Source: Ignavibacteria bacterium (GTDB lineage Bacteria; Bacteroidota; Ignavibacteria; Kapaibacteriales; UBA2268). From it: 64,000 nucleotides of DNA. Under the pieces are notes generated by a model. It saw nothing but the letters and a program-made list of their open reading frames with translations. It ran no database searches and was not told the DNA's origin. The position numbers and the translations under genes were made by a program. The stretch covers positions 86,568 to 150,567 of the forward strand of contig JAAYTD010000087.1 of the NCBI GenBank assembly GCA_012518115.1. The letters run 5' to 3'. Of the stretch, positions 1 to 64,000 are shown piece by piece. Position 1 is the first letter of the stretch; the number at the start of each line of letters is the position of its first letter.

Positions 1-774
1 TGAAAAATAAAATGACGGAAGTATAAAACCTGAACGCCGCCCCTTTTCAATAGGCAAAAACAAACCAAAAGGAATTACAAAAACAGGAATATTTTCAACA
101 TAAAAAATAAGCGGGTCAGCAAATATCTTGTTCCCAACAATCATTTTCATCTTATGAGAACCAAAATGATAATGCGGCTCGGGAGTATCGCAAGTTGTAT
201 AGTAACCGTTTTTTATCAAGAGTTCATTCTCGGAAATTCGCTTTATATTTTCACCATAATAAAAGCCTTCCCCCATTTGCGTTTCGCCACTTTTTATACT
301 CCCTGTCTTATTCTTGAAATTGTAAACAATCTCTTCACCAAAAAATTCCTCGCCACTATCATTGAACTTAGGAATACCTACTATTTTCCCCGAACTATCT
401 TTACTAAATCTTGCGTATAAAATTGATGAAGAAAAATCAATTTCTATAATATCAGCCGTTAAAGTTTGCGTTTTAAAATCAATTTTTGCATTTCCTCGCA
501 AAAGCATCCGCTTTGTACTAGGATTAAAACGTACAGTATCAGCAGCATAAAAAGTAATTGTAGTATCAACTCCAGAAGGCGACTTTATTTCTTCTAACTT
601 TGTTGTATCATTAGAAATAGTCTTTACTTTCTGCACAGAAATTGTTTCCGTTTGTGCAAACGCAAAAGAAAAACCACTGAAAAATACTGCAACAAAAAAA
701 ATGATTTTTCTACTGACAAATAAATTAAAGATAATTAGTATTTTTTTTATTATATTAATCGTCGTGTGTTTCAC
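1..774 (-). CDS. lptD: LPS-assembly protein LptD (OstA-like N-terminal part), truncated by the window edge; GTG start at 774
   Basis: Not in the ORF track. Manual minus-strand translation is open for 258 codons: VKHTTINIIKKILIIFNLFVSRKIIFFVAVFFSGFSFAFAQTETISVQK...TITFYAADTVRFNPSTKRMLLRGNAKIDFKTQTLTADIIEIDFSSSILYA...ENELLIKNGYYTTCDTPEPHYHF...VFVIPFGLFLPIEKGRRSGFILPSFYFS. Signal peptide plus OstA/LptD-like motifs. Confidence 0.87.
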   Translation of the reverse strand, partial: MKHTTINIIKKILIIFNLFVSRKIIFFVAVFFSGFSFAFAQTETISVQKVKTISNDTTKLEEIKSPSGVDTTITFYAADTVRFNPSTKRMLLRGNAKIDFKTQTLTADIIEIDFSSSILYARFSKDSSGKIVGIPKFNDSGEEFFGEEIVYNFKNKTGSIKSGETQMGEGFYYGENIKRISENELLIKNGYYTTCDTPEPHYHFGSHKMKMIVGNKIFADPLIFYVENIPVFVIPFGLFLPIEKGRRSGFILPSFYFS

Positions 775-879
775 AGAAATTTTTTAAAAAATGATTTTAA
801 ATTTAGTAAATTATTGTGAAATAATTGCATTTTTTTTCACCTTTCCAATTTTTTATTATTAAATGGATATGAAAATAGC

Positions 880-1521
880 ATGGAAAATTATAAAACTATC
901 ATAAAAGTTAAACAGAAAAGTAAAAATAACAGTAATTGCATTGTAATTTCTGACGACGGCGAAAGTTGGGAAATATCAATGGATTTAGTGCTAAAATTCA
1001 AAATTGCTAAACAAGCTACTTTTTCTATAGAAGAGTGGAATAAAATAATACTTGAACAGCAGTTAATTCTTTGCAAAAGCACAGCTTATAGTTTTGCTAG
1101 CTATAAGCCACGAACTAAAAAACAAATTTATGATAAGCTAATAACTTTAGACTTCTCACAAGAAGAAATTGCTCAAAGTTTAGTATTTTTAGAAGAATAT
1201 AATTTGATAGATGATTATGAGTTCTCACGTAAGTTTATACAAAATAGATTGCTTACGAAAAAGATTGGTGAACTTAAAATAAAACAAGAGCTAGCTAGTA
1301 AAGGTGTCGATAAAAATACTATAGAACAAGCTATAGAAAATTTTTATCCAAAAGAAAATGTTGAAGAACTAATTAATGCCGAAATTGATAAAAAAATACG
1401 GCAAATTTCACGTAAGCCAAAAGAAAAACAATATCCTGCACTATTTAATTACTTGTTAGGACGAGGTTTTAAAATTGAAGATATAAAAAAAGCAATAGCT
1501 AAGCATTTTGAAAAGCAGTAA
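880..1521 (+). CDS. recX: RecX family regulatory protein
   Basis: ORF 213 aa with RecX-like repeats (YKPRTKKQIYDKL...YNLIDDYEFSRKFIQNR...KIGELKIKQELASKG). Confidence 0.8.
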   Translation: MENYKTIIKVKQKSKNNSNCIVISDDGESWEISMDLVLKFKIAKQATFSIEEWNKIILEQQLILCKSTAYSFASYKPRTKKQIYDKLITLDFSQEEIAQSLVFLEEYNLIDDYEFSRKFIQNRLLTKKIGELKIKQELASKGVDKNTIEQAIENFYPKENVEELINAEIDKKIRQISRKPKEKQYPALFNYLLGRGFKIEDIKKAIAKHFEKQ

Positions 1522-1602
1522 GTTGTTTTGTTGATAAAACACAGCGTCTGTATAGTTTTTGCTTTCTTAGCTTTACTTCCCTTTCACTATTGTTTTTACA
1601 AA

Positions 1603-2103
1603 TTAATTGCTTATAATTTTTAGTATATCTTGTTCCCAACTTTCTGTTGGCGTTTCAACAACTCTTCCAACTTCACTATTGTTTTTCAATATTATCAAAG
1701 TAGGAACACGTTTAATCTCGTAAGTCAAATATATTCCTGATGGTTCAGTCTTCTTGTAATCTAATCCGTATATATCACATTTATTTTTATCAAATCCGAT
1801 TTTATCGAATAATTTTATAATACGCGGCATTTGGAGTTTGCAATCAGGGCACCAATTTGATGTAAACAATATAAAACCATATTGATTAGTTTTTATAGAA
1901 TCTGCTATTATTTTTACAGCATTTTCATCGGGCGTATAATCGTCAGCACTATAATCGTCCCAGTTGGCTTTTTGTTGCCATTCAATCCAAGAAAATTTTC
2001 CAACTAAGGGATCATTATTCGGAGTATTTACATCTTCTTTGCAGGAAACTAATAACATTATGCTAATAATTACAATTATTTGAAAAACATTAAAACGTTT
2101 CAT
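1603..2103 (-). CDS. Thioredoxin-fold lipoprotein
   Basis: Start reassigned to MKRFNVFQIIVIISIMLLVSCKE (lipobox LVSC); WCPDC redox motif, cis-Pro region 'RVPTLIIL'. Confidence 0.75.
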   Translation of the reverse strand: MKRFNVFQIIVIISIMLLVSCKEDVNTPNNDPLVGKFSWIEWQQKANWDDYSADDYTPDENAVKIIADSIKTNQYGFILFTSNWCPDCKLQMPRIIKLFDKIGFDKNKCDIYGLDYKKTEPSGIYLTYEIKRVPTLIILKNNSEVGRVVETPTESWEQDILKIISN

Positions 2104-2255
2104 TTTATCTTCACCAATAATTTTAATAAAACTTATCACAAATATAATAATTTTTTGTTGTAATTTCAAAAAAAACATACAAACAAGTGCTTTTCTCATT
2201 TTTTTTGATTAAATTTGTTTGTTTTTTTGAACTTAAATTTTTACATTCATAGATT

Positions 2256-3146
2256 ATGAAAAATATAAATTTAAACGGCACAATAACAGCTCTTGTAACT
2301 CCTTTTAACGATGATTTTTCAATTGATTATAAAGCGTTAGATGTTATTCTTGATTATCAATTGGATTCTGATATAAGCGGGCTTGTCGTTCTTGGTTCTA
2401 CGGGCGAGGCGGCAACTCTTAACAGTGATGAAAAATTAGCTCTTATACTAAAAGTACAAGAGAAAGTAGCAGGAAAAGTGCCTATAATTGTTGGTGCGGG
2501 CTCTAATGATACTCGAGCTACGATTGATATGGTTAAACTTGCGGAGAAAAACAATTTTGATGCGGTATTGTTAGTTTGTCCATATTATAACAAGCCTACA
2601 AACAAAGGGCTTTTTGAGCATTTTAATGCAATTTCTGAAGCGGTAGATATTCCACAGATTTTATATAACGTTCCCGGACGTACGAGCTTAAATATAAACG
2701 CTGAAACTCAAATACGCATAGCTACTGAATGTAAAAACGTTATTGCTACAAAAGAAGCTTCAGGCAATTTAGAGCAAATGATGGAAATAATAAAATCCGC
2801 TCCTAAAGATTTCACTTTACTTTGTGGTGATGACGCTTTGACTATTCCGTGCATTTGTGCAGGTGGAAAAGGTATTATTTCCGTAATTTCTAACTATGCT
2901 CCGAAAATGTTTAGCAAATGTGTAAATTTTGCTTTGCAAGGCGATTACAAAAATTCTATAGATTTGCATTACAAGCTATTTGATTATATGCAAGTCAATT
3001 TTATTGAGTCTAATCCTGCTCCAGTCAAAGCAATTATGGCAGAATTAGGTTTAATTAAAAACAATTTGCGACTGCCGCTTGTCCCTGTTTCAGAAAACAG
3101 CAAATCTCGCATAGTTTCTCTTTTAAATAAGCAAAAAGTAAATTAG
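2256..3146 (+). CDS. dapA: 4-hydroxy-tetrahydrodipicolinate synthase
   Basis: 296 aa; GSTGEAATL, YYNKPTNKGLFEHF, YNVPGRT, KEASGN motifs. Confidence 0.95.
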   Translation: MKNINLNGTITALVTPFNDDFSIDYKALDVILDYQLDSDISGLVVLGSTGEAATLNSDEKLALILKVQEKVAGKVPIIVGAGSNDTRATIDMVKLAEKNNFDAVLLVCPYYNKPTNKGLFEHFNAISEAVDIPQILYNVPGRTSLNINAETQIRIATECKNVIATKEASGNLEQMMEIIKSAPKDFTLLCGDDALTIPCICAGGKGIISVISNYAPKMFSKCVNFALQGDYKNSIDLHYKLFDYMQVNFIESNPAPVKAIMAELGLIKNNLRLPLVPVSENSKSRIVSLLNKQKVN

Positions 3147-3151
3147 TAATT

Positions 3152-4153
3152 ATGAGTTTATCTAAAAACAAAAGTAGATTTCAAGAAGTTACAATTGAGC
3201 AATATAGCGTAGAAAACAAAGTGGAATGGGAAGAATTTGTAAAAGCTTCCAACAATGGCACAATGTTTCATCTACAATCTTTTCTTGATTATCATGCTCC
3301 GGGAAAGTTTGAGTTCACAAATTATATTATAAGGCATAAAGAAAAAATTATAGCTGTTTTGCCCGGTGGCTACAAGGAAAACGGCACAATTTATTGGTCG
3401 CCAATAGGAGCTAGCTATGGTTCTTTTGTAACTGGCGATATTCCTTTTGAGTTAGCATTAAAAACTGTTGATACAATGCTTGAGTTTTTTAAAAAACGCA
3501 ATGTTAAAGAAATATTTTTAATTCCGCCCCCTCTTATTTACAATTTAACATTCAATCAACATATTGAATATGCTATGCTTTACAGAAATTTTGACTTTGA
3601 ATATCACTACATTTCTCACGCTATAGATTTATCTCACGGTGCTAATGTCCACAAAAATTATCAAGCACGAGCTCGACGAAAAATAAAGCATAGCTTAAAA
3701 AATCCCGACATCAAAATAGTTGAAAACAAAGATTATAAAGCTTTCTATCCTATACTTGTTAAGAACAAATTAAAGCATAATGCAAAGCCAACACACTCTT
3801 TTGAAGATTTGATAAGGCTTGAACAATTAATCCCAGAAAGATTAAAATTATTTATGGCATATTATAAGGATATTCCTATAGGCGGGCATCTTTTATTTTT
3901 AACTAACAAAAACGTAAGTTTATGTTTTTACAACGTCATAGATTACGATTATGCTTTTTTAGATACAGGTTATATTTTGCTTAATCACGTAGTTGATTGG
4001 TCTATTGCTAACGGCTACAAATGGTGCGATATAGGAGTTTCACAAGATACAGCTAGTGATAATCCTATGACTCCCTCTTTAGATTTGATATATTTCAAAG
4101 AGAAATTTGGCGCGCGTGGTATTTTTAGAAGTACATTTCATCGTAAGTTGTAG
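3152..4153 (+). CDS. FemAB/GNAT-superfamily acyltransferase
   Basis: 333 aa; layout typical of FemAB-like proteins (ARRKIKHSLKNP..., IGGHLLFLTNKNVSLCFYNVIDYDYAFLDTGYILLNHVVDWSIANGYKWCDIGVS). Confidence 0.65.
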   Translation: MSLSKNKSRFQEVTIEQYSVENKVEWEEFVKASNNGTMFHLQSFLDYHAPGKFEFTNYIIRHKEKIIAVLPGGYKENGTIYWSPIGASYGSFVTGDIPFELALKTVDTMLEFFKKRNVKEIFLIPPPLIYNLTFNQHIEYAMLYRNFDFEYHYISHAIDLSHGANVHKNYQARARRKIKHSLKNPDIKIVENKDYKAFYPILVKNKLKHNAKPTHSFEDLIRLEQLIPERLKLFMAYYKDIPIGGHLLFLTNKNVSLCFYNVIDYDYAFLDTGYILLNHVVDWSIANGYKWCDIGVSQDTASDNPMTPSLDLIYFKEKFGARGIFRSTFHRKL

Positions 4154-4179
4154 AAAATTGAATAATAATTTGTTCCAAA

Positions 4180-4280
4180 CGTAGTAGTCAAATTCTCCTC
4201 TTGAGAGAAGACTCGCGCCAACGGGGAAGGTGTGGCTTATTATTCGTTTGCCACCCCTTCAATCTGAAAGGAAATTTTAA
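4180..4280. repeat. Dispersed intergenic repeat (family B + degenerate A), left flank of the DUF262 cassette
   Basis: ...AATTCTCCTCTTGAGAGAAG...ACGGGGAAGGTGTGG...TTCGTTTGCCACCCCTTCAATCTGAAAGGAAATTTTAA. Confidence 0.8.
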
Positions 4281-4325
4281 ATATAACTTAAAATCATAAT
4301 AATCTATAGTTAAAACAATTTAAGC

Positions 4326-6311
4326 TTATTCCTTTTTAAATAAAATATTTTCCATATTTTTCTGATGCTGTTTTATCTCTTCAAATGTCCATTTTTTATT
4401 ATCCTTGCATTTTTGCATCATAATCATAAACTTGAGTGAAGCTACACTAACCTGTTTAATCTTACCGGAAGAGTCTAAATAATGACTGAGCTTTGTTAGC
4501 GGGCTCCAATTACTTCCTGAACTATTTGCCTCGCTTCCAATCATTGCATAATTGCCCATACAGTTTATTTGTTCTTGTGTGGGTCTGCCATCTTTTCCAT
4601 CTGCGTTTGCTTGTGGATAAAAGTGTTCTAAACTTCTTCTTGTTCTTGAAAAATAAAATTGTTCAAATACTTCCAATCCAAAATCATTGCAACCTAAAAT
4701 CTTAAAAAACTCTATTCTTTCTCTGCTCTTTTTATCTGTTCCTTTACCACTTAATTCAACATAATACTTTTCCCATAACTTATAATCTAAGTAGTTAAAC
4801 ACAAATAAGGGAACTCCTTTTGATATTTCAGTGCCATTTCCATAAATTTCGGAGAAATTTTTTATATCTTGATTATGCAACTCTAAATCCAGCTCATTAT
4901 TATTACGTAAAATAGTTTCATCAAAACTGCCCGGTTTAGGCGTGTTGTTAGTATCGTTTAATTTGTCCTTATTTAAATATACATCTTTAAAGTATTTATC
5001 TGCCAAGTCATTTACAAATTTGTAATATTCTTCAATTTTAGTACCTTTTTCAAATAAATGCAATAAGCAATAGAATAGGTAATTTTTCCTTTGTCTTGCA
5101 GTATATGATACTTCAAACATAGATAACAATTGCACTAATTTATTCTGATCATCACTTTCACCATCAAGATTTTTCAGATATTCATTTTTCCCTTCTTTAT
5201 GCCAACGTTGCAACTTCCAAGGATTGTTTCCAATAGCATCATCTTCGTTGGAGTGATGCACTATATAGTTGTCTAAAAAGTATCTTGCTTTCAATAAGTT
5301 ATAGCTGAATGTTTTTACAAACTCTTCATTAATATTATTCCCCAGTTTGTCAAATTCCTGAATTAAGTATTTATCATCAAGAATGAAATCCGTTGGATCA
5401 AAATTTGAATTTTCTATTCTTATTCTTGTGAGTTTTAATACAATCAACAAGAAATTTGGGAAGTCAATAATTAGTTGGAAAGTATCAAACTTGTCGCCAT
5501 TCTTATTTGAACTATCAGATACTTTACCTTTAATAAGTTCTATTAATGGTTTTTTTTCTACTTTTGGCGATTCGCCGAATATCACTTTTTCTCTGTATTT
5601 TTGTTGAATGTAAACATTCATTTCACTGCAATTTTCCCATAATTTATTGAATTTTTCCTTGTCTGCATCATCTTTCAATTTCTCGATTAGGCGTGCTTTT
5701 ATTATTTCGTGCTTTTCTAATTGCTCACCTCTGGAGTTCATTATTTCAAAATAGTGATTTAGGTCAATATCCTTTGGCACATTGTAGTGAATAATATGAA
5801 CTTTGTCCAGAAAATAATCCTTAAAACTTCCTGTTTCTTTACCTGTTTCTTTTTCATTTTTATCTTTCGGAACAATTCTACCAATTGCATTCTCTACAAT
5901 ATTATAACCATTTATAATACCATAATCTTTTTCATCATTGTCAAATTTGGGAATACTTTTAATGGTATCATTAGCTTTTTTTCGTGCTCGGTAGGTCAAT
6001 TTATTTTGTACAGAAATACCCAAGACAGAAAGTACTAAATAAATAGTGGTCAGTCGCTGTTGACCGTCTATCACTTCATACACTTGGTCGCCTTTATGAT
6101 AAGAGACTAATGTCCCTATATAATAGTTGTTTTTTGAGCCGCCATTTTTACTTTTTAGGTAAGCATCATAGACATCTTGAATAAGTGCGGTAATTTCATC
6201 CTCTTCCCAGGCGTAATTTCTTTGATAAATTGGCACTTCGTATGTTGCTTTATTGCCGTTATATAGTTCATCAATAGATTGTTCTTTAAGTGGCAAGGTA
6301 TTCGTTTCCAT
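4326..6311 (-). CDS. DUF262 + DUF1524 (HNH-like) protein, GmrSD-type restriction/defence family
   Basis: N-terminal YEVPIYQRNYAWEEDEI, YYIGTLV, YEVIDGQQRLTTIYLVL (DUF262 DGQQR); C-terminal RRSLEHFYPQ...CMGNYAMIGSEANSSGSNWSPLTKLSHY resembles the DUF1524 HNH pattern. Confidence 0.82.
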   Translation of the reverse strand: METNTLPLKEQSIDELYNGNKATYEVPIYQRNYAWEEDEITALIQDVYDAYLKSKNGGSKNNYYIGTLVSYHKGDQVYEVIDGQQRLTTIYLVLSVLGISVQNKLTYRARKKANDTIKSIPKFDNDEKDYGIINGYNIVENAIGRIVPKDKNEKETGKETGSFKDYFLDKVHIIHYNVPKDIDLNHYFEIMNSRGEQLEKHEIIKARLIEKLKDDADKEKFNKLWENCSEMNVYIQQKYREKVIFGESPKVEKKPLIELIKGKVSDSSNKNGDKFDTFQLIIDFPNFLLIVLKLTRIRIENSNFDPTDFILDDKYLIQEFDKLGNNINEEFVKTFSYNLLKARYFLDNYIVHHSNEDDAIGNNPWKLQRWHKEGKNEYLKNLDGESDDQNKLVQLLSMFEVSYTARQRKNYLFYCLLHLFEKGTKIEEYYKFVNDLADKYFKDVYLNKDKLNDTNNTPKPGSFDETILRNNNELDLELHNQDIKNFSEIYGNGTEISKGVPLFVFNYLDYKLWEKYYVELSGKGTDKKSRERIEFFKILGCNDFGLEVFEQFYFSRTRRSLEHFYPQANADGKDGRPTQEQINCMGNYAMIGSEANSSGSNWSPLTKLSHYLDSSGKIKQVSVASLKFMIMMQKCKDNKKWTFEEIKQHQKNMENILFKKE

Positions 6312-6313
6312 AG

Positions 6314-7900
6314 TTATCCTTGAATAAAATTATGTTCTTTAAAATAGTGCAGATAGTATTGATAAATATCATTTTCGTCTTTTTCATTTAGTAAATCTTC
6401 TTTCATATTTTCATATTCTTTCACTCTTATTGCACTCTTAGGTAACGGACTCAATTTATCAGAGAGCGAACTTAAAAGCGAAGCCGGAGAATCAGCATCA
6501 GCTATCATTTTATAGATATTAAAAGAATTAATCTTGTCATTTCCCATAATATAATTTTGTGCAGACTGCCAACCGAGATTTTGATATTGAGCCCTGAGTG
6601 AGTATGCCCAAATAAAAGCATGCACCACAAACCGGTTTTCCAGCATTTCTATATCTATTTTCGAAGGTCGTTCGGTGGGACAAAATCTATCTACATAAAG
6701 CAAAACTGCTGTGTCAAACAATAAACGAGTTATTCCATTACCAACGCCATTTTTATATTTTTCCAAGTCTAAGGTTTTTACAATTTCATTATCACTAATA
6801 AAATACCCTTCATATTTATTGTTACTTTGAATGTCTTTGAGAATTTCAAAATAGTGCTGAGCATAGTCAAAAAACGCTTTCCCTGCAATAAGCGGTGCAT
6901 CTAATTGAAAGGGTTTAAGATTTTGCATACCGGAAACAAAGGGCATTGCAGAATTATTAATCATTTGGGCATACGCATACGCACCTTTGAAAAATTGAGC
7001 ATAAGGATAGTTGCCATCGCTTGTAATACCTTTAAACTTATGTATGTTTTGTTCGTTAAGCTCCCACGCTCGATTCCCTTTAATCCATTCTTTTAACCGA
7101 TATAGATAATCGCTAAACAAACGCGAAAGTTGTTTCTGGTCTAAGTCTTCCCACTCTTTAACGGTCTTTTCAGTTTGCGTTACATCAAGATCATTCATTT
7201 CCCGAAGATGATAAGCCTTTAATAAATCGTGCGGATATAGCTTTTTCCCGCGAGAGTTTTGCGAGTCGAAAAACTGGAAAGCTTCAGAAATATCGTCAGT
7301 TATTACAACAATAAGCTCGCAATTATTCTTAATATATTTATATAGCTCTTGTCTTTCTCTATCATCTGTGATATTGCGTATGCGTCTTTGTAATACTCGA
7401 AAATTATTGGGAATATTCCTGGAATTGTACGGATTGTCAGTTAAAGATTGTTCCAAAAAACTTATTTTTTTAGGATTGTCTTCGTTTTTCTCTATATTAT
7501 CTTTTTCATCTTTTTCGTCTTTGTCATCTTTGTCATCTTTAAAAGCCTCAAGTAGCAACGATAAAGTTATTATTCGTTGTTGTCCATCAACGATATTATA
7601 TTCTGGCTTCTTTTTATCATTTTCATCTTTTGATTTTTCATCATAGTGAAGAATAAGAGTACCTATTCTGTAGGTTTCTTTGTTTTCGTTTTTGGCTTCA
7701 ATAATATCATCAAGTAAGCGGATAGCATTTCTTGCAGTCCATTTATAGGGGCGCTGATAAGGCGGGATTACTAAATTAATATTTTCTATAGAATTACCTT
7801 CAGCATTACGGCTAATTTTATTAGCGATAAGTAAATCCCCTATTTTGGTTATAGCAAGTTTAAGTTTATTATCTTCGTTAGGATTATTTTCTTGTGCCAT
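6314..7900 (-). CDS. DUF262 protein without a recognisable HNH domain (partner of the 4326..6311 gene)
   Basis: IPPYQRPYKW, YRIGTLILHY, YNIVDGQQRIITLSLLL; no EHxxPQ/GNL-type C-terminus; stop is 2 bp before the next start. Confidence 0.8.
   Translation of the reverse strand: MAQENNPNEDNKLKLAITKIGDLLIANKISRNAEGNSIENINLVIPPYQRPYKWTARNAIRLLDDIIEAKNENKETYRIGTLILHYDEKSKDENDKKKPEYNIVDGQQRIITLSLLLEAFKDDKDDKDEKDEKDNIEKNEDNPKKISFLEQSLTDNPYNSRNIPNNFRVLQRRIRNITDDRERQELYKYIKNNCELIVVITDDISEAFQFFDSQNSRGKKLYPHDLLKAYHLREMNDLDVTQTEKTVKEWEDLDQKQLSRLFSDYLYRLKEWIKGNRAWELNEQNIHKFKGITSDGNYPYAQFFKGAYAYAQMINNSAMPFVSGMQNLKPFQLDAPLIAGKAFFDYAQHYFEILKDIQSNNKYEGYFISDNEIVKTLDLEKYKNGVGNGITRLLFDTAVLLYVDRFCPTERPSKIDIEMLENRFVVHAFIWAYSLRAQYQNLGWQSAQNYIMGNDKINSFNIYKMIADADSPASLLSSLSDKLSPLPKSAIRVKEYENMKEDLLNEKDENDIYQYYLHYFKEHNFIQG
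7501..7544. repeat. 9-bp-period tandem tract (ctttkTCrT units) inside the DUF262 gene
   Basis: ctttttcat ctttttcgt ctttgtcat ctttgtcat cttt; encodes part of KDDKDDKDEKDEKDN just after the DGQQR region. Confidence 0.8.
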
Positions 7901-7949
7901 AATTTATTACTTAATTTTTCCAATTATCACAATTAATTATTTATAATTG

Positions 7950-7957
7950 CAAATATA
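7950..7957 (-). promoter_or_regulatory. Candidate Bacteroidota -7 element (TATATTTG) for the DUF262 operon
   Basis: Plus strand caaatata; reverse complement TATATTTG matches TAnnTTTG; start codon at 7900. Confidence 0.5.
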
Positions 7958-8032
7958 CTAATTTTTTTTACAAAATTTATTGAGATAATAATAAATCTTA
8001 CATTGCTGTTTTTCGTACTAAGTTGAATATTT

Positions 8033-8092
8033 TGTCTGAACTACCCCGTCAAACTTCGTTTGCCACCCCTTCAAGTTGAAGGAGAATTTTAA
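8033..8092. repeat. Dispersed repeat family A, right flank of the DUF262 cassette
   Basis: TGTCTGAACTACCCCGTCAAACTTCGTTTGCCACCCCTTCAAGTTGAAGGAGAATTTTAA. Confidence 0.85.
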
Positions 8093-8113
8093 AATACATC
8101 AATACTAAAATCA

Positions 8114-8150
8114 AAAAACCGCTCAAAAATAGTTATTGAGCGGTTTTTTT
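8114..8150 (-). terminator. Rho-independent terminator, probably of the DUF3467 gene
   Basis: AAAAAACCGCTCAA-aaatagtta-TTGAGCGGTTTTTTT: strong GC stem with T tract, downstream of the gene ending at 8181. Confidence 0.75.
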
Positions 8151-8180
8151 TGTTATATCAAGAAAGAAATACAGCTTTTT

Positions 8181-8498
8181 CTAATTAGGTAATCCTGAAA
8201 AGCCCGGAATACCTGCTCCTGCTGTACCTTCTGTTTCTATTTCTCCATTTGATTGTTCAAATTTTTTGATATTTTCCATCATTGCATTTGCAAACATTTT
8301 TGCATGTTGAGGTGTCATAACGATTCTAGCGTGAACTTTTGCTTTAGGAACTCCCGGCAAAATTCTTGTAAAATCAATAATAAATTCAGCTTGCGAATGA
8401 GAGATAATAGCAAGATTTGAATAAATACCTTCAGCAGTTTTCTCATCTAGTTCGATACTTATTTGCTGAGGTTTTTGTTGTTCATCTTTTTTTTCCAT
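8181..8498 (-). CDS. DUF3467 domain-containing protein
   Basis: ISIELDEKTAEGIYSNLAIISHSQAEFIIDFTRILPG...VHARIVMTPQHAKMFANAMMENIKKFE matches my recollection of DUF3467. Confidence 0.85.
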   Translation of the reverse strand: MEKKDEQQKPQQISIELDEKTAEGIYSNLAIISHSQAEFIIDFTRILPGVPKAKVHARIVMTPQHAKMFANAMMENIKKFEQSNGEIETEGTAGAGIPGFSGLPN

Positions 8499-8535
8499 AA
8501 TTAAAAATTTAGGTTTATATGTTTAATAAAAAATT

Positions 8536-10044
8536 TTAGTTAAGTTTTTTCTCTATATCCGAATATTTAGGATTATTAGTTTGTCCATAAATTTTCAGTA
8601 ATTTCAAATAGTATGCTTCTTTTTTGTTTTCAGAAATAATACTTTCCAATCTTTCTAATTTTATAAGTGTTTCTTCAAACTTATCTTTTGCACTTTTACC
8701 TAATACTAAATAAATTCCGCATAAATCGCCAATAGCATCAGGATCAGCACTAAATGCATCCGTTTTTATCACACGTTCAAAATTTTCTGCCGCTTTTCTT
8801 AAAAGAGGAAAGTAAGCGCTAGTGTCATAATCTTTAAGTTTACCAGCACCAATTTGCTCATTTTGTTCAGTTTGAATTAACGCAGCTTTATTTCCGTAGC
8901 AAGCAGCCACATTTCTTAATGCAGCAGTAAAGTTTGGATCAATACTTAATGCTTTTTCATATTGTTCTATAGCTTGATCAAATTGTTTATTTCCCATATA
9001 AACATCGCCTAATTGTGCTATAAAAATAGGATTTTTCGGATTTTTCTTCACATTTTCGTTAATAGCATTAATAGCTTCTTCAGGTCTGCCAAGTTCTTGA
9101 TAAAGAGCAACGATAGCAGAGTTTGCATCATCATCTAAAGGCGAAATAGAAGAAACCATTCTAAAGTATTCCAACGAAGTTTCTCTATCTTTTTTATGAA
9201 CATAATAAAGAGATGCTAAAGAAGAAATAGGTGCTGTAATATGGTCTGGCACAAGTTCGCGTTCACCTTCTAAAATATTTTTAGGTGGATCATAGCTCCA
9301 GCTTCTTACCGTGAAATCATTTGTTCCTTTAGGAGCTACTGACATCACAAATAAATCTTTGCCGTTAACTGTATATTTTTCTACAATTGAAGAATCACCG
9401 TCGTCAGAAAATTTAGCGCCTCTTAAAAACTTAACCTCTCCTATGTCTTTAAGTTTAGAAGTATTAGAGCCTACAAAGAAATTCTTTTCTTTAGCAATAT
9501 CAATAGAAGGTTGAATAACTTCTACATATTGTTTATAAGCTTTTATTGCTTCTTCCATATTCTCTGAATATTCATAACAAAGTCCAAGACGACGATAAGC
9601 TTCAAAAAAGTTAGGACGTACAATGACAACCCCTCGGAAAGATTGGATAGCTGTTTCTAAGTGCTTTTTATCCTTTGTGTGATAATAATTATTAAAAGCT
9701 TCCTGTCCTCTTTCTAATAATGATTTAAAAATTTGGAATTTAAATTGGATAGGTTTATCTTTTAATTTCGGATCATTAGCTACAAGTGGCTCTGCTTTAT
9801 CCATTAAAGCAATAGCATTTGGAATATCACCTTCGGTAAGTTTTAATTCAGCAAGTAAAATGTAAGCCTCTCCGTTTTTAGGATTTTTCTCCAATTCTTT
9901 TTGTAAGTTTTCAATTGCTTTAGGAATGTCACGATTTTTTATAGCAACTTTTGCTGTTGTCATTTCTTTCGATGAGCACTGAAAACCTTGCAAAACAATT
10001 GATGCAACAATTAATATCGCAATTAATTTAATGTAATGTTTCAA
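8536..10044 (-). CDS. TPR-repeat lipoprotein
   Basis: Lipobox-like IVLQGFQCSS; multiple TPR motifs (NPKNGEAYILLAELKL, DQAIEQYEKALSIDPNFTAALRNVAACYG). Confidence 0.8.
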   Translation of the reverse strand: MKHYIKLIAILIVASIVLQGFQCSSKEMTTAKVAIKNRDIPKAIENLQKELEKNPKNGEAYILLAELKLTEGDIPNAIALMDKAEPLVANDPKLKDKPIQFKFQIFKSLLERGQEAFNNYYHTKDKKHLETAIQSFRGVVIVRPNFFEAYRRLGLCYEYSENMEEAIKAYKQYVEVIQPSIDIAKEKNFFVGSNTSKLKDIGEVKFLRGAKFSDDGDSSIVEKYTVNGKDLFVMSVAPKGTNDFTVRSWSYDPPKNILEGERELVPDHITAPISSLASLYYVHKKDRETSLEYFRMVSSISPLDDDANSAIVALYQELGRPEEAINAINENVKKNPKNPIFIAQLGDVYMGNKQFDQAIEQYEKALSIDPNFTAALRNVAACYGNKAALIQTEQNEQIGAGKLKDYDTSAYFPLLRKAAENFERVIKTDAFSADPDAIGDLCGIYLVLGKSAKDKFEETLIKLERLESIISENKKEAYYLKLLKIYGQTNNPKYSDIEKKLN

Positions 10045-10232
10045 GTTCTTTACCTCAATAATTTTTAAATTTAATTTATTAATATTCCCTAATTTATAAC
10101 TTTATTGCGAAAAAACAAAATAATTTTCTATAATTCTGCTATAAAAAGAGATTTTTTTCTTGTTTTAAAAAAAACACAAGAAGTATCCGCTAAATATTAT
10201 GGTTTTTTTATAAAAAAATAGATATTTTTTTG

Positions 10233-10240
10233 TATCTTTG
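10233..10240 (+). promoter_or_regulatory. Candidate -7 element TATCTTTG upstream of thyX
   Basis: Match to TAnnTTTG 40 bp before the 10280 start codon. Confidence 0.45.
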
Positions 10241-10279
10241 TGATAATTAAAGAAATTCAAAGAAAATATTGATTTTATT

Positions 10280-11104
10280 ATGATAAATGTATTAGATAAT
10301 GGTTTTGTTCGTCTTGTTGACATGATGGGAGATGATTCGGCTATTGTACAAGCTGCTCGCACATCCTACGGAAAAGGAACAAAAACATTTAGTGAAGACA
10401 GAAAGCTAATTCGTTATTTAATGAGGAATAGACACACTTCCCCATTTGAAATGGTTGAGTTCAAATTTCATATTAAATTACCTATTTTTGTTGCACGTCA
10501 ATGGATTAGACACCGCACCGCAAACGTAAACGAGTATTCAGGACGTTATTCAGAAATGAAAAATGAATTTTACTTACCAGAAGTTGAAAGTGTTAGAAAG
10601 CAAAGTTTAACAAATAAACAAGGACGAGATGACGAAGAACTTTCGCCGAATGAAGCTAATGAATTTATCGCAGAATTAGAAAAATCTAACTCCTTACAAT
10701 TTGAATCATATCAAAACTTCATAGATAAAGGAATTGCACGCGAGCTAGCTAGGATTAATCTTCCATTGTCAATTTATACCGAATGGTATTGGAAAATAGA
10801 TTTACATAACTTGTTCCATTTCTTAAAGTTACGACTTGATAGTCATGCACAACTTGAAATACGTCTTTATGCCGAAGTAATTGCTGAAATACTTAAAGAA
10901 AAAGTTCCTTTAGCTTATGAAGCTTTTGAAGATTATATTTTAGAAGCAGTAAATTTTTCAAAAAAAGAACAAATCGCTTTATCTAAATTCTGTAGTAATT
11001 TTGACCTTAATGATGAAACTTTACTTGATTTAGGACTTGATAAACGCGAAATAACAGAATTTAGAAATAAAATTTCAAAGCTGCAAAATAAACAATCAAT
11101 GTAA
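10280..11104 (+). CDS. thyX: Flavin-dependent thymidylate synthase
   Basis: RHRTANVNEYSGRYS matches the ThyX motif RHRxxxxxxxSxRYS. Confidence 0.95.
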   Translation: MINVLDNGFVRLVDMMGDDSAIVQAARTSYGKGTKTFSEDRKLIRYLMRNRHTSPFEMVEFKFHIKLPIFVARQWIRHRTANVNEYSGRYSEMKNEFYLPEVESVRKQSLTNKQGRDDEELSPNEANEFIAELEKSNSLQFESYQNFIDKGIARELARINLPLSIYTEWYWKIDLHNLFHFLKLRLDSHAQLEIRLYAEVIAEILKEKVPLAYEAFEDYILEAVNFSKKEQIALSKFCSNFDLNDETLLDLGLDKREITEFRNKISKLQNKQSM

Positions 11105-11143
11105 TAGTATTACCAACAATAAAAATTTTAATAATAGTAAAAA

Positions 11144-12148
11144 ATGAAAATGAAAATTTTATTTATTGTGTTAGTATTATTAGCTGTTAATAATACTTCT
11201 TTGGCTCAATCTAAATTACAAGCCACAGAAATAGAAAACACTGAAGAAAATTTAGATGTTAAAGAACTGAATTTCCGTTTTATGTATCGTTTTGCACCAA
11301 GAACGTTTTTTATTTATAAGTGTACAATAGACACTGAAATACTTCGTGCTTTTCCCGACTCCTCGACCAAAAATTTCAAACGAAAAGAAGAAGTTTATAT
11401 AACTTTACGTGATCCTTCAGGTGAAAAAGATGGTTTTGTTGAATTAAATACAGGAATTGATTCTATTAACTATGAATTTTCCGACGGGGAAAAAACTATT
11501 AAATGGTGGTCTCAAAGTGATCACGATCCTTATCCAACAAATCCGGACTTTGATAAACGTTCTGCTCTAATCGGACAATTTTTTATCTCAACTATATCAC
11601 CATATTTTGAAGTTGCTAAAATTGAAGGCGACTTTTTGCAACGTGCAAAAGATAACATAGATGATATGTCAGATACAACTCTACGCTTTATATTTCAGCA
11701 AGCACTATCAGATGAAAATTTGAAGCTATACACGGACTTAAATAAAAATGTAATTAAAAACGGTAGATTTAAAAGAGATTCAACTTGGAAAATGAAGTTT
11801 TCTATTCCTATTGAAGGAATAAATTATACATGTGATACTGCTAATGTAACGTTTTATCTATATGATACAAAAAATTACCATATAAAAGCCGAAATGCCTT
11901 TTATGAAACCAGACTACAATACCGTTGTGCCGATAGTTGGTCTTGATAGAGTACTTTCAACTGTAGATTCAGCAAGTAAGTCGTCAGGATATTGGGATGT
12001 TACACTATCGCCACGTGGAAGGTTTGAAGAAGCAACAGGTGAATTTAATACTATAGCTAATATAAAATTAGATGAAGCTTTGGTAACCGATACTATTAAA
12101 ACAAAAATAAATTTCAAGTTATTAGAAACATATAGATGGAAAGATTAA
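11144..12148 (+). CDS. Secreted hypothetical protein
   Basis: 334 aa ORF with N-terminal signal peptide (MKMKILFIVLVLLAVNNTSLAQ). Confidence 0.6.
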   Translation: MKMKILFIVLVLLAVNNTSLAQSKLQATEIENTEENLDVKELNFRFMYRFAPRTFFIYKCTIDTEILRAFPDSSTKNFKRKEEVYITLRDPSGEKDGFVELNTGIDSINYEFSDGEKTIKWWSQSDHDPYPTNPDFDKRSALIGQFFISTISPYFEVAKIEGDFLQRAKDNIDDMSDTTLRFIFQQALSDENLKLYTDLNKNVIKNGRFKRDSTWKMKFSIPIEGINYTCDTANVTFYLYDTKNYHIKAEMPFMKPDYNTVVPIVGLDRVLSTVDSASKSSGYWDVTLSPRGRFEEATGEFNTIANIKLDEALVTDTIKTKINFKLLETYRWKD

Positions 12149-12165
12149 TTCTATAAAATTATATT

Positions 12166-13350
12166 ATGAAGCTTACATTAGAACTTGCAAATGAATTTTT
12201 TCGCGGTTTTTATATAGAACGTTGGAATGATATAATACGCCCTATGCCATTTTATGAAATTGATAAGCATGGGCATAAATTAATAATAGCTTACTGTATT
12301 GCTAAGTATGAAGAAAATAAAGGTAATAAAATTGAATGGGAAACTATTATAAAAGATTCTGTTTTTGAACTTTTAAGACGAATTATCATATCTGACATTA
12401 AGTCCCCTATTTATCAAGAAATTAGAAAAGAACAACAAGTATTTCATCATTTAAATGAATATGTATTTAAAAAGTTAGAAAATAAATTTGGCGATGAAAC
12501 TCTAAAAAATGATTTTAAACTTTTTTTAGATAGCTCAAATGATAGAACTTCTTTAACTCATCAAGTTATAGATGCTGCACATACTTACGCTAGCTATTGG
12601 GAATTTAGAATAGTAGAAGCTACAAACCCATTTACTTATCAGAACGAAAAAACAAAATGGGAATTAACGAAAAGAGTTGCTCCTTATCTTCATCTTGAAG
12701 GCATATCTAGGCTATTGTCTAACTTTTCAATTACTAACTTTATAGATCTTTGCGGACAATTGCGATTTCAAATACGCTGGTCGCAAACTCCAAGAGTTCC
12801 AAAAACATCAGTGCTTGGACACGTTATGTTAGTTGCCGTTTTTACTTACTTATTATCTTTAGATGTAACTTCTTGTGAAAAAAGGATTTACAATAATTTC
12901 TTCGGTGGCATATTCCACGATTTACCTGAAACGGTAACGCGTGATATAATTTCACCTGTAAAAAAATCTTCGCCTGAATTAGATAGTTTAATTTCTCATA
13001 TTGAAAAAAAATTGACTGAAAAGGAAATTTATCCTTATTTAGATGAAAAATGGATCGATGAAATTAAATACTTTACGCAAGATGAATTCAAAAACAAAAT
13101 TATTGACGGTGGCACTACTAAATTTGTAACCATTGATGAAATCAATAAACAATACGATCACTCTGATTTTTCCCCTTATGACGGTGAAATAGTTCGATTT
13201 GCCGACCATTTTTCAGCATATTTAGAAGCTACAAATTCTATTAAATCTGGAATAAAATCCGATGAATTAATTATCGCAGCAAACGACTTAAAAGAATTTT
13301 ATTTAGACAAAAAAATCTGTGATTTGGATATATCTGTTCTATTCAAATAA
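12166..13350 (+). CDS. HD-domain phosphohydrolase
   Basis: SVLGHVMLVAVFTYLLS...NNFFGGIFHDLPETVTRDIISPVKKS...EIVRFADHFSAYLEA. Confidence 0.8.
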   Translation: MKLTLELANEFFRGFYIERWNDIIRPMPFYEIDKHGHKLIIAYCIAKYEENKGNKIEWETIIKDSVFELLRRIIISDIKSPIYQEIRKEQQVFHHLNEYVFKKLENKFGDETLKNDFKLFLDSSNDRTSLTHQVIDAAHTYASYWEFRIVEATNPFTYQNEKTKWELTKRVAPYLHLEGISRLLSNFSITNFIDLCGQLRFQIRWSQTPRVPKTSVLGHVMLVAVFTYLLSLDVTSCEKRIYNNFFGGIFHDLPETVTRDIISPVKKSSPELDSLISHIEKKLTEKEIYPYLDEKWIDEIKYFTQDEFKNKIIDGGTTKFVTIDEINKQYDHSDFSPYDGEIVRFADHFSAYLEATNSIKSGIKSDELIIAANDLKEFYLDKKICDLDISVLFK

Positions 13351-13414
13351 AAAAGTTAGTTAAGTATTAACTTTTTCAAAACTTAGTATTTTTCTATAAT
13401 ATAATAAAAAAAAT

Positions 13415-16192
13415 ATGGAAATGAACATTTTAAATAACAACAAAGCAATTTTTATTATTTTCTTATTATTACTCTCCTCTCTTTCTTTACAAGCAAAACG
13501 CAATTTTACATTTGATGATGCAATGAAGTTTGAAGCTTTACGCAATCCTATTATATCAAACGACGGAAAATGGTTTGCTTATGAAGCTAAGCAAGATAGA
13601 GGCGATGTAACTGCACACATAAATTCAACAATTGATTCGGCTGTAGTTTTTCGTATAAAAAATGCAAGTAACATTAAATTTGCAAACAATTCTAAGTGGG
13701 TTGCTATGGCAATTAATTCTACTCAAATGGAAAAAGAAAATGCAAAAATTTCAAAAGATAAGTTAGAGAATAACTCTTTGAAATTAATAGAATTAGAAAC
13801 TAAAGTTGAATATGATGCGGAAGATTTAGATAAGTTTGTTTTTTCTGAAGATTCTAAATGGCTAGCTTATTCTAAAAAAGCGGACAAAAATAAACCTAAA
13901 ATGGAAAAATTTAAAGAAAAATCTTTAGGAACAGATTTAATTTTACATCATCTAGCTTCTGGTACAGATATTACAATAAATTGGGTTTCTGAATTTGCTT
14001 TTGACACAAACGCGCGCTATATTTTCTATGTTGTTTCTTCACCAAAAGGCAAAAAAGACGGTGTCTATAGACGAGAATTAACAAGAGAATTTGCACCAGA
14101 AAAAGTAATAATTACTAGAGAAAACACACATTTTTCAAATATAGCTTGGAGTAAAACTGCTAATTCTTTAGCGTTTCTTTCTGCACCTTTAAGCGAAAAA
14201 GGAGAACCTGAAAACTGCTCATTAAATTTATGGCAAGAAAACGCAGATGAAGTAAAAACAGCTATTGCCGACTCTACTTGTCCTGAAAATTGGTACTTAC
14301 CGCATAAAAATTCTTTGACTTGGGCTGAAGATTTTAATCTACTTTATTTCGGTTTAAAACCTTTAAGTGAAAAATTTATAGAAAAAGAAGCTGTTAAGTT
14401 CAAAGAAGAAAACTTTTATGATACAGATACATTACTTGCAAAATCGGAAGTCTATGTATGGCATTGGAACGATCCATATACAATTCCTCAACAGATAAAT
14501 CAATGGGATAAATGGCGAAAAGACCAAACTTATTATGCAGTGTATAGTTTTTTAGAAGATAAATATATTCAACTAGCTGATACATTAGTTCCGCAAGTTA
14601 TTCCCGCAAATAATTTAGACTTCGCAATCGCTTATAGCTATATGCCTTACCGTAAAGAAACAACTTGGTATGGCACTTATAGAGACATATATTGCATAAA
14701 TCTCAAAACAGGTAAAAAAAATAAAGTTGTTGAAAAAATAGAAGAAAATGGTTCGCTTTCTCAAAGCGGAAAATTCATTGTTTATTATAAAGATAAACAT
14801 TGGTTTTTATACAACACGGAAAAAGATGAAGCTATAAGTATCACTCAAAATTTAGATAATCCATTTTATAATATTTTTCAAGATATTCCTTCAAATATCT
14901 ATAGCTGTGGATTTGGTGGTTGGGTTGATAACGACAAAGGATTTTTCTTGTATGACAATTGGGATATTTGGTATTTTGAAACGGCGAACCTTACGAATAA
15001 TAAGATAATTACAAAAGGTGAAGGAAAAGAAAAAAACATAAAATTTACTTTAAGAAAAATTGATAGAGATAAAAAATACTTTAATTCAACTGAGGATATT
15101 ATTGTTCATGCTTTTGATAAAAATAATAAAAATTCTGGATACTTTATTGCAAATTTAACGACAGGAAATTTTTCAAATAGCTATCAAATGACAAATCAAT
15201 ATTTGCAATCTATAAGAAAAGTAAAGGATAAAGATCAAATTGTTTTTTCTCAAGAAAAATATGATGTTTTTCCAAATTATTGGATAGCTGATTTGCAATT
15301 TAATTCACTTAGACGCATTTCTCACTTGAACTTAGCAATAAAAGATACATTTAATTGGGGTACAACAGAACTGTTTGAATGGAAATATCAAGATACTATT
15401 TTACAAGGTTACTTAATTAAACCTGATAATTTTAATCCTAAGAAAAAATATCCCGTATTCGTATATTTTTACGATCAAATGTCTTCCCGAATGAACAGAT
15501 TTTATATGCCGAATGTTACGCATCGTCCTGTAAATCAAGTATATATGGATAATTATATAATGTTTTTCCCTGATATAAAATATGGAGTAGGAAGTCCTGG
15601 ACCTGATGCTGTAAATTGTATTCTTAGCGGTTGTCGCGAGCTAGCTAAAACGGGAATAATTGACACAAATAAATCTTGCATACAAGGACATTCTTGGGGC
15701 GGTTATCAAACGGCTTATCTTGTTACTCAAACTGATTTCTTCTCAGCAGCTTGTGCTGGCGCTCCTGTTGGTAATATGACAAGCGCTTATAGCGGCATTA
15801 GACTTGGTTCAGGTAGAGTGAGACAATTCCAATACGAAGCTCAACAAAGTAGAATAGGTGGCAACTTATGGGACTCATTGCAAGCATATATACGTAATTC
15901 ACCTGTATTTTTTGCTAATAAAATGAAAACTCCACTTCTAATTGAATTTGGCGATATTGATGAAGCAGTTCCTTGGGAACAAGGGATCGAATTATATATG
16001 GCTATGAGACGAGCTCAAGCACCAGCTATAATGCTACAATATGTGAATGAACCTCATTGGCAAACTCGATACTGGAATAAATTAGATTATTCCATAAAAA
16101 TGAAAGAATTTTTTGATCATTATGTTCTGGGTAAACCTGCTCCTGATTGGATAATTAAAGGACAAGCTTATAAAGGCGAAAATTTTAAGTAG
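13415..16192 (+). CDS. S9 family (prolyl oligopeptidase-like) peptidase
   Basis: 925 aa; GHSWGGYQTAYLVTQTDFFSAACAGAPVGN nucleophile elbow, LLIEFGDIDEAVPW, NEPHWQ; N-terminal beta-propeller-like region. Confidence 0.85.
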   Translation: MEMNILNNNKAIFIIFLLLLSSLSLQAKRNFTFDDAMKFEALRNPIISNDGKWFAYEAKQDRGDVTAHINSTIDSAVVFRIKNASNIKFANNSKWVAMAINSTQMEKENAKISKDKLENNSLKLIELETKVEYDAEDLDKFVFSEDSKWLAYSKKADKNKPKMEKFKEKSLGTDLILHHLASGTDITINWVSEFAFDTNARYIFYVVSSPKGKKDGVYRRELTREFAPEKVIITRENTHFSNIAWSKTANSLAFLSAPLSEKGEPENCSLNLWQENADEVKTAIADSTCPENWYLPHKNSLTWAEDFNLLYFGLKPLSEKFIEKEAVKFKEENFYDTDTLLAKSEVYVWHWNDPYTIPQQINQWDKWRKDQTYYAVYSFLEDKYIQLADTLVPQVIPANNLDFAIAYSYMPYRKETTWYGTYRDIYCINLKTGKKNKVVEKIEENGSLSQSGKFIVYYKDKHWFLYNTEKDEAISITQNLDNPFYNIFQDIPSNIYSCGFGGWVDNDKGFFLYDNWDIWYFETANLTNNKIITKGEGKEKNIKFTLRKIDRDKKYFNSTEDIIVHAFDKNNKNSGYFIANLTTGNFSNSYQMTNQYLQSIRKVKDKDQIVFSQEKYDVFPNYWIADLQFNSLRRISHLNLAIKDTFNWGTTELFEWKYQDTILQGYLIKPDNFNPKKKYPVFVYFYDQMSSRMNRFYMPNVTHRPVNQVYMDNYIMFFPDIKYGVGSPGPDAVNCILSGCRELAKTGIIDTNKSCIQGHSWGGYQTAYLVTQTDFFSAACAGAPVGNMTSAYSGIRLGSGRVRQFQYEAQQSRIGGNLWDSLQAYIRNSPVFFANKMKTPLLIEFGDIDEAVPWEQGIELYMAMRRAQAPAIMLQYVNEPHWQTRYWNKLDYSIKMKEFFDHYVLGKPAPDWIIKGQAYKGENFK

Positions 16193-16197
16193 ATGTT

Positions 16198-16350
16198 TTG
16201 TCTGAACTGTGATTTTTTGATTTATATGATTACCGTGATTTATAAGGGATTGGTGAAATTCCCCTTCGGGACGAAGGGGTGGCAAGCGCTAGCTTGACGG
16301 GGTAGTCATTTTTTGTCTGAACTATGATTTATATGATTAGTGTAATTTTA
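16198..16350. repeat. Dispersed composite repeat (family C - A - C)
   Basis: TGTCTGAACTGTGATTTTTTGATTTATATGATT...TTCCCCTTCGGGACGAAGGGGTGGCAAGCGCTAGCTTGACGGGGTAGTC...TGTCTGAACTATGATTTATATGATTAG. Confidence 0.85.
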
Positions 16351-16461
16351 AAACTAATTAATATATAATTCAATACAATAAAAAGACACGTAAAAAAATA
16401 TGTATCTTTTTCTTTTTGCAAAACTAATGTCAAAAAAATATTTCTCACTTGTTACCTTCTA

Positions 16462-17265
16462 TTATCTTATAGCTTCCCATTCTTTAGAAGCCGATTTATT
16501 AAAGAACATTACTGTTATAGCGTTTAATGTCCAAAACCATATCGTTTTCATATAGCCATATTTTCTAAATCTACGAGGCGACTCCATAATTAGTAATTTT
16601 TCAGAAAATTTTATATTATATCCATTTTTTGCGATTCTTCTATATAGATCAAAATCTTCGCCTGCTGCAAATTTTTCGTTATATCCTCCAAGTTCTGTAA
16701 AAACTTTTTTTCTTATTATTTGGCATTCTCCACGTCCCATACCAAGTCCGATAAAATTCAAAAACTTAACATAATTATTATGCAAAAAGTAGAAAATTTT
16801 ATCTCTAACTAGTTCTTCTTCTTCAAATGCTTTAACTTTGCAAGCTATTGCATCGCTTTGGCTTGCATCATCTGCCCATTTACTAATATACTCTAAAAAG
16901 TCAATAATATTTTGAGGCATACAATCAGCATTCAAAAATACTAATACATCAGAGCTAGCTACATTAGCTCCACAATTTCTACCTTCTGAAATAGTTTGTT
17001 TTTCTTCTTTGACTTTTTCTACTACTTTATCTGCATATTTTTTAGCTATTTCCAAAGTTTTATCCGTACTACCGCCGTCGCTTACAATTAGTTCAAATTT
17101 ATATTTTTTACGTAGCGAAGTATCAAATTTTTTTAATAACTGTTCTAAAATAGCTTCTTCAAAATAAGTAGGTACTATAATACTAAATTTCAAAGTACTT
17201 TTTTCTATCTCTGTAGTTTTATTTTTTCTTGTTTTTGCAACTGTTTTTTGTGTTATAGTATTCAA
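16462..17265 (-). CDS. Glycosyltransferase family 2
   Basis: FSIIVPTYFEEAILEQLL...ELIVSDGGSTDKTLEIAKKYAD...FLNADCMP. Confidence 0.88.
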   Translation of the reverse strand: MNTITQKTVAKTRKNKTTEIEKSTLKFSIIVPTYFEEAILEQLLKKFDTSLRKKYKFELIVSDGGSTDKTLEIAKKYADKVVEKVKEEKQTISEGRNCGANVASSDVLVFLNADCMPQNIIDFLEYISKWADDASQSDAIACKVKAFEEEELVRDKIFYFLHNNYVKFLNFIGLGMGRGECQIIRKKVFTELGGYNEKFAAGEDFDLYRRIAKNGYNIKFSEKLLIMESPRRFRKYGYMKTIWFWTLNAITVMFFNKSASKEWEAIR

Positions 17266-17295
17266 TCTAATATTCCTTTTTTTATATAGTACTAG

Positions 17296-19701
17296 CTAGC
17301 GTAAATTAACAATTGTAACTCCTGCACCACCTTCAACGAGCTCCCCTAAGCGAAAAGATTTTATATTTCCCATATATTCCAATTGTTCGTGTATTGCTTG
17401 TCTTAGAGCTCCTGTCCCTTTTCCGTGAATTATTGTTACAAAATCTGCGTTTCCCATTATAGCTTGTGCAATAAAATCAGCAACTTCTTTCAAAGCTTCT
17501 TCCGCTCTCATTCCTCGCAAATCTAATTTAGTTTTAACATCAAGTTTAAGATAATCAACAATTTCCGATTGTTTTTTATAAGTTTTCGGCTTTTCAATTT
17601 TATCTTTATCTTTGTAATAAAGCTGTTCAAAAGGCAAGCGAAACTTTATTCCGTTGAAATCAATTAGTGCAATTTTAGCATCATTATCAGCTTCAAGTAC
17701 TTCACCTATTTGAGAATTTTCTATCATAGCGACAGTATCTCCTATTTCAAGATGTTTCACTTTTTTAGCATCATCTATTCGTGCTAATTTTAATTCTTGC
17801 ACTTCTTTGCCCAACTTTTCTCTTTTTTTATTAAGATCTGCTTTAACTTCTTTCGGATTTCGTTTTCCTTCTTTTAGTTCGCGTAATATATTTTCTGAGA
17901 GTGCGTTAGTATTTTGCAAAATCTCATAAGCTTCTAATTTTGCTTTATCTATGATTTCCTTTCGTTTAATTTTCAAATCTTTAGCACGTTCCTCAACTTC
18001 GTTTTTTAACTTTTCATATTTATTTTTTTCACGTTGTGCTGCGGTCAATGTTTCTTCTGCTGCTTTATGATATTTTTGCAAAACAGCTATACTTTGTTCT
18101 ATTTCTTTTTGTTTATTTCCTAAATATTTTTTTGCTCTCTTTAATACTTTGGACGATATTCCCATATTTTGAGCCAAAAAGAATGCGTATGAATTACCGG
18201 GTATTCCAGACAGGAAATTATAAGTCGGTTTTAATGCATTTTCATTAAATTCCAAAGAAGCATTATCAATAACTTCACGATTTAAAGCATAAGTTTTCAA
18301 AGAAGATTGATGAGTTGTTGCGATAAAAAACAGGTTAAGTTCTATAAACGTATCAAGGATACCAGCTGCTAGAGCTCCTCCTTCCTGCGGATCTGTTCCC
18401 GACCCAATTTCATCAATTAAAACAAGCGATTTTGCATCGGCAACATCAAGAATTCTTTTTAATTTTAGAAGCTGTGAGCTAAAAGTACTTAAATTATTTT
18501 CTATCGATTGATGGTCGCCTATAGCTGAATAAACAGTTCTAAAATTAGTATGTACCTCACCTAATGGAAAAAAACCGCTCAGCGCCAAAAGAACATTTAA
18601 TCCGATACTTTTCAATGCTACTGTTTTTCCGCCTGCATTAGGTCCAGAAATAAGATGTCCACGTTTTTCTTCCGAAAAATCAATAGATAGTGGCACAACA
18701 TTTTTTTTACCAAGAGAATGAACAAGAAGTGGATGATATATTTTACTAATATAAATCTCATTTTTTTCGCTTATAACTGGCTTAACTCCCCCAAATTGTA
18801 AAGCATATTGAGCTTTTGCATATAAAGCATCTAAATGCCCAACAATTTCATAAGTATCAAATAACATTGACGATTTAGATGCTATTTCAGAAGTTAATCT
18901 TCTTAAGATATTATAAATTTCTCGCTGTTCTTCTACTTTTAGCAAGGAAATTTCATTGTTCATCTCTATAACTTCTGTAGGTTCTAAAAAAACAGTTGCA
19001 CCTGTTTGCGAAACACTATGAATTATACCTGTTATATGTCGTTTATGTTCCGCTTTAATAGGCAAAACAAAACGTCCATCTCGCACTGTAAAAAATTCTT
19101 CTTGCGTAAAATTTTCATCTGAATATTGCTTTACAATTCTATTCATTCGCGACCGCAAACGATTAGATTTTTCAGCAATTTCTATACGTATTCGCTGTAA
19201 CTCCTTTGTAGCATTATCTTTTATTTCCCCTGTTTCATCAATAGCTGCTAAAATATCTTTCTGCAAAACAGGATCATCAAAAATATGATTAGCTTCTTCA
19301 TTTAAAAGTAAATATTTATCTGATCTAATCGTTAAAAATAGTTTTAGATTGTGTGCTACACGAATTACATCTAAAACTGACAAAATTTCACCGGTGTCTA
19401 AAACTGAATTTTCAATTTTTGATTTTTTTAGAACACTTCTAATATCACTTATATTTTCAAAAGGAATTTCTTCATCAGAAATTAGCAAACGCACCATCTC
19501 ATCTATCATAGAATGTTCAGTTTCCAGCCAAGATAAATCATTCTGTGGTAGAGCTAATTTTACTAATTCACGACCTTTTTCTGATAAACATTTATTAGAA
19601 ATAAATTCCAAAACACTGAAATACTCAAGTTCTTCCAGTGTTTCTTTTTGCATTTTTTCTTCTAACTTCTCAAAAGAGAAAGTGTTACTATCTATCCTCA
19701 T
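17296..19701 (-). CDS. mutS2: Endonuclease MutS2
   Basis: Walker A SGPNAGGKT, VLIDEIGSGTDPQEGGALAAGIL, C-terminal Smr domain (LDLRGMRAEEAL...IIHGKGTGALR). Confidence 0.95.
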   Translation of the reverse strand: MRIDSNTFSFEKLEEKMQKETLEELEYFSVLEFISNKCLSEKGRELVKLALPQNDLSWLETEHSMIDEMVRLLISDEEIPFENISDIRSVLKKSKIENSVLDTGEILSVLDVIRVAHNLKLFLTIRSDKYLLLNEEANHIFDDPVLQKDILAAIDETGEIKDNATKELQRIRIEIAEKSNRLRSRMNRIVKQYSDENFTQEEFFTVRDGRFVLPIKAEHKRHITGIIHSVSQTGATVFLEPTEVIEMNNEISLLKVEEQREIYNILRRLTSEIASKSSMLFDTYEIVGHLDALYAKAQYALQFGGVKPVISEKNEIYISKIYHPLLVHSLGKKNVVPLSIDFSEEKRGHLISGPNAGGKTVALKSIGLNVLLALSGFFPLGEVHTNFRTVYSAIGDHQSIENNLSTFSSQLLKLKRILDVADAKSLVLIDEIGSGTDPQEGGALAAGILDTFIELNLFFIATTHQSSLKTYALNREVIDNASLEFNENALKPTYNFLSGIPGNSYAFFLAQNMGISSKVLKRAKKYLGNKQKEIEQSIAVLQKYHKAAEETLTAAQREKNKYEKLKNEVEERAKDLKIKRKEIIDKAKLEAYEILQNTNALSENILRELKEGKRNPKEVKADLNKKREKLGKEVQELKLARIDDAKKVKHLEIGDTVAMIENSQIGEVLEADNDAKIALIDFNGIKFRLPFEQLYYKDKDKIEKPKTYKKQSEIVDYLKLDVKTKLDLRGMRAEEALKEVADFIAQAIMGNADFVTIIHGKGTGALRQAIHEQLEYMGNIKSFRLGELVEGGAGVTIVNLR

Positions 19702-19935
19702 TTATAAAAAAAATAAATTATCCTAAACCTCAATACAAATATAAGTAATTTTTGCAAATTATATATTGAAATCGTTTAATTTTTACCTAAGTAATACCAA
19801 ATTGAATTATATAATTAGTTCAAAAATTTCCTTTGGTGCAAATGTCGGGGTGTGTCGCAACACGCCCTACGCAGTTTGACGAAGTGTTTAATAAAAAAAT
19901 CCAACTATTTTAAAACAATAAAACAATTGGATTAG

Positions 19936-20009
19936 CTCCTGAGGAGGGACTTGAACCCCCGACCCTCTGATTAACAGTCAGATGCTCTAACCAGCTGAGC
20001 TACTCAGGA
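19936..20009 (-). tRNA. tRNA-Asn (GTT)
   Basis: TCCTGAG/CTCAGGA acceptor pairing, D arm GCTCAGCTGGTTAGAGC, anticodon arm CTGACTGTTAATCAG, T arm GGGTTCAAGTCCC-like. Confidence 0.93.
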
Positions 20010-20058
20010 AGTGTAAAAAATGAAAAAATTATGGTTATGTACTATATTTATATTATTG

Positions 20059-20132
20059 TACCGGAGGAGGGATTTGAACCCCCGACACCAAGATTATGAT
20101 TCTTGTGCTCTAACCGACTGAGCTACTCCGGC
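20059..20132 (-). tRNA. tRNA with CAT anticodon (Met, or Ile2 if lysidine-modified)
   Basis: GCCGGAG acceptor, D arm GCTCAGTCGGTTAGAGC, anticodon arm CAAGA-ATCATAA-TCTTG, T arm GGGGGTTCAAATCCC. Confidence 0.9.
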
Positions 20133-20217
20133 ACATTTAATTGCCCTGCTTCAAATTTCCTAAAATATAAATAACTATATTTCAGCAACGAATTGGGATT
20201 ACAAATATATGAAAAAG

Positions 20218-20793
20218 TTATTGACTTTCCAAAATATTTTTTATTTCATCACGAATTTTTGCTGCAACTTCATAATTTTCACTTTCAATAGCTTTTTTCA
20301 ATCTCTGATTTAATACTTCTAATTTTGTTTTAGATAAAGACATTTGCTCTATAATAGGTTCAAAACTCTCATTCTCTTTTTCCTTCTCTATTTGAAACAT
20401 TAATCCAGTCTCTTCTAAAATATCTTCATTTACATAAATAGGAGCTTTGCAGCGTAAAGCTATAGCTATGGCATCACTTGGTCTGCAATCAATTTCTATT
20501 TCATCATCTTCAAAAATAAGACGCGCATAGAAAATACCATCATTAAAATCACAAAGTAATACTTCTGTTAAATTTATATTAGCTTCATAAATTAATATCT
20601 TTATCAAATCATGTGTCATAGGACGTGAAGGAGTAGCCCCTTCAAGTTCCAAAGCAATAGCTTGTGCTTCAAAAGGACCTATAATTATAGGTAAAGTACG
20701 ATTTCCACCGACTTCTTTTAAAATAACAGCATAAGAGTTTGGAGGATTAGTAGAAGCAGTTAAACCAAGTATAACAAGTTGTATTTTGTTCAT
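20218..20793 (-). CDS. Bifunctional nuclease family (DUF151) protein with C-terminal UVR motif
   Basis: NRTLPIIIGPFEAQAIALELEG...RPMTHDLIK...IDCRPSDAIAIALRCKAPIYV; C-terminal KKAIESENYEVAAKIRDEIKNI. Confidence 0.88.
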   Translation of the reverse strand: MNKIQLVILGLTASTNPPNSYAVILKEVGGNRTLPIIIGPFEAQAIALELEGATPSRPMTHDLIKILIYEANINLTEVLLCDFNDGIFYARLIFEDDEIEIDCRPSDAIAIALRCKAPIYVNEDILEETGLMFQIEKEKENESFEPIIEQMSLSKTKLEVLNQRLKKAIESENYEVAAKIRDEIKNILESQ

Positions 20794-21025
20794 TTTTTCA
20801 GTTATATTTTAATCTATAAATAATTGAAACAACAAAAATACGAATAATTTCACAAAAATAACAACTTTTATTAAGATAAATCATCATTTCACACCTATTT
20901 ATAATTTATGAATAAAAAATATTACAAAAAAAACATATTAAATTTTCAAATTAAATTATTTTCAATATTTTGTGTGTTTGGCATAATTTTTGAATCTAAA
21001 ATAATAAAAATAAAAAGGTGGCAAA

Positions 21026-23440
21026 ATGAATAGAATTTTATTCGATAAAGATATTTCAAGTGGCTTTTCAAATAGTAAATCAAAGGGAAAACTGCCTGAC
21101 AATTTACCATCACCACTATATCTTAATTTAGGATGCGGACATGATGTTCGCGATGGTTTTTTAAATATAGATATCTATAGTAACGATGAACGCGTTATAA
21201 ATATGGATGTTAGAAACCTACTATTGCCTGATAATTCTACTGATTTAATTTTAGCTAGTGATATTTTAGAACATTTTTCTCACAGAGAAACTGCTTCTGT
21301 TTTAGCAGAATGGGCGCGCGTATTAAAGCCGGACGGCGTGTTAATTATCCGCTGTCCTTCTTTACGGTTACAAACAAAAGCATATAACACAAATACTTGG
21401 GACGCAGACATAGCTTCGTATATGATTTTCGGTGGACAAACAAATCCCGGCGACTATCATTGCACCGCCTTTGATGAAACTTCTATAAAAAAACATTTGC
21501 ATAATGCTGGTTTAGAAGTATTTTCATTTGAAGAAAACGATATTCCACAAACAGAAGGTTTTATCAATTTGAATATGATAGTAAAAGCAAGAAAATTAGA
21601 TAGGAGCTCCGCAATTCCAAAAGCTGATGATTCTGCAAAATTACAAAGCGATACAAATCAAATGCCAAGCCTTAATATTGTTTGGGAAGGCTCACAATTT
21701 GTCTATAATTCATTTGCACTTATCAATCGCGAACATTGCTTAAATCTAATTAAAAGTAATGTCGCTGAAATTACTATAATTCCTTACGAAAAAGATACTT
21801 TTAGTCCGGAAGTAGATCCGCGTTTCTCTGTCTTGAGCTCTTATGATATTCGATACAAAGAAGAAAGAAAAGACGAAATTACGAATTTACCTTATGTTTG
21901 GATCCGCCACCAATGGCCCCCAAAAGATGAAGTACCAAAAGGTGCGAAATGGATAATTAATCAACCTTGGGAATTCAGTTTGCTATCGAAAAAAATTGTT
22001 AATATATTCCAAAAAGCCGATGAAATTTGGACACCTTCAAATTTTTCTCGTCAAGCTTTTGTTGATTCGGGCATTCCTTTCAATAAAGTACAAGTTTTAC
22101 CAAATGGAATAAATCCTGAAATATTTACTCCTGAAGGTAATGTTTATAAACTTGACACAGAAAAACGATTTAAATTCTTATTTGTCGGTGGAACAACCTA
22201 TCGCAAAGGATTTGATGCGTTAATTATGGCATATATAAAGGCTTTCAAAAAAACAGACGATGTTTGTTTAGTTATAAAAGCTACAGGTGCAAAAACTTAT
22301 TATCGCAATCAAACAATGGAAAATATTATTGCCAGAGTACAAGAAAATCTTGAAACTCCTGAAATAATTTATATAGAAGATGATACCTTGACGGAAAATG
22401 AAATATCATCTTTATATCGCGCTTGTGATGCTTTTGTATTACCTTACCGTGGCGAAGGATTTTCGCTACCAACTTTGGAAGCTATGGCTTGCGGATTACC
22501 TGTTATTGTTACTCGTGGCGGTGCAACAGATGATTTTACTACCGATGAAACAACTTGGTATATTAATGCCATAAAAAAATCGATTGGAACAAATATCGAT
22601 GGCGATGAAATGGCAGGTGAAACATTTGTTTTAGAACCTGATATTCAAGAATTAATTGACACATTAAAACATATATACAATAATCCAGAAATTATTTTTT
22701 CACAAGGACTACTAGCTTCTTATCATGCAAGAAAAAAATGGACTTGGAACAAAGCTACTTTGAAGATTATCTCGCGCCTAGACTATCTATATTCAACTAA
22801 TATGACGGAAAAAGCACAAAAAATACTTACTGATAAAAATGACACATATTTAGAAATATGTTACGCAGAATATGAATTTACAAATAACAACTTAGAAAAA
22901 GCAGAAGAAATATATGTTAATACTTTAGAAAATGATAAGTTAAACAATAAGTTCACTGCACATTGTTTCAATAGATTAGCACAAATAGCTATTACAAAAA
23001 ATAAATTTTTAGATGCTTATAAATACATAGAAGCTTCTAAAGCAGTTGAAGAAAATAATCCAGAAACAGTTTATTTAGAAACATTTATACTAAATGCAGA
23101 AGAAAAATATATCGAAGCATTAGAAAAAATTACTCCTATAGTTGAAAATTGGAACGACTTCAAATTCAATGCAACATTAGGTGTTAATCTCTCTAAGTAC
23201 CTTTTACAAATAGCAGATACATTTATGCTAATGGAAGAATATGCTGAAGCTTTAGAAGTATATACAGCTGCTCTGGCAAAAGACAACTATTCACCTGAAG
23301 CTTGTTTCGGATTAGGAGTGTGCTATAAAAAAGCAAATGTATTAGATGAAGCTAAAAAAATGTTTGAATGGGCTATAACATATAACCCTGATTATGAATT
23401 AGCTAAAAAAGAACTAGCTGAGCTAAATGCTCAGCAATAG
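21026..23440 (+). CDS. Multidomain protein: SAM-dependent methyltransferase + GT4-like glycosyltransferase + TPR
   Basis: LNLGCGHDVRDGFLNIDI (methyltransferase); KFLFVGGTTYRKGFDALIMAYI...LPYRGEGFSLPTLEAMACGLPVIVTRGGATDDF (GT4); C-terminal TPR. Confidence 0.87.
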   Translation: MNRILFDKDISSGFSNSKSKGKLPDNLPSPLYLNLGCGHDVRDGFLNIDIYSNDERVINMDVRNLLLPDNSTDLILASDILEHFSHRETASVLAEWARVLKPDGVLIIRCPSLRLQTKAYNTNTWDADIASYMIFGGQTNPGDYHCTAFDETSIKKHLHNAGLEVFSFEENDIPQTEGFINLNMIVKARKLDRSSAIPKADDSAKLQSDTNQMPSLNIVWEGSQFVYNSFALINREHCLNLIKSNVAEITIIPYEKDTFSPEVDPRFSVLSSYDIRYKEERKDEITNLPYVWIRHQWPPKDEVPKGAKWIINQPWEFSLLSKKIVNIFQKADEIWTPSNFSRQAFVDSGIPFNKVQVLPNGINPEIFTPEGNVYKLDTEKRFKFLFVGGTTYRKGFDALIMAYIKAFKKTDDVCLVIKATGAKTYYRNQTMENIIARVQENLETPEIIYIEDDTLTENEISSLYRACDAFVLPYRGEGFSLPTLEAMACGLPVIVTRGGATDDFTTDETTWYINAIKKSIGTNIDGDEMAGETFVLEPDIQELIDTLKHIYNNPEIIFSQGLLASYHARKKWTWNKATLKIISRLDYLYSTNMTEKAQKILTDKNDTYLEICYAEYEFTNNNLEKAEEIYVNTLENDKLNNKFTAHCFNRLAQIAITKNKFLDAYKYIEASKAVEENNPETVYLETFILNAEEKYIEALEKITPIVENWNDFKFNATLGVNLSKYLLQIADTFMLMEEYAEALEVYTAALAKDNYSPEACFGLGVCYKKANVLDEAKKMFEWAITYNPDYELAKKELAELNAQQ

Positions 23441-23527
23441 CAATTCCCCTTCGTACCAAAGGGAATTTTATAATTCAATTTGGTATTAATCATAAAAATT
23501 CCATAAATCATAGTTTAGACAAAAAAA

Positions 23528-23565
23528 TTAGGGCTGATTCCATTTTCAGGATTCAGCCCTTTTTA
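23528..23565. terminator. Bidirectional terminator between convergent genes
   Basis: aaaaaattAGGGCTGAttCC...GGatTCAGCCCTtttt between the 23440 and 23630 gene ends. Confidence 0.75.
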
Positions 23566-23629
23566 GTTGGTTTGTTGTTAAATGTTTTTTATATAATTAT
23601 TATGATTTTTTTCATTATAAGCAAACTAG

Positions 23630-25717
23630 CTATTTTTTATTTTCTTCTTGGTATTCTTTGATAATTTCTTCTTGTATTGCTTTAGGAGTTTGAGCATACT
23701 TCAAAAATTCCATAGTAAATTCACCCTTACCTTGCGTAACACCACGTATATCCGTAGAATAGCCGAACATATCGCGCAATGGCACTTCCGCATTAATTGT
23801 TACAAATCCGTTTTCGTTTACCGTATCAACTATTATTCCGCGTCTTTGGTTGATTTGCCCTATTACGTTTCCTTGAAATTCTTCTGGAGCTGCTACTTCA
23901 AGTTTCATTATAGGCTCTAATACAACTAATCCTGCTTTTGGCACAACTTCACGAATTGCAGCACGCGCTGCTAACATAAACGCCATTTCAGAAGAGTCAA
24001 CGGGATGCATTTGTCCATCATTTAACTCTATAAAAGTATTGACAATAGGTTGTCCGATAAGCACACCTTCAGCCAGTTGCTCTCTAAATCCTCTTTCACA
24101 AGCAGGAATATATTCTTTACCTATTACACCACCAACAATAGCATTTTTAAATGTAAATTCTTCTTGTCCTTCGGCTACGAAAGGCTTAATATAACCTGCA
24201 ACTCTTGCAAATTGACCTGCACCACCTGTTTGTTTTTTATGAGTATAGTTAAATTCTGCTTGTTTTGTTATTGCTTCACGATATGCAACTTTAGGCTTAC
24301 CTACAACAACTTCGCAATTATATTCACGCAACATTCTTGCAATGTAAATCTCAAGATGGAGCTCGCCCATACCTCTTATAACTGTTTCACCACTAACTTT
24401 ATCACGTGAAACTTGGAAAGTAGGATCTTCTTTCGTAAATCTATTAAGTGCTTTAGAAAAATTAGTTTCTCCATCACGACTTTTCGGAGCAACTGCTAAC
24501 TCTATTACAGGCACAGGAATAAACATTGAAGTCATATTCACATTTATCTGACCATCTGTAAAAGTATCGCCTGAAGCACAATCTAAACCAAATGTTGCAA
24601 CTATATCACCTGCATTTGCTTCTTCTATATCATTCATTTCATTAGAGTGCATCCTTACAAGACGATTAACTTTTGCTTTCTTCTTATTTGTACTATTATA
24701 AATAAAATCGCCTTTCTTAAGCACGCCTTGATAAACACGCATATAAGTTAATTGCCCGTAACGTCCGTCTTCTAATTTAAAAGCTAAAGCAACCAATGGT
24801 TTTGTGTTGTCGGTAGCTAGTTCTATTTTTTCTTCGTTATTGTCTAAATCAAGAGCCTGATTCTTTATCTCTGTTGGATCTGGTAAGTAATCAATAACAC
24901 CATCAAGAAGTGTTTGAATACCCATATTCTTTTTTGCAGTACCACAAAATACAGGTGTAATATGCAAAGCTATTGTCAAACGTCTTATTGTTTTCACAAG
25001 AAGATCCATAGGGATTTCTTCATCAGCTAGAAACTTCTCAGCAATAATATCATCATAATCAGCTAATCTTTCTATAAGCTGCATACGACGCTTATTAGCT
25101 TCTTCCAACAAATGCGACGGAATTTCTGTCTCTACAAGTTCTTCGCCATTATTACCTTTATAATAAATAGCTTTCATTTTTAATAAATGGACAACACCCT
25201 CAAAGTTATCTTCTAAACCTATGGGCATAGTTATCATTACTGGCTTATGCCCTAACTTCTCTTCTAATTGCTTAACCACTCTATCAGCATTAGCTCCATT
25301 TCTATCTAGCTTATTTATAAAAGCAATACGAGGTACAGAATATCTACGCATCTGCCTGTCCACAGTCGTCGATTGACTTTGAACACCAGCAACACCACAA
25401 AGAACTAAAACCGCTCCGTCTAAAACTCGTAAAGAACGCTCTACTTCAACCGTGAAATCTATATGACCCGGCGTATCTATCAAATTAATGTTATAATCTT
25501 TCCACTTACAATAAGTAGCTGCAGACTGAATAGTAATTCCTTTCTCTCGCTCTAATTCCATCGAATCCATAGTAGGACCATCACCTGTCTTACTACGCGT
25601 TTCTACCATTTTATAAATTTTACCTGTAAAATAAAGAATACGCTCACTTAAAGTTGTTTTACCTGAATCAATATGAGCAGTTATTCCAATATTTCTAAGT
25701 TTTTTAATATCAAACAT
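23630..25717 (-). CDS. fusA: Translation elongation factor G (HIDSGKTT-type)
   Basis: 695 aa; [60 protein letters not shown]. Confidence 0.93.
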
Positions 25718-26057
25718 TATTCTTATAATATCAAATTAGTTTCTAACAATTAAAATTTAGTATGAAATATAAATATAAGCAAATTTTGTAAAAAAAAAAT
25801 TAATATTAAATAAATAATTTGTAAAAAAAGATGTTTTTTTTACTTTTAACGGCTTTTTTCCATTAATTTATACCTTTTCTCAGCACAACTAACAGAAACG
25901 TTTTTTATAAATAAAAGCTATTTTTTACAAATTATAAATTATATCTAATATGTTTATATGAAGTTAATATGTTTTTGTTTTAAATATTTATAAGGAAATA
26001 TAAGCAAAAAATATTTAATTTTTCAATTTAATTAATTATATAATTAGTTCGTTTCTA

Positions 26058-26158
26058 TTATCTGAACTGTGATTTATATGATTTTTGTGGTTTTAAGATG
26101 TTGTTAAAATTCCACTTCGGAACGAAGGGGTGGCAAACGAAGTTTGACGGAGTAGTCA
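26058..26158. repeat. Dispersed composite repeat (family C + A)
   Basis: TCTGAACTGTGATTTATATGATT...TTCCACTTCGGAACGAAGGGGTGGCAAACGAAGTTTGACGGAGTAGTC. Confidence 0.85.
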
Positions 26159-26167
26159 ATAAAAAAA

Positions 26168-26199
26168 ACTCATTCTGCCGATTAAAAATCCGAATGAGC
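26168..26199 (-). terminator. Terminator downstream of tRNA-Leu
   Basis: CTCATTC...GAATGAG stem followed on the minus strand by a T tract. Confidence 0.55.
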
Positions 26200-26205
26200 T
26201 TTTCG

Positions 26206-26289
26206 TACTCGGGACGGGACTTGAACCCGTACGAAGTTGCCTTCACAGGATTTTAAGTCCTGAGCGTCTACCAGTTCCGCCACCCGAGC
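26206..26289 (-). tRNA. tRNA-Leu (TAA)
   Basis: GCTCGGG/CCCGAGT acceptor, class II variable arm, anticodon arm CAGGACTTAAAATCCTG. Confidence 0.93.
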
Positions 26290-26397
26290 ACAGACAATTT
26301 ATTTATCTTAATAACAATATATGATTTATAAAATAGATTACAAAATTAACATTTTTTTTTGAAATTACAAAATAATTTTATGTTTTTTTGAAAAAAA

Positions 26398-27018
26398 TTA
26401 AAAATTTTCGAAGATTTTTGAATTTTCAGACTTTTCAAAATCAGTAATTGAAATGCCATTTATATCTCTATCTTTTATATTTAATACAGACATATCTATA
26501 TTTTTAAAACTATTACTTAAATTCTTATCAGATAAATCCCACTGAATATCGTCTGAAAAAATAGAAATAGTTCCTTCACATTCGGGATTGTAAGTTCCTG
26601 AACAAAAATACTCTATCAATGAATCTTCAAGAAGCCAAGTTCCGTGAGCAAAACCCGGCGGCAACCAAATCCAATCGCTATATTGAGAAGTACTTTTAAC
26701 TTCATAAGCTATAATCTTTCTATACGTTAAACTATTAGGACGCAAATCTAAAGCAAAATCAACTAAACAGCCATAAATCAACCTAACTAATTTACCCATA
26801 TAAGGACTCCATTGAAAATGTAACCCGCGAAAAGTATTAGCATAAGAAAAAGCTTCATTAACTTGTTGAAACTCTACATCTTCCAAAAATTTACAATGAT
26901 TGCGAAAATCATTTTTATTATAAACTTCAGTAAAATATCCACGACTATCGTTGAATTTCTCAAAACGAATAACTTTAATATCCTGAATTGCTAAGTCCTT
27001 TATATCTATTATCTTCAT
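26398..27018 (-). CDS. rfbC: dTDP-4-dehydrorhamnose 3,5-epimerase family protein
   Basis: FNDSRGYFTEVYNK, FRGLHFQ, GCLVDFALDLRPNSLTYRK, WLPPGFAHGTWLLED. Confidence 0.87.
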   Translation of the reverse strand: MKIIDIKDLAIQDIKVIRFEKFNDSRGYFTEVYNKNDFRNHCKFLEDVEFQQVNEAFSYANTFRGLHFQWSPYMGKLVRLIYGCLVDFALDLRPNSLTYRKIIAYEVKSTSQYSDWIWLPPGFAHGTWLLEDSLIEYFCSGTYNPECEGTISIFSDDIQWDLSDKNLSNSFKNIDMSVLNIKDRDINGISITDFEKSENSKIFENF

Positions 27019-27022
27019 AACA

Positions 27023-27631
27023 TTACATTAAAAAATTCTGCCAAATCATTATTATTTCTTCAGGAAATAAGATAAAAGAAACTATTATCCCAACTATAGC
27101 TCCTGCAAAATGTGCCGAATGATTAATGCCATCATCTATCCGCCTATCCGCAAATTTACACCATAGCAAATAGATTACACCAAAAATAGCTGAAGGTATA
27201 GGAATTGGAATAGGAAAAAACATAATCCTATTAGTCGGATAAATTAATATAGAACTGAATAAAATACCCGAAATAGCACCCGAAGCACCCAAAGAACGAT
27301 AATAATAGTTATCTTTATGCCTGATTAATGTCGGTAAGTGACTTAAGATCAAACTAAGTATATAAATTATAAAAAAATTAATCTCACCTACTGCATACGC
27401 TAAGTCAAACGCAAAAAAATAAAATGTCAGCATATTGAAAAACAAGTGCATAAAATCGCCATGGACAAGCCCACTTGTTAGCAATAAGTACCACCTGTTT
27501 TTATGTATTACATGATAAGGCGAAAACATTAATTTTTCTAAAAAAGAACGTCGCCTTAAAGCTATTAAACTTATAACTATTGTAAGAATAAATATAAAAT
27601 GTGAAATACTAAAAATAGATTTGCTTAACAT
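27023..27631 (-). CDS. Rhomboid family intramembrane serine protease
   Basis: GLVHGDFMHLFFNMLTFYFF, SLGASGAISGILF (GxSG), NHSAHFAGAIVG. Confidence 0.92.
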   Translation of the reverse strand: MLSKSIFSISHFIFILTIVISLIALRRRSFLEKLMFSPYHVIHKNRWYLLLTSGLVHGDFMHLFFNMLTFYFFAFDLAYAVGEINFFIIYILSLILSHLPTLIRHKDNYYYRSLGASGAISGILFSSILIYPTNRIMFFPIPIPIPSAIFGVIYLLWCKFADRRIDDGINHSAHFAGAIVGIIVSFILFPEEIIMIWQNFLM

Positions 27632-27659
27632 AATATATCAAAATAAAATATAATAGTCA

Positions 27660-27782
27660 AATTCCCCTTCGTGAAGAGACGGCAAACTAAGTCTGACGCG
27701 GAGTAGTCCCACACCTCCCCCGCTACGCTAAAATTAGGACAGAACACCCTCATTCTACATCATTCCACAGGAGGAGAATTAT
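27660..27782. repeat. Dispersed repeat (family A degenerate + family B)
   Basis: TTCCCCTTCGTGAAGAGACGGCAAACTAAGTCTGACGCGGAGTAGTCCCACACCTCCCCCGCTACG...GGAGGAGAATT. Confidence 0.75.
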
Positions 27783-27787
27783 AAGAT

Positions 27788-28096
27788 TTATATAATTTTA
27801 AATATTCTATTTAATCTAGTTATCTCAAGCAAACGCATAACATTCTCTGGCACAGAAGATAAAACTAATTCTATATTCTTAGAAAGTAAATCGTTATTTG
27901 CTTTAGTTATCATTCCAAGACCAGAACTATTTATTAATTCCAATTTTTCCATATCTAAAATTAATACTTTTATATTCGTAGGAATATTTTGAATAGTATT
28001 GGCAAAATCCATAGCATCTTTACCGCCAAGCGCTTCTCTGTTCATTTTTATTGTTGCTGAACCAACTTCCGGAGTATCTATAAGAAAAGAATACAT
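27788..28096 (-). CDS. STAS-domain (anti-sigma factor antagonist-like) protein
   Basis: NIKVLILDMEKLELINSSGLGMITKANNDLLSKNIELVLSSVPENVMRLLEITRLNRIF. Confidence 0.88.
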   Translation of the reverse strand: MYSFLIDTPEVGSATIKMNREALGGKDAMDFANTIQNIPTNIKVLILDMEKLELINSSGLGMITKANNDLLSKNIELVLSSVPENVMRLLEITRLNRIFKII

Positions 28097-28239
28097 AATT
28101 TAATCAAATTTAGTTTAAGGTTAAAAATTAAAAATAATTTATATATTTCGTAATTTGTAATTTCGTTTTTTTTTTATTTAGTTTCAAATGTTGAGTATTT
28201 CATTGCTTTTTTATATTGTCTTATACTTACTAGCTAGAA

Positions 28240-28305
28240 AAATTCCACTATTAGGGCGTTCTGCCTCGTTTTTACGTAGCGGGGAAGGTGTGGTGTGGTT
28301 ATTAT
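28240..28305. repeat. Family B repeat in opposite orientation to 27697-27782
   Basis: AAAATTCCACTATTAGGGCGTTCTGCC...ACGTAGCGGGGAAGGTGTGG. Confidence 0.7.
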
Positions 28306-28631
28306 GTATTGTCCTGAAATATGCCAAAAAATTAGAAATTTACAAAATAGTACTGTACTTGTTTTTTTATCCCGTTAGAGATAGCATGTTGGTAAAAAAG
28401 TTTATGTTTTACTCTGTTTCGGCCCGTATGGGACGAGATTAATAATTTACATTTTTTTTACCGATATTTTGTGCCTACGGCACATATTTATGTTTACCTT
28501 TTTATGTTTTTAAAAAGATTACTAAAATTTCTCAAAAACACACTAATCATATAAATCGCAGTTCAAACAAAAATAAAAAAATAACTAGCTTCACCTGCCA
28601 CCCCTTCGTACCAAAAGGAAATTTTTACTAT

Positions 28632-29327
28632 TTACTGAGCTTCATCAATATCATCTATAATTGAAGTACCAATATAAAACAAATTTTTTTTGCGAGGTTT
28701 ATGATTTTTTGTGAAAATATAATACTTATCATCTGATATTTGTTTATGTTGCAAATAAGCATTTACAACTTCTTCAAAATTTGCAGTTTCAATGGAATCA
28801 CAAATCTCAACTTGTTCTCTATGTAATATCACAAAATCATCAGAAATAGAATGCCCTAATAGATAATGAGTATCTAAATCTTGCTTTAACTTTTTGAAAT
28901 TAAAGTAAGTTAATTCTATTTTAGGTGTACAAAGTCCATCAATTTCTTTAGCAGCTCTATAGGATAAATCAAAAATTCTTGATTTTTTAAAAGGTCCTCT
29001 ATCGTTAACTTTAACGAGGACTGATTTATCGTTTATAGGATTAGTAACTTTCACAATAGTACCGAAAGCAATTTTTTTATGTGCCGCAGTGTATCCATAC
29101 ATATCGTATATTTCACCGCTTGCAGTTCTTCTATTGTGAAATTTATGTGCATAATAAGAAGCTATTCCCGTTTGTTTCCGCAAGTATTGATCTACATTTA
29201 TACTTGTTGTTGCCTTACTTTCCGCCTCGTTTGTCTTTATCTCAAGAGTATCTTTTGTACTATCAAGAGCGACAAAATACGGAATAGTAAGAAACAAAAG
29301 CAAATTCAAAAAAAAATTATGAATCAT
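28632..29327 (-). CDS. RlpA-like double-psi beta-barrel (septal ring) protein
   Basis: [22 protein letters not shown]...[43 protein letters not shown]. Confidence 0.88.
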
Positions 29328-29406
29328 TATTCACCTAAAAAAAATGTTATTTTCTACATTTATTTTTCAATTAATGTTTTTTTCTTTCTTAATTACGACC
29401 AACTCC

Positions 29407-30801
29407 CTATCTTGATATGAACCTAGCTTTAATTCTAAACTTTAATTCTTGCTCTTTCTTAATAGGTACTTTAAAAATAATAGTATTAGCGTTTTTTTGC
29501 GTCCATTTATAATCTAATGCTAAAATTTCCCAAGTATTATAAAAGCCAACAGGACATTCAAAATCTACTTCTATATCTTCTTTACTTTTTCTATTTCTTA
29601 AATAGTATTCGACTTCAACTTCTTCAATTTTTTCAGCAATTTGTTTTCTTTCTACAGTTCTTGATGTTAGAACAACGTCAAAAGCTTTTCCAATTTTAAC
29701 TTTTATATTTTCATCTTTAGGAGTGTGTTCAATTCTGTCCTCACCAATAAATTCTAATGTTTTTCCCGTTGACTTATTCATTCTTATTCGTCCTTTAGGA
29801 AATGGCAACCCTAAGTTGTTTTCTTTACTATTTTTAAATTCAACACTAACATTTACTTCTGTTTTGTTAGATTGCGAGAATGAATTAATTGAAGGCGGTC
29901 TTACAGTATATGTTTTTTTCACAGGAACAGATTTCGCTGTAAATAAAGAAATTTGTTTATCTTCATTGTTTTTTATTGTAGTTTGACGATCTAAATCATA
30001 AAGATGATATTCAAAAAATTCTTCTTCTGTAAAGCCATCATTGTATGCTCCTTGCGTTTCCATACTCATTTTTGCCATTCTCGGCATATAAACAAACTCG
30101 TCTTTAATGCGGTTTACTTCGCCAGCTATCAACTTTAATTGAGCATCTTTATAAGTAGCTCCTGAATTATTTTTTATAGTTACCCAAGCATTTATATCCA
30201 TTTTAGAATCGTCGTCATTCAACTCTGCAACATACTCTGCTGTCCAAGACATTCCGCTTGTTTGATAAGAAAGTTCAGCTGTTTGATTAGCTGTTTTGTC
30301 TGCTTCTATTGTCCAAACTAAGGTTGGGCGTGTAATTAAATCTTCAGGTAAATCCGGTACATAAATTTGAGCTTTTTGCATATCACTCAACATTACAAGT
30401 CCACCTTCTGCACGTTGTAAGACTAATTTATTTCCAGAAGCACTAAGCAATTTACCTTTAATAACTTGTCCATCTAAATTAACATTAATTTCTTTATCAA
30501 TATATTTATCTAAAATTTTATATATATTAACTAAATCATATTGATAATTTTGTTCTAAAACTTTTGCAGGTAGCTTAATAAAAACAGAAGTAGGATCTAT
30601 TTGCTCTGCAACATCTTGGATATTAACATAGTTAATTCCTTTTTTCAAGGAAATTTCTCGTGTTTCTTTTATAACTCCTAAATTTTCATTATAAACAGTT
30701 ACACTTGTTTTTTTAGGTAAATTTTGTGCTTCAAGTGTATTTATAGATATAAGCGAAGTTATAGCTATAATTAAAATTAGTTTTAAGTTTGTAGTTTTCA
30801 T
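29407..30801 (-). CDS. DUF4139-like secreted protein
   Basis: Signal peptide; VTVYNENLGVIKETREISLKKGINYVNIQDV...YQTSGMSWTAEYVAELNDDDSKMDINAWVTIKNNSGATYKDAQLKLIAGEVN. Confidence 0.75.
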   Translation of the reverse strand: MKTTNLKLILIIAITSLISINTLEAQNLPKKTSVTVYNENLGVIKETREISLKKGINYVNIQDVAEQIDPTSVFIKLPAKVLEQNYQYDLVNIYKILDKYIDKEINVNLDGQVIKGKLLSASGNKLVLQRAEGGLVMLSDMQKAQIYVPDLPEDLITRPTLVWTIEADKTANQTAELSYQTSGMSWTAEYVAELNDDDSKMDINAWVTIKNNSGATYKDAQLKLIAGEVNRIKDEFVYMPRMAKMSMETQGAYNDGFTEEEFFEYHLYDLDRQTTIKNNEDKQISLFTAKSVPVKKTYTVRPPSINSFSQSNKTEVNVSVEFKNSKENNLGLPFPKGRIRMNKSTGKTLEFIGEDRIEHTPKDENIKVKIGKAFDVVLTSRTVERKQIAEKIEEVEVEYYLRNRKSKEDIEVDFECPVGFYNTWEILALDYKWTQKNANTIIFKVPIKKEQELKFRIKARFISR

Positions 30802-30805
30802 TTTT

Positions 30806-31258
30806 TTATTCTAAATAATTTATAAAATCTTGTAAAATAATAGCAGCAGCTATTTTATCAGTGCTTCCTTTAGTTGCACGAAATTTCTTTTTTTTCCCTA
30901 TTTCTAACATTGTAGTTACTGCTTTTTTTGAACTAAACGACTCATCTTGAATAAAAACAGGCAATTCACTTTTTATTTTTAATTCTTCAATAAATTTTTC
31001 TAAATGTTCAATTAGTTCTAAATGCGAATTTGACTCTGTATCGTATATAGGTTTTCCTACAACAATCGCACCGACATTTTCTTTTTCGATCAATTTCAGC
31101 AGGAGCTCCCAAAAATTATTATCTCTATAATTCAAAACTAAAAGAGGAGTTACAGAAATATGTAAAGCATCAGAAATAGCTATGCCTACACGCGACTTTC
31201 CGAAATCAATCCCAAGTATCCGTTTAAAATTTATCTTTTCTTTTAGTTGCTTATCCAA
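30806..31258 (-). CDS. ruvX: Holliday junction resolvase RuvX (YqgF family)
   Basis: ILGIDFGKSRVGIAISDAL...AIVVGKPIYD...QDESFSSKKA...DKIAAAIILQDFI. Confidence 0.9.
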   Translation of the reverse strand: MDKQLKEKINFKRILGIDFGKSRVGIAISDALHISVTPLLVLNYRDNNFWELLLKLIEKENVGAIVVGKPIYDTESNSHLELIEHLEKFIEELKIKSELPVFIQDESFSSKKAVTTMLEIGKKKKFRATKGSTDKIAAAIILQDFINYLE

Positions 31259-31296
31259 TAAAAAACGTTAGCTATTAGAATGTAAAAAAATACTCT

Positions 31297-32334
31297 TTAT
31301 CCTACAAGTGATTTATGTGCAATTATTACGCAAGTTCCAAATGTTGTTTTATAAAATTCAACTTCTCCAAAACCAGCTTCTTTTACTGTTACCCAGATAT
31401 CTGCATACGTATATGAATCACCTGATTCTGTGTTTACCAACAAATTAATTGACTGCAATACTGTAACAAGAGGAGAAGTACGATGGTCATCAATAAGCTG
31501 TTGATGAATAATTAACTTTCCACCACGAGCAAGTGATGTATATACTCTTTTAAGAATATTTATATTCTCTACAACAGAATAATCATGCAAAAGATTGCTA
31601 ATGAAAATACAGTTATAATCTTCACCAAAATCATCTTCTAACAAATCACCTTCAATAAAATTTATGTTTTTTTCTAAGGTAGAACATTCTTCTCTTATCA
31701 TTTCTTCAGCAACATTTACAACTTTCGGATAATCAAAAAGATAGACTTGAGTATTAGGAGATTCTTTTGCAAACTCTACTGCATAACGTCCCGAACCTAA
31801 GCCCAAACATAGTAATTTGTTAAAAGATTTAATATTGCTAAGCAAAAATTTCATTATATATTCTATTTCGATTTTTGCTCTCCAGTTTGCCGATAAAAGA
31901 AAATCATGTATCCATTTTTCATCTTTGTCACACAACCTATCTTTAGCTTTAACTTTGCCTGTCTTTATAACTTCTGTTAATGTTCCCCAACTTTCCCATA
32001 AGTCCGAGCTATGAAGCAAAAACCCATAATAATCTTCGCTTGTTTTAATTAAATGTTGTGCTGATAATTCTGTATTTTTATAATACATCTCAGTCTTATG
32101 TAGCAACTTTATAGCTACAAGCGCATTTAGTAAGCGTTCTAAGAACCTACTATTTACTCCTAGAGTTTCTGCTAATTCTGTTGCAGTTTTTTTCTCTTTT
32201 CCTATTAACGAAAATATATCTAATTCTACGGCAGAAAATAGGACTTGACTTTTTTGAAATCCTATAGCTATTTCTTGAATGATATTATATGCAGAGCCTT
32301 CAGCCCAGCGAGGATCAATTTTAGGTTTTGCCAT
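31297..32334 (-). CDS. Class I SAM-dependent methyltransferase (O-methyltransferase-like with N-terminal wHTH)
   Basis: FSAVELDIFSLIGKEKKTATELAETLGV..., CLGLGSGRYAVEFAKESP, FISNLLHDYSVVENINILKRVYTSLARGGKLIIHQQL. Confidence 0.83.
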   Translation of the reverse strand: MAKPKIDPRWAEGSAYNIIQEIAIGFQKSQVLFSAVELDIFSLIGKEKKTATELAETLGVNSRFLERLLNALVAIKLLHKTEMYYKNTELSAQHLIKTSEDYYGFLLHSSDLWESWGTLTEVIKTGKVKAKDRLCDKDEKWIHDFLLSANWRAKIEIEYIMKFLLSNIKSFNKLLCLGLGSGRYAVEFAKESPNTQVYLFDYPKVVNVAEEMIREECSTLEKNINFIEGDLLEDDFGEDYNCIFISNLLHDYSVVENINILKRVYTSLARGGKLIIHQQLIDDHRTSPLVTVLQSINLLVNTESGDSYTYADIWVTVKEAGFGEVEFYKTTFGTCVIIAHKSLVG

Positions 32335-32506
32335 AACTTACTCCATTTTTTATTTTTTTCTAATACACAAACGTTTTAAAATAAACATATTTTTATTAAA
32401 TTCAAAATTTATATAAAAAAATGCCTTTTATATTATCTTTATTATTTTTTTTAGCATAAAATTAACATAAAAGGCAAGTCTTGAAATAGCATTAACTTAT
32501 AAAATA

Positions 32507-33412
32507 TTAGCTTTGTTGATTAAAGAGTTCTTTAATCGTAGCTATTGAACTTAAAACACCCGTTGCTTCGTAAGGCATAAACACCATTTTGTTCGGATTG
32601 TCCGATATATCTTTCAAGCTTTCAATATACTTAAGAGCTATAAGATAAGAAGCAGGATCAGCTTTTGTACTAGCTAAAGATTTTGAAACAATTTCTATAG
32701 CTTTCGCTTCCGCTTCCGCTACACGTAGTTTAGCTTCAGCCACACCTTCAGCTTCTAATATACGTTTGCGTTTTTCACCTTCAGCAGAGATAATTGCGGA
32801 TTGTTGATTTCCTTCAGCCGTTAAAATTGCAGATTGTTTTTCACCTTCAGCCGTTAAAATTACAGCGCGTCTGTTACGTTCTGCTGTCATCTGTTTTTCC
32901 ATAGTTACACGAATATCTTCAGGCGGAAGAATATTGCGAACTTCAACGCGAATAACTTTTACACCCCATTTGTCTGTAGCGCTATCCAAAACACCACGCA
33001 ACTTCGCATTAATCGCTTCACGGCTTGATAAAGTGTGATCCAAATCCATTTCACCTATAACGGAACGTATTGTACTTGTTGTAAGTTGCTGAATACCTAT
33101 ACTTACATTGAAAATTTCGTAAACAGTTTTTATCGGATCTATAACCTGCCAATAAACAACACAATCCACCTGCATAGTAACGTTATCACGCGTTATAACA
33201 GATTGAGGATCTATATCTATAAGTTGCTCACGTAAATCAAGAGTACTGCGAACCTTATCAATAAATGGAACGATAATATTTAAGCCCGACTGAGCAAGTT
33301 TATGAAATTTACCAAGTCGTTCAATAATTTTAACAGAAGCTTGATTAACAACTTTTACACTGGAAAAAGCAACTATTACAACAAAAATAATTAAAGCTAT
33401 AATTAATGTCAT
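32507..33412 (-). CDS. SPFH/Band 7 (stomatin/paraslipin-like) membrane protein
   Basis: VKIIERLGKFHKLAQSGLNIIVPFID...QVDCVVYWQV...VRVEVRNILPPEDI...MEKQMTAERNRRA. Confidence 0.92.
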   Translation of the reverse strand: MTLIIALIIFVVIVAFSSVKVVNQASVKIIERLGKFHKLAQSGLNIIVPFIDKVRSTLDLREQLIDIDPQSVITRDNVTMQVDCVVYWQVIDPIKTVYEIFNVSIGIQQLTTSTIRSVIGEMDLDHTLSSREAINAKLRGVLDSATDKWGVKVIRVEVRNILPPEDIRVTMEKQMTAERNRRAVILTAEGEKQSAILTAEGNQQSAIISAEGEKRKRILEAEGVAEAKLRVAEAEAKAIEIVSKSLASTKADPASYLIALKYIESLKDISDNPNKMVFMPYEATGVLSSIATIKELFNQQS

Positions 33413-33510
33413 ATTTTTACTCCCTATAAAATAAAAATGAATACAAAAAAATAGATAGACGTAATTAATTATAATTTATTTTTTAATAATTACTAAAATA
33501 TACAAAAAAA

Positions 33511-33537
33511 TATCTTCTAAAAAATATTTAGAAGATA
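33511..33537. terminator. Perfect 11-bp hairpin, probable terminator of the proline dehydrogenase gene
   Basis: TATCTTCTAAA-AAATA-TTTAGAAGATA. Confidence 0.5.
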
Positions 33538-33579
33538 TAAAAATAATCGTAGAATTAATATCTGTTATTAGCTCTAAAT

Positions 33580-34488
33580 TTACTTGCCTATTCCAAAAAT
33601 TGCTTTGAAAACATGCATAGCTACTTCAGGGTTCTCTTTCATTCTACGTATTGAATAACCATACCAATCCTCGCCAAACGGCACATAAATTGTTACATTG
33701 TGTCCGTCTTCTAAAAGCTTATTACGACGCTCTTCACGAACTCCTAAAAGCATTTCAAAACTATACTTATCCTTGCTTAAATTAAGTTCTTTTATGCGTT
33801 TTTCAGCATATTGAAGTAAATCTTCATCATGAGTAGCTATAGCAGGAAATGCACCATTAGGAATGTTTTCTAACAATAAATCTAACAATTTCTTATAGTT
33901 ATCCCTAATTTCTTCTTTGTCTTTATAGGCAATAGAAGCACTTTCTACATAAATACCTTTACATAGACGTATATTAGGTTTTAATTCTAAAAGAGATCTA
34001 ATATCACTTTCCGTACGCTTCAAATAAGCTTGCAAAACTATTCCTACGTTTGTAAAACCTTCTTCTAAAAGACGACGATAAAGCGCAACAGTAGCCTCCG
34101 TATATGGCGAATTTTCCATATCAATGCGACAAAAAAGACCAAGTTCTTTAGCCTTAGCTACTATCATTTTTATATTTTCATAGCCGAACTCCGCATCTAT
34201 TCCTAAACCATTAGAAGTAGGTTTAATTGATAAATAAGATGGTAAATTCTCTTTCTTAATTGTATCAAGAACAACCATAGAAGCATCTCGCTCTTTTATA
34301 GCGCGCTCCCTCTCAGTAACAAATTCGCCAAGCACATCTATAGTAGTGCCACCACCAAGCTTAGCAAAATCTTTAGTCGTTTGAATAGCATCGGAAAGTT
34401 TTAAGCCCGAAATATACTTTTTCCCAAAAAACCAAATCAACTTCTTTGGCATTAAAGGAATTATACTAACAATAAGTCTGTTAAACAT
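33580..34488 (-). CDS. Proline dehydrogenase
   Basis: LSIKPTSNGLGID, FCRIDMENSPYTEATVALYRRLL, IRLCKGIYVE, FEMLLGVREERRNKLLEDGHNVTIYVPFGEDWYGYSIRRM. Confidence 0.92.
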   Translation of the reverse strand: MFNRLIVSIIPLMPKKLIWFFGKKYISGLKLSDAIQTTKDFAKLGGGTTIDVLGEFVTERERAIKERDASMVVLDTIKKENLPSYLSIKPTSNGLGIDAEFGYENIKMIVAKAKELGLFCRIDMENSPYTEATVALYRRLLEEGFTNVGIVLQAYLKRTESDIRSLLELKPNIRLCKGIYVESASIAYKDKEEIRDNYKKLLDLLLENIPNGAFPAIATHDEDLLQYAEKRIKELNLSKDKYSFEMLLGVREERRNKLLEDGHNVTIYVPFGEDWYGYSIRRMKENPEVAMHVFKAIFGIGK

Positions 34489-34662
34489 AATATTTTTACT
34501 TTAAAAAATTTGAAAATTAATTTTGTATCTAATTATTCTCTAAATATAATCATTTAATTTGCAAAATTAACATTTTTTTTTTTGAAAAACTATATTTTTT
34601 TCGTTTTTATAAAAAAAATGCAGTTGTTGATAATTTTATTTTATTATTAGAAAAAAAAATGA

Positions 34663-34670
34663 TATATTTG
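34663..34670 (+). promoter_or_regulatory. Candidate -7 element TATATTTG upstream of rpmH
   Basis: Match to TAnnTTTG about 52 bp before the rpmH ATG. Confidence 0.45.
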
Positions 34671-34721
34671 TAATCCTATTGTTTTGAATATATAAAAAAA
34701 TAAATAAATGAGGGAACACAA

Positions 34722-34865
34722 ATGAAAAGAACATTTCAACCAAGTCGTAGAAAACGCGCAAATAAACATGGATTTCGCGCAAGAATGGCAACAAAAAACG
34801 GAAGAAGAGTGCTAGCTAGTCGCAGAGCAAAAGGAAGACGTAAACTTACCGTTAGCGACGAATAA
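34722..34865 (+). CDS. rpmH: 50S ribosomal protein L34
   Basis: Missed by the ORF track (47 aa): [47 protein letters not shown]. Confidence 0.98.
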
Positions 34866-34880
34866 ATAAATGCTGCAAAT

Positions 34881-35315
34881 ATGCTGCAATTAAAACCAAT
34901 TAAGGGATTTAATAATATAGGACTTATCTATAAAAATGGTAATAAGTTCTATGCAAACAATGCTACAGCAATTGTTGTATTTAGAAAAAATTATTCTTGC
35001 CAAAACGTAACAAAAGAAAATTCTACTATATACTTCGCTGTTATTATAGGAAAAAAAACTGCAAAAAAAGCAGTTGTCCGAAATAGAATAAAAAGATTGT
35101 TACGTGAAAGTTTAAGAATACTAACAAAACAATATCATGAAAAAATTAATTGCATAGAACAAATTATACTATATTACAACGCAGCACCAACTCATCAAAA
35201 ACTTATAAAACTTAAAGACATTATGCCTGCTATTGAAAATATTTTAATGCAGGCTTTTATTTATTATAATGACAATAGTACGCAAAATTTTAATAGCTCC
35301 GATAAAAGTATATAA
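34881..35315 (+). CDS. rnpA: Ribonuclease P protein component
   Basis: [28 protein letters not shown] motif directly downstream of rpmH. Confidence 0.93.
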
Positions 35316-35511
35316 GAAAATTATATCACCTATTCTTCCAAACTCATGCCGTTATGTACCTACTTGCTCGCAATATACAATAGAAGCTATAGAAAAACAC
35401 GGCATTTTCGGAGTACTGCTCGGCATGTGGCGTATATTAAGATGCAATCCTTTCGCTAAAGGTGGCTTTGACCCTGTCCCTGACAAGCTCTTTAAAAATA
35501 ATAAGTTGTAA
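35269..35511 (+). CDS. yidD: Membrane protein insertion efficiency factor YidD
   Basis: [60 protein letters not shown]. Confidence 0.95.
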
Positions 35512-35514
35512 TAG

Positions 35515-35645
35515 ACTACTCCGTCAGGCTAGCGCCTGCCACACCTTCGTCCCGAAGGGGAATTTTGTAGCCCGACCTTCAGGGAAGTTGAATTTAAAAA
35601 ATCCCCAAAATCATATAAACCACAAAAATCACAGTTCAGACAATA
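35515..35645. repeat. Dispersed composite repeat (family A + C, reverse orientation)
   Basis: GACTACTCCGTCAGGCTAGCGCCTGCCACACCTTCGTCCCGAAGGGGAATTTT...AATCATATAAACCACAAAAATCACAGTTCAGACAA. Confidence 0.85.
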
Positions 35646-35724
35646 GAAACAAACTAATACATAATTAAAAATGCTATTACTAGCTAGCGCGAAGATTATA
35701 ATTTTATAGAAAAGAATAAAAAAA

Positions 35725-35758
35725 AAGAGCTCAGCTAAAAAATAACTAAGCTCCTTTT
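35725..35758 (-). terminator. Putative terminator of the 35781..36455 gene
   Basis: aaaaaaaGAGCTcAGct...ctaAGCTCctttt hairpin with T tract on the minus strand. Confidence 0.5.
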
Positions 35759-35780
35759 AATTTAATTGCTTGCACGAAAA

Positions 35781-36455
35781 TTAAATGCTAATACCTTTAC
35801 GTATTGTTCGCATCCATGCAATTTCGTTTGTTCCAAACCCAGTAACATAAATAAAATATATTCCGTCAGGAAGATTTGCTAAACTTATTGTAGCGCCAGG
35901 GTTATCATCTGTTTTTGGAGTAAAACCACCTTCTGGAAATTCAATTGTTTTTACTATCGGACCATCAATAGTCTCGGAAAGTGGCATACTATATATAGTT
36001 TCACCAAACAAACTAGCAGGTTGTCCTGTGCGTGTTTCGTTTAGAACTACGTTACCTGTCATTACATCTATTACCTTTAACGTAAAAGCAGACTCTTGCC
36101 AAAATACTGTAATTGAAGTATCTGTTGTAGTTGGTCTATTAATACCAGCTTCACTTCTAACTAAATTATTCGGCAAATACCAAACAGTATCAAGAGTTTG
36201 CTGAGCACAATTAGTAATAATTCCAAATCTCGGAATGCCATAATTTCTATGAACTTCTATTTTTGTATAGACATTAGAAGTTGGACTGCACGGCATAAGC
36301 TCAGTAGTTATTTTGTGCTGCTTGCCCCACCAACGATTATACCCATCTTCTAACGTAAAATCATCAAGTTGCATTTTCACAGAAGATTGTGAATAAGCCA
36401 TTGTAGCTCCCAAAAAGAAAAATAGTGAAGCTACCATTAAAATTTTCTTTTTCAT
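35781..36455 (-). CDS. Secreted hypothetical protein
   Basis: Signal peptide MKKKILMVASLFFFLGATMAYSQ; C-terminus ISLANLPDGIYFIYVTGFGTNEIAWMRTIRKGISI resembles a surface/sorting-type beta domain. Confidence 0.6.
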   Translation of the reverse strand: MKKKILMVASLFFFLGATMAYSQSSVKMQLDDFTLEDGYNRWWGKQHKITTELMPCSPTSNVYTKIEVHRNYGIPRFGIITNCAQQTLDTVWYLPNNLVRSEAGINRPTTTDTSITVFWQESAFTLKVIDVMTGNVVLNETRTGQPASLFGETIYSMPLSETIDGPIVKTIEFPEGGFTPKTDDNPGATISLANLPDGIYFIYVTGFGTNEIAWMRTIRKGISI

Positions 36456-36591
36456 TTTATTGAACTCCTTTGATTATAAATAAAAAAATAACAGTACTAA
36501 TTTAAACTTTTTTTTTATTTTTCCAAATATTTTTTAAAAAATATTTAAAAAAACTGAATAATTTTTACTTAATATATATATCTTTCATAAC

Positions 36592-37182
36592 TTATTTCAC
36601 AGCAAGTTTCAAAGAAGCTATTATTATATCTTGTATTGTAGCATCTTTATCTAAACTAGCTAGTGCTTTTTTTACTGCTTTTTCCGCTGTTGCTTTATTA
36701 TGTCCGAGACCAATTAATGCGGCAATAGCTTCTTCTGCATTAAAGACATTTGTAGTACTTTCAACGCCTTGAACACCTAATTTTGTTATTTTATCTCTTA
36801 GGTCTATCAAAATTCTTTCGGCTGTTTTCTTTCCTATTCCCGGAATTTTTTGCAGTAGTGTTAAATTGTTCTCGCCTATAACTTGAATTAATTCGTAGCT
36901 ATCAACAGAAGATAAAATAGCTATGGCAGATTTAGGTCCTATTCCTGGAACGGTCAGCAACATTTTAAATATCTCTCTTTCAACATCATCAGCAAATCCG
37001 AACAACAACAATGCATCGTCTCTTGGTATAAGAAAAGTTTTTATAGTGATTAGCGTTCCTATTTCCGGCAACTTTTCAGAAGTATTTGCAGAAACTGTTA
37101 ATAAATATCCTACTCCTGAACAATCAACAACAATTTCTGTTGCTTTTTTTAAAACTAAATTTCCTGTAATTTGTGCAATCAT
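36592..37182 (-). CDS. ruvA: Holliday junction branch migration protein RuvA
   Basis: MIAQITGNLVLKKATEIVVDCSGVGYLL...LLTVPGIGPKSAIAILS...LLQKIPGIGKKTAERILIDLRDKI. Confidence 0.96.
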   Translation of the reverse strand: MIAQITGNLVLKKATEIVVDCSGVGYLLTVSANTSEKLPEIGTLITIKTFLIPRDDALLLFGFADDVEREIFKMLLTVPGIGPKSAIAILSSVDSYELIQVIGENNLTLLQKIPGIGKKTAERILIDLRDKITKLGVQGVESTTNVFNAEEAIAALIGLGHNKATAEKAVKKALASLDKDATIQDIIIASLKLAVK

Positions 37183-37285
37183 TTTATATTAATTTTATGA
37201 AAAACATTCAAATATATGAAATTATTTTATTAATCTTACAAAACATATCAAATAATACTATAATTTTTCGTATTTTTGTTGTTAA

Positions 37286-38029
37286 ATGATTGTTAAAAGT
37301 GAAGCTGTTGTTTTGCAAGTAAGGCAATTTGGAGATTCGAGTAAAATAGCTATTTTATATTCTAAAGAATATGGCAAAATATCTGTTATAGCAAAAGGTG
37401 CTTTCACTGCTAAAAATAAATTTGGCGGTGCTTTAAGTCCTTTATCTTATGTAAATGCAATTTTTTATAAGAAATCAAGTACTGATTTACATTTACTCAA
37501 AGAAATTGAATTGATAAAACCACTTACCAAACTTTCAGATAATTATGAAAATTTATTATTAGGACTTACAACTTGTGAATTTTTATTAAACACGCAGTTA
37601 GAATACTCTGCAAGCGAAGAATTATTTGTAAATCTTGTAAATTATTTACAATTGTTAAATAATTCCAAAGAGGAAAATTATTCATTAACTTCTTTATTTT
37701 TATTTAAGTTATCCGAATTGATAGGTTTTTTAGTTGATTTTTCTTTTGTCAAAGAATATCTAAATTCTTGCAACGCAAACAGTCATATTTCATTTTTTTT
37801 AGACGATATTTCAATAGCTACAAAATTTAATTCTAATTATTGTTACAATTTTAAGACAACTACACTAGTAAAATTATTGGATTATCATCAAAAATCTTTT
37901 TATTCACCTACATTTACTTCTTATTTAACTAAAGATGAATTTATTGAAGTTGCATTTTTTTTCAATAATTTTTTTGTTTTTCATTTAAGTAAAAAATTTT
38001 CTATTAAATCTCTTTCACTATTAGTTTGA
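37286..38029 (+). CDS. recO: DNA repair protein RecO
   Basis: EAVVLQVRQFGDSSKIAILYSKEYGKISVIAKGAFTAKNKFGGALSPLSYVNAIFYKK. Confidence 0.87.
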   Translation: MIVKSEAVVLQVRQFGDSSKIAILYSKEYGKISVIAKGAFTAKNKFGGALSPLSYVNAIFYKKSSTDLHLLKEIELIKPLTKLSDNYENLLLGLTTCEFLLNTQLEYSASEELFVNLVNYLQLLNNSKEENYSLTSLFLFKLSELIGFLVDFSFVKEYLNSCNANSHISFFLDDISIATKFNSNYCYNFKTTTLVKLLDYHQKSFYSPTFTSYLTKDEFIEVAFFFNNFFVFHLSKKFSIKSLSLLV

Positions 38030-38054
38030 TTATTTTTCTGATACTTATAACATT

Positions 38055-39392
38055 ATGTTACTAAATATTTTTATTACGATTTTATTTGTTTTTGCAAATG
38101 CTTTTTGTGTTGCAGCGGAATTTGCCATTGTCAAAGTTCGTATGTCGCAATTACGTATTAAGGCTAAAGAAGGCAGCAAGTTAGCAGCACTTTCTCAAAA
38201 TATTGTTACTCACCTTGACTCTTATCTTTCAGCAACACAATTAGGTATTACTCTAGCTAGTCTTGGTTTAGGTTGGATTGGTGAACCTGTTGTGGGCGAA
38301 ATCATTCTAATAGCTATAGATTACTTAAACTTAAATATCACACCTGAAACGGCTCATTCTTTATCTTTACCTATTGCCTTTTCAGTTATAACTATTTTAC
38401 ACATCGTTTTAGGTGAATTAGTCCCGAAATCTTTAGCAATTCTTTACCCTGAAAATGTTACGATGACGCTTTCCATTCCATTAAAGATTTTGCATACAAT
38501 ATTCCGACCTTTTATATTTATTTTAAATGGCACGGCTAATGCCTTAATACGCTTAGTTGGACTGCAACCACCTACAGAAAATGACGAATATCATTCTACA
38601 GAAGAACTTAGAATGATATTAGCAGACAGCTCAAAAAGCGGTGAATTGGAAAATGAAAAACATAAGCTACTTGATAATATATTTGACTTTTCCGATACGC
38701 CTGTAAAACAAATTATGGTTCCACGTAATAAAATCATAGCTTTAGAAAAAGACACGGAAATAATTGAAATTTGGGAAACTATAATAGAATATGGCTATTC
38801 TCGCATTCCTATCTATGACCAAGATATAGATAATATAATAGGAATGGTTTACGGAAAAGATCTTCTAACATTAATAAAAAACAGGAACTTAATTATATTA
38901 GAAGACATTATAAGAAAACCATTATTTATTGATGAAAACGAATACATATCTAAAGTGTTAAAAAAGATGCAAACTTCACACTTGCATTTTGGTATAGTTT
39001 ATAATGAGTTTGCAGGCACAGCAGGTTTAGTTACACTTGAAGATATTATAGAAGAAATAGTTGGCGAAATCCAAGATGAACACGACGATGATGCCGAAAC
39101 GTTTGTTAAAGCTGTAAGTAACGAAGATTTTGATGTTATTGCTTCTTTAGCTATAAGTGATGTTAATGACTTTTTACCTGTTGAAATCCCCGAAAGTGAA
39201 GATTATGAAACTGTCGGCGGATATATTTTAAGTTTAACTAGCTCTATCCCGAAAGAACAAGAGCAAATTGTTACAGATGACTATGTGTTTTTAATTACAG
39301 GCGCTTCATCTCGCAAAATAGAAAAAGTTCGCATAAGCTACAGACCTAAAGAACAAGATAACACTAACGAAGATGAAGAGGAGAACTCGTAA
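38055..39392 (+). CDS. Hemolysin family protein (CNNM/DUF21 + CBS + CorC/HlyC domains)
   Basis: FCVAAEFAIVKVRMSQLRIKAKEGSKLA..., HIVLGELVPKSLAI, VPRNKIIALE, GTAGLVTLEDIIEEIVGEIQDEHD. Confidence 0.92.
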   Translation: MLLNIFITILFVFANAFCVAAEFAIVKVRMSQLRIKAKEGSKLAALSQNIVTHLDSYLSATQLGITLASLGLGWIGEPVVGEIILIAIDYLNLNITPETAHSLSLPIAFSVITILHIVLGELVPKSLAILYPENVTMTLSIPLKILHTIFRPFIFILNGTANALIRLVGLQPPTENDEYHSTEELRMILADSSKSGELENEKHKLLDNIFDFSDTPVKQIMVPRNKIIALEKDTEIIEIWETIIEYGYSRIPIYDQDIDNIIGMVYGKDLLTLIKNRNLIILEDIIRKPLFIDENEYISKVLKKMQTSHLHFGIVYNEFAGTAGLVTLEDIIEEIVGEIQDEHDDDAETFVKAVSNEDFDVIASLAISDVNDFLPVEIPESEDYETVGGYILSLTSSIPKEQEQIVTDDYVFLITGASSRKIEKVRISYRPKEQDNTNEDEEENS

Positions 39393-39419
39393 TTTCAAAT
39401 TGATATTTTAAAGTGGCAA

Positions 39420-39840
39420 ATGAAGTTTGACGTGGTAGTCGTTTGAAGTCGGAAGACGGGAGACAGAAGCAATTGACAATGGATTTTTTAACCGCAAAGA
39501 ACACAAAGACTTACGCAAAGATCGCAAAGAAGATAGAAGTCGGATTGTGTCGATTTACCTGATTTATATGATTAGTGTGATTTTAAGATGTACTAAAAAT
39601 TCCCCTTTGGAACGAAGGGGTGGCAGGCGCTAGCCTGACAGGGTAGTTTTTAATAAAATTTACTACAAACCCCGTAGGGGTGGCATTATTATAGAAAAAT
39701 TAATGCACAAAAACAAAGAAACCCCGTAGGGGTGACATAGCGTTCTTGTTTGGCTAATTAAAAATGTCACCCCTACGGGGTTTTATCAAAATTTGGACTT
39801 CACAATGCTATAATAATGTCATCCCTACGGGATTTTTAAA
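39420..39840. repeat. Intergenic repeat-accretion zone containing several dispersed families and a nested inverted repeat
   Basis: CGCAAAGA-type repeats (39490-39530), family C/A composite (39548-39650), and CCCCGTAGGGG units: two in one orientation (39666-39742), two inverted (39763-39836). Confidence 0.85.
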
Positions 39841-39908
39841 GGATATATAATTAATAGCCACATCGTCTGCTAGCGCAGACACTCCTCCACAAGAGGAGAA
39901 TTCAAAAA

Positions 39909-40901
39909 TTATTTTCTCTGTCTGTTTTGAGCGATTTTTATAGCAGCTATTATTGCAGCTAGTGTACTTTTAGCGCTAACATTGCTTTTCCCTACCATAT
40001 CAAATGCGGTTCCGTGATCGGGCGAAGTCCTTACTATTGGTAAATTAGCCGTGAAGTTTACTCCGCTACCGTTAGCGATTAATTTTAATGGGATTAAACC
40101 TTGATCGTGATACATTGCAACTACTGCATCAAATTTCTCATAGCTACCGTGAGCAAAGAAACCATCAGCAGCAAAAGTTCCCGAAACATTAACTCCTTTA
40201 CGTTTCATCACTTCCAAAGCAGGAGCTATTACTTGCAATTCTTCTTTTCCCATTAATCCGTTTTCTCCTGAATGCGGGTTCATTCCTAAAACAGCTATAT
40301 TCGGTTTTTCTACAGCAAAATCTTTACGCAAGCTCCTATTCAAATGATAAATTAAAGTAGACAACCTTTTTTTTGTAACGCGCCTTGAAACAAGATACAA
40401 AGGAATATGCGTAGTAGCTAAAACTACACGTAAGTTCTCGTGAAATAATATCATTATCGGATTTTTAACATTGCACATTTTCGCTATATGTTCCGTATGC
40501 CCTATAAAACCAACTTCCGTTTCATTAATTGCTTTTTTATTTACTGGCAAAGTTACAATTGCATCAAATTCACCTGCCAAAGTTTTTTTAGTAGCTTCAT
40601 TTATTGCCATAATAGCTAGCTTCCCCGCTTCAGCAGATAATTCGCCTAATTTCAAATCAAATGAATAAGATAAATCATATATTTTTACTGCTTTGCTTTT
40701 TATAATTAAAGTATTATCGCAATCGCAAATTTTTGCAGGTAAATTCAATTGACATATATATTGATTTATAACTTTTCTATTGCCGAACAATGTAAAGTTA
40801 TTGTATTTAATTTCATCAAGATTTAAGTTTTCACTAATAGCTTTTACGAAAGTTTCAAGCGAAATTCCGTTTGCATCTCCAATTGTTACAGCTAGTTCCA
40901 T
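39909..40901 (-). CDS. pdxA: 4-hydroxythreonine-4-phosphate dehydrogenase
   Basis: VTIGDANGISLE..., LPVNKKAI, GHTEHIA, GMNPHSGENGLMGKEE, DGFFAHGSYEKFDAVVAMYHDQGLIPLKLIANGSGVNFT, RTSPDHGTAFDMVGK. Confidence 0.95.
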   Translation of the reverse strand: MELAVTIGDANGISLETFVKAISENLNLDEIKYNNFTLFGNRKVINQYICQLNLPAKICDCDNTLIIKSKAVKIYDLSYSFDLKLGELSAEAGKLAIMAINEATKKTLAGEFDAIVTLPVNKKAINETEVGFIGHTEHIAKMCNVKNPIMILFHENLRVVLATTHIPLYLVSRRVTKKRLSTLIYHLNRSLRKDFAVEKPNIAVLGMNPHSGENGLMGKEELQVIAPALEVMKRKGVNVSGTFAADGFFAHGSYEKFDAVVAMYHDQGLIPLKLIANGSGVNFTANLPIVRTSPDHGTAFDMVGKSNVSAKSTLAAIIAAIKIAQNRQRK

Positions 40902-40918
40902 AAATTTAATTTCTCAAA

Positions 40919-43900
40919 TTATTTTATTATTGCAAATTTTGTAATTTTTTCATCGCCTGAGCTCGTTCCGTCTATCGCCTTTATAATATAAACGCCAACA
41001 TCTAATAAATTTCCATTCGTATCTCTTAAGTCCCAATAAATTCCGCCATTTCCGTCAAACTCTTCTAATGTTGCTAAAACTTTTCCGTCTAAACTCATAA
41101 TTTCAACTTTAGCATTACGCGTTAAATGTCCAATAAACGCCCCTTCTACTTTGCTTAAACTTATAGGACTTGGATAAACATATACATTTTCCAAATTCTT
41201 TTCTGCAAGAGCAAATCCAAGCGTATTCCCTGCCCCAGAAGTCATTACATTACCAGAAGTTGCAATAATATTTTGAGAAGCTGTTATAAGATAGTTTTTC
41301 CCGCGTCCAAATAACATACTTTCTTCTAATAAAACTTCAATTTTATCGGGAGCAATTTGCATTATATTTTTAATATCTCCGAACGGCAAAAACTTATAAT
41401 TTTCTATTGCAGTTGCTAAATCACTTTGCACAGGTTCAGAAAATTCAATGATCAATTTATTAGGTTGAATGTAATCTAATTTTTTTAGAAAGAGCTCCGT
41501 AATAAAATGATTTTTTAGAGAAAACTCTAAAACTGTATCAAGTGTATGATTGCCCCAAAAATCTCTAAATGAATGCACTTTTACTTGATATTCACCTTCG
41601 GGCAATTGCTCCTTAAAATCTAAATTTACAGTTGAATCACCTAAAACAGTTACACTTGTAATCGGAATAATTTTATCTTTTATAGATTCATTACTTATTG
41701 AAAAATTTCCTGCTTCTAACAAAAATGGTAAAAGTCCAGTGAATTTTATTTCTATAAGATTATTGTTTTCATTATACTTAGCATATATAGCTTTTGTTTT
41801 TTCCGCAGTAAATACCTCTATAGCTTGAGAAAAATAATCTTCCGTTTGGCTACATTTTACATACGCAGTATAATGCTTATTAATTCCTAAGTTCGTTATT
41901 TCAATATGGTTATCTTGTGTTTTATATATATCAAATTTTGCTTTTGGATCAGTTAGTTTTTTCGTTTCTATAATCCATAGTTCAAATTCTTTGTTTGAAA
42001 CATCTGTTGTTTTCCACTGAAAATATGCCGAATTATTAGAAGTTGCCCAGCCGTCAAATTCTATAATTTCAGTTCCATTTTTATATTTTTCATCAAATTC
42101 AAAGAAAAGAGTATTAGAAAAAGCTGTAAATCCAACATCATTTTTACCGTTTTTATCCACGTCAAAAACTATCGCATTGTTCGTTAAACTTGCAGGATAT
42201 GACCACATAGGAACAAGCTTTTTATTTTCTATATCCCATTTCAAAATATACAGATTAGGAAATGTAGCTATTATAACTTCATCACCTTTTTCATTATCTA
42301 AATTCCCGGCAGTTATTCCGTTTCTAAAGAAAAAACCTACTTCTAAATTAGAAATTCTTACTCCGTAAATATCATCTTCAAAAATTTTCTTAATCTTATT
42401 ATTTTCGTCAAATTGAAAAACCGAATAAGTCCATATTTCATTCTCCCCTAGCTCGTTTTCTCCCATATCAAATTTTCCGAAATACAAATAAACTATTTCT
42501 TTCTTTCCGTCAGCATCTAAATCGCAACTTGTGATGTAATGCACATAAGGAACGGAATGAAAATTCTCTAATTTTATCCAATCTTTCAATTTAACATTAA
42601 AATTTTCATCAATGCCGATAATCAGTAAATAGTCATTATATCTCGTAGTTAATGCAATTTCATTAAAACCGTCGCCGTCAAAATCATCAATAGCGAAATT
42701 TTGTTGTATAGAAAATTTCTTTTCAAATTTTTCTTGTAAAATTTCTTCCATAAATTTATTGATGTCTTGTTTTACCTTTAATTTATATTCATTATCTTCG
42801 TAAGAATAAACATAAAAAGATGAAGATTCATCAACAAAAACAACATCTTCTTTTTTATCGCCATTTACATCAATAATTTGTTCGCCTTTCAAACCTTTTT
42901 CATAACCTAATTGAAATATAGGATTTGCATAAATAGAGCTCTGCTTATCTTTCTTTTGAAAAACACTATATTCCGTATAAGCGCCTGCTAAAATTTCATA
43001 AATTCCGTCGTGATTTGAATCGCCATTCCCTTTTGTAATATATACTTTTTGCGCGCTATCTATCATAACAAAGCCATCTTTTTTAGAATAATCATAGATT
43101 TGTGCCGCCCCTATCTCTAAGTTATCCGTTAACTTATTAATTGAAATGTACTCATTTCCTTTAGATTCTAGCTTTATAGGTTTATCATAAATATATGCTC
43201 TTGGCAATTCATACTCTTTTTTCTTGAAGCTATAAACAGGAAAAGTTTCGTCAGTTAAAATAAATTCAAAATCTTTCCTTGCAGTGTCAGCATCTGTTAG
43301 AATTGCAAGAGCATAAGCTTCTATTTCACCTGTAAATTTTATATCCATCGGCACAATATGATTTTTTGTAATGTGGTTATTAGAAACAACTTTTTTATAA
43401 TCCATATCACTATCTTTAGGACGATAAAAAATGATAGCATTACAAGGTACATTCGTCTGAATATTAGCTACAGCTAATCGTTTTTCATAATAAAAAGGCT
43501 GATAGCAAGCAAATTTTTTTATTTCTATTCCATTTTGATCAGAACAGAATTTTATATAGCTCCGCGCTTCTAAGGTATTTCCATTTTTAAGAGTTACAAT
43601 TAAATCTAAAGTGTAAGTTTTTAGAGAGTCACTGAAATTTCCTGTATAAAACTTCCCTATAATTTCATTATTTTTCGTTGTATATTGCGGTTCTACCAAA
43701 GTATCCCAAGCAATATTGTCGTAAAAAGACGGGCTATTTTCTCTAATACGCAAGACATAAGATTGAAAAAGCGGTGTCATTACATTCCCTTTTACAAAAA
43801 CTGTATCTGTTCTTGACAAGTTAATCACTTGTTCATTTTTAGGATATATAATTTCTATGTTAGATTTTTCTATTTCGTTTAATGCTCTATCTGCATTTAG

Positions 43901-45244
43901 AATTCCAGCGCCATATTCTCGCGTCCAGCCACTAGCTACCTTTTTAGCAGAGAACTGAATTATATCGCGTATTTCCTTGCCGTTCAAAGTCTTATCTTTT
44001 TCTTTCAAAAGTGCAGCAACAGCCGAAACAAGCGGTGCAGCAAACGATGTTCCGTGTGATTTTTTATATCTATTATTTGGCAATGCCGAATATATATTTA
44101 TTCCGGGTGCAGTAATATCTAATCTATCACCATAATTAAATTGATAACGCAAACTTTCATTGCAACCGCCTACAGAAATCACTTCCGAATAATCCGACGG
44201 ATAATGTGGCATAGCTATACCTTTATTTCCCGCTGAAGCAACTATAACACAGCCAAGAGAATTAGCGAATTTTATAGCAGTGTGCATAAGTTCCGAACCT
44301 TGATATTCACCAAGACTAAGATTGATTACATGAGCTCCATTGATAGCTGCATAAACTATAGCATTTGCAATATCTTTAGACTCGCCTACCCCTTGAGCAT
44401 CACAAGCGCGCAAAGTCATAATTTTTGCATCAAACGCTAGTCCTATTATGCCTAAGTCATTATTTTTAGCCGCAATAACTGAAGAAACTGCTGTCCCATG
44501 TCCATGCTCATCTACAGGATTACAATCTGGAAGCGTAACATCTCCAACCGAAATAACTTTTTTATCTACAAAATCATACCCAATAACATCGTCCACAAAG
44601 CCATTTCCATCATTATCAATACCGTCCAAATCTCCGAAAACTCCATCTCTTTCTTCTGTACTAGCCCAATTATCAAATCTTCCGTTTCCATTCAAATCTT
44701 CCGCAGGATTTATCCACAGCTGCTCCACTAAATCTTGATGATCATAATCAATACCTGTGTCTATTACGCCAACAACAGAACCTTTGCCTGTCGCTTTTCG
44801 CCAAGCACCTATAGCTTGTACCGCTTGAAGAGCCCATTGTTCTTTATAAAGCGGATCATTGATTTTTAATTTATCTTGCTCAATTTTATACTGAACATCA
44901 AAATATACTTGTAGTCCTTTTTCTCGCAATTCTTTTAATTTAGAATACTTATCAATATCCGACACTTGTAAATAATAGTACTTTTTTAGTTCTTCTAAAA
45001 GTAATAAAGCTTCTGAATTTGATTGTAACTCATTTATATTTTTCTTAGTTAAATCTGGAAAATTTATAGCAGGCAAAAGATTATCTTCAAGAAGAAAATT
45101 GCTCTTATTTCTTGTTTCTACTTTAACTATAATAGTTGTTTGTTTCTGTGCCAACAGAAAATAAGAAGTAAAAGAGAAATATAAGAAACAGATAAGTTTT
45201 ATAAACAATGATTTTCTTGATATTAAAATAGAAGTTTTTTGCAT
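40919..45244 (-). CDS. Large secreted S8 subtilisin-like protease with FG-GAP-like Ca-binding repeats and C-terminal sorting/FlgD-like domain
   Basis: GVIDTGIDYDHQDL (Asp), DEHGHGTAVSSVIA (His), GTSFAAPLVSAVAALL (Ser); repeated DxDxDGxxE/D motifs (DDFDGDGFNEIALT, CDLDADGKKEIVYL); C-terminus YVYPSPISL...GGIYWDLRDTNGNLLDVGVYIIKA. Confidence 0.92.
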   Translation of the reverse strand: MQKTSILISRKSLFIKLICFLYFSFTSYFLLAQKQTTIIVKVETRNKSNFLLEDNLLPAINFPDLTKKNINELQSNSEALLLLEELKKYYYLQVSDIDKYSKLKELREKGLQVYFDVQYKIEQDKLKINDPLYKEQWALQAVQAIGAWRKATGKGSVVGVIDTGIDYDHQDLVEQLWINPAEDLNGNGRFDNWASTEERDGVFGDLDGIDNDGNGFVDDVIGYDFVDKKVISVGDVTLPDCNPVDEHGHGTAVSSVIAAKNNDLGIIGLAFDAKIMTLRACDAQGVGESKDIANAIVYAAINGAHVINLSLGEYQGSELMHTAIKFANSLGCVIVASAGNKGIAMPHYPSDYSEVISVGGCNESLRYQFNYGDRLDITAPGINIYSALPNNRYKKSHGTSFAAPLVSAVAALLKEKDKTLNGKEIRDIIQFSAKKVASGWTREYGAGILNADRALNEIEKSNIEIIYPKNEQVINLSRTDTVFVKGNVMTPLFQSYVLRIRENSPSFYDNIAWDTLVEPQYTTKNNEIIGKFYTGNFSDSLKTYTLDLIVTLKNGNTLEARSYIKFCSDQNGIEIKKFACYQPFYYEKRLAVANIQTNVPCNAIIFYRPKDSDMDYKKVVSNNHITKNHIVPMDIKFTGEIEAYALAILTDADTARKDFEFILTDETFPVYSFKKKEYELPRAYIYDKPIKLESKGNEYISINKLTDNLEIGAAQIYDYSKKDGFVMIDSAQKVYITKGNGDSNHDGIYEILAGAYTEYSVFQKKDKQSSIYANPIFQLGYEKGLKGEQIIDVNGDKKEDVVFVDESSSFYVYSYEDNEYKLKVKQDINKFMEEILQEKFEKKFSIQQNFAIDDFDGDGFNEIALTTRYNDYLLIIGIDENFNVKLKDWIKLENFHSVPYVHYITSCDLDADGKKEIVYLYFGKFDMGENELGENEIWTYSVFQFDENNKIKKIFEDDIYGVRISNLEVGFFFRNGITAGNLDNEKGDEVIIATFPNLYILKWDIENKKLVPMWSYPASLTNNAIVFDVDKNGKNDVGFTAFSNTLFFEFDEKYKNGTEIIEFDGWATSNNSAYFQWKTTDVSNKEFELWIIETKKLTDPKAKFDIYKTQDNHIEITNLGINKHYTAYVKCSQTEDYFSQAIEVFTAEKTKAIYAKYNENNNLIEIKFTGLLPFLLEAGNFSISNESIKDKIIPITSVTVLGDSTVNLDFKEQLPEGEYQVKVHSFRDFWGNHTLDTVLEFSLKNHFITELFLKKLDYIQPNKLIIEFSEPVQSDLATAIENYKFLPFGDIKNIMQIAPDKIEVLLEESMLFGRGKNYLITASQNIIATSGNVMTSGAGNTLGFALAEKNLENVYVYPSPISLSKVEGAFIGHLTRNAKVEIMSLDGKVLATLEEFDGNGGIYWDLRDTNGNLLDVGVYIIKAIDGTSSGDEKITKFAIIK

Positions 45245-45459
45245 GTTTTTTTTTGTTAAATTATAGTTTATATTTTACAAATTTATTGAATTTATTTATA
45301 TTTTTCAACAGAAAAAAATGAAAATACATGTTTTGCATTGTATATATTCTATTTAGATAATTTTTCATATCACTTGTCAAAATAATAAAATTTGTTTTTT
45401 AGTTCGTAAATTACAAAAAATATGCTTATTTTTGTAAATAATTTTTACAGAAAAAAGCA

Positions 45460-47715
45460 ATGCTTAATCTATATAAAAACATAAACAATAATAATTATCT
45501 AAACGATTACACTTCTGAAAACAAAAAACGACATTCACTTACTATACGTATTGTGATTTGTGTTTTAACCATATTAATTTGTTCCTTTTTTTATTGTTTT
45601 AACATTAACACTCCATCTTCTAATGTCGTTTCTTCTCTACGTTTAGAAAATGGTTATATTTGGACTGCTCCTTCTGTTGTTGCCGAATATAATTTTGCTG
45701 TTTATAAACCTAAGTTACAATATAGCGCTGAAGTTCAAAATGCAAGAGATAGCGCGCAAAGCGTTTTTATTTTAGATGCTTTTGCAGAACAAAACTCTAT
45801 TGAGAGAATTTCATCACTTATACAAAAACTATCTACTAATGATGATATATCTTCATTATATAATTATATTTCTAGAGACAAGTTAAAAAAATTCATTGCC
45901 TTAGAACCTGAAGTTAAAAAACGTGAAATAGATAAACTAAACAAACTTCTAATCCCTTATATCAAAAGCATTTACAAACGTGGAATTATAAATATAACTC
46001 TTGACAAGTTAACTGCAAATGATGTTATTACTGTTAGACCAGCTCCGAACCAAGAATATTCTATAAATCGCGCTAATTTACTTGACAAACAAGCACTTTC
46101 TATAGAGACACAAATTTTCTCTTATAATATGTTTGACGAACATATTAGCAATTTTCTCGGCGAACTTCTTTATAAAATACTGCAATCTAACCTTATTTAT
46201 TCTGAAGAATTAACTAAAAGGAATGCCAATTTAGCAGAAAAATCTGTACAAAAAACTTTAGGTATAATGCGTAAAGGCGAACTTATTGTGGAAAAAGGCG
46301 ACAGATTAGACGATGATAGAATTATTAAACTAAAATCTTATTATTCTAACAGAGATGTACAAAATCAAGAAGACTATACTTTTTTAAATATTTTAGGCAA
46401 TATCGGAAATGTATTTATTGCCCTCTCTTTATTATTCTTTTATTTAATTATAATCAGACAAAAAATTTGGCGAGATAACTATCAACTTCTCTTAATATGT
46501 GTACCGATCATTATAACGTGTTTTCTTGGCTGGATATCCTATCAATACGAATTAGTTTATCCAGATATGCCTTTAGAGTATTTAGTGATTTTACCTGCCT
46601 GCTCTATGTTTATAGCTATAATTTTTGATTCGCGTACCGCTTTTTACTCAACCGTTAGTATGGCTTTATTATTAGCTGGAGTACGCGAAAACGACTATTA
46701 TATTGGGCTTGTAATGCTTTTCACAGGTTCTATTGCCGCATATTCTGTAAAAGATATTCAAGATAGAACACAAATTTTTAGCGCTATTATTTTTATTTTT
46801 GTTGGATTTATAATTTCTATATTTTCAATTAGTTTAGAGCGTGGATTTAACTTTTCGAAGATAATGCCACAATTACTGTTTGCTTTAATAAATGCTATAA
46901 TAGCTCCTCTGCTCACTTTTCTTGCAATATTTTATTTGAACAAATATAGTAGATATATCACAACTGATATTAAATTGAAAGAATATGACGACGAAAACAA
47001 TCCGCTTTTAGTAGAAATGAAACAAAAAGCACCGGGCTCTTTTGAACACTCTCGCGAAGTTGCTCAACTAGCTCAAAAATGTGCTGAAGCTATCGGTGCT
47101 AACGCTCTATTAGCTAAAGTTGGAGCTTTATACCATGACATAGGAAAACTTAACAATCCCGAATACTTTACAGAAAATAAAGATATTTATATGTATAAAG
47201 ACAAGCATAGCTTGCTAACACCTCAAAAAAGTGCGGAAGTTATAAAAGAACATATTAAATACGGTATAGAAAATGCAGAAAAAAACAAACTGCCTCAACA
47301 AATTATAGATTTTATCCCTATGCATCACGGTACTACTTTGATAAAACATTTTTATAATGTAGCTCTAAATAATGCGGCTGAAAACGATAATAGCACTGTT
47401 AATGAAGAAGACTTCCGCTATCCCGGTCCAAAACCAAGAACTAAAGAAGCGGTTATAGTTATGCTTTCCGATTCAGCAGAAGCAGTTTCAAAATCTTCTA
47501 ACGATTTGAAACAATTTGAAACAATTTTTAATGGTATTATTAAAGAAAGAATTTTTGACGGACAATTCAACGAATCAAATATAACTTTACAAGAAATTGA
47601 TAAAATAAAGACTGTTATTACAGAGGAAATTAAAGGAAAATTACACACGCGTACAAAATATGAAACGCTAAAAAAAGATAAAGATGAAGTTAATGAGATA
47701 GTTAATAAAAAATAA
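45460..47715 (+). CDS. 7TM-HD family (PgpH-like) HDIG phosphohydrolase
   Basis: 751 aa; extracellular region, TM block, then KAPGSFEHSREVAQLAQKCAEAIGANALLAKVGALYHDIGKLNNPEYFTEN...MHHGTTLIKHFY. Confidence 0.9.
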   Translation: MLNLYKNINNNNYLNDYTSENKKRHSLTIRIVICVLTILICSFFYCFNINTPSSNVVSSLRLENGYIWTAPSVVAEYNFAVYKPKLQYSAEVQNARDSAQSVFILDAFAEQNSIERISSLIQKLSTNDDISSLYNYISRDKLKKFIALEPEVKKREIDKLNKLLIPYIKSIYKRGIINITLDKLTANDVITVRPAPNQEYSINRANLLDKQALSIETQIFSYNMFDEHISNFLGELLYKILQSNLIYSEELTKRNANLAEKSVQKTLGIMRKGELIVEKGDRLDDDRIIKLKSYYSNRDVQNQEDYTFLNILGNIGNVFIALSLLFFYLIIIRQKIWRDNYQLLLICVPIIITCFLGWISYQYELVYPDMPLEYLVILPACSMFIAIIFDSRTAFYSTVSMALLLAGVRENDYYIGLVMLFTGSIAAYSVKDIQDRTQIFSAIIFIFVGFIISIFSISLERGFNFSKIMPQLLFALINAIIAPLLTFLAIFYLNKYSRYITTDIKLKEYDDENNPLLVEMKQKAPGSFEHSREVAQLAQKCAEAIGANALLAKVGALYHDIGKLNNPEYFTENKDIYMYKDKHSLLTPQKSAEVIKEHIKYGIENAEKNKLPQQIIDFIPMHHGTTLIKHFYNVALNNAAENDNSTVNEEDFRYPGPKPRTKEAVIVMLSDSAEAVSKSSNDLKQFETIFNGIIKERIFDGQFNESNITLQEIDKIKTVITEEIKGKLHTRTKYETLKKDKDEVNEIVNKK

Positions 47716-47747
47716 TAAACCACCTCGCCTACTGAGGAAAATTTTAA

Positions 47748-47795
47748 AATTCCCCTTCCCAGAAGGGGTGGCAAACGAAGTTTGACGGGGTAGTT
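47748..47795. repeat. Dispersed repeat family A
   Basis: AATTCCCCTTCCCAGAAGGGGTGGCAAACGAAGTTTGACGGGGTAGT. Confidence 0.88.
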
Positions 47796-47819
47796 AATAA
47801 AAAATATTCAAAATTAAAA

Positions 47820-49745
47820 TCAAATACGCATACTTAAACTTAAACGAAACGAACGACCGGGCATAGGATAGTTAGAAACTAAAGAATAATGCTCATTAAA
47901 TAAATTTCTGCAAGACAAACGAAGCGTAAAATCTGCACCAAATAAAGCTAGTTGCTTGTAAATATATGCATCAAAAGTAAGATAGCTTGGTAAAATATAG
48001 CGCGAATCATTGTCAGGCTGCACATAACGAAAACTTGAATAATCCATTTTCCCACCTAAATGAATCTCATAAAAAGAAGTTTCAAGCATTAACGTAATCT
48101 GTTCTTGAGGTGTATATACTAGCTGCTTGCCATAAGTTATTGAACCGCTAGTATTATCTAAAGTTTTCTGCAAAGTATAAGACAAAGAAAAATTTTCAAT
48201 GAATAAAAAAGGATTATTCAAAAAAAGAGAAATTTCTAAACCTTTAGAATTAACATTATCAAGATTTGTGGCGCTCCAACTTACAGGAGTTTTTGGAACA
48301 GAAACTATCATATCACGCGTAGAAATAAAAAACACATCTACATCAAAACTTAAGTAATTGAATATATTAGAACTTATTCCAAAGTTAAAATTATTAGAAC
48401 GCTCCGAACGCAAATCTATAGTTCCATAATTACGATAATACATTTCATTAAAATTAGGCGGACGGAAATTATATGACAAAGTAGATTTAAGACGAACAGG
48501 AAAATCTGAAATGCCATACATCAAGCCACATAAATAAGAAAATGCCGTTTCAGTGTCACTAATATAATCAAAACGCCCACCTAAGCTAAAGTCCATATTA
48601 TGCAAATCTAAGAAATTAAAAGACTTCTCTAAACGATACGCAATTCCTAAAGTATGACGAAAAACAGATGAATCCGAAACAGGATCAAGCATATTGCCTG
48701 TTAAATGGCTAAAAAAAGTAGAAAATAAAAATTCGTTATTTATTCCGTAAAACAAGCTATTATATTTGCCACTAATGCCCATATCTTTTAAATTAAAATA
48801 GCTATCTGTTTGCGAAGTTTTTGCAGGTTCTTGATAACAGCTATTGTCAAAACGCGAGATTGCAGAAATAAGCAAAGAAGAAGTAGACGAAAAAATACGA
48901 GAACTATTGAGAACAAAGAGAAATTTATCATCTGATAATCTATCTGTACAATCCGCTATTTTTCCCTGTAAAATAGCACCGGGAACGCCTTTTTCCGTTT
49001 CACTATATATAGCGCGCGCCCAAAAATTCCATTTGGAAAAACTTGCATTTCCAGACACAGAAAACGAAAGTCTCTCATAATCGGAATTTACGCGGCGAAA
49101 TTCTGTTTCTTTACCAAATTGATTATAAGTAAAAGGAAAATCACCTTCTGAACTTAAATAATCAAAAGAAGCTAAAAGATAGCTATTGTCAAATAAAACA
49201 TTAGCTCCTAAACCCAAAGCACGCTCACTAAAAGAGCCAAGCGAAAGATCAACTCTAAATAAATCTTTAGGACGAAAATTTGTCCGCAGATTAACCACAC
49301 CACCTACGGCATTTCCGCCAAAAATCGCTGAAGATCCTCCACGCACTATCTCAATATCATCAAGTAATGAAGGTGAAAAATCACCTAAATCAAAGCTACT
49401 ATTTTGTGTAGAGCTAATAGGCATTCCATCAAGCAACACCAAAGTACGCGAACTACCTGTGCCACGAATAGAAACTGTCTTTAATCCCGAAAGCCCACCA
49501 TAATCAGAAATATAGATACCGGGCGAAAGATTTAGAATATCAGAAATTTGAACAGGCGACAAGCTATTTATGTATTCAAGCCCTATAAGTTTATGAGGTG
49601 TAAACTCTATCGCAGAATTACTGAAAGGACGAACAGCCGTAACTTCTACAGCAGGCAAATATTTTACTACAGTATCTTTTTCCATTGAAAAGACACTGAT
49701 AGAACAAAAAATGAAAAAAAATATATGTATTATGTAACGATGCAC
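47820..49745 (-). CDS. TonB-dependent outer-membrane receptor
   Basis: Plug domain SPVQISDILNLSPGIYISDYGGLSGLKTVSIRGTGSSRTLVLLDGMPI...IEIVRGGSSAIFGGNAVGGVVNLRT; beta-barrel C-terminus ending in aromatic-rich strands. Confidence 0.92.
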   Translation of the reverse strand: MHRYIIHIFFFIFCSISVFSMEKDTVVKYLPAVEVTAVRPFSNSAIEFTPHKLIGLEYINSLSPVQISDILNLSPGIYISDYGGLSGLKTVSIRGTGSSRTLVLLDGMPISSTQNSSFDLGDFSPSLLDDIEIVRGGSSAIFGGNAVGGVVNLRTNFRPKDLFRVDLSLGSFSERALGLGANVLFDNSYLLASFDYLSSEGDFPFTYNQFGKETEFRRVNSDYERLSFSVSGNASFSKWNFWARAIYSETEKGVPGAILQGKIADCTDRLSDDKFLFVLNSSRIFSSTSSLLISAISRFDNSCYQEPAKTSQTDSYFNLKDMGISGKYNSLFYGINNEFLFSTFFSHLTGNMLDPVSDSSVFRHTLGIAYRLEKSFNFLDLHNMDFSLGGRFDYISDTETAFSYLCGLMYGISDFPVRLKSTLSYNFRPPNFNEMYYRNYGTIDLRSERSNNFNFGISSNIFNYLSFDVDVFFISTRDMIVSVPKTPVSWSATNLDNVNSKGLEISLFLNNPFLFIENFSLSYTLQKTLDNTSGSITYGKQLVYTPQEQITLMLETSFYEIHLGGKMDYSSFRYVQPDNDSRYILPSYLTFDAYIYKQLALFGADFTLRLSCRNLFNEHYSLVSNYPMPGRSFRLSLSMRI

Positions 49746-49833
49746 TATCTTGTAAAAATAAAATATGATATTAATTATATTTAGATAATATTACAACCGT
49801 TCAAAATTTATATTTTGTTCAATGATGTTTTAA

Positions 49834-50048
49834 AATTCCCCTTCCCAGAAGGGGTGGCAAACGAAGTTTGACAGGGTAGTCTATTAATAAAATTAACCAC
49901 AAACCCCGTAGGGGTGACAAGATTATAGAATAAATTAAACCGCAAACAATCAAACCCCGTAGGGGTGACATAGCATTATAACTACACATCCCCTGCTTCG
50001 CAAAATGAGGGCAAAAGACCCTTATCTACAACTCTCAAGAGGAGAATT
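49834..50048. repeat. Dispersed repeat cluster: family A, two CCCCGTAGGGG units, family B
   Basis: TTCCCCTTCCCAGAAGGGGTGGCAAACGAAGTTTGACAGGGTAGTC; AAACCCCGTAGGGGTGACA (x2); ...CAAGAGGAGAATT. Confidence 0.85.
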
Positions 50049-50149
50049 TGACGACTATATTATGAACAAATAGTTATTCAATTTGATATTACTAAATATT
50101 ATCTAATATGCAAATATACATATTTTTTATAATTTTTATACAAGAAAAA

Positions 50150-50177
50150 ACCATTTCCGCAAGAATACGAAAATGGT
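50150..50177. terminator. Putative terminator of the NifX/MinD-ATPase cluster
   Basis: ACCATTTcCG-caagaata-CGaAAATGGT hairpin downstream of the last gene (ends at 50228, minus). Confidence 0.45.
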
Positions 50178-50227
50178 AATTTGTTATATATGTCAGTGTC
50201 ATTAGCACCGCTATTTGTATTATTTTT

Positions 50228-51100
50228 TTATACCTTGACATTCGGAAAAACAGCCGAATGAGCTTTTTTAATTAGCTTGCTTATTTCTGAATCGGGTGCG
50301 TAAACGATGATTGATGAGCAATTAACCATAGCTTCTACAACCAACGGATCAAATGGCAGCTTGCCTATAACTTCAATACCGTTTTCACTGCAATAGCTTT
50401 CTATTTCAGAAGAGAGCTCCCGATTTATATCAAATTTATTTATTAAAACGCTAGTCGGCAGTTTAAATCCTGCGGTAAGTTCAAGAGTACGTTTTAGGTC
50501 GTGAACTCCTGACACGGAAGGTTCTGTTACCACAATCACAGCATCAACGCCTGTTATAGTGCTAATTGCAGAACAGCCGATGCCCGGCGGTCCATCAATA
50601 ATAATATGTTCTATCCCGTGATTTTTCGCTATCTCTTTTGCCTTTTCACGAACTTTGCTAACCAATTTACCTGTATTTTCTTCGCCCGGTGCAAGTCGCC
50701 CATAAACCATTCTGCCATTTTTAAAACGTCCCGCATAAAAACGGCTTCTATCTTCCTCTGCAACGGTAATAGCACCATGCGGACACACGCGAGAACACAA
50801 TAAACAGCCCTCACACAGCGTGTCAATAATAGATACTCCAAGCTCATTTTCTACGATAGCATCAAACCTACAGTAATCCACGCAGATACCGCAATTTATA
50901 CATTTCTCTTTATTGAGTATCGCTTTCTGTCCCGAAATAAAAACATGCTCTTCATCGCAAACAGGATTAAACAGCAAGTAAAGATTTGCCGCATCTACAT
51001 CACAATCCGCTAGTACCACAGGATTTTGCAAGGTAGCAAATGCCGCGCTAACACTACTTTTTCCGGTTCCGCCTTTTCCACTAATTATTGCTATTTCCAT
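50228..51100 (-). CDS. MinD/Mrp-superfamily P-loop ATPase with inserted 2[4Fe-4S] ferredoxin domain (copy 1)
   Basis: ISGKGGTGKSSV; CINCGICVDYCRFDAI...CEGCLLCSRVCPHGAI; IIDGPPGIGCSA. Confidence 0.92.
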   Translation of the reverse strand: MEIAIISGKGGTGKSSVSAAFATLQNPVVLADCDVDAANLYLLFNPVCDEEHVFISGQKAILNKEKCINCGICVDYCRFDAIVENELGVSIIDTLCEGCLLCSRVCPHGAITVAEEDRSRFYAGRFKNGRMVYGRLAPGEENTGKLVSKVREKAKEIAKNHGIEHIIIDGPPGIGCSAISTITGVDAVIVVTEPSVSGVHDLKRTLELTAGFKLPTSVLINKFDINRELSSEIESYCSENGIEVIGKLPFDPLVVEAMVNCSSIIVYAPDSEISKLIKKAHSAVFPNVKV

Positions 51101-51102
51101 AA

Positions 51103-51984
51103 TTATTTTATCTTAACTTTTTGAAACTCTTCTTTTATAGTGTGGTACAACTGTTTAAATTTTGTTTTCCACTCGGAGTTAATACTAGTAATCAACTCAC
51201 CTTTCGAATAAGCAACCGCAATTTCTCTGTCAAACGGCACGCTCATAAGCAGCGGAATATTCTCCTGTTTTAGATAGTTGCGTACATCATCAACTCCCAT
51301 ATCTGCTCTATTGATAATAACACCGCAAGGTATTTGCATCTCTTTTAGAATCTCTATTGATTGCTTTAAGTCGCTAAGTCCAAAAGGAGTAGGCTCAGTT
51401 ACCAAAACCACATAATCGGCTCTGTAAACCGTTTGAATAAACGGACAACCAGTACCGGGCGGCGAATCAAGCAGTACTAAATCAAACTTATTAGCAGCCT
51501 TTATTGACTCTTTTATAATTTCTATTGATATGTGAACTCCCACTTCCATTCTTCCCTCAATAAGCTCATTGCCAGAGGAAAAGCGATATCTATTAACATG
51601 ACCTAGAAGTTCATCTTTTTCCGATATAGCTCCATATTCACACGCAACAGAACAAGCTCCGCAGCCATGACAAAGTTCCTCAAGTACATCAATAATTGAA
51701 TGCTTCCCAATAAAAAAGATAGCATTGAAGTTACAGTATTCGTCGCATTTTCCGCAATAGGTGCATTTTGATTTGTCAATAACCGGCACCTTTTGCGTAA
51801 CTGCTTGCGTACTTTGCAGTTCTCCTTCCTTCAAAAACTCCCTGTCGTTAGGTGCTTCTGCGTCGCAATCCACCAAAGCCATATTCAACTCACTATCTTG
51901 TAATGAGTTGAATAGGTTGGTAGATATGAACGTTTTCCCTGTGCCTCCTTTGCCACTAGCAATGGCTATGGTGATCGCCGTCAT
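51103..51984 (-). CDS. MinD/Mrp-superfamily P-loop ATPase with inserted 2[4Fe-4S] ferredoxin domain (copy 2)
   Basis: IASGKGGTGKTFISTNL; CTYCGKCDEYCNFNAIFF...CHGCGACSVACEYGAI; LLDSPPGTGCPF. Confidence 0.92.
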   Translation of the reverse strand: MTAITIAIASGKGGTGKTFISTNLFNSLQDSELNMALVDCDAEAPNDREFLKEGELQSTQAVTQKVPVIDKSKCTYCGKCDEYCNFNAIFFIGKHSIIDVLEELCHGCGACSVACEYGAISEKDELLGHVNRYRFSSGNELIEGRMEVGVHISIEIIKESIKAANKFDLVLLDSPPGTGCPFIQTVYRADYVVLVTEPTPFGLSDLKQSIEILKEMQIPCGVIINRADMGVDDVRNYLKQENIPLLMSVPFDREIAVAYSKGELITSINSEWKTKFKQLYHTIKEEFQKVKIK

Positions 51985-52324
51985 GATTACAATAGTTAGC
52001 GTTTAGGGATAAATTCCCAGCTAAAAATTCGTTAACAATTTCCTCCTCGCTTTTCACAGGAGCTCCTACAAATACGTTAATTCCCTGTTCGTTAAACAGG
52101 TCAATAGCTCGTTGCCCTATACCGCCTGCGATTACATCAGTAACCCCAAGCGAAGCAATCCATTTTGGGTACACGCCCGGTTTATGTTCAGGTGGCACCT
52201 GTTTAGTTATTTCTGCAATTTTTTTGTCTTGCACATCAATAATCGCGAAATATTCGCAATGTCCGAAATGTGTCGAAAGTTTCCCGTTTTCCATCGGGAT
52301 AGCAATTTTTTGTGTCATAGCCAT
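51956..52324 (-). CDS. NifX/NifB-type (dinitrogenase iron-molybdenum cofactor biosynthesis family) protein with His/Cys-rich tail
   Basis: IAIPMENGKLSTHFGHCEYFAIIDV...DVIAGGIGQRAIDLFNEQGINVFVGA; tail NYCNHDGDHHSHC. Confidence 0.88.
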   Translation of the reverse strand: MAMTQKIAIPMENGKLSTHFGHCEYFAIIDVQDKKIAEITKQVPPEHKPGVYPKWIASLGVTDVIAGGIGQRAIDLFNEQGINVFVGAPVKSEEEIVNEFLAGNLSLNANYCNHDGDHHSHC

Positions 52325-52349
52325 TTACTTTTAAATTATTTATAAAAAC

Positions 52350-52619
52350 TTAATTATTTCCGCGTCCTCTGCCTTGTCTGTTTCGACCTCCGCATTGTCC
52401 GAACCCGCGTCTTTGTGCAAGTCCGCGACCTTCAGCTTGTCCGGCAGAACCGCGACCAAAACCGAGACCTCTTCTCATTCCGAGACCTCTTCCTACATTT
52501 TCATTCATAGGTTCTTCTGTAGAACCTATATTTTCAGCACCATAATTAGTGCATTTACCTAATTTACGTCCAGTCATGGGACCTTCGCCCATTGGACCTT
52601 GTTGATTAAATCTTGGCAT
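52350..52619 (-). CDS. DUF5320-like Gly/Arg-rich small protein
   Basis: MPRFNQQGPMGEGPMTGRKLGKC... (N-terminal MPxxxxxGPMGxGPMTGR motif), RG-rich C-terminus. Confidence 0.8.
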   Translation of the reverse strand: MPRFNQQGPMGEGPMTGRKLGKCTNYGAENIGSTEEPMNENVGRGLGMRRGLGFGRGSAGQAEGRGLAQRRGFGQCGGRNRQGRGRGNN

Positions 52620-52663
52620 ATTATATCTCCTTTATTTAAAAAATTATTAATTAATTAATTTGT

Positions 52664-52969
52664 TTAAAACCCTTTTATGATTTCCGAAATGGTTTTATCT
52701 TTGTCATTTACCATTTCAATTTGAAGTTTATTTAACATATCTTCTGCTTTTTTTCCAAACTCAGGTGCTACGACTTTCTTCGCCTCTTTCGATGCGATGA
52801 ACTTCACAGCTTCTGGACCAGCTCCCTCAGGAGCATCCTTTGCTGGGTTAGGAAAAAATTCGGTAGTTTTGCTATCAGTATCATAGATAGCAAAATAAGC
52901 ACAACGCCCGAAACGACTGTCTATTCGTGCGTCTAAACTGTTCTTTTCTGATACAATTGCAATTTTCAT
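52664..52969 (-). CDS. NifX/NifB-type (dinitrogenase iron-molybdenum cofactor biosynthesis family) protein
   Basis: MKIAIVSEKNSLDARIDSRFGRCAYFAIYDT...GPEAVKFIASKEAKKVVAPEFGKKAEDML. Confidence 0.85.
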   Translation of the reverse strand: MKIAIVSEKNSLDARIDSRFGRCAYFAIYDTDSKTTEFFPNPAKDAPEGAGPEAVKFIASKEAKKVVAPEFGKKAEDMLNKLQIEMVNDKDKTISEIIKGF

Positions 52970-53015
52970 AATGTTTATCTTTATAAAATGTTAATAATAC
53001 TAATATCTAAAACCT

Positions 53016-53450
53016 TTATTTATCGGTTTCAATCTCTAAATTTATATCTGGCGGGTTGCGCTCCTCGCTTCCTCTCCTTTTGCGTTTTCTGCAAGGATGT
53101 TCTTGACTGCGTGTGTCATCTATTAACATATTACAACGACGACAACGATACCGCTTTCCGCCAAAATCTACATTTCCGCCCTCAATTACCAATGTTTTCC
53201 CTTCCACAAATGCTTCGGCAACCGCTTGCCTAGCTTTCGCATAAATCCGCGTGAGCGTTGGACGCGATACGTTCATTCGCTCAGCTGCTTCCTCTTGCAG
53301 CAAGCCCTCATAATCTAACAATCGAATAGCTTCATACTCATCGTATTGCAAAACGACTTCTCCCGTTACCGAACGAGGAATGCCAAACGGTTTGAAACCT
53401 GACATTAAGGGCTGCGATTTTATTCTTCTACATTGTTTTGGACGTGCCAT
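53016..53450 (-). CDS. DUF134 family (HTH) putative regulator
   Basis: MARPKQCRRIKSQPLMSGFKPFGIP...LQYDEYEAIRLLDYEGLLQEEAAERMNVSRPTLTRIYAKARQAVAEAFVEGKTLVIEGG. Confidence 0.93.
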   Translation of the reverse strand: MARPKQCRRIKSQPLMSGFKPFGIPRSVTGEVVLQYDEYEAIRLLDYEGLLQEEAAERMNVSRPTLTRIYAKARQAVAEAFVEGKTLVIEGGNVDFGGKRYRCRRCNMLIDDTRSQEHPCRKRKRRGSEERNPPDINLEIETDK

Positions 53451-53487
53451 AATCTTTAATTTTTTGAATTACACTATCATATACGTA

Positions 53488-53520
53488 CAAATATACGAAA
53501 AAGTTTTGAACATATGTTCA
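53488..53520 (-). promoter_or_regulatory. Candidate promoter/operator of the DUF134 cluster: palindrome TGAACATATGTTCA (53507-53520) 11 bp upstream of TATATTTG (53488-53495)
   Basis: Exact 14-bp palindrome and TAnnTTTG match upstream of the start codon at 53450. Confidence 0.65.
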
Positions 53521-53627
53521 TAATTTGGAAAAAAATTTGATTTTTTTGCAATATTTTTATTTTGGCTGTAATGTTATGTGAATTGAAGCAAGGGCTACTG
53601 GTATTGAAGTAACTAATTAATTAATTT

Positions 53628-54911
53628 CTATTTTACATCAAATACTTCTCCATCACGAAGAGAAATAATATTAACTTGTTTGTTAAAAAATTCCTCAAAT
53701 TTTTCAGGAGCTCCTGTGTGAATGGGTATAATGCCACCTTTGGGTTCTACTGTTTCAAAAACCACTTTTAGCGTTTCCAAATCTGCATGACCGCTTGTGT
53801 GCATATGTTCAATTTCATATGGTTTCAAAAAATCATATAATGTTTCATTAAAAGCAGGTTTCTCACGATCCAAATATCCGTCCCACATAGAATAATATAT
53901 CTTAGTGTCGTTTAATTTAGAGTATTCCTCTAAGAGTGGCTTAAAGGCATCATTTGAACGTATGAGCATACAAAAACCATATCTATCTAAATATGATTTT
54001 AATTTTTCATGAAAATAAAAAGGTTTTTCCCCTTTACGTATCAAATCAAAGAAACGCCCTGCTGGATCTGTATTTTGCTCATAGTCAATGTCATAAAAAG
54101 ATGTGTATTGCTTATGGTTTTCTGAGACTATTTTTAGAGTTTTCGCTTGATAGTCATCGCAAACAAAACAACGCTTTGCCTTTTTTGAAACATGATACAA
54201 TGCGAATATCCTATCTATGTTAGTTGAAGAAACTAAAACAAAGTTGTACTTGTATTTTTGAAGATAGGATTCAAAATCTTTTTGTAGTTCGTTTTCTGTT
54301 TTAATTTTATCATTTGCGCGTTGAATATTTGTACCTTCGGAAATAATGTAATCAATATCTTTGGCGTAGGCTTTAAGTGTTGGAATAAGTCCTTTACTTC
54401 TGAATCCATGTCCGCGAAAATCGCCCGTATGTAGTATTCGTTTATTATCAGCCTCAATAACAAACATATAAGCGTCGAAAGCGGAATGGTCAACAAATAG
54501 TGGCATAACAGTAATTTCCCCAATTGTGACTTTTTGCAATGCCTCAAAAGTGTTGATTGTTTTAATACGCTCAACAATTCTTTTGTGCCTTTCAGCCTCG
54601 TTGGGGTCCGGTATGTAGGACAATCTATTTTCGATATGTTTAAAAATTTCTAGTGCAGTTTTCCCTACGTATATCGGTAAATCATTAACCGTATCGCAAA
54701 TTTTTCCAATATGGTCGCCATGATAGTGAGTTATAAATAATGCACTTTTTGAAACATCACCACAAGTTAACCCATCTATCGGGCTTAATTCTTTAGCATC
54801 TGTTCCGAGCAACTGTTCGCCAAAGTCAATAAAAACTTTATAGCCGTCACTTTCAATCTCGGTTATACAACCGCCAATTTGATTTGTTCCTCTATGAATT
54901 GTTAGTTTCAT
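53628..54911 (-). CDS. RNase J-like metallo-beta-lactamase/beta-CASP hydrolase
   Basis: FITHYHGDHIGK (HxHxDH), VDHSAFDAYMFVIE, ILHTGDFRGHG, SEGTN, HTSGHADLETL, IIPIHTGAP. Confidence 0.85.
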   Translation of the reverse strand: MKLTIHRGTNQIGGCITEIESDGYKVFIDFGEQLLGTDAKELSPIDGLTCGDVSKSALFITHYHGDHIGKICDTVNDLPIYVGKTALEIFKHIENRLSYIPDPNEAERHKRIVERIKTINTFEALQKVTIGEITVMPLFVDHSAFDAYMFVIEADNKRILHTGDFRGHGFRSKGLIPTLKAYAKDIDYIISEGTNIQRANDKIKTENELQKDFESYLQKYKYNFVLVSSTNIDRIFALYHVSKKAKRCFVCDDYQAKTLKIVSENHKQYTSFYDIDYEQNTDPAGRFFDLIRKGEKPFYFHEKLKSYLDRYGFCMLIRSNDAFKPLLEEYSKLNDTKIYYSMWDGYLDREKPAFNETLYDFLKPYEIEHMHTSGHADLETLKVVFETVEPKGGIIPIHTGAPEKFEEFFNKQVNIISLRDGEVFDVK

Positions 54912-55882
54912 TCAGGTATCCTTTCGTCGTAAGCACCATCAATAATATCAGTAATTTCAAGATTATCAAGTGTTGCTTTAGAAAATAAAAAAGTTGCAAA
55001 AAATTTGTTACCTCTCTTTGTAATGTCACCGAATTCGTTTTCCACAGTGTTTTTTGCTAATCTTTTACAACCCCAACGCTTTTCTTTGAAAAGGTATCCA
55101 GCCAATGTTTGTTTAGGGGTGCTTGCTTTCACACTTTCGGCATTATTATCCAATATAATAAAATAAAACTCTGGAACTTTCTTTAAATCGGATTCTTTAA
55201 TCAACCCGAAAGGCACATCTACCCCGAGTTCTTTTTGACTTTCAACTATAGCAATTATGTCATGTTTTAAATGTTCTTCAAAATAACCTTTTTCTAAAAA
55301 AACACTAAAATCGCTTACGTGTTTCTTGATTCCACTTGGTTCCTTTAGAGAGCCTTTACCATATTTTAACTCTATCAAAGCGACCCTATACGGTTTCTTT
55401 TTGGAAAGTGCAATAATATCAAATCGCGCATTAAAATTTGCCTCGTTTTTTGCTGCTTCATTTTTAAAAGGTTTTACATATTCAATATCGATGCAAAACC
55501 AATTTGAATCTAAGTTTTTGTTGTTCAAGAGGACTAATTTTGATTGAGCTTTTTTTTCCTGAGTTTTTCTTATATTACTATGGCTTTTAATAACCTCGTA
55601 CTGAGCATATATTTCTTTCGGTCCAGTTTTATATCGCTTGTTTTTATCCTTGCTATCGTAATGTTTTCCATCTAAATAATACTTATCAATCACACAATTG
55701 ATTTTTTTATCTCGCAATTTATACTCTACCCTCGCAATACTATCACAATTATAATACAAATTCAAATAATTGTTTCTCACTCCGATAAATAATTCGTGTT
55801 TGTGTTCTTTATAAAGATTATAAAGTTCACTTTGTTTAAAAGCTTCTGCAAATTCCGTAGAAATTCTTCGTATATTTTCCAT
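54908..55882 (-). CDS. Hypothetical protein with a PD-(D/E)XK-like nuclease motif
   Basis: RFDIIALSKKKPYRVALIELKYGKGSL gives D...ExK spacing; start reassigned to MENIRRISTEF at 55882; stop overlaps the next start (54908-54911). Confidence 0.6.
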   Translation of the reverse strand: MENIRRISTEFAEAFKQSELYNLYKEHKHELFIGVRNNYLNLYYNCDSIARVEYKLRDKKINCVIDKYYLDGKHYDSKDKNKRYKTGPKEIYAQYEVIKSHSNIRKTQEKKAQSKLVLLNNKNLDSNWFCIDIEYVKPFKNEAAKNEANFNARFDIIALSKKKPYRVALIELKYGKGSLKEPSGIKKHVSDFSVFLEKGYFEEHLKHDIIAIVESQKELGVDVPFGLIKESDLKKVPEFYFIILDNNAESVKASTPKQTLAGYLFKEKRWGCKRLAKNTVENEFGDITKRGNKFFATFLFSKATLDNLEITDIIDGAYDERIPE

Positions 55883-55904
55883 TAGTTCGTTCCCATTTTT
55901 ATAT

Positions 55905-55945
55905 AAAACAAATATAACAAAAAAAATTGTATATATATTCAAAAC
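55905..55945 (-). repeat. 41-bp promoter-like direct repeat, copy 1
   Basis: aaaacaaatataacaaaaaaaattgtatatatattcaaaac; reverse complement contains TTG...TATATTTG. Confidence 0.85.
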
Positions 55946-56010
55946 TCAGATTTTTTTATTCTTGTTTCTATCATTTTAATTTCAGCATCAATCACAAAAC
56001 AAGTAGCTTA

Positions 56011-56840
56011 TTATACTTTTTCCCCTTGTAGCCACATAAATCCAGTTAACAAGTCGCCTACTTTAGGTTTTTGGTCAAAAAAATCTGTCTTAGCATATAA
56101 GTTAATTTCAATCTCTGGAAATCTAAAAAGCGTTATCTTAAATTTATAGAAATCTTTGTCAAACGCACGTATAGTTTCAATGCTACTAATTGGTGATAGA
56201 AATTCCGCATCATCCGGATAATCCTTATTTGCTTGTAGGAAAATAACAAGTTGACTTAGATTAAATACGAAAGGCTCCACATTGCCCTTTTCATCATAAG
56301 TTGGTTCTTCTTCAATTTTTTCAAGCCAATCTATTGCTTCTTGTCCTTCCAATGATAATGATGCTTCTTCCTGAATTTTAACATTATACCCTAATGCAGA
56401 AATAGCAAAATCGTATGTTTCACCTATTTTGTAGGTTTCTTTATGTAAAAAATAACTTGTGTCGAAAAATGAAATTGTTTGATCGTCTTCTGTTTTTCCT
56501 GTTATAACTGCTTCAATAAGGTGTTCCCATTCATTGATTTCAGTAATTTCCAATTGAACAATATTTTTTCCTTTGATTGAATAAATGGATAAGCACAAAC
56601 AGCTTCATTAATCTGTTTTTCCGGATTTACTGCAACCAAAACTTTTGTAGTTAGTTCAGCTTCATCTGTAATGGTAAAGACTTCAGTAGCAGTTGGAGTT
56701 TTATCCCCAAAATACTTAGCAATTATTTCAGATTTTTCTATTTTATTTCCTTTTTGAATCATTGAAGGAAAAATCTCATCAAGTACTTTGTCAATTTCTT
56801 CAACACAGTCCCAGTGATTTCCATGTCCATGCTTAACCAT
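56011..56840 (-). pseudogene. Frameshifted hypothetical gene (ORFs 56502..56840 and 56011..56598 are two parts of one reading frame)
   Basis: Upstream frame reads ...NEAVCAYPFIQSK-E; downstream frame resumes ...KGKNIVQLEITEINEWEHLIEAVITG. The junction is an A6 run (GGAAAAAAT); adding one A gives a single 276-aa ORF (831 nt). Confidence 0.72.
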
Positions 56841-56904
56841 ATTCTTTCCTCATTTATAATTTTTATATTAATATATCTCTACTTGTTTATAACATTTAAC
56901 ACAC

Positions 56905-56945
56905 AAAACAAATATAACAAAAAAAATTGTATATATATTCAAAAC
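56905..56945 (-). repeat. 41-bp promoter-like direct repeat, copy 2
   Basis: Identical to 55905-55945, exactly 1000 bp apart; upstream of the frameshifted gene. Confidence 0.85.
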
Positions 56946-56970
56946 AGTATTAAATTTTCACCCATAAGTA

Positions 56971-57001
56971 TTGTTTATATGTTAATAATTTTATATCTTT
57001 G
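56971..57001 (+). promoter_or_regulatory. Candidate Bacteroidota promoter of rtcB: TTG-N20-TATCTTTG
   Basis: TTG at 56971-56973, TATCTTTG at 56994-57001, start codon at 57039. Confidence 0.6.
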
Positions 57002-57038
57002 TAGATTACTTATAATTATGTCGTAAAAATTTAACATT

Positions 57039-58211
57039 ATGAAAAAAATTATAGATACGGAACGAATTCCCATTAAACTTTGGCTTGATGAAATTGAAGA
57101 AAATACTCTTCAACAGGCAAAAAATCTTGCTAATTTGCCTTTTGCATTTAGAAATATTTGCCTTATGCCCGATGCACACTCAGGTTTCGGAATGCCTATT
57201 GGTGGAGTAATGGCTGCTGATAACGTGATAGTGCCTAATGCTGTAGGAGTTGATATTGGTTGCGGTATGTGTGCTGTGAAAACCGATATTGAACTAACGC
57301 CAGAAGTTCAGCAAGAACTAAAGAATATTTTAGGAGATATAAGGAAAAGAGTACCTGTTGGATCCTCTCACCATAAAAAAGCACAAGATGAAAACCTTAT
57401 GCCTCAAGGCTACGACATTGATGATATGAAAGTGGTAAGAACGGAGTATTCATCTGCTCTAAAACAGATTGGAACTCTGGGTGGCGGAAATCACTTTATC
57501 GAAATTCAAAAAGATAAAGACAATTATATCTGGATTATGATACACTCAGGTAGCAGAAATATAGGCAAAAAGGTTGCAGACCACTATAATAATATTGCAA
57601 AAAAACTGAACAAGGAGTGGAATTCTCCTGTACCTCCTAAGGCTGATCTTGCTTATCTTCCTTTTACTTGTAAAGAAGCACATAGCTATTATGAAGAGAT
57701 GAAATACTGTGTTGATTTTGCATTAGCAAATCGCAAATTGATGCTTACAAGAGTACAAGAAGTATTTTTAGATTTTTTCCCTAATATCAATTTTGGTGAA
57801 ATTATAAACATTGCACATAACTATGCTACATGGGAAAAACATTTTGGTAAAAAAGTGGTGGTGCATCGTAAGGGCGCTACTTCTGCACATAAAGGCGAGA
57901 TTGGAATTATACCCGGTTCGCAAGGTACAAAGTCATATATTGTAGAAGGCTTAGGAAATCCTGAGAGCTTTGCAAGTTGTTCGCACGGAGCAGGTCGCAC
58001 AATGGGACGTAACGAAGCTATACGAAACTTAAACTTTGAAGAGGAAAAGCAAAAACTCGATAGCTTGGGAATTCTCCACGCTGTGAGAGGTAAAAGAGAT
58101 TTAGAAGAAGCTCCTTCCGCATACAAAAATATTGCTGAAGTTATGGCAAATCAAGAAGATTTGGTAAAAATAAAGGTTGAATTATCGCCACTTGCTGTTG
58201 TTAAAGGATAG
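57039..58211 (+). CDS. rtcB: RtcB family RNA ligase
   Basis: LMPDAHSGFGMPIGGVMA, VGVDIGCGM, GTLGGGNHFIE, HSGSRNIGK, HRKGATSAHKGEIGIIPGSQGTKSYIVEG, SCSHGAGRTMGR. Confidence 0.95.
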   Translation: MKKIIDTERIPIKLWLDEIEENTLQQAKNLANLPFAFRNICLMPDAHSGFGMPIGGVMAADNVIVPNAVGVDIGCGMCAVKTDIELTPEVQQELKNILGDIRKRVPVGSSHHKKAQDENLMPQGYDIDDMKVVRTEYSSALKQIGTLGGGNHFIEIQKDKDNYIWIMIHSGSRNIGKKVADHYNNIAKKLNKEWNSPVPPKADLAYLPFTCKEAHSYYEEMKYCVDFALANRKLMLTRVQEVFLDFFPNINFGEIINIAHNYATWEKHFGKKVVVHRKGATSAHKGEIGIIPGSQGTKSYIVEGLGNPESFASCSHGAGRTMGRNEAIRNLNFEEEKQKLDSLGILHAVRGKRDLEEAPSAYKNIAEVMANQEDLVKIKVELSPLAVVKG

Positions 58212-58351
58212 TCGGGAAACAAATTAAGAAACATAGCATAAAATAGCAACATCTTGCATGAATGAATAAAAATACAGTTCATAATTCAATGCGAACAAAC
58301 CCGAAATTGTAAATCAGCTTGCAGAAAATTTTGTAAGAAAATTAGCTTCAT

Positions 58352-59470
58352 TTGACATCGTTTACCTATATGCAAAGTACACCGAAATACCGCAAAATAA
58401 TCCACGTGGATATGGATGCTTTTTATGCATCTGTAGAACAACGCGATCATCCTGAATGGCGAGGCAAACCGCTTGTGGTAGGTAGTTCGCACCCTCGCGG
58501 AGTAATTGCGGCAGCAAGTTATGAAGCTCGTAAGTTTGGCATTCACTCAGCTATGGCATCAAAAAAAGCGATGCAACTTTGTCCACACCTGATTTTCGCA
58601 CCACATCGTTTTGATGTTTACAAATCGGTATCAAGAGAAATTCATAAGATTTTTAGCGAATATACTGACTTAATAGAACCTCTTTCGCTTGACGAAGCTT
58701 TTCTCGATGTTACTAAAAACAAGTTCAACATCTTGCTTGCACAAGATATTGCTAAGGAAATTAAACTAAAAATAAAATCACAGCTTAACCTTACAGCTTC
58801 TGCTGGAGTTTCGTATAACAAGTTTTTGGCTAAAATAGCTTCCGATATGCAGAAACCCGACGGTTTGACCGTTATTCACCCTAAAAAAGCTCTAAGAGTA
58901 ATTGAAAGTTTGCCGATAGAGGCTTTCTGGGGCGTGGGACCTGTTACAGCGCGGCGAATGCACGAATTAGGCATTCACACAGGAAAAGATTTAAAATCAA
59001 AATCAGAATTGTTTTTGGTTAAGCATTTCGGGAAAAGAGGAACACTTTTTGCGGAATTTGCGCAAGGTTACGACCATCGCAAAGTAGAGCCCGATAGAGA
59101 ACGTTTATCTGTAGGATGTGAGCAAACTTTTGGTGAGGATATTATGGAAAAAGAGCAAATTATCGCTCGTTTTGACGATTTGGCTGAAGAATTAGAAAAG
59201 CGGATTGAACGAGCTCATTTCCAAGGATATACATTCACACTGAAAATAAAGCGAGGCGATTTTAAGCAAATAACCCGAAGCCAAACCACCCAAACTTGCT
59301 TTACATTAGCTACGGAATTTACACAACTAGCTACAAGACTTTTAGAAACAGTAGAGCTAGAAAATCACGGAGTACGGCTAATCGGTTTTACAGTAAGTAA
59401 TCCAGCTGTTAGTGAGCTCTCTCATACGTTGTTTGACCCGCAGCTATTGATACCTTTTGAGCCGTATTAA
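58352..59470 (+). CDS. dinB: DNA polymerase IV (Y-family)
   Basis: IIHVDMDAFYASVEQRDHPEWRGKPLVVG, SYEARKFGIHSAMAS, EPLSLDEAFLDVT, SAGVSYNKFLAKIASDMQKPDGLTVI. Confidence 0.96.
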   Translation: MTSFTYMQSTPKYRKIIHVDMDAFYASVEQRDHPEWRGKPLVVGSSHPRGVIAAASYEARKFGIHSAMASKKAMQLCPHLIFAPHRFDVYKSVSREIHKIFSEYTDLIEPLSLDEAFLDVTKNKFNILLAQDIAKEIKLKIKSQLNLTASAGVSYNKFLAKIASDMQKPDGLTVIHPKKALRVIESLPIEAFWGVGPVTARRMHELGIHTGKDLKSKSELFLVKHFGKRGTLFAEFAQGYDHRKVEPDRERLSVGCEQTFGEDIMEKEQIIARFDDLAEELEKRIERAHFQGYTFTLKIKRGDFKQITRSQTTQTCFTLATEFTQLATRLLETVELENHGVRLIGFTVSNPAVSELSHTLFDPQLLIPFEPY

Positions 59471-59488
59471 TACCCCAATAATAAAAAA

Positions 59489-59515
59489 AAACTGTATAAG
59501 TTCATTATACAGTTT
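59489..59515. terminator. Bidirectional terminator
   Basis: AAACTGTATAA-gttca-TTATACAGTTT, perfect 11-bp stem between convergent genes. Confidence 0.7.
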
Positions 59516-59549
59516 GAATTATATTTGAAGTACAAAATAAATTACAATT

Positions 59550-60821
59550 TTACTTGAGTGCCTTTAAAGGTTTTACGAAATACATAATATTTCTATCAAC
59601 CTCATTATTTAATAAAGGTGAAATTTTAGCTTCGTAAGTACCCTCACCACCTATTCCGAAATCATCATCATTTACAATAGCAATTAAATTATCATTAATG
59701 ATTATTACGCCTTCAGGTTTATCGTGTGGATAATTCGGAATAGACATAATATCAAATGCCAATTCTTTGGTAACAGTTACAATCCCTGCAGCCAAAAGTT
59801 CCTCAGCAGTGCATTGCTCAATTGTCTTGTCACCTATCATTTTTCCTGTAGCTAAATCAGTAGTTATATCAGTTGCTTTAGAAATATCAATTTTATATAT
59901 TTTTTTCGAGCAACTCGTATCTTTACCCGGCATATTTCCATCTCTTTCTAATACTAAAAAAGTAGTATTGCTAATAGCTGTAATTTCACTGTTTGCCATA
60001 TTTGTATTGTCCAAAGCATATAAATATTCCTTGCTCTTTCCTGTAGCTAGTTCAAAAAATAATATTCTACATATAGTAGCGTTCTTTTTTACACTTTTAT
60101 CAGGATTGTATAAAGGAGACTGCATAATACCTACCAAGTATTTGCCGTCTGGAGTAATAGTTAGCCCTTCCATTCCTCTATTGGCTCTACGTTTTGCAAA
60201 TACAGGAGGTAATTTTTTGGCAGTATTATATGGATTAAATCTTTCAATTTCCTGCCCATTAGAGTTCAGATGAACTATATGCGGACCGTATTCATCGGAA
60301 ATCCAGAAAGAACCATCTTTCATAGCTACTAACCCTTCAGGATCTAACCCATAAATGTCAGTATTAAGTGTGTTTCCATTAATATCTTTCGGAGTTTCTC
60401 CTGTTCCACCTGCGCCAATAGGATTTGGCAATCCTGTTATTTTTTGTCCAGCAGGATTTTTAATTTCTATGGTGCTTACTAATACTAATGAATCACCTTC
60501 TAACTTAAATTTTCCTATTTGTGGAGTAAATTCCGGATTAGAAAAGACTTTTTCGTCTTTTCCGCTACCGTCGATATTTGGACCTCTATCGGTCATAGCA
60601 TAGAAATAACCATCTCCTGTAGAAGCAGCTGCAGAGCCATATCCACCATTATATACATTCACTTCCCCTACTGTACTCATAACAATACGTTTATTCAAGA
60701 TAGCCTTGTCAGGGTAATTAATGGGTCCTATCGGATTATTATCTTCATCACAAGAATTAATTAATACAATGCTTGCTACTAGCAACATCGTGTTTGCAAT
60801 TTTAATAAATTTCTTTTTCAT
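59550..60821 (-). CDS. Esterase-like/phytase-like lipoprotein
   Basis: Lipobox VLINSCDED; YAMTDRGPNIDG, YGLDPEGLVAMKDGSFWISDEYGPHIVHLNSNGQEIERF, NRGMEGLTITPDGKYLVGIMQSPLY. Confidence 0.82.
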   Translation of the reverse strand: MKKKFIKIANTMLLVASIVLINSCDEDNNPIGPINYPDKAILNKRIVMSTVGEVNVYNGGYGSAAASTGDGYFYAMTDRGPNIDGSGKDEKVFSNPEFTPQIGKFKLEGDSLVLVSTIEIKNPAGQKITGLPNPIGAGGTGETPKDINGNTLNTDIYGLDPEGLVAMKDGSFWISDEYGPHIVHLNSNGQEIERFNPYNTAKKLPPVFAKRRANRGMEGLTITPDGKYLVGIMQSPLYNPDKSVKKNATICRILFFELATGKSKEYLYALDNTNMANSEITAISNTTFLVLERDGNMPGKDTSCSKKIYKIDISKATDITTDLATGKMIGDKTIEQCTAEELLAAGIVTVTKELAFDIMSIPNYPHDKPEGVIIINDNLIAIVNDDDFGIGGEGTYEAKISPLLNNEVDRNIMYFVKPLKALK

Positions 60822-60943
60822 ATAAATTTTGTAATATTAGTTAATTAAATTGGTTTACAAAATTAATAATTTAAGATGAAGTTAAAATAAAGGATTAGTT
60901 AATTTTTTGTTTATCTAATTTTTTTCTATTTCGATAATTAATA

Positions 60944-61387
60944 CTACTCTATCGAATAAAGCTTTCGTAGCGGTTTCAAAAGTACTAGCACCAACAGTAA
61001 CACACCATAGAAAAAGTAAAACGAGTGTAACCAATGGAAACCTTGCAGGAAATAGACTTCCATATAAATCCAAATCATAAGTGCAAAGCCTGTGTAAACT
61101 GACCATGACCACGACCAATGCATATCGGGAAATATATTTACCAACTGAGCTAACTTACACTCTTTGCGTTTTAGCAATCCCCAAGCGACAAAAATCGGCA
61201 TCAATCCAAGTATAGTGAATAAAATCAGTCCGGGTATAAAAAAGTTTCGAAAAGGCGAATGTTGTAGCATTAATTCGGGTGTCATTCCCATCCATCCTTC
61301 AGGAAATAATAAGAAAGCTCCTCCACCAAATAGAGCTCCAGCTGAAAGGAAAAGCAAAAGTCCAACTAATAGATTTCGAGTTTTCAT
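60944..61387 (-). CDS. Hypothetical membrane protein
   Basis: ORF 155 aa with TM helices; start reassigned to MKTRNLLVGLLLFL. Confidence 0.55.
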   Translation of the reverse strand: MKTRNLLVGLLLFLSAGALFGGGAFLLFPEGWMGMTPELMLQHSPFRNFFIPGLILFTILGLMPIFVAWGLLKRKECKLAQLVNIFPDMHWSWSWSVYTGFALMIWIYMEVYFLQGFHWLHSFYFFYGVLLLVLVLLKPLRKLYSIE

Positions 61388-61487
61388 ACAATTATTATTT
61401 ATATATTTCAACGATTATTATTATTCAAAATTAAGCACATTAAATTCTATTTTATTAAGTATGCTTTTGTAATATGCTTGTTATTTT

Positions 61488-62402
61488 TTAATCAATTTTT
61501 ATTACTACATTACCCTTTTTATGACCTTTATCAACATATTCGTGTGCTTCAACAATTTGCTCTATTGAATAGATGCGATCAATAACAGGTTTCATTTCGC
61601 CGTTTTCAATTATATCTTTCAAAAATAGTAAATCTTTTTCTTCTGTTTTCGGAAGTTGAGAGTTTTTAAAAAAAATACCATTCTCTTTCAATATTCTCTT
61701 ACACTTAGCTTTTGTTGATTTCATTACAGCATCATAAACAATATCGTATTTTTCATTAATCTTTGTGAAATCTTCTTTCGTGTAATCAATCACTTTGTCT
61801 GCTCCAATTGATTTTACTAGTTCAAAGTTTTTTTCACTACAAACTGCCGTAACTTCCGCACCGAAATATTTTGCCAACTGAATAGCAAATGTACCCAAAC
61901 TGCCCGAAGCTCCATTAATTAATATTTTTTGTCCTTTGCTGATATTTGCTTTCTGCAAATTTTTCAATGCGGTTAGTCCACCTGCGGGAATAGTTGCCGC
62001 CTCTTCAAATGACAAGTTTTCGGGTTTCAATGCAAGCAATCCATTTTTTGTAAATGATTTTGATTTTTCAGGCAGACAGATATATTCAGCATAGCCGCCA
62101 AATTTTAAACCTGTATAAGCAAACACTTTATCGCCCACTTTGAGTGATTTTATATTTTTTCCGATTGCTTCTATTATTCCCGAAATTTCCATTCCGAGTA
62201 TCATATTTTTCTTTGGCTTAAACAAACCAAATACTAGTCTCACAAGAAAAGGATCGGCTTTTCTGATACGTGTATCACCAATGTGTACGGTAGTGGCAAA
62301 AATTTTTACTAAAACTTCGTCATCTTTTGGTGTCGGTTTTGCAACTTCAACTATTTCCAAAACTTCGGGCTTTCCGTATTTTCTGCAAACAACTGCTTTC
62401 AT
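61488..62402 (-). CDS. NAD(P)-dependent alcohol dehydrogenase/quinone oxidoreductase (MDR family)
   Basis: MKAVVCRKYGKPEVLEIVEVAKPTPKDDEVLVKI, GMEISGIIEAIGKNIKSLKVGDKVFAYTG, ILINGASGSLGTFAIQLAKYFGAEVTAVCS. Confidence 0.93.
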   Translation of the reverse strand: MKAVVCRKYGKPEVLEIVEVAKPTPKDDEVLVKIFATTVHIGDTRIRKADPFLVRLVFGLFKPKKNMILGMEISGIIEAIGKNIKSLKVGDKVFAYTGLKFGGYAEYICLPEKSKSFTKNGLLALKPENLSFEEAATIPAGGLTALKNLQKANISKGQKILINGASGSLGTFAIQLAKYFGAEVTAVCSEKNFELVKSIGADKVIDYTKEDFTKINEKYDIVYDAVMKSTKAKCKRILKENGIFFKNSQLPKTEEKDLLFLKDIIENGEMKPVIDRIYSIEQIVEAHEYVDKGHKKGNVVIKID

Positions 62403-62432
62403 TTCATTTATATTTATTTATAGTGTGCTTAA

Positions 62433-62933
62433 TTAATGTATCCTAAAATATATTGTCATCGTATGAAAATTATGAAACATCAGAAATATAATTACTGTCA
62501 AAATAAAAAACCAGCGTCTATAGGGCAGTTTGAAATAAAATGAATTTCCAATAAATCCGATTCCTGTTAGCCATAACAATGGTGTATATGCAGGTGCCAT
62601 AAATCCAAAAATATTAGAACTCCAGCTGCTTTCGGGAAAGTAAATCAAGACAAGCCAAGAAGCAAAGTATAGTATTGTTCCACCCAAATATAAAATAAAT
62701 CCCCGTTTTTGTGTCAATGTTGAAATGCTTAAAGGCATAAGTAAAGTAAGTATAAAAACCAATGTTCTAGAAATATTTTCAGCATATTTCAACCACGCAG
62801 GAATATCTTTCCAAAATATTTCGGGTTGATACTCTTGGGGCAATTTGTTTGTCAAGACAATATTCCATATCATAATCGGAAGTGTCAAGAGAAAACAGTT
62901 AAGCAAGTATTTTTTTATAGTTTCGATATTCAT
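62433..62933 (-). CDS. Hypothetical membrane protein
   Basis: 166 aa with several TM segments. Confidence 0.6.
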   Translation of the reverse strand: MNIETIKKYLLNCFLLTLPIMIWNIVLTNKLPQEYQPEIFWKDIPAWLKYAENISRTLVFILTLLMPLSISTLTQKRGFILYLGGTILYFASWLVLIYFPESSWSSNIFGFMAPAYTPLLWLTGIGFIGNSFYFKLPYRRWFFILTVIIFLMFHNFHTMTIYFRIH

Positions 62934-62946
62934 TCTATTTTCATTA

Positions 62947-63039
62947 TTAATGTTGTGTTTGTTGCGACGACTGTTTTTTTACTTCTTTGAGTTGAAGGAC
63001 TTCGGGTTGTCCGTATTTAGTACATATAACTGCTTTCAT
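62947..63039 (-). pseudogene. 5' remnant of a second MDR alcohol dehydrogenase gene (30 codons then stop)
   Basis: MKAVICTKYGQPEVLQLKEVKKQSSQQTQH* aligns with MKAVVCRKYGKPEVLEIVEVAKPTPKD of the 61488..62402 gene; not in the ORF track. Confidence 0.7.
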
Positions 63040-63074
63040 TTCTTATCGCTGTAACGTTATTTAAATTCTATGTA

Positions 63075-63683
63075 TTATAATAGCTTGCTAATTTTTGAAT
63101 AATTTATTATTAATGACCCATATAGTATTATCAAATTAACTCTTTGAAATAATCCTGTATATTTCAAAAAACCTGCTGTCCTATTTTCTGATAAAATAAA
63201 TAAAACAAAGGTTAATAATCCCAGAACAAAGATGATTAAATTAATAATTTTACAATCATGAAGTTCATTTATCCAAACTGCCCATAGAGGACACATAGTT
63301 AATAAAATAAACCCTATTCCAGACGCTATCCCATGAATTTTTCCACTGGTCGTTTCGGGAACACCTTGAATATCTTCCGGGAAAACACCTGCTAAAACAC
63401 ACCCTATTCCAAATATAATAATTCCAATAGCATACCAATTATGAGCCCAAGTTTTTTGATCAAAAAGAAGGTGTTGTCCTATAGAAAACAGTAAGAATAA
63501 TACTCCTACTACTATGAGGTTTACTCGTTGATATAGTTGTACAGGACTACTATTTGTCCCAAGAGTACTTATTGTCTGGATTAAATGATTATAGTTAGGA
63601 TATTTCGTTCCAATAATAACAGGTACTAACAAATCACCTAAAGATGCTATTAATAGTATAAAAAATAAAAAATGTTTTAACAT
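63075..63683 (-). CDS. DUF998-like membrane protein
   Basis: ISTLGTNSSPVQLYQRVNLIVVGVLFLLFSIGQHLLF...GIGCVLAGVFPEDIQGVPETTSGKIHGIASGIGFI. Confidence 0.75.
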   Translation of the reverse strand: MLKHFLFFILLIASLGDLLVPVIIGTKYPNYNHLIQTISTLGTNSSPVQLYQRVNLIVVGVLFLLFSIGQHLLFDQKTWAHNWYAIGIIIFGIGCVLAGVFPEDIQGVPETTSGKIHGIASGIGFILLTMCPLWAVWINELHDCKIINLIIFVLGLLTFVLFILSENRTAGFLKYTGLFQRVNLIILYGSLIINYSKISKLL

Positions 63684-63801
63684 AGAATTTTCTCTTTGGT
63701 AGATTCAACAAGCAAATGCAGTTTTTTATTTACAAAATTATAAAAAATATTAATAAGTTTTTGGAAGTTCAAATCTTTTCTTGGTCTGTTGTTAATTTTA
63801 C

Positions 63802-64000
63802 TCACAATTCTTTTCTAAAAAACATTTCTTTTTCTTTAATCAAAACAACTATAGTAAAGATAAGTAACAATATTGTTTGAATTACTTTGCTGTCAGGATG
63901 TGTGGCAAATATCTCATTTGATACATTAGCTGAACAATGAAATACTATTGTAATAAAGATATTTCGGTTTGTTTTGTAATAGAGCCAATTCATTAATATA
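63802..64000 (-). CDS. CPBP family intramembrane glutamic endopeptidase, 3' part (truncated at window edge)
   Basis: Frame stays open upstream of the listed Met to the window edge; WLYYKTNRNIFITIVFHCSANVSNEIF matches the CPBP HxxxN region. Confidence 0.7.
   Translation of the reverse strand, partial: ILMNWLYYKTNRNIFITIVFHCSANVSNEIFATHPDSKVIQTILLLIFTIVVLIKEKEMFFRKEL

Follow-up and report, generated by a model that had tools for sequence, protein, structure and literature searches.

The two minus-strand genes at 6314-7900 and 4326-6311 of the 64,000-nucleotide stretch of Ignavibacteria DNA analysed here (the window) very probably constitute a TgvAB-like two-protein type IV restriction operon directed against modified phage DNA, an assignment that draws on sequence and on analogy with characterised systems. 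We stop short of a firmer statement because the likeness to the Vibrio cholerae proteins VC1767 and VC1766 is one of description, not of direct sequence comparison. A defence role had already been proposed in the first-pass annotation of this DNA, and both homology and the precedent of TgvAB and GrwAB lend it good support; the accompanying view that such pairs are less characterised is outdated, since DUF262/DUF262-nuclease pairs have been tested genetically (PMC11411939, PMC12137116). Judged from its sequence, the window pair is real and is probably a functional TgvAB-type system, of a kind already known.

The first gene of the operon, at 6314-7900, encodes a TgvA-like protein of 528 aa (A), and the second, at 4326-6311, a TgvB-like protein of 661 aa (B); the A gene is transcribed first, and the gap of 2 bp between the two is as first annotated. 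Both proteins match GmrSD_N/DUF262 at their N-termini (Pfam E 2.5e-33 for A and 3e-35 for B), and B alone of the two also matches GmrSD_C/DUF1524 (E 3.6e-10), a C-terminal His-Me (HNH) nuclease domain that lies beyond a helical middle region; A has no nuclease domain. With GmrSD_N and GmrSD_C both above the curated Pfam cut-offs, B belongs to the GmrSD family. The C-terminal part of A (residues 243-486) matches DUF7834 (E 2.5e-58), a Pfam family of unknown function that the first-pass annotation had not recorded. The YQR and DGQQR motifs that it had reported in both proteins are indeed present, and each protein also carries the FxxxN motif of DUF262: YQR 48-50, DGQQR 105-109 and FDSQN 211-215 in A, and YQR 29-31, DGQQR 82-86 and FEIMN 188-192 in B, with H563, N587, N596 and N601 forming the H...N...N set of the DUF1524 nuclease. 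In alignments of 14 A proteins, all with DUF7834, and 12 B proteins, all with GmrSD_C, every one of these motifs and the four nuclease residues are invariant, and neither window protein appears degenerate. No specific model in PADLOC or NCBIfam covers the pair over its full length; two PADLOC models, HEC-06 and Orf5, hit the DUF262 portions of both proteins, and the SspE models of PADLOC match the pair weakly. Scans for sigma-70 promoters (7850-8200) and for the pattern TAN7TTTG gave chance-level results.

Relatives of the pair are found well beyond the window's lineage. The nearest are in Flavobacterium (77% identity for A, 69% for B), Myroides (74% and 71%) and a Bacteroidales genome (77% and 70%), and more distant pairs, about one-third identical, lie on plasmids of Klebsiella, Aliarcobacter, Picosynechococcus, Pseudoalteromonas, Vibrio, Acinetobacter and Citrobacter, so that the plasmid-borne pairs span three other phyla; those on the Vibrio aerogenes and V. 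parahaemolyticus plasmids are full-length homologues of both A and B. Further pairs occur in G062, a genome of the window's family, in another four genomes from the phylum sample and in four contigs from IMG/VR; a search of phage records returned no relatives. In all complete loci examined the order is A then B, and in the genomic and plasmid pairs the two genes abut or overlap, apart from the insertions described below. A DUF7834 protein above Pfam's cut-off is present in 5 of the 296 genomes of an even phylum sample (the window's genome included), each time with a B-type partner directly downstream, and a B partner was present for every above-cut-off DUF7834 protein among those checked; a sixth match in the phylum sample, below threshold (L240), is a lone protein that itself ends in a nuclease. 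The distance matrices of A and B over 17 complete pairs correlate with r 0.97, a value reached by none of 2000 permutations, and this correlation, together with the constant pairing, indicates that A and B are inherited together as a single unit. Two of the plasmid loci have been invaded by insertion sequences: in Picosynechococcus (L089 4944-9090) an IS1 transposase gene lies within the B region and B is broken, and in Acinetobacter (L093 4938-9613) A and B are separated by ISAba1. A-type proteins occur in 889 records of the plasmid collection as a whole. Klebsiella accounts for 854 of these records, and 756 of all 889 are predicted to be conjugative.

Within the window the pair stands alone among housekeeping genes, with no restriction genes adjoining: on one side are a FemAB-like gene and dapA, the latter identified by sequence reading, and on the other are genes for DUF3467 and TPR proteins. 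It is thus not part of a type I restriction operon, whereas its relatives often lie within or next to one. The Myroides pair (L085) is embedded in the order HsdM, an ORF6N protein, HsdS, A, B, HsdR; in Vibrio aerogenes the order is HsdR, HsdM, HsdS, A, B, and both arrangements closely resemble that of tgvAB. In Flavobacterium a gene for a type ISP restriction enzyme lies upstream of the pair, with an HsdR gene after it on the opposite strand, an HsdR-type (type I restriction) gene precedes the pair in G062, and near other plasmid loci there are genes for viperin and AbpA and further restriction-type genes. The HSDR_N genes of the window's own genome are on contigs other than the pair's. That genome also encodes a third DUF262 protein, of 389 aa (L003 1396-2565, contig C78), beside a 378-aa ORF that by sequence reading resembles a DNA methyltransferase.

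TgvAB of V. cholerae is encoded on VPI-2 as VC1767/VC1766, with a DUF262-only protein first and a DUF262-DUF1524 protein second (PMC11411939). The window pair shares with it the two adjacent co-directional genes, the nuclease-less DUF262 protein in first position, the three DUF262 motifs in both proteins, an H...N...N DUF1524 His-Me nuclease in the second protein only, and relatives that lie in type I restriction operons. It differs in its position outside any restriction operon, in the size of A, which is larger and carries an insertion, and in sequence, the sampled Gammaproteobacterial relatives being about one-third identical to it and VC1767/VC1766 being compared by description. The embedding is not defining for TgvAB, since 1,341 tgvAB hits, with Bacteroides fragilis represented among them, were reported against 79 five-gene hits (PMC11411939). 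The insertion in A is acidic and lysine-rich (KDDKDDKDEKDEKDNIEKNED, window 7466-7540), is encoded by a degenerate GATGACAAA-like repeat and is missing from A's nearest relatives. GrwAB, from WASA Vibrio cholerae, resembles the window pair as a two-protein GmrSD-like system with DUF262 in both proteins and DUF1524 in one; there, however, the nuclease gene comes first, the partner extends into a long C-terminus with several domains, and GrwB and TgvA have DUF262 alone in common (PMC12137116), whereas the window's nuclease protein is second and its partner carries only DUF7834 after DUF262. Gene order and domain content thus place the window pair with TgvAB rather than with GrwAB.

What we observed for the window pair is its gene order, domains and intact motifs, its conserved pairing and co-inheritance, and the defence neighbourhoods of its relatives; by homology with TgvAB, we infer how it would work. 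The two DUF262 proteins would jointly form an NTP-dependent sensor of modified phage DNA, for example hydroxymethylated and glycosylated DNA, with NTP bound or hydrolysed by the DUF262 domains during sensing, and on recognition the His-Me nuclease of B would cut the modified DNA. TgvAB restricts T-even phages with sugar-modified cytosines (PMC11411939), all 15 Tevenvirinae tested being restricted by the V. cholerae system (PMC11411939; PMC12409362), and its activity depends on both genes and on the DGQQR motif of each protein, nuclease mutants being inactive (PMC11411939). A may be a GmrSD paralogue that lacks a nuclease and physically associates with B. It is unlikely, in our estimate, that B is instead a self-sufficient single-chain enzyme of the GmrSD/BrxU type, with A a regulator or inhibitor-resistance factor outside the sensor. 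B by itself does have the complete DUF262-helical-DUF1524 architecture of the single-protein GmrSD, BrxU and HEC-06 enzymes and matches the DndI, SspE and BrxU structures, and PMC11411939 allows that TgvA counters a phage inhibitor or regulates. Unlike those single-protein enzymes, however, B has a nuclease-less DUF262 partner in each complete locus that we examined; TgvB on its own was not protective, and protection was lost when the DGQQR of TgvA was mutated (PMC11411939), and the A and B proteins are found together and co-inherited, with A's NTPase motifs invariant.

The structural comparisons bear both on the domain reading and on a further alternative. AlphaFold models of the two proteins are of middling quality (mean pLDDT 69 for A and 67 for B), and structure searches with them place SspE, DndI and BrxU as the nearest folds. 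The model of A matches SspE with Z 16.7, but with an rmsd of 20 over 298 residues, DndI with Z 14.2 (363 residues of model 15-527 and chain 5-499 at an rmsd of 7.8), and BrxU with Z 7.3; the best matches of the B model are DndI, SspE and BrxU. The high rmsd values indicate that the domains match and their relative placement does not. Below these three, the VIA-align results include ParB at Z 4.6-5.7, consistent with the resemblance of DUF262 to ParB, and otherwise generic helical matches. Read cautiously, the models suggest that A may be a GmrSD-like protein minus the C-terminal nuclease, with DUF7834 in the position of the helical linker. Since SspE and DndI, sensors of phosphorothioate systems, are the nearest solved structures and the PADLOC SspE models also find the pair, if weakly, one could propose a phosphorothioate-sensing effector for which host DNA sulphur modification is the self mark. 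We consider this highly improbable: a DndC-family search of the pair's own genome, which is 97% complete, found no match, the structural resemblance comes mainly from the common DUF262 domain and helical linker, and SspE and DndI are single proteins acting in concert with their modification genes (PMC9646914, PMC11662687).

The TgvAB-like cassette was probably acquired horizontally, because the distribution of the pair is patchy: it is present in one of the 53 other genomes of the window's family in a 100-genome sample (G062) and absent from the same-genus genome G001. The GC content of the cassette (31%) equals the window mean (32%) and so is uninformative on transfer. The cassette lies at a synteny break, in that G001 has dapA-FemAB and TPR-DUF3467-HAD on separate contigs with other neighbours; in another genome (G009), TPR, DUF3467 and FemAB are adjacent, with FemAB in reverse orientation.

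How the cassette was gained is a separate matter, for which the first-pass annotation had invoked recombination between two flanking repeats; we find it distinctly unlikely that the cassette is a mobile unit gained or lost in this way. The repeats are where they were reported, outside the system and in the same orientation (plus strand): an intergenic copy at 8034-8092, with its 38-mer at 8055-8092, lies about 140 bp upstream of A, and a composite copy at 4190-4280, with its 38-mer at 4243-4280, lies 45 bp downstream of B, a placement that, with the synteny break, is what would favour such exchange. The two 38-mers are identical at 33 of 38 positions, so they differ at five, and one of the two is just as similar to a copy elsewhere. 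The repeat family has the approximate form GACTACCCCGTCAAACTTCGTTTGCCACCCCTTCGTCCCGAAGGGGAATTT, often adjoining AAATTCTCCTCTTGAGAGGAGTACCCGCG..., and the composite copy is a module AAATTCTCCTCTTGAGAG... fused to TTCGTTTGCCACCCCTTC... without the GACTACCCCGTCAAAC part common to most copies. The family is not specific to the cassette but is genome-wide, scattered and lineage-specific: the 2.48-Mb genome holds 94 copies with at most 2 mismatches, G001 none, and any of 28 other sampled genomes at most 3. In the window a 20-mer with at most 3 mismatches was observed 5 times against 0.01 expected, well in excess of chance, and a profile gave 13 hits at about 12 places, roughly one per 5 kb, including further copies at 16256-16310, 26107-26160, 35511-35565, 39597-39651, 47747-47798 and 49833-49884. 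About 6 of 11 neighbouring pairs in the window share orientation, and same-orientation copies are likewise found on either side of a TonB-dependent receptor gene (47747/49833) and of a two-gene block (26107/27659). Because the family is dispersed and brackets ordinary genes too, the two flanking copies are no evidence for repeat-driven exchange. A cassette-free allele with one repeat copy, which this reading predicted, was not found: G001 has neither a matching junction nor the repeats. As a strong hairpin the repeat is unconvincing (z -1.8).

For the TgvAB-like reading, DUF7834 is likely a signature of the TgvA-type subunit, because the checked above-cut-off DUF7834 proteins all precede a nuclease partner, and it would be a marker for finding two-protein systems across several phyla. 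The trigger of the window pair could differ from that of the Gammaproteobacterial systems, because the A proteins of those systems share only about 31-35% identity with the window A. It is possible, if doubtful, that DUF7834 proteins are nuclease-less GmrSD paralogues which set the DNA modification recognised by the complex, and that the branch of the window, Flavobacterium, Myroides and Bacteroidales pairs is adapted to sensing a modification different from glycosylated hydroxymethylcytosine. Diverged pairs of this branch offer material for swap experiments on the question, raised in PMC11411939, of why two DUF262 proteins are needed.

Elsewhere in the window, three consecutive minus-strand genes occupy 53628-56598; the neighbours at 54908-55942 and 56011-56598 have products without a Pfam match, and the remaining gene encodes a metallo-beta-lactamase-fold protein.

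Follow-up and report, generated by a model that had tools for sequence, protein, structure and literature searches.

The window, namely, the whole analyzed stretch of 64,000 nucleotides from an Ignavibacteria bacterium, carries a two-gene operon on its minus strand at positions 53628-55882, which encodes a 324-aa protein of likely PD-(D/E)XK type and a 427-aa RNase J-like beta-CASP metallo-beta-lactamase hydrolase. The hydrolase gene (53628-54911, minus) has complete catalytic motifs and was assigned from its ORF, its motifs, and the matches of its family profile to EF2904 and RNase J. The partner gene (54908-55882, minus) was assigned from its ORF, conserved residues, and an AlphaFold2 model, and its product has a beta-rich N-terminal domain. 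The PD-(D/E)XK domain, delimited using the partner alignment and a domain model, covers residues 96-247 (55142-55597, minus) and contains E109, D132/E134, D155, and E171-x-K173. The partner ORF is open from a TTG over 54908-55942; when read from the ATG at 55882, it gives 324 aa, a length equal to that of the partner in relative L003. The stop of the nuclease gene overlaps the start of the hydrolase gene by 4 nt (ATGA, 54908-54911, minus), an arrangement of translational coupling that was also found in relatives. The overlap was present in 10 of 24 hydrolase-partner pairs, and the relatives with the identical overlap were L003, L004, L018, L025, L040, L057, L059, L060, and L061.

A promoter-like module of 41 bp precedes the operon at 55905-55945 (minus), and a second copy at 56905-56945 (minus) precedes a frameshifted neighbor gene. 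Repeat search showed that the copies match perfectly and lie exactly 1000 bp apart, and a genome-wide search allowing up to 3 mismatches gave no further copy. On the minus strand, the module contains TATATTTG, in agreement with TAnnTTTG, the Bacteroidota -7 element. The frameshifted gene (56011-56840, minus) consists of two overlapping ORFs, 56502-56840 and 56011-56598. Its homologue was absent from every related locus fetched, and the gene is therefore probably outside the system. The first-pass annotation, which was made from the sequence alone, had claimed the two ORFs with their motifs and the overlap, the identical promoter-like module, and a frameshifted gene just upstream. All of these claims held. 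The possibility that the split gene is a third component was discarded for want of homologues. The GC content is 0.29-0.30 in 55000-57000 and 0.32-0.40 in the remainder of 48000-62000, so that the region is AT-richer than its flanks. No tRNA or integrase was seen near the pair in the window.

The hydrolase contains HYHGDH (residues 62-67), DHS (141-143), TGDF, SEGTN, HTSGHAD (371-377), and PIHT (396-399). Its membership in the beta-CASP metallo-beta-lactamases was established computationally, as motifs 1-4 and A, B, and C were all present. Moreover, D29, H62, H64, D66, H67, H142, D164, E192, H375, and H398 were invariant in an alignment of 20 relatives, and the motif C residue in this alignment was His, as in RNase J. 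A His at motif C is characteristic of RNA-type beta-CASP enzymes. The closest solved relative was EF2904 (PDB 2az4), which was matched by the hydrolase family profile at 4.8e-39 over nearly the full length and whose only name in the PDB is "hypothetical protein". The profile also matched RNase J at full length (3.4e-32), and motifs 1-4, A, B, and C and the motif C His are shared with that enzyme. However, the hydrolase scored 55 bits against the NCBIfam RNase J model TIGR00649, for which the cut-off is 400, and the profile match stopped with the beta-CASP region. The RNase J C-terminal domain was missing, and there is no room for it because the hydrolase has 427 aa, compared with about 555 aa in RNase J. 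Since the score was far below the cut-off and the protein was too short for this domain, the hydrolase was regarded as RNase J-like and not as RNase J. The window hydrolase further differs in being an accessory protein of rare occurrence, the gene of which is paired with one for a PD-(D/E)XK protein.

In the case of the 324-aa protein, the D...ExK pattern claimed in the first reading was confirmed. When 15 partners were aligned, E134, D155, E171, and K173 were invariant and D132 nearly so; when 27 partners were aligned, D155 and E171 were invariant, and E109 and K173 were conserved in >90%. PD-(D/E)XK membership by catalytic D...(D/E)xK residues kept across relatives was thus met. The AlphaFold2 model of the full-length protein had a pTM of 0.81, the mean pLDDT of the PD-(D/E)XK domain model was 86, and the core elements of the alpha-beta-beta-beta-alpha-beta fold were visible in the models. 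McrC, BstEII, Cas4, and NucC headed the Foldseek neighbors of the domain; RecB and a number of restriction enzymes came next, interspersed with unrelated folds. The majority of the top neighbors were PD-(D/E)XK enzymes, but none of the matches, whether for the whole protein or its domain, was below E 0.001. Sequence searches added little. A single-protein Pfam search gave nothing usable (EVE was below the cut-off), a single-protein search of PDB sequences gave zero matches, and the partner profile returned only noise against PDB sequences. The absence of a PD-(D/E)XK fold would have refuted the assignment; this was not the case given the residue pattern and predicted core, although the Foldseek result was non-significant. 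Consequently, placement in the PD-(D/E)XK superfamily is likely, being well supported by the residue pattern and the predicted model and unproven by fold search. Judging from the conserved residues, both proteins appear catalytically intact, and their nuclease activity is inferred.

To describe the distribution of the pair, the neighbors of 36 hydrolase genes were examined. The loci came from genome contigs (11 starting loci, ten of which proved to be real relatives), plasmids, Bacteroidota genomes, and viral contigs, and they included a second copy in the window's genome. Hydrolase relatives occurred in Bacteroidota, Alpha- and Betaproteobacteria, Clostridia, and viral contigs. Of the 36 loci, 28 had a D...ExK-type gene on the strand of the hydrolase, either next to it or a few genes off and mostly directly upstream; the count becomes 26 of 36 if L001, where the ORF has an in-frame stop, and L058, with the motif ExE, are excluded. 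The gene was downstream of the hydrolase in L021, L023, L018, and L061, and other genes lay between the two in L007, L008, L010, L041, and L056. No recognizable PD-(D/E)XK neighbor was present at L005, L006, L009, L019, L027, and L075 (6/36), and the remaining two of the eight negative loci, L016 and L042, were truncated by contig ends. Conversely, a PD-(D/E)XK relative in G341 (L055) had no hydrolase within about 7 kb; the search hit for this relative contained a single in-frame TGA. In a contrast set of more distant MBL relatives (H57, H73, and H76), no annotated nuclease adjoined the MBL gene. Confinement of the pair to this genome would have refuted the proposal, and the pair was found to be kept well beyond it, with co-occurrence across phyla.

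The D...ExK pattern was found in 20 of 46 same-strand ORFs within 120 nt of the hydrolase and in 25 of 277 other ORFs (Fisher p 5.6e-8); this count is approximate because the ORFs were chosen mechanically. The hydrolase and partner distances were correlated (Mantel r 0.44, p 0.0002, 24 pairs, species phylogeny uncorrected). Species relatedness is not controlled for in either result, and both therefore serve only as support. In a phylum sample of 396 Bacteroidota genomes, the hydrolase was present in six, indicating a rare and patchy distribution, and the partner was present in four at the thresholds used. Two additional viral scans returned chiefly known loci, the one addition being a hydrolase on its own in a phage contig. 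The window's own genome holds a second, diverged pair at G000:C63:19808-21914 (L013, L035), with a hydrolase 38-39% identical and without a metallophosphoesterase or WYL gene.

On comparing close relatives with the window, the PD-(D/E)XK partner was found to turn over faster than the hydrolase. The hydrolase of L002 was 73% identical and its partner 24%, and the hydrolase of L001 was 80% identical with an upstream D...ExK ORF that could not be aligned to the window partner by BLASTP; in L003, the values were 66% and 63%, respectively. From L002 and L001, it was concluded that the hydrolase stays constant and that the partner changes.

Other genes accompany the pair in some relatives. A metallophosphoesterase downstream in nine relatives matched the phage-defense candidate PDC-S10 of PADLOC (best 6.8e-73), and WYL-type regulators clustered near seven loci, with the Pfam WYL model itself matching five proteins. 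Neither gene was present at the window's copy. GmrSD and restriction-modification genes were near some relatives, and the settings included plasmids, prophage-like contigs, and Tn3 and TniB/TniQ neighbors. The mobility seen in plasmid and viral collections is not independent evidence, as such collections are mobile DNA by construction. In the window, a gene for the RNA ligase RtcB (57039-58211, plus) adjoins the operon in divergent orientation. RtcB was near just two of the hydrolase loci, and the window RtcB was found in none of 12 relatives searched at E 1e-40, so that it may be merely another accessory gene. No empty insertion site was found using the flanking genes because RtcB itself is sporadic.

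Two further proteins were observed near the hydrolase genes. A small protein with a GIFW motif lay upstream of the hydrolase in Proteobacteria (L021, L023, and L027), and a similar motif occurred within a longer protein at the Bacteroidota locus L041; the GIFW-motif proteins tested had no Pfam or PADLOC match. A protein of about 300 aa, with a start like FELKRI...RYPVRK, recurred in L005, L007, L008, and L041, and its L005 copy had no Pfam or PADLOC match.

The pair was also compared with known systems. Neither window protein matched any PADLOC-DB 2023 profile, and the relatives gave only weak matches, e.g., LmuA at 1.7e-6 in 4 of 20. Lamassu was considered because of this weak match and rejected, since the score was low and no ATPase of the Lamassu type was noticed nearby. 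The partner shares the predicted core and D...ExK residues with McrC, Cas4, NucC, and BstEII, but differs in having almost no sequence match to the Pfam PD-(D/E)XK families or PADLOC models; single members weakly matched SduA_C, PDDEXK_9, or NERD. Type VII CRISPR uses a beta-CASP effector, Cas14, which the hydrolase family profile matched more weakly (3.3e-16); unlike that system, no cas genes were among the ORFs beside the window's pair. PDC-S10 is listed alone in PADLOC as a candidate, and it is missing from the window's copy. Nuclease-protease pairs (PMC12799240) are bacterial defense systems in which an MBL-type nuclease gene adjoins a partner gene; however, their MBL resembles DNA-uptake nucleases and their partner is a protease, whereas the window has a beta-CASP and a PD-(D/E)XK protein. 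No paper or named system with the PD-(D/E)XK and beta-CASP pair was found in the open-access literature searched or PADLOC-DB 2023, and within these sources, the result agrees with the first-pass annotation, to which no named system with this exact pair was known. As the search covered only open-access literature and that PADLOC-DB version, a recent or subscription-only description could be missed.

Taken as a recurrent, patchily distributed, and apparently undescribed nuclease module, with the nuclease activity inferred, the pair has defense as its likeliest role. We favor, by a modest margin, the reading that the two genes form a conflict module spread by horizontal transfer, most probably for anti-phage or anti-plasmid defense. 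The defense role is inferred from genomic context only, and the physical complex, substrate, and order of action are likewise inferred, as no experiment exists. The first-pass annotation had suggested joint RNA/DNA processing or defense; the former part remains without activity data. In the proposed mechanism, the N-terminal domain of the PD-(D/E)XK protein would recognize either an infection cue or the nucleic acid of an invader, and the latter would be nicked or cut by the nuclease domain. The coupled beta-CASP subunit, with its RNA-type motif C His, would then degrade nucleic acid from the resulting 5'-phosphate ends, or transcripts. The PD-(D/E)XK protein would thus be the variable specificity or trigger subunit and the beta-CASP protein the constant nuclease. 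Some relatives add the metallophosphoesterase and WYL regulator, and the window's copy has neither.

Three other explanations were considered. The first is RNA processing or repair, in which the pair acts on damaged RNA by trimming or cleavage, leaving the neighboring RtcB ligase to reseal it. RtcB adjoins the window operon, the region upstream of the L005 hydrolase encodes RtcB together with a PrfH-like release factor, and the motif C His is of the RNA type. However, this explanation is unlikely given the divergent orientation and the scarcity of RtcB at the other loci described above. A toxin-antitoxin or self-killing system, in which the variable PD-(D/E)XK protein is a toxic nuclease controlled by the hydrolase or an infection cue, would be in keeping with the coupling of the two genes, their patchy distribution, and the speed at which one partner turns over. 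It is also doubtful, as both proteins seem catalytically intact from their residues, and the longer, conserved hydrolase is unlike known antitoxins. A role as DNA repair or plasmid-maintenance nucleases on mobile elements, and not in defense, is suggested by SNM1-type beta-CASP enzymes, which act in DNA repair, and by the G341 partner relative, which adjoins a gene resembling a uracil-DNA glycosylase relative (by inspection only), but it is unlikely because the motif C His is that of RNA-type enzymes and the module is missing from nearly all genomes searched.

Within the defense reading, a bolder version is possible. In this version, the pair would form an undescribed defense system whose sensor-nuclease, the PD-(D/E)XK protein, is exchanged rapidly and arms an RNase J-like nuclease that stays constant, and one invader would come under attack as both DNA and RNA. 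If confirmed, the pair would represent a compact two-gene nuclease system common to several phyla, and its relatives would provide a natural swapped-partner set for asking how a changing nuclease directs a constant one. Moreover, confirmation would give a function to an uncharacterized RNase J-like branch and a possible setting to the orphan candidate PDC-S10.

Beside the operon, the minus strand at 50228-53450 encodes two ferredoxin-containing MinD/Mrp-type ATPases, together with small proteins resembling FeMo-cofactor-type accessory proteins and a DUF134-like regulator; all of these were named by inspection only.
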